Part shown: positions 1-5,794 of the stretch, one piece after another
How the letters are laid out: every line of letters starts with the position of its first letter
Numbering within the stretch: position 1 is the first letter of the stretch
Source: Actinomycetes bacterium
GTDB lineage: Bacteria; Actinomycetota; Acidimicrobiia; Acidimicrobiales; SZUA-35
DNA length: 5,794 nucleotides
Assembly (NCBI GenBank): GCA_024227975.1
Contig: JAAETV010000550.1
Span: 1 to 5,794 of the forward strand
Direction of reading: 5' to 3'
Position numbers and translations under genes: made by a program
The notes under the pieces: model-generated
Database searches by the model: none
The model's input: only the letters and a program-made list of their open reading frames with translations
Told to the model about the DNA's origin: nothing

Positions 1-750
1 CAGCCGAGGCATTGTGGGCGCCGGCAACCGGTTCGGCACGTCGGCCACATCGCCAACGAGGCTGATGTCCTGATCCAGGCCGTTGAAGATCGCCGCCAGC
101 ACCGATCCCGTGACGATGGCGACAACCAGGCCCATGGCGCCGAGGCGGGTGCGCCGCAGGGTCAAGATCAAGATGATGGTTACCGTCCCGACGACCACGG
201 TCGGGACGTCGACGCGCCAGAAGTGGAACACGACATCGAAGGCCCGACCCAGACGATTGGCCGCCTCTGAGTCATAGGCGGTGAAGTCGCCGAGCTGGCC
301 CAGCACGATGTTGATCCCAACGGCGCTGATGAAGCCCGCCATCACCGCGTTGGGAACGAATCGCAAGACCGCCCCAGCTCCCGCCAGGCCCGCAGCCACC
401 ATAACAACCCCGGTCAGTAGGGAAAGCGTGACCAGTGCACCAGTTGGATCATCGAACGAATCGATGTCGACGTCGGCCACGATGATGGCCATGGCTCCCG
501 TTCCCTGGACGGCCATGAACGTGGTGCTGGTGGCAAAGGCGGCCGAGGTGACCCCGAACATGTAGGCATAGAGCCCGGCCACCGGATTGATGCCGGCCAG
601 CAACCCGCTGGCGAGCCCATCGGGCACGCTCTCGACACCGAGCACGACCGCCGCTTTGGCGTCGGCTCGCACCGTCGCCTTGTCAACACCGAGCCTCGAC
701 AGCTTCATGCTCGCTCGCAGTTTGGCGATCAAAGTGCGCACGCTGGTCAT
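1..750 (-). CDS. SulP family inorganic anion transporter, N-terminal part (C-terminus outside window)
   Basis: This encodes the first 250 residues of a SulP-type membrane transporter, a family that moves sulfate, bicarbonate or related anions; the substrate cannot be told from sequence. Residues 39-66 carry the family's first-helix region (VESVPDGLASGLLAGINP, then GLYAYMFG). Residues 81-92 (VQGTGAMAIIVA) match the third-helix segment, and residues 132-152 hold the PNAVMAGFISAVGINIVLGQ block. Further hydrophobic segments lie near 106-126, 184-198 and 205-222. Full-length members are about 500 residues or more, often with a C-terminal STAS domain, so the rest lies beyond the left edge. The start is the ATG whose first base is 750: AGGAG sits 7 nt upstream and an in-frame TGA lies further upstream. 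It is divergent from the AI-2E gene and shares its 178-nt control region. Family assignment is firm; anion specificity is unknown. Confidence 0.93.
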   Translation of the reverse strand, partial: MTSVRTLIAKLRASMKLSRLGVDKATVRADAKAAVVLGVESVPDGLASGLLAGINPVAGLYAYMFGVTSAAFATSTTFMAVQGTGAMAIIVADVDIDSFDDPTGALVTLSLLTGVVMVAAGLAGAGAVLRFVPNAVMAGFISAVGINIVLGQLGDFTAYDSEAANRLGRAFDVVFHFWRVDVPTVVVGTVTIILILTLRRTRLGAMGLVVAIVTGSVLAAIFNGLDQDISLVGDVADVPNRLPAPTMPRL

Positions 751-840
751 GCTCCGGCTCCTGGACCCGGACGTCAGAACGACGTCCCATCTGGCTCAAC
801 GTAGGCCTCCGCAGAGGACTGGGATCCACAATCATGGATG

Positions 841-855
841 ATCACCCGGGTGAAC
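841..855. promoter_or_regulatory. Conserved 15-bp palindromic site, copy A
   Basis: Reads ATCACCCGGGTGAAC on the plus strand; the perfect palindromic core TCACCCGGGTGA spans 842-853. It lies in the divergent SulP/AI-2E control region, with its centre 97.5 nt from the SulP start and 81.5 nt from the AI-2E start. The same 14 bases recur at three other places in this window, all intergenic. A second CCCGGG follows at 858-863. Inferred to be an operator for an unidentified dimeric DNA-binding protein. Confidence 0.7.
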
Positions 856-873
856 AGCCCGGGGATTCTCCTT

Positions 874-902
874 GGGTCATCCTAGTCATGCCAGGATGAC
901 CC
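874..902. repeat. Perfect 10-bp inverted repeat upstream of AI-2E gene
   Basis: GGGTCATCCT (874-883) and AGGATGACCC (893-902) are perfect inverted repeats separated by 9 nt, ending 26 nt before the AI-2E start codon and 16 nt before its ribosome binding site. There is no T-tract, so it is not a standard terminator. It could be a second operator or a stem-loop in the 5' leader that affects translation or mRNA stability. The symmetry is directly visible; the role is inferred. Confidence 0.6.
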
Positions 903-928
903 GGTAGGTCGAAACACCGGAGTGATTC

Positions 929-2038
929 ATGTCGGACACGAATGTCGAGGAAATGACTCCACCGATGCCCCGGGGCCTGAACGTCTTGCTGACTCTGGCG
1001 GCCGGCATCATCGTCGTCGCTGGCATCCGTGCCTTCTCCGGCACGGTGGGCCCGGTATTCCTGGCTTTCGTGGTGGTGGTCTGCGTGTATCCGATTCGAG
1101 ATGTGCTGACCCGGCGGGGAGCACCAGGTTGGGCTGCCACTGTGGCATTGTCCCTGGCCGCCTTTGGTGTCCTGGCCGCCGTACTTGGAGCGTTGATCTG
1201 GAGTGCCTCAGAGCTCGCCGGGCTGGTGACGAGCGATGAGTACTCGGGTCAGCTCCAGCAGGCTCAGGAGGACATCGCCGACCTGGCAACCGAGCTGGGA
1301 GCCAGCGGTGGTGATCTGGAGAATGCGGTGGACTCCATCGACCTGGCCTCCGTAGCGGGCCAATTGACAGCGGCCCTCTCTGGGATCCTGGGGGTATTCA
1401 GTGCCCTTGGCGTGCTCGTGCTGACGCTGGTGTTCGTCGTGCTCGACGCTGGCAAGTTCTCTGAGAACCTGCGCCATGTGGCCACCGAACGACCTGCCAT
1501 AGCTGAGGGTCTTGGGAACTTCGCCTCCACCACCCGTTCCTATTTCGTCGTCTCGTCAATCTTCGGTCTCATCGTCGCCATCTTCGACACCGTGGCCCTG
1601 TTTGCCCTTGGGATTCCACTAGCCCTCGTGTGGGGATTGTTGTCGCTCATCACCAACTACATCCCGAACATCGGATTCGTGATCGGCCTCGTTCCTCCGA
1701 CCCTGCTGGCCTTCCTCGAAGGTGGCTGGTCGCTTGCCCTGTGGGTGATCATTATCTATAGCACCCTGAACGTGATCATCCAGTCCGTCATTCAGCCGAA
1801 GTTCGTCGGGGATGCAGTTGGCCTCTCAGTGACGTTGACCTTCGTGTCGCTGCTCTTCTGGGGATGGGTACTGGGCCCACTCGGGGCTCTACTCGCTGTT
1901 CCATTGACGCTGTTGGCCAAGGCCTTGCTGATCGACATCGATCCGACAACCCAATGGGCCTCTCCCCTCATCGCCCTCGATCGACGGCCGCCTCCCGAAT
2001 CTCTACCCTTCGCCGGTCAATCCGACTCCGGTGAGTAG
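929..2038 (+). CDS. AI-2E family transporter (PerM/YdiK-like membrane protein)
   Basis: This 369-residue polytopic membrane protein belongs to the AI-2E family, named after the E. coli autoinducer-2 exporter. Members also include sodium/proton antiporters, so the substrate here is open. Hydrophobic segments lie near residues 18-38, 40-54, 69-92, 149-173, 204-229, 230-265, 268-285 and 300-335. The non-membrane stretch at 97-145 is the variable loop typical of the family. Family hallmarks are ITNYIPNIGFVIGLVPP (241-257), QPKFVGDAVGLS (289-300) and WGWVLGPLGALLAVPLT (311-327). Length is normal. The start ATG has GGAG 6 nt upstream. The C-terminal tail (about 337-369) is hydrophilic and proline-rich. 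The last 22 nt overlap the convergent downstream gene, leaving no room for a terminator between them. Upstream lie the palindromic site at 841-855 and a long inverted repeat. An overlapping plus-strand frame starting at 922 is a shadow. Confidence 0.93.
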   Translation: MSDTNVEEMTPPMPRGLNVLLTLAAGIIVVAGIRAFSGTVGPVFLAFVVVVCVYPIRDVLTRRGAPGWAATVALSLAAFGVLAAVLGALIWSASELAGLVTSDEYSGQLQQAQEDIADLATELGASGGDLENAVDSIDLASVAGQLTAALSGILGVFSALGVLVLTLVFVVLDAGKFSENLRHVATERPAIAEGLGNFASTTRSYFVVSSIFGLIVAIFDTVALFALGIPLALVWGLLSLITNYIPNIGFVIGLVPPTLLAFLEGGWSLALWVIIIYSTLNVIIQSVIQPKFVGDAVGLSVTLTFVSLLFWGWVLGPLGALLAVPLTLLAKALLIDIDPTTQWASPLIALDRRPPPESLPFAGQSDSGE

Positions 2039-2724
2039 GTGCCTCCAGAGTCGGTCCCATCTTCGTGAGCCAGTTGACCCTGGACCCGGAGGACCAGGAT
2101 GCTCACCACCAGGACCCAGATCGGGAAGCTCAGCCGGAACGCCCGGACCGATGGTCCGCCGATCACCAGTGTTAGCGAGACGGCATAGGTGAACCAGACC
2201 AGCCAGCGGGGCATGGCCTCGGTTCGCAACCAGATCGTGCCCGACGAGAACATGAAGACGCCCGCCATCCGCAGGATGATGACGCCACCAATGACCTTGA
2301 CCATCGACATGGCGAAGATGAACCCTCCGGAGCCGGCCCATGTAGCTGGAGCGGCCTCATGGCTGGCAAGGACTGCCCCGAGGACTGCCGCCCAGACGAA
2401 GAGACTGCTGAGGAACAGTAAGCCACTGCCAAGGAACAGGGTCGAGAAGAACTGGTCTTCGAGCGCTCCGAGTTGATCACGAATCACACCCATGAACCAC
2501 AAGAAGGCGATCCCGGCGAATGGCACCAGAGCGACGGCCAGTGAGACCTGAACCGGTCGCTCGACCAACCAATCTGACTCGTAGGGCTCGCTGAAAGGGA
2601 TGGAGAGCTGAACGAGTGCCATGCTCGTCCCGGTGAGGAGGGCGAAGATGATGCCGGCGTAGGCGGCCACTCGCGGTGTACGAAGGCGTTCGCGGGTGAG
2701 GGAATGAGCCGGGTCAGACGCCAT
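2017..2724 (-). CDS. Uncharacterised six-helix membrane protein
   Basis: A 235-residue integral membrane protein. It resembles a broadly distributed but unnamed actinobacterial family that I recognise by pattern only, through the VIRDQLGALEDQFFSTLFLG segment (80-99) and a later TIWLRTEAMPRWLVWF stretch (163-178). Hydrophobic segments lie near residues 20-40, 60-80, 92-120, 133-158, 172-190 and 197-213, followed by an acidic, Ser/Gly-rich cytoplasmic-type tail. No catalytic motif is visible and I assign no function. The ATG at 2724 is the first possible start because an in-frame TGA lies 12 nt upstream; its ribosome binding site is weak. It lies 42 nt downstream of the lipoprotein gene on the same strand, and a possible promoter with a palindrome falls in that gap. 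The 3' end overlaps the AI-2E gene by 22 nt in convergent orientation, so the two transcripts should be complementary at their ends. Confidence 0.85.
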   Translation of the reverse strand: MASDPAHSLTRERLRTPRVAAYAGIIFALLTGTSMALVQLSIPFSEPYESDWLVERPVQVSLAVALVPFAGIAFLWFMGVIRDQLGALEDQFFSTLFLGSGLLFLSSLFVWAAVLGAVLASHEAAPATWAGSGGFIFAMSMVKVIGGVIILRMAGVFMFSSGTIWLRTEAMPRWLVWFTYAVSLTLVIGGPSVRAFRLSFPIWVLVVSILVLRVQGQLAHEDGTDSGGTYSPESD

Positions 2725-2739
2725 GGTCGCGGCCCATCA

Positions 2740-2765
2740 CGGTGGCCACCGACCACAGTATTATC
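2740..2765 (-). promoter_or_regulatory. Possible promoter -10 element plus 12-bp palindrome
   Basis: On the minus strand, GATAAT (2765-2760) is one base from the consensus -10 hexamer. TGCCAA 18 nt upstream is at best a weak -35. Transcription would begin near 2753, about 30 nt before the start codon at 2724. Right at that point lies the perfect palindrome CGGTGGCCACCG (2740-2751), where a bound repressor could block transcription. This would let the six-helix membrane gene be expressed separately from the lipoprotein gene. It differs in sequence from the four-copy palindrome. Inference from position and sequence only. Confidence 0.35.
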
Positions 2766-2766
2766 G

Positions 2767-2967
2767 TCATAGAGGCGCCCGGTTTGGCAGATCCGACTGC
2801 TGGCCCTGATTCTCGGGAGTGAGGTCGGAGAAGTCCTCATCGTCTTGGTAGCAACCAGTGACCGCGAAGGCCGACAAAATGACCGTCAATGCTCCCATGC
2901 GGAATCGCCCTGAAAACCGTTGTGACGCTGACGATCGCATCCCTGAACCAGTGCTGTTTCGGTGCAT
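2767..2967 (-). CDS. Small putative lipoprotein
   Basis: A 66-residue product with a Sec-type lipoprotein signal: an Arg-rich N-region (to about residue 23), hydrophobic core MGALTVILSAFA (24-35), and lipobox AVTGC ending at Cys39. After lipid attachment the mature peptide would be only 28 residues, acidic at first (CYQDDEDFSD) and then Gln/Asn/Pro-rich, so it would be a tiny surface-anchored peptide of unknown role. The start is uncertain. ATG 2967 gives the longest form; ATG 2940 and ATG 2898 are alternatives, and 2898 has AGGG 9 nt upstream but leaves almost no charged N-region. Centre-to-start spacing from the palindrome at 3017-3031 equals that of the Bax inhibitor-1 gene if 2967 is used, which favours 2967. 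It may be co-transcribed with the membrane gene 42 nt downstream. Most larger ORF callers would miss it inside a longer overlapping frame. Confidence 0.68.
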   Translation of the reverse strand: MHRNSTGSGMRSSASQRFSGRFRMGALTVILSAFAVTGCYQDDEDFSDLTPENQGQQSDLPNRAPL

Positions 2968-3016
2968 AAGCAAATCGTGGCCAAGCGACCGACTCCTGGC
3001 AATGCTTGGGATCGTC

Positions 3017-3031
3017 TTCACCCGGGTGAAC
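3017..3031. promoter_or_regulatory. Conserved 15-bp palindromic site, copy B
   Basis: Reads TTCACCCGGGTGAAC on the plus strand; here the palindrome extends to 14 bp (3017-3030). It lies in the 116-nt gap between the Bax inhibitor-1 gene's 3' end and the lipoprotein start. The centre is 56.5 nt from the lipoprotein ATG at 2967. It is downstream of the putative terminator of the previous gene, as expected for a promoter element of the lipoprotein gene. Confidence 0.7.
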
Positions 3032-3050
3032 TCCTGTGCACCTCGGGGCG

Positions 3051-3076
3051 GAAGAGAAAGGAGCGCACCGGCGCCC
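3051..3076 (-). terminator. Probable intrinsic terminator after Bax inhibitor-1 family gene
   Basis: Reading the minus strand, a stem GGGCGC / GCGCTC with loop CGGT (3076-3061, one G-U pair) is followed by a pyrimidine run containing six T residues, CTTTCTCTTC (3060-3051). It begins 8 nt after the stop codon at 3084. The stem is short and the T-tract interrupted, so efficiency may be modest. It would separate this gene from the lipoprotein gene downstream. Confidence 0.5.
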
Positions 3077-3083
3077 ATCGTTC

Positions 3084-3890
3084 TCAGCCGCGAGCTCGAA
3101 AGACCCAGGCGAGCAGCCGCAGCATCTCCAAGTAGAGCCAGACGAGTGTCACCATCAGACCGTAGGCCGAGTACCACTCCATGAATTTCGGTGCACCGGT
3201 GGCCACACCTCGCTCGATCCGAGCGAAGTCCAGCGTCAGGCTGAGGGCGGCCAGGATCACCGCCAACCCACTGACCACGGCACCGATGGCCTGGAACTGG
3301 TCGCTGTAGAGCCAGCCCCAATTGAAGATCGAGAGCACGCCAACAAATAGGTACAGCAAGACAAGCCCACCGAGAGCAGCGGTGACACCGAAGGCCATTC
3401 GCTGTGACGGGCGGACGATACGAGTGGCGTACAGCACGAGGGCGACAGTGAACACACATCCGGTGGCCAAAACTGCGGCCCCCACGATCCCCTCGGTCTG
3501 GGCGTCGTACGCAGCCGAGATGGCGCCGAGCACGTAGCCCTCCAATAGGGCGTAGACCGAGCCACCAATCGCTGCCCTTCTAGGGTGCATCGACACGAAG
3601 AAGCCGACCAGCAGGGCCCCGATCGACACCAACCAGAACCCGCCGGGGATGGTGACCGTGGTGTTCCCGGTCCCGGACCCTATGTCGACGGCTACTGGCT
3701 CCGTGGCCGACGCCCAGCCCCAAGTGCCGCCAACAACCACCAATGCAAGCAGAATCAGGGTCTTGAACGCCGTCCCCCCAGCGGTCATCGTCGCCGTTGC
3801 CGGCTGGCTCGGGGCCAGGTACTCGGCCACGCTCTCACTATTGAAGGCGGGATTCCCGCTCGAGAGAGCTGACGAGTGTGACATGGTCAT
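3084..3890 (-). CDS. Bax inhibitor-1/YccA family membrane protein
   Basis: A 268-residue seven-helix membrane protein of the Bax inhibitor-1-like branch common in actinobacteria. Related proteins have been linked to ion leak, or in E. coli YccA to FtsH protease modulation; the role of this branch is not established. Hydrophobic segments lie near residues 42-60, 84-101, 106-128, 134-158, 167-189, 201-221 and 239-263. The clearest family signature is C-terminal: DFARIERG (221-228), then PKFMEWYSAYGL (234-245) and VWLYLEMLRLL (250-260), with conserved acidic and Arg residues. The N-terminal tail (1-40, with GNPAFNSES and MTAGGT) is also typical. The 61-83 loop between helices 1 and 2, Thr/Gly-rich, seems longer than usual. 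The ATG at 3890 is bounded by an in-frame TAG 9 nt upstream; ATG 3884 is an alternative, and neither has a strong ribosome binding site. The palindromic site at 3940-3954 lies just upstream. Confidence 0.92.
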   Translation of the reverse strand: MTMSHSSALSSGNPAFNSESVAEYLAPSQPATATMTAGGTAFKTLILLALVVVGGTWGWASATEPVAVDIGSGTGNTTVTIPGGFWLVSIGALLVGFFVSMHPRRAAIGGSVYALLEGYVLGAISAAYDAQTEGIVGAAVLATGCVFTVALVLYATRIVRPSQRMAFGVTAALGGLVLLYLFVGVLSIFNWGWLYSDQFQAIGAVVSGLAVILAALSLTLDFARIERGVATGAPKFMEWYSAYGLMVTLVWLYLEMLRLLAWVFRARG

Positions 3891-3939
3891 GGCACGACGC
3901 TAGTTTGACGCTGCTTGGGTCGAAAGAGGGTGCCGGGCC

Positions 3940-3954
3940 ATCACCCGGGTGAAC
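3940..3954. promoter_or_regulatory. Conserved 15-bp palindromic site, copy C
   Basis: Reads ATCACCCGGGTGAAC on the plus strand; the perfect core is 3941-3952. It lies in the 113-nt gap between the Cys-repeat protein gene's 3' end and the Bax inhibitor-1 start. The centre is 56.5 nt from ATG 3890, the same as copy B to ATG 2967. The flanks differ from those of copy B, so only the 15 bp are shared rather than a duplicated promoter. Confidence 0.7.
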
Positions 3955-3984
3955 AACCGGCCTATCGCCCGCTCCCTACCCCCT

Positions 3985-3998
3985 GGCGAGCCCTCGCC
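3985..3998 (-). terminator. Short GC hairpin after the Cys-repeat protein gene
   Basis: The inverted repeat GGCGAG/CTCGCC with a 2-nt centre folds as a 5-bp stem with a 4-nt loop, starting 5 nt beyond the stop codon at 4004. There is no T-tract, the following minus-strand sequence being G-rich. It may slow polymerase or protect the mRNA 3' end; calling it a terminator rests mainly on position. Confidence 0.25.
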
Positions 3999-4003
3999 GT
4001 TGA

Positions 4004-4723
4004 TCAAAGCGGCATGGCGGCGAGGATCGCCACCGTCACCTCGATGTGTCGGCGGACGGTATTGGCGTCTTGTTGCTGTTCGACACTGAATGTGCAGTAC
4101 CGACCGAGGGCGATGAAGTGGAGAGGAGACGAGGCAGTCGGGACGCAGGTGCCGGCGAGCACGTCGGCTGTCGCCAGGCCGCCGGCCTCTACCTCAGCCA
4201 CCGCGAACTCCACGCCGAACATCGCTTCGGTGGCGACGGTCATTACCCCCTTCGACCTTGCTACCAGCACGAAAAGGGTCTGGTCGAAGCTACCGGCCTC
4301 GCCGTTCAGTCGCATGCTTCGAGCCCGCAACTCGCACGTGCCCGTTACCTTGGCCACGAAGGTCGGGGGATCAATCGACTGGGGGGAGCACGGACCCGCT
4401 ACCGCGTTCACCACTACCTGGGCCCCTTCGATGCTCGGGATGGAGACGGCGAACTCATGGTTCACCTGGATCAGCCGTGGGGCGACAGCTCCAGGAGCAC
4501 CAGACCCGTCCGACGGCGCTCTCACCGAGCTGACGTCTTCTGACGGGGTCGACAACGGCTTGCTCGAGGTGACTCTCTGAGGCTGGGAATCCCTCAAATC
4601 GAGATGAGGCAGTACGAGCAGCACTGCGAACACGATCACTACCACTCCGACCAGGCCGCGTATTCGCTCGACTCGGACCTCAGCGTCTGATGGCGGGCCC
4701 ACCATCAGCAACTCTCGGTCCAT
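4004..4723 (-). CDS. Single-pass membrane protein with two degenerate Cys-pair repeats
   Basis: A 239-residue protein I cannot assign to a named family. The short cytoplasmic N-tail is followed by one membrane helix (about 23-40), a Ser/Pro-rich linker (41-85), and an exported region made of two repeats. Repeat 1 (about 90-156) and repeat 2 (172-236) both begin EFAV. Both place the first Cys 21-22 residues later, in an AG-(P/T)-C-x-P context (C112, C193), and the second Cys 17-18 residues further on (C130, C210). The spacing suggests one disulfide per repeat. The phrase YCTFSVEQQQDAN resembles the CTVTASQAGDANY-type phrase of bacterial Ig-like surface repeats, so an Ig-like fold is a reasonable guess. 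ATG 4723 is the longest start; ATG 4705 has GAGAG 6 nt upstream and may be the true one. The next gene upstream is 82 nt away on the same strand. Plus-strand frames here look like shadows. Confidence 0.72.
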   Translation of the reverse strand: MDRELLMVGPPSDAEVRVERIRGLVGVVVIVFAVLLVLPHLDLRDSQPQRVTSSKPLSTPSEDVSSVRAPSDGSGAPGAVAPRLIQVNHEFAVSIPSIEGAQVVVNAVAGPCSPQSIDPPTFVAKVTGTCELRARSMRLNGEAGSFDQTLFVLVARSKGVMTVATEAMFGVEFAVAEVEAGGLATADVLAGTCVPTASSPLHFIALGRYCTFSVEQQQDANTVRRHIEVTVAILAAMPL

Positions 4724-4805
4724 CCCACCGGCTCGTCAGTAGCGATGCAGGCCGTGTCACAGGGAGGCCATCGGATTCGCGCTCGGATAGTGGATTCGGC
4801 AGGTA

Positions 4806-5012
4806 TCAAACTCTCACGAACACGCCACTCGTTGAGCCGCCGATGAGTGAACTCACCAATATGCCGAGTGGTAGCGTTCCCCAATAGCCAAGCCCAACAC
4901 CCACATTGCCGAGGAATAGCATCAGTAGCCATGTGGCGGGAAAGGTTGTTATGAGCAGTACGAGACCGACGAACGCCAACCCCGTCAGCCCTGCAAGAAA
5001 ATCCTTAATCAT
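4806..5012 (-). CDS. Small two-helix membrane protein, unknown function
   Basis: A 68-residue, almost wholly hydrophobic protein. After MIKDF come one long or two closely spaced hydrophobic stretches (about 6-38, with a Pro in TTFPATW that may kink or turn it) and another at 44-60, ending in GVFVRV. No Cys, His or obvious motif is present. I do not recognise a family; small proteins of this kind may be membrane stress peptides or accessory subunits, but nothing here decides that. I chose ATG 5012 over the in-frame TTG 5021 because AAGGTGG (5028-5022) is 9 nt from the ATG but abuts the TTG. It may be the first gene of a two-gene unit with the Cys-repeat protein (82-nt gap). A copy of the conserved palindrome lies 139.5 nt upstream (centre to start). 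Confidence 0.6.
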   Translation of the reverse strand: MIKDFLAGLTGLAFVGLVLLITTFPATWLLMLFLGNVGVGLGYWGTLPLGILVSSLIGGSTSGVFVRV

Positions 5013-5021
5013 TTGTTCCAA

Positions 5022-5028
5022 CCACCTT
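5022..5028 (-). promoter_or_regulatory. Ribosome binding site deciding the start of the small membrane gene
   Basis: AAGGTGG on the minus strand, one base from the AAGGAGG consensus, is separated by 9 nt from ATG 5012. It touches the in-frame TTG at 5021, so that TTG is an unlikely start. Confidence 0.55.
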
Positions 5029-5144
5029 CCAGGTCAGTAGAGGGAGCACATTCTCTGCTCAGGGTGTCCAAGGACGAGATTGTGGCTTCCCACGGTCGTG
5101 ACGGTAACAGCATGGATCGTAGCCGCCAAGCCCCTACCAGCCCA

Positions 5145-5159
5145 TTCACCCGGGTGAAC
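5145..5159. promoter_or_regulatory. Conserved 15-bp palindromic site, copy D
   Basis: Reads TTCACCCGGGTGAAC on the plus strand, with a 14-bp perfect palindrome (5145-5158). It is between divergent genes: the centre is 139.5 nt from the small membrane gene start (5012) and 188.5 nt from the chosen EEP start (5340). Either gene, or both, could be its target; both distances are longer than for the other copies. Confidence 0.68.
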
Positions 5160-5251
5160 CTGGGAATGCTGCACTAGCAGAGCTAGGCAGCAGACCACCT
5201 ACCCCGTAGGTTGTCGGCATGGACAACCTCGGCGCCAAGTCGGTGTGGCCG

Positions 5252-5281
5252 TTGCGTTTGTGCCCCCTACCCTACTATAGA
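5252..5281 (+). promoter_or_regulatory. Possible promoter of the EEP-family gene
   Basis: TTGCGT (5252-5257) and TATAGA (5276-5281), 18 nt apart, resemble -35 and -10 hexamers of a housekeeping sigma factor, each with two mismatches to consensus. Transcription would begin near 5288, giving a leader of about 50 nt to the TTG start at 5340. The surrounding DNA is more AT-rich than the rest of the window. Not valid if the gene actually starts upstream of this position. Confidence 0.33.
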
Positions 5282-5339
5282 TATTGAGTCGTCCATCTGC
5301 GAAGATATTCACGCGCTTCTTGATCATCATGGAAGCTCA

Positions 5340-5794
5340 TTGAGTGCTACCGGTCCACTTTTAGTTGTGAGCTGGAACATCCAGCTCGGAATCGATGTCC
5401 TCAACGCCATCATCGCGCTAGAGGAGTTGAGGGAGCTGAGATCAGCATCAATCATCTTCCTACAAGAGATGGATCGCGCCGGGAGCCAACAGATCGCCAA
5501 CGCACTGGGGTACCACCACATTTATGAGCCAGCAGCCGTCCACTACAAGACGGGGCGAGAATTCGGCAACGCAGTCCTTTCTCGTCGACCGTTGAGCAAT
5601 GTCGAGGTCGTTCCACTACCCCATCGCGCCTCGGTTCAAGGCCAACCGAGGATCGCCTTGTGGGCATCGACAACGCTCGGAGGTGCGACGGTCGAGGTTG
5701 CAAGTGTCCACACCGAGACCCCATCGTTGAGCATGAGGAAGCGGGTGCAGCAATTCGAGGCGATCGCCGGAGCGGCAGCCTCCAGGTCACGAGG
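5340..5794 (+). CDS. Endonuclease/exonuclease/phosphatase (EEP) family protein, 5' part
   Basis: The first 151 residues (from the chosen start) of a metal-dependent EEP-superfamily hydrolase, which acts on phosphodiester bonds of nucleic acids or phospholipids or on phosphate esters. Visible motifs are LVVSWNIQ (8-15, metal-site Asn13), FLQEMD (40-45, catalytic Glu43), FGNAVLSRRP (75-84) and SVHTE (122-126, the His region). The later GDFN and SDH motifs would lie beyond the right edge. No signal peptide is evident with this start, suggesting a cytosolic enzyme. The start is doubtful. TTG 5340 has GGAAG only 4 nt upstream, the only later in-frame GTG (5367) lies inside the first motif, and the frame is open back to 5187 with plausible protein (IESSICEDIHALLDHHGSS) just before 5340. 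The substrate cannot be inferred. Minus-strand frames across this region are shadows. Confidence 0.85.
   Translation, partial: MSATGPLLVVSWNIQLGIDVLNAIIALEELRELRSASIIFLQEMDRAGSQQIANALGYHHIYEPAAVHYKTGREFGNAVLSRRPLSNVEVVPLPHRASVQGQPRIALWASTTLGGATVEVASVHTETPSLSMRKRVQQFEAIAGAAASRSR

Follow-up and report, generated by a model that had tools for sequence, protein, structure and literature searches.

Four exact copies of a dyad, TCACCCGGGTGA, are located at positions 842, 3018, 3941 and 5146 of the 5.8-kb window (the whole stretch of DNA analysed, 5,794 nucleotides), each of them aimed at a minus-strand unit and placed at a nearly constant distance from a −10-like box. This group probably represents an oriented, promoter-linked set of candidate operators for a dimeric, activating regulator. 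Binding of all four sites by one dimeric helix-turn-helix factor, which most likely activates four minus-strand units, is the reading we favour, with somewhat more confidence than doubt.

Copies of the dyad in the window

The dyad is part of a 15-mer, WTCACCCGGGTGAAC, beginning at 841, 3017, 3940 and 5145, which heads the direct-repeat families of the repeat finder and is the sole one with four copies among those listed. These exact matches reproduce the four copies reported in the initial annotation. Further copies of the dyad with up to two mismatches were not found in a scan of the window. Base composition predicts 0.00064 copies against the four observed, and four copies at up to two mismatches were reached in 0 of 200 dinucleotide shuffles; the number of copies is thus beyond chance, as the annotation had stated.

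The sites occupy inter-gene gaps of 178, 116, 113 and 198 bp, while the remaining three gene junctions (42 bp, 82 bp and one overlap) contain none. The claim of one site in every gap longer than 100 bp therefore holds if 5211 is the start of the nuclease gene, and any start further on would only widen its gap. The genes were chosen by us from the list of open reading frames (ORFs), overlapping ORFs being judged spurious. One of the latter, on the minus strand at 2767–3459, crosses a site.

Intergenic, near-identical copies could also be produced by a short interspersed palindromic repeat, spread by copying and devoid of a regulatory role. In favour of such an origin, on the side away from the promoter sites 1 and 3 continue to match for four more bases past the 15-mer (18 of 19 in total). 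However, at sites 2 and 4 the likeness stops at the 15-mer edge, and the promoter spacing described below is not expected of a repeat. We regard this origin as improbable.

Table 1. Positions of the dyad sites, predicted promoter elements and genes in the window.
Feature	Position	Strand	Remarks
Site 1	841–855	−	GTTCACCCGGGTGAT read toward SulP
Site 2	3017–3031	−	GTTCACCCGGGTGAA read toward the small lipoprotein gene
Site 3	3940–3954	−	GTTCACCCGGGTGAT read toward BI-1
Site 4	5145–5159	−	GTTCACCCGGGTGAA read toward the small membrane protein gene
−10-like TACGTT	798–803	−	SulP; 37 bp from site 1
−10-like CACGAT	2974–2979	−	lipoprotein; 37 bp from site 2
−10-like TAGCGT	3897–3902	−	BI-1; 37 bp from site 3
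−10-like TACCGT	5101–5106	−	71-aa gene; 38 bp from site 4
Terminator-like hairpin	3061–3076	−	after BI-1, upstream of site 2; consensus match only
SulP-family transporter (sulfate permease)	1–750	−	PF00916, E 1e-27; runs off the window
Possible leaderless leader ORF, 35 codons	683–790	−	putative; overlaps the SulP start; ATG 13 nt after −10 start
AI-2E family transporter	929–2038	+	PF01594; divergent from SulP; not a predicted target
235-aa hydrophobic protein	2017–2724	−	no Pfam or NCBIfam match; 42-bp gap to the lipoprotein gene
66-aa putative lipoprotein	2767–2967	−	lipobox read from the sequence; ATG 12 nt after −10 start
Bax inhibitor-1 (BI-1)/YccA family protein	3084–3890	−	PF12811 (BaxI_1), E 1.8e-57; ATG 12 nt after −10 start
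239-aa protein, few relatives	4004–4723	−	no Pfam or NCBIfam match; 82-bp gap to the 71-aa gene
71-aa small membrane protein	4806–5021	−	TTG 5021, or ATG 5012 behind AAGGTGG
Possible leaderless leader ORF, 19 codons	5034–5093	−	putative; GTG 13 nt after −10 start; upstream of the small membrane protein
Nuclease, Exo_endo_phos (Pfam)			start TTG 5211, uncertain

Genes around the sites

The units at which the sites are aimed encode SulP; the lipoprotein and the 235-aa protein; Bax inhibitor-1; and the 71-aa and 239-aa proteins. By appearance (Pfam names or hydrophobic stretches recognised by eye) these are mostly membrane or exported proteins. Since only 42 bp separate them, the 235-aa and lipoprotein genes are probably co-transcribed, and the 82-bp gap suggests the same for the 239-aa and 71-aa genes, which also probably share a transcript.

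The 66-aa protein has no NCBIfam match, and Pfam gives none for the longer containing ORF 2767–3459, so the name lipoprotein is taken from the lipobox read in the sequence. For the 71-aa protein a weak SCO4225-like match below the cut-off (NCBIfam) and no Pfam match were obtained. A search confined to proteins with short exact words in common gave, apart from the 239-aa protein itself, one relative of it. No regulator gene could be recognised in the window, and there is no Rfam match in it.

Among the best 120 matches per search, the closest named non-identical relatives belong to metagenome-assembled genomes of Acidimicrobiales/Acidimicrobiia (69–70% identity for BI-1, 67% for AI-2E). The matches listed also include an identical BI-1 and an AI-2E fragment with 99% identity, both entered as 'Actinomycetia bacterium'. 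Comparison with plasmids gave four records, each matching at most 7% of the window at 66–73% identity.

Orientation and distance to −10-like boxes

On the minus strand each of the four copies reads GTTCACCCGGGTGAW, and the 8-bp conserved half GTTCACCC lies in every copy on the side away from the minus-strand gene. A −10-like hexamer follows in the minus-strand direction at offsets of 37, 37, 37 and 38 bp. This spacing was spotted by eye and afterwards tested by searching every offset. With random stretches of the window as the null (2000 draws), the −10 score was reached in a fraction of 0.002 without slack and 0.0005 with a slack of 1. Dinucleotide shuffles of the same stretches reached the weighted score in 15/4000 and 1/2000 cases, and the score for TA...T only in 4/4000 and 0/2000. 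On the plus side a fixed −10 is unremarkable (shuffles reach it in 1611/4000, 1126/2000, 3805/4000 and 1629/2000 cases). As both the orientation and the fixed −10 spacing concern minus-strand units only, the AI-2E transporter is probably not a target of the putative regulator.

If the start of the −10-like box is taken as −12, the centre of the dyad falls at about −56.5 (−57.5 at the fourth site). Sites of class I activators are found upstream of −35, at a fixed distance from the promoter and in a fixed orientation to it. The layout in the window, with its fixed spacing to the predicted −10-like boxes, may be of this type, whereas a sigma-70 consensus scan does not recognise a promoter at the four sites and gives its single match elsewhere in the window. 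The −35 boxes discerned by eye are weak, namely TTGCCA (lipoprotein), TTGGCG (71-aa gene) and TTCGAC (BI-1), and for SulP none could be recognised by eye. The consensus scan also places a terminator-like hairpin on the plus strand at 845–863, overlapping site 1.

A site of the same kind could instead serve a repressor, whose upstream dimer would block or loop the promoter. Palindromic operators of the TetR, LacI and GntR types mostly belong to repressors, and two of the four sites sit between divergent genes. However, a fixed spacing and orientation is seen more typically with activators, and in all four units a site centred near −57 stays clear of both −35 and −10. Since a dimer at this position would leave the promoter core uncovered, activation is favoured, and repression is considered unlikely, although BldD, with a box discussed below, is described in an excerpt of its source as a repressor of sporulation genes (PMC4151990).

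Start codons and the possibility of leaderless mRNAs

An ATG or GTG codon lies 12–13 nt past the first base of the −10-like box in all four units, which is reproduced by 1 of 20000 shuffles in what is a post hoc test; ATG at exactly 12 nt is present in two of the four (30 of 20000 shuffles). In the BI-1 (3890) and lipoprotein (2967) units this codon is the gene's own ATG, and each is exactly 50 nt from the promoter-proximal base of its site. As the codon set by the −10 spacing is the start of the gene itself, the mRNAs of BI-1 and the lipoprotein are predicted to be leaderless. In the units of SulP (790) and the 71-aa gene (5093), the corresponding codon begins short ORFs, 35 and 19 codons long, which may be leaderless leader ORFs (Table 1). 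Mycobacteria commonly have leaderless transcripts and small proteins, according to an excerpt of PMC4633059.

Comparison with known binding sites

We take the window site to be dissimilar to the operators of LexA, GlxR, Zur, IdeR, DasR and HspR. The dyad was not found as a described bacterial operator in the open-access literature (for shorter words, among the 25 listed of 135 matches), where the exact 12-mer appears in one unrelated paper. A shorter word of the dyad is part of synthetic DnaA-box oligonucleotides of Thermotoga (PMC10316083, in excerpt), and the titles of the other listed matches give no hint of work on an operator.

The best published match is the BldM Group I palindrome of Streptomyces, TCACcCgnncGgGTGA, to which a homodimeric activator binds (PMC4125116, as excerpted). 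Its half-sites, TCACCC/GGGTGA, agree with those of the window, and in both cases a palindrome is located at actinobacterial promoters. The half-sites of BldM are, however, 4 bp apart (16 bp in total), whereas those of the window abut (0 bp), and its targets in the same excerpt are developmental genes, from which the window units differ. The pattern TCACCC-N4-GGGTGA (palindromic, scanned on the plus strand) occurs 0 times in the window, compared with four for N0. Membership in BldM Group I is excluded by this difference in the spacer.

The BldD box, given in the excerpt as TNAC(N)5GTNA (PMC4151990), fits the half-sites as TCAC...GTGA, but with a spacing of 5 bp instead of the 4 bp of the window. 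TCAC-N4-GTGA is present at all four sites and TCAC-N5-GTGA nowhere in the window, and the BldD box is ruled out by this one-bp difference.

The sites of PolR, GTTCACnnnnnGTTCaC, are direct repeats which, in an excerpt of PMC6754071, are said to resemble the PhoP box. Their GTTCAC half-site is likewise present here, on the promoter-distal side; the window sites, in contrast, are inverted. A second GTTCAC in the direct-repeat register (5 bp between) was not seen by eye in the flanks of the sites, and membership in the PHO box/PolR class was rejected on this ground. The equation of the half-site with the PHO-box unit in the initial annotation retains its GTTCAC likeness, while BldM Group I matches the half-site more closely.

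Relatives and genome samples

The exact 12-mer is absent from six loci with relatives of BI-1 (L002–L006, L043), including the DNA upstream of them, and from nine loci with relatives of SulP (L262–L270, the last of which ends before the start of the gene). All these proteins are distant, with 56–73% identity, so the lack of the site in them is weak evidence. In L003 the gene immediately before BI-1 encodes a relative of the 235-aa protein, and the BI-1 promoter may therefore lie further up. The annotation had proposed an operator of an undescribed dimeric regulator of envelope genes: a non-chance dyad in promoter regions is retained from this proposal, whereas AI-2E is probably not a target, and conservation upstream of BI-1 and SulP orthologues was not found in the distant relatives compared.

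In a sample of the class the 12-mer occurs in 200 of 395 genomes, with no more than 7 per genome. The 14-mer was present in 33 of 396 genomes of the phylum (at most 3 strand hits) and in 42/248 and 48/288 genomes of two order samples, which overlap for the most part (no more than 4 strand hits). No genome enriched to near the density of the window was found in these class (395), phylum (396) and order (248/288) samples. The candidate genome G005 was rejected: its 56 matches at one mismatch (control 1) include only two exact copies among mixed variants, and are read as background, the genome being rich in GC.

In the order sample, the places listed for the 14-mer include 53 strand hits versus 1 for the reversed control, a control that contains GGGCCC and is not strictly matched in codon usage. 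This excess speaks against reading the sampled copies as background. At 48 of the loci (L072–L101, L244–L261), 38 copies are within crude ORF calls and 10 outside, the latter number being too high because ORFs with GC3 below 0.7 were omitted from the calls. No common gene set was seen at the copies outside ORFs, as judged from gene calls for five of the ten and the sequence of six (L073, L074, L075, L076, L250, L259). In L250 (genome G855) about 17 bp separate the site from a TAGGGT box preceding a gene named by eye as MalT-like, of the LuxR family; as its spacing differs, it was set aside as a parallel case.

The looser pattern TTCAC-N4-GTGAA gave 1–6 matches per genome in ten relatives (control 0–3), six of which have 3–6 matches with a control of 0. 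The three copies checked (L306, L307, L308) are all within ORF calls, one at a contig end. The set of sites is either local or confined to a lineage outside the samples.

A mark for chromosome organisation, segregation or replication (ParB/Noc-like), frequent between genes by happenstance, would be consistent with one site per 1.4 kb and with the occupation of each long gap, provided that it were very frequent genome-wide. Such sites, however, need neither an orientation nor a fixed distance to −10, and no dense set is present in the sampled actinobacterial genomes. A role of this kind is hardly probable.

Copies in a phage record

In an IMG/VR record 113,552 bp long the exact 12-mer occurs 21 times (control 0), which could point to a relation of the sites to a phage. 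In this record the palindrome is longer: TGTTCACCCGGGTGAACA is common to 21/21 copies and GTGTTCACCCGGGTGAACAC is found in 14/21. Twelve of the 21 copies are outside crude gene calls, and no −10-like box at a fixed offset accompanies the copies of the record. Among at least 120 matches listed, only L184 of the other viral stretches has more than one copy (two), and distant matches of the piece of the IMG/VR record were not found in annotated phages. Since the viral scan selected for the 12-mer itself, a chance meeting with a phage using it is plausible. The use of the same word by the phage is probably separate and coincidental, and a relation of the sites to a phage is very improbable.

Proposed mechanism

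Under the favoured reading, activation by a dimeric factor, a dimer would occupy the 12–15 bp palindrome as two abutting TCACCC half-sites, with its centre at about −57 when counted from the predicted start. From this position it would contact RNA polymerase at a promoter that combines a −10 of the TAnnnT type with a weak −35. While the sites, their orientation and the statistics of the −10 spacing and start codon are observed, binding by a protein, its dimerisation, activation, leaderless transcription and the extents of the operons are inferred. The copy number, the common orientation and the −10 and start-codon statistics were counted in favour of this reading, as were the terminator-like hairpin that parts BI-1 from site 2 and the half-site shared with the activator BldM (PMC4125116, in excerpt). 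Counted against it were the sighting of the −10 spacing by eye ahead of its test, the post hoc start-codon test, the lack of a sigma-70 promoter call, the weak −35 boxes and the hairpin over site 1, together with the failure to find an enriched genome, the siteless orthologues and the lack of a recognised regulator gene.

A broader version of this mechanism is doubtful, namely a new global activator of an uncultured Acidimicrobiales lineage that would act through zero-spacer BldM-like half-sites near −57 and control membrane-stress genes via leaderless mRNAs or leaderless leader ORFs. At the density observed in the window, such an activator might control much of the genome.

Significance

Few matches concerning regulons or binding motifs of Acidimicrobiia were obtained in the open-access literature; if the proposed activation is true, the dyad would give a sequence-based way into the control of genes in this class. 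The coincidence of the predicted starts with ATG/GTG codons offers a direct test of where transcription begins. Bax inhibitor-1, SulP and the small lipoprotein and membrane protein genes would be tied into one unit.

Palindrome copies outside the window

Across the 248 genomes sampled from the order, TCACCCGGGTGAAC gave 53 strand hits among the matches listed, against 1 for the reversed control, which is not a strict codon-usage match. Most of the copies examined were located in coding DNA. A copy of GTTCACCCGGGTGAT in another genome of the order (L250:1503) lies immediately ahead of a gene for a MalT-like LuxR-family regulator, named by eye; it differs from the window sites in the spacing of its -10 box. 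The IMG/VR virus record G758 (L238-L243) carries 21 copies of a longer palindrome with the same core as the window sites across 113,552 bp, 12 of them beyond the gene calls, which are crude.

Features upstream of genes

The stretch that separates site 1 from the start of AI-2E contains a perfect inverted repeat with 10-bp arms, GGGTCATCCT-N9-AGGATGACCC, at 874-902, a position confirmed by a check. The repeat may serve as a second operator or as a hairpin of the AI-2E leader. Consensus scanning also found a terminator-like hairpin on the plus strand (845-863), overlapping site 1. Possible leader ORFs are listed in the table.

Possible leaderless leader ORFs
Position	Strand	Length (codons)	Location
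683-790	minus	35	before SulP
5034-5093	minus	19	before the 71-aa gene

The 235-aa and 239-aa proteins

The protein search, which covered relatives sharing short exact words, returned a single relative (75%) of the 239-aa protein (4004-4723). A relative of the 235-aa protein, 30% identical, is encoded immediately 5' of BI-1 in another Acidimicrobiia MAG (L003:2119-2781); because of this adjacency, the 235-aa protein and BI-1 may work together.
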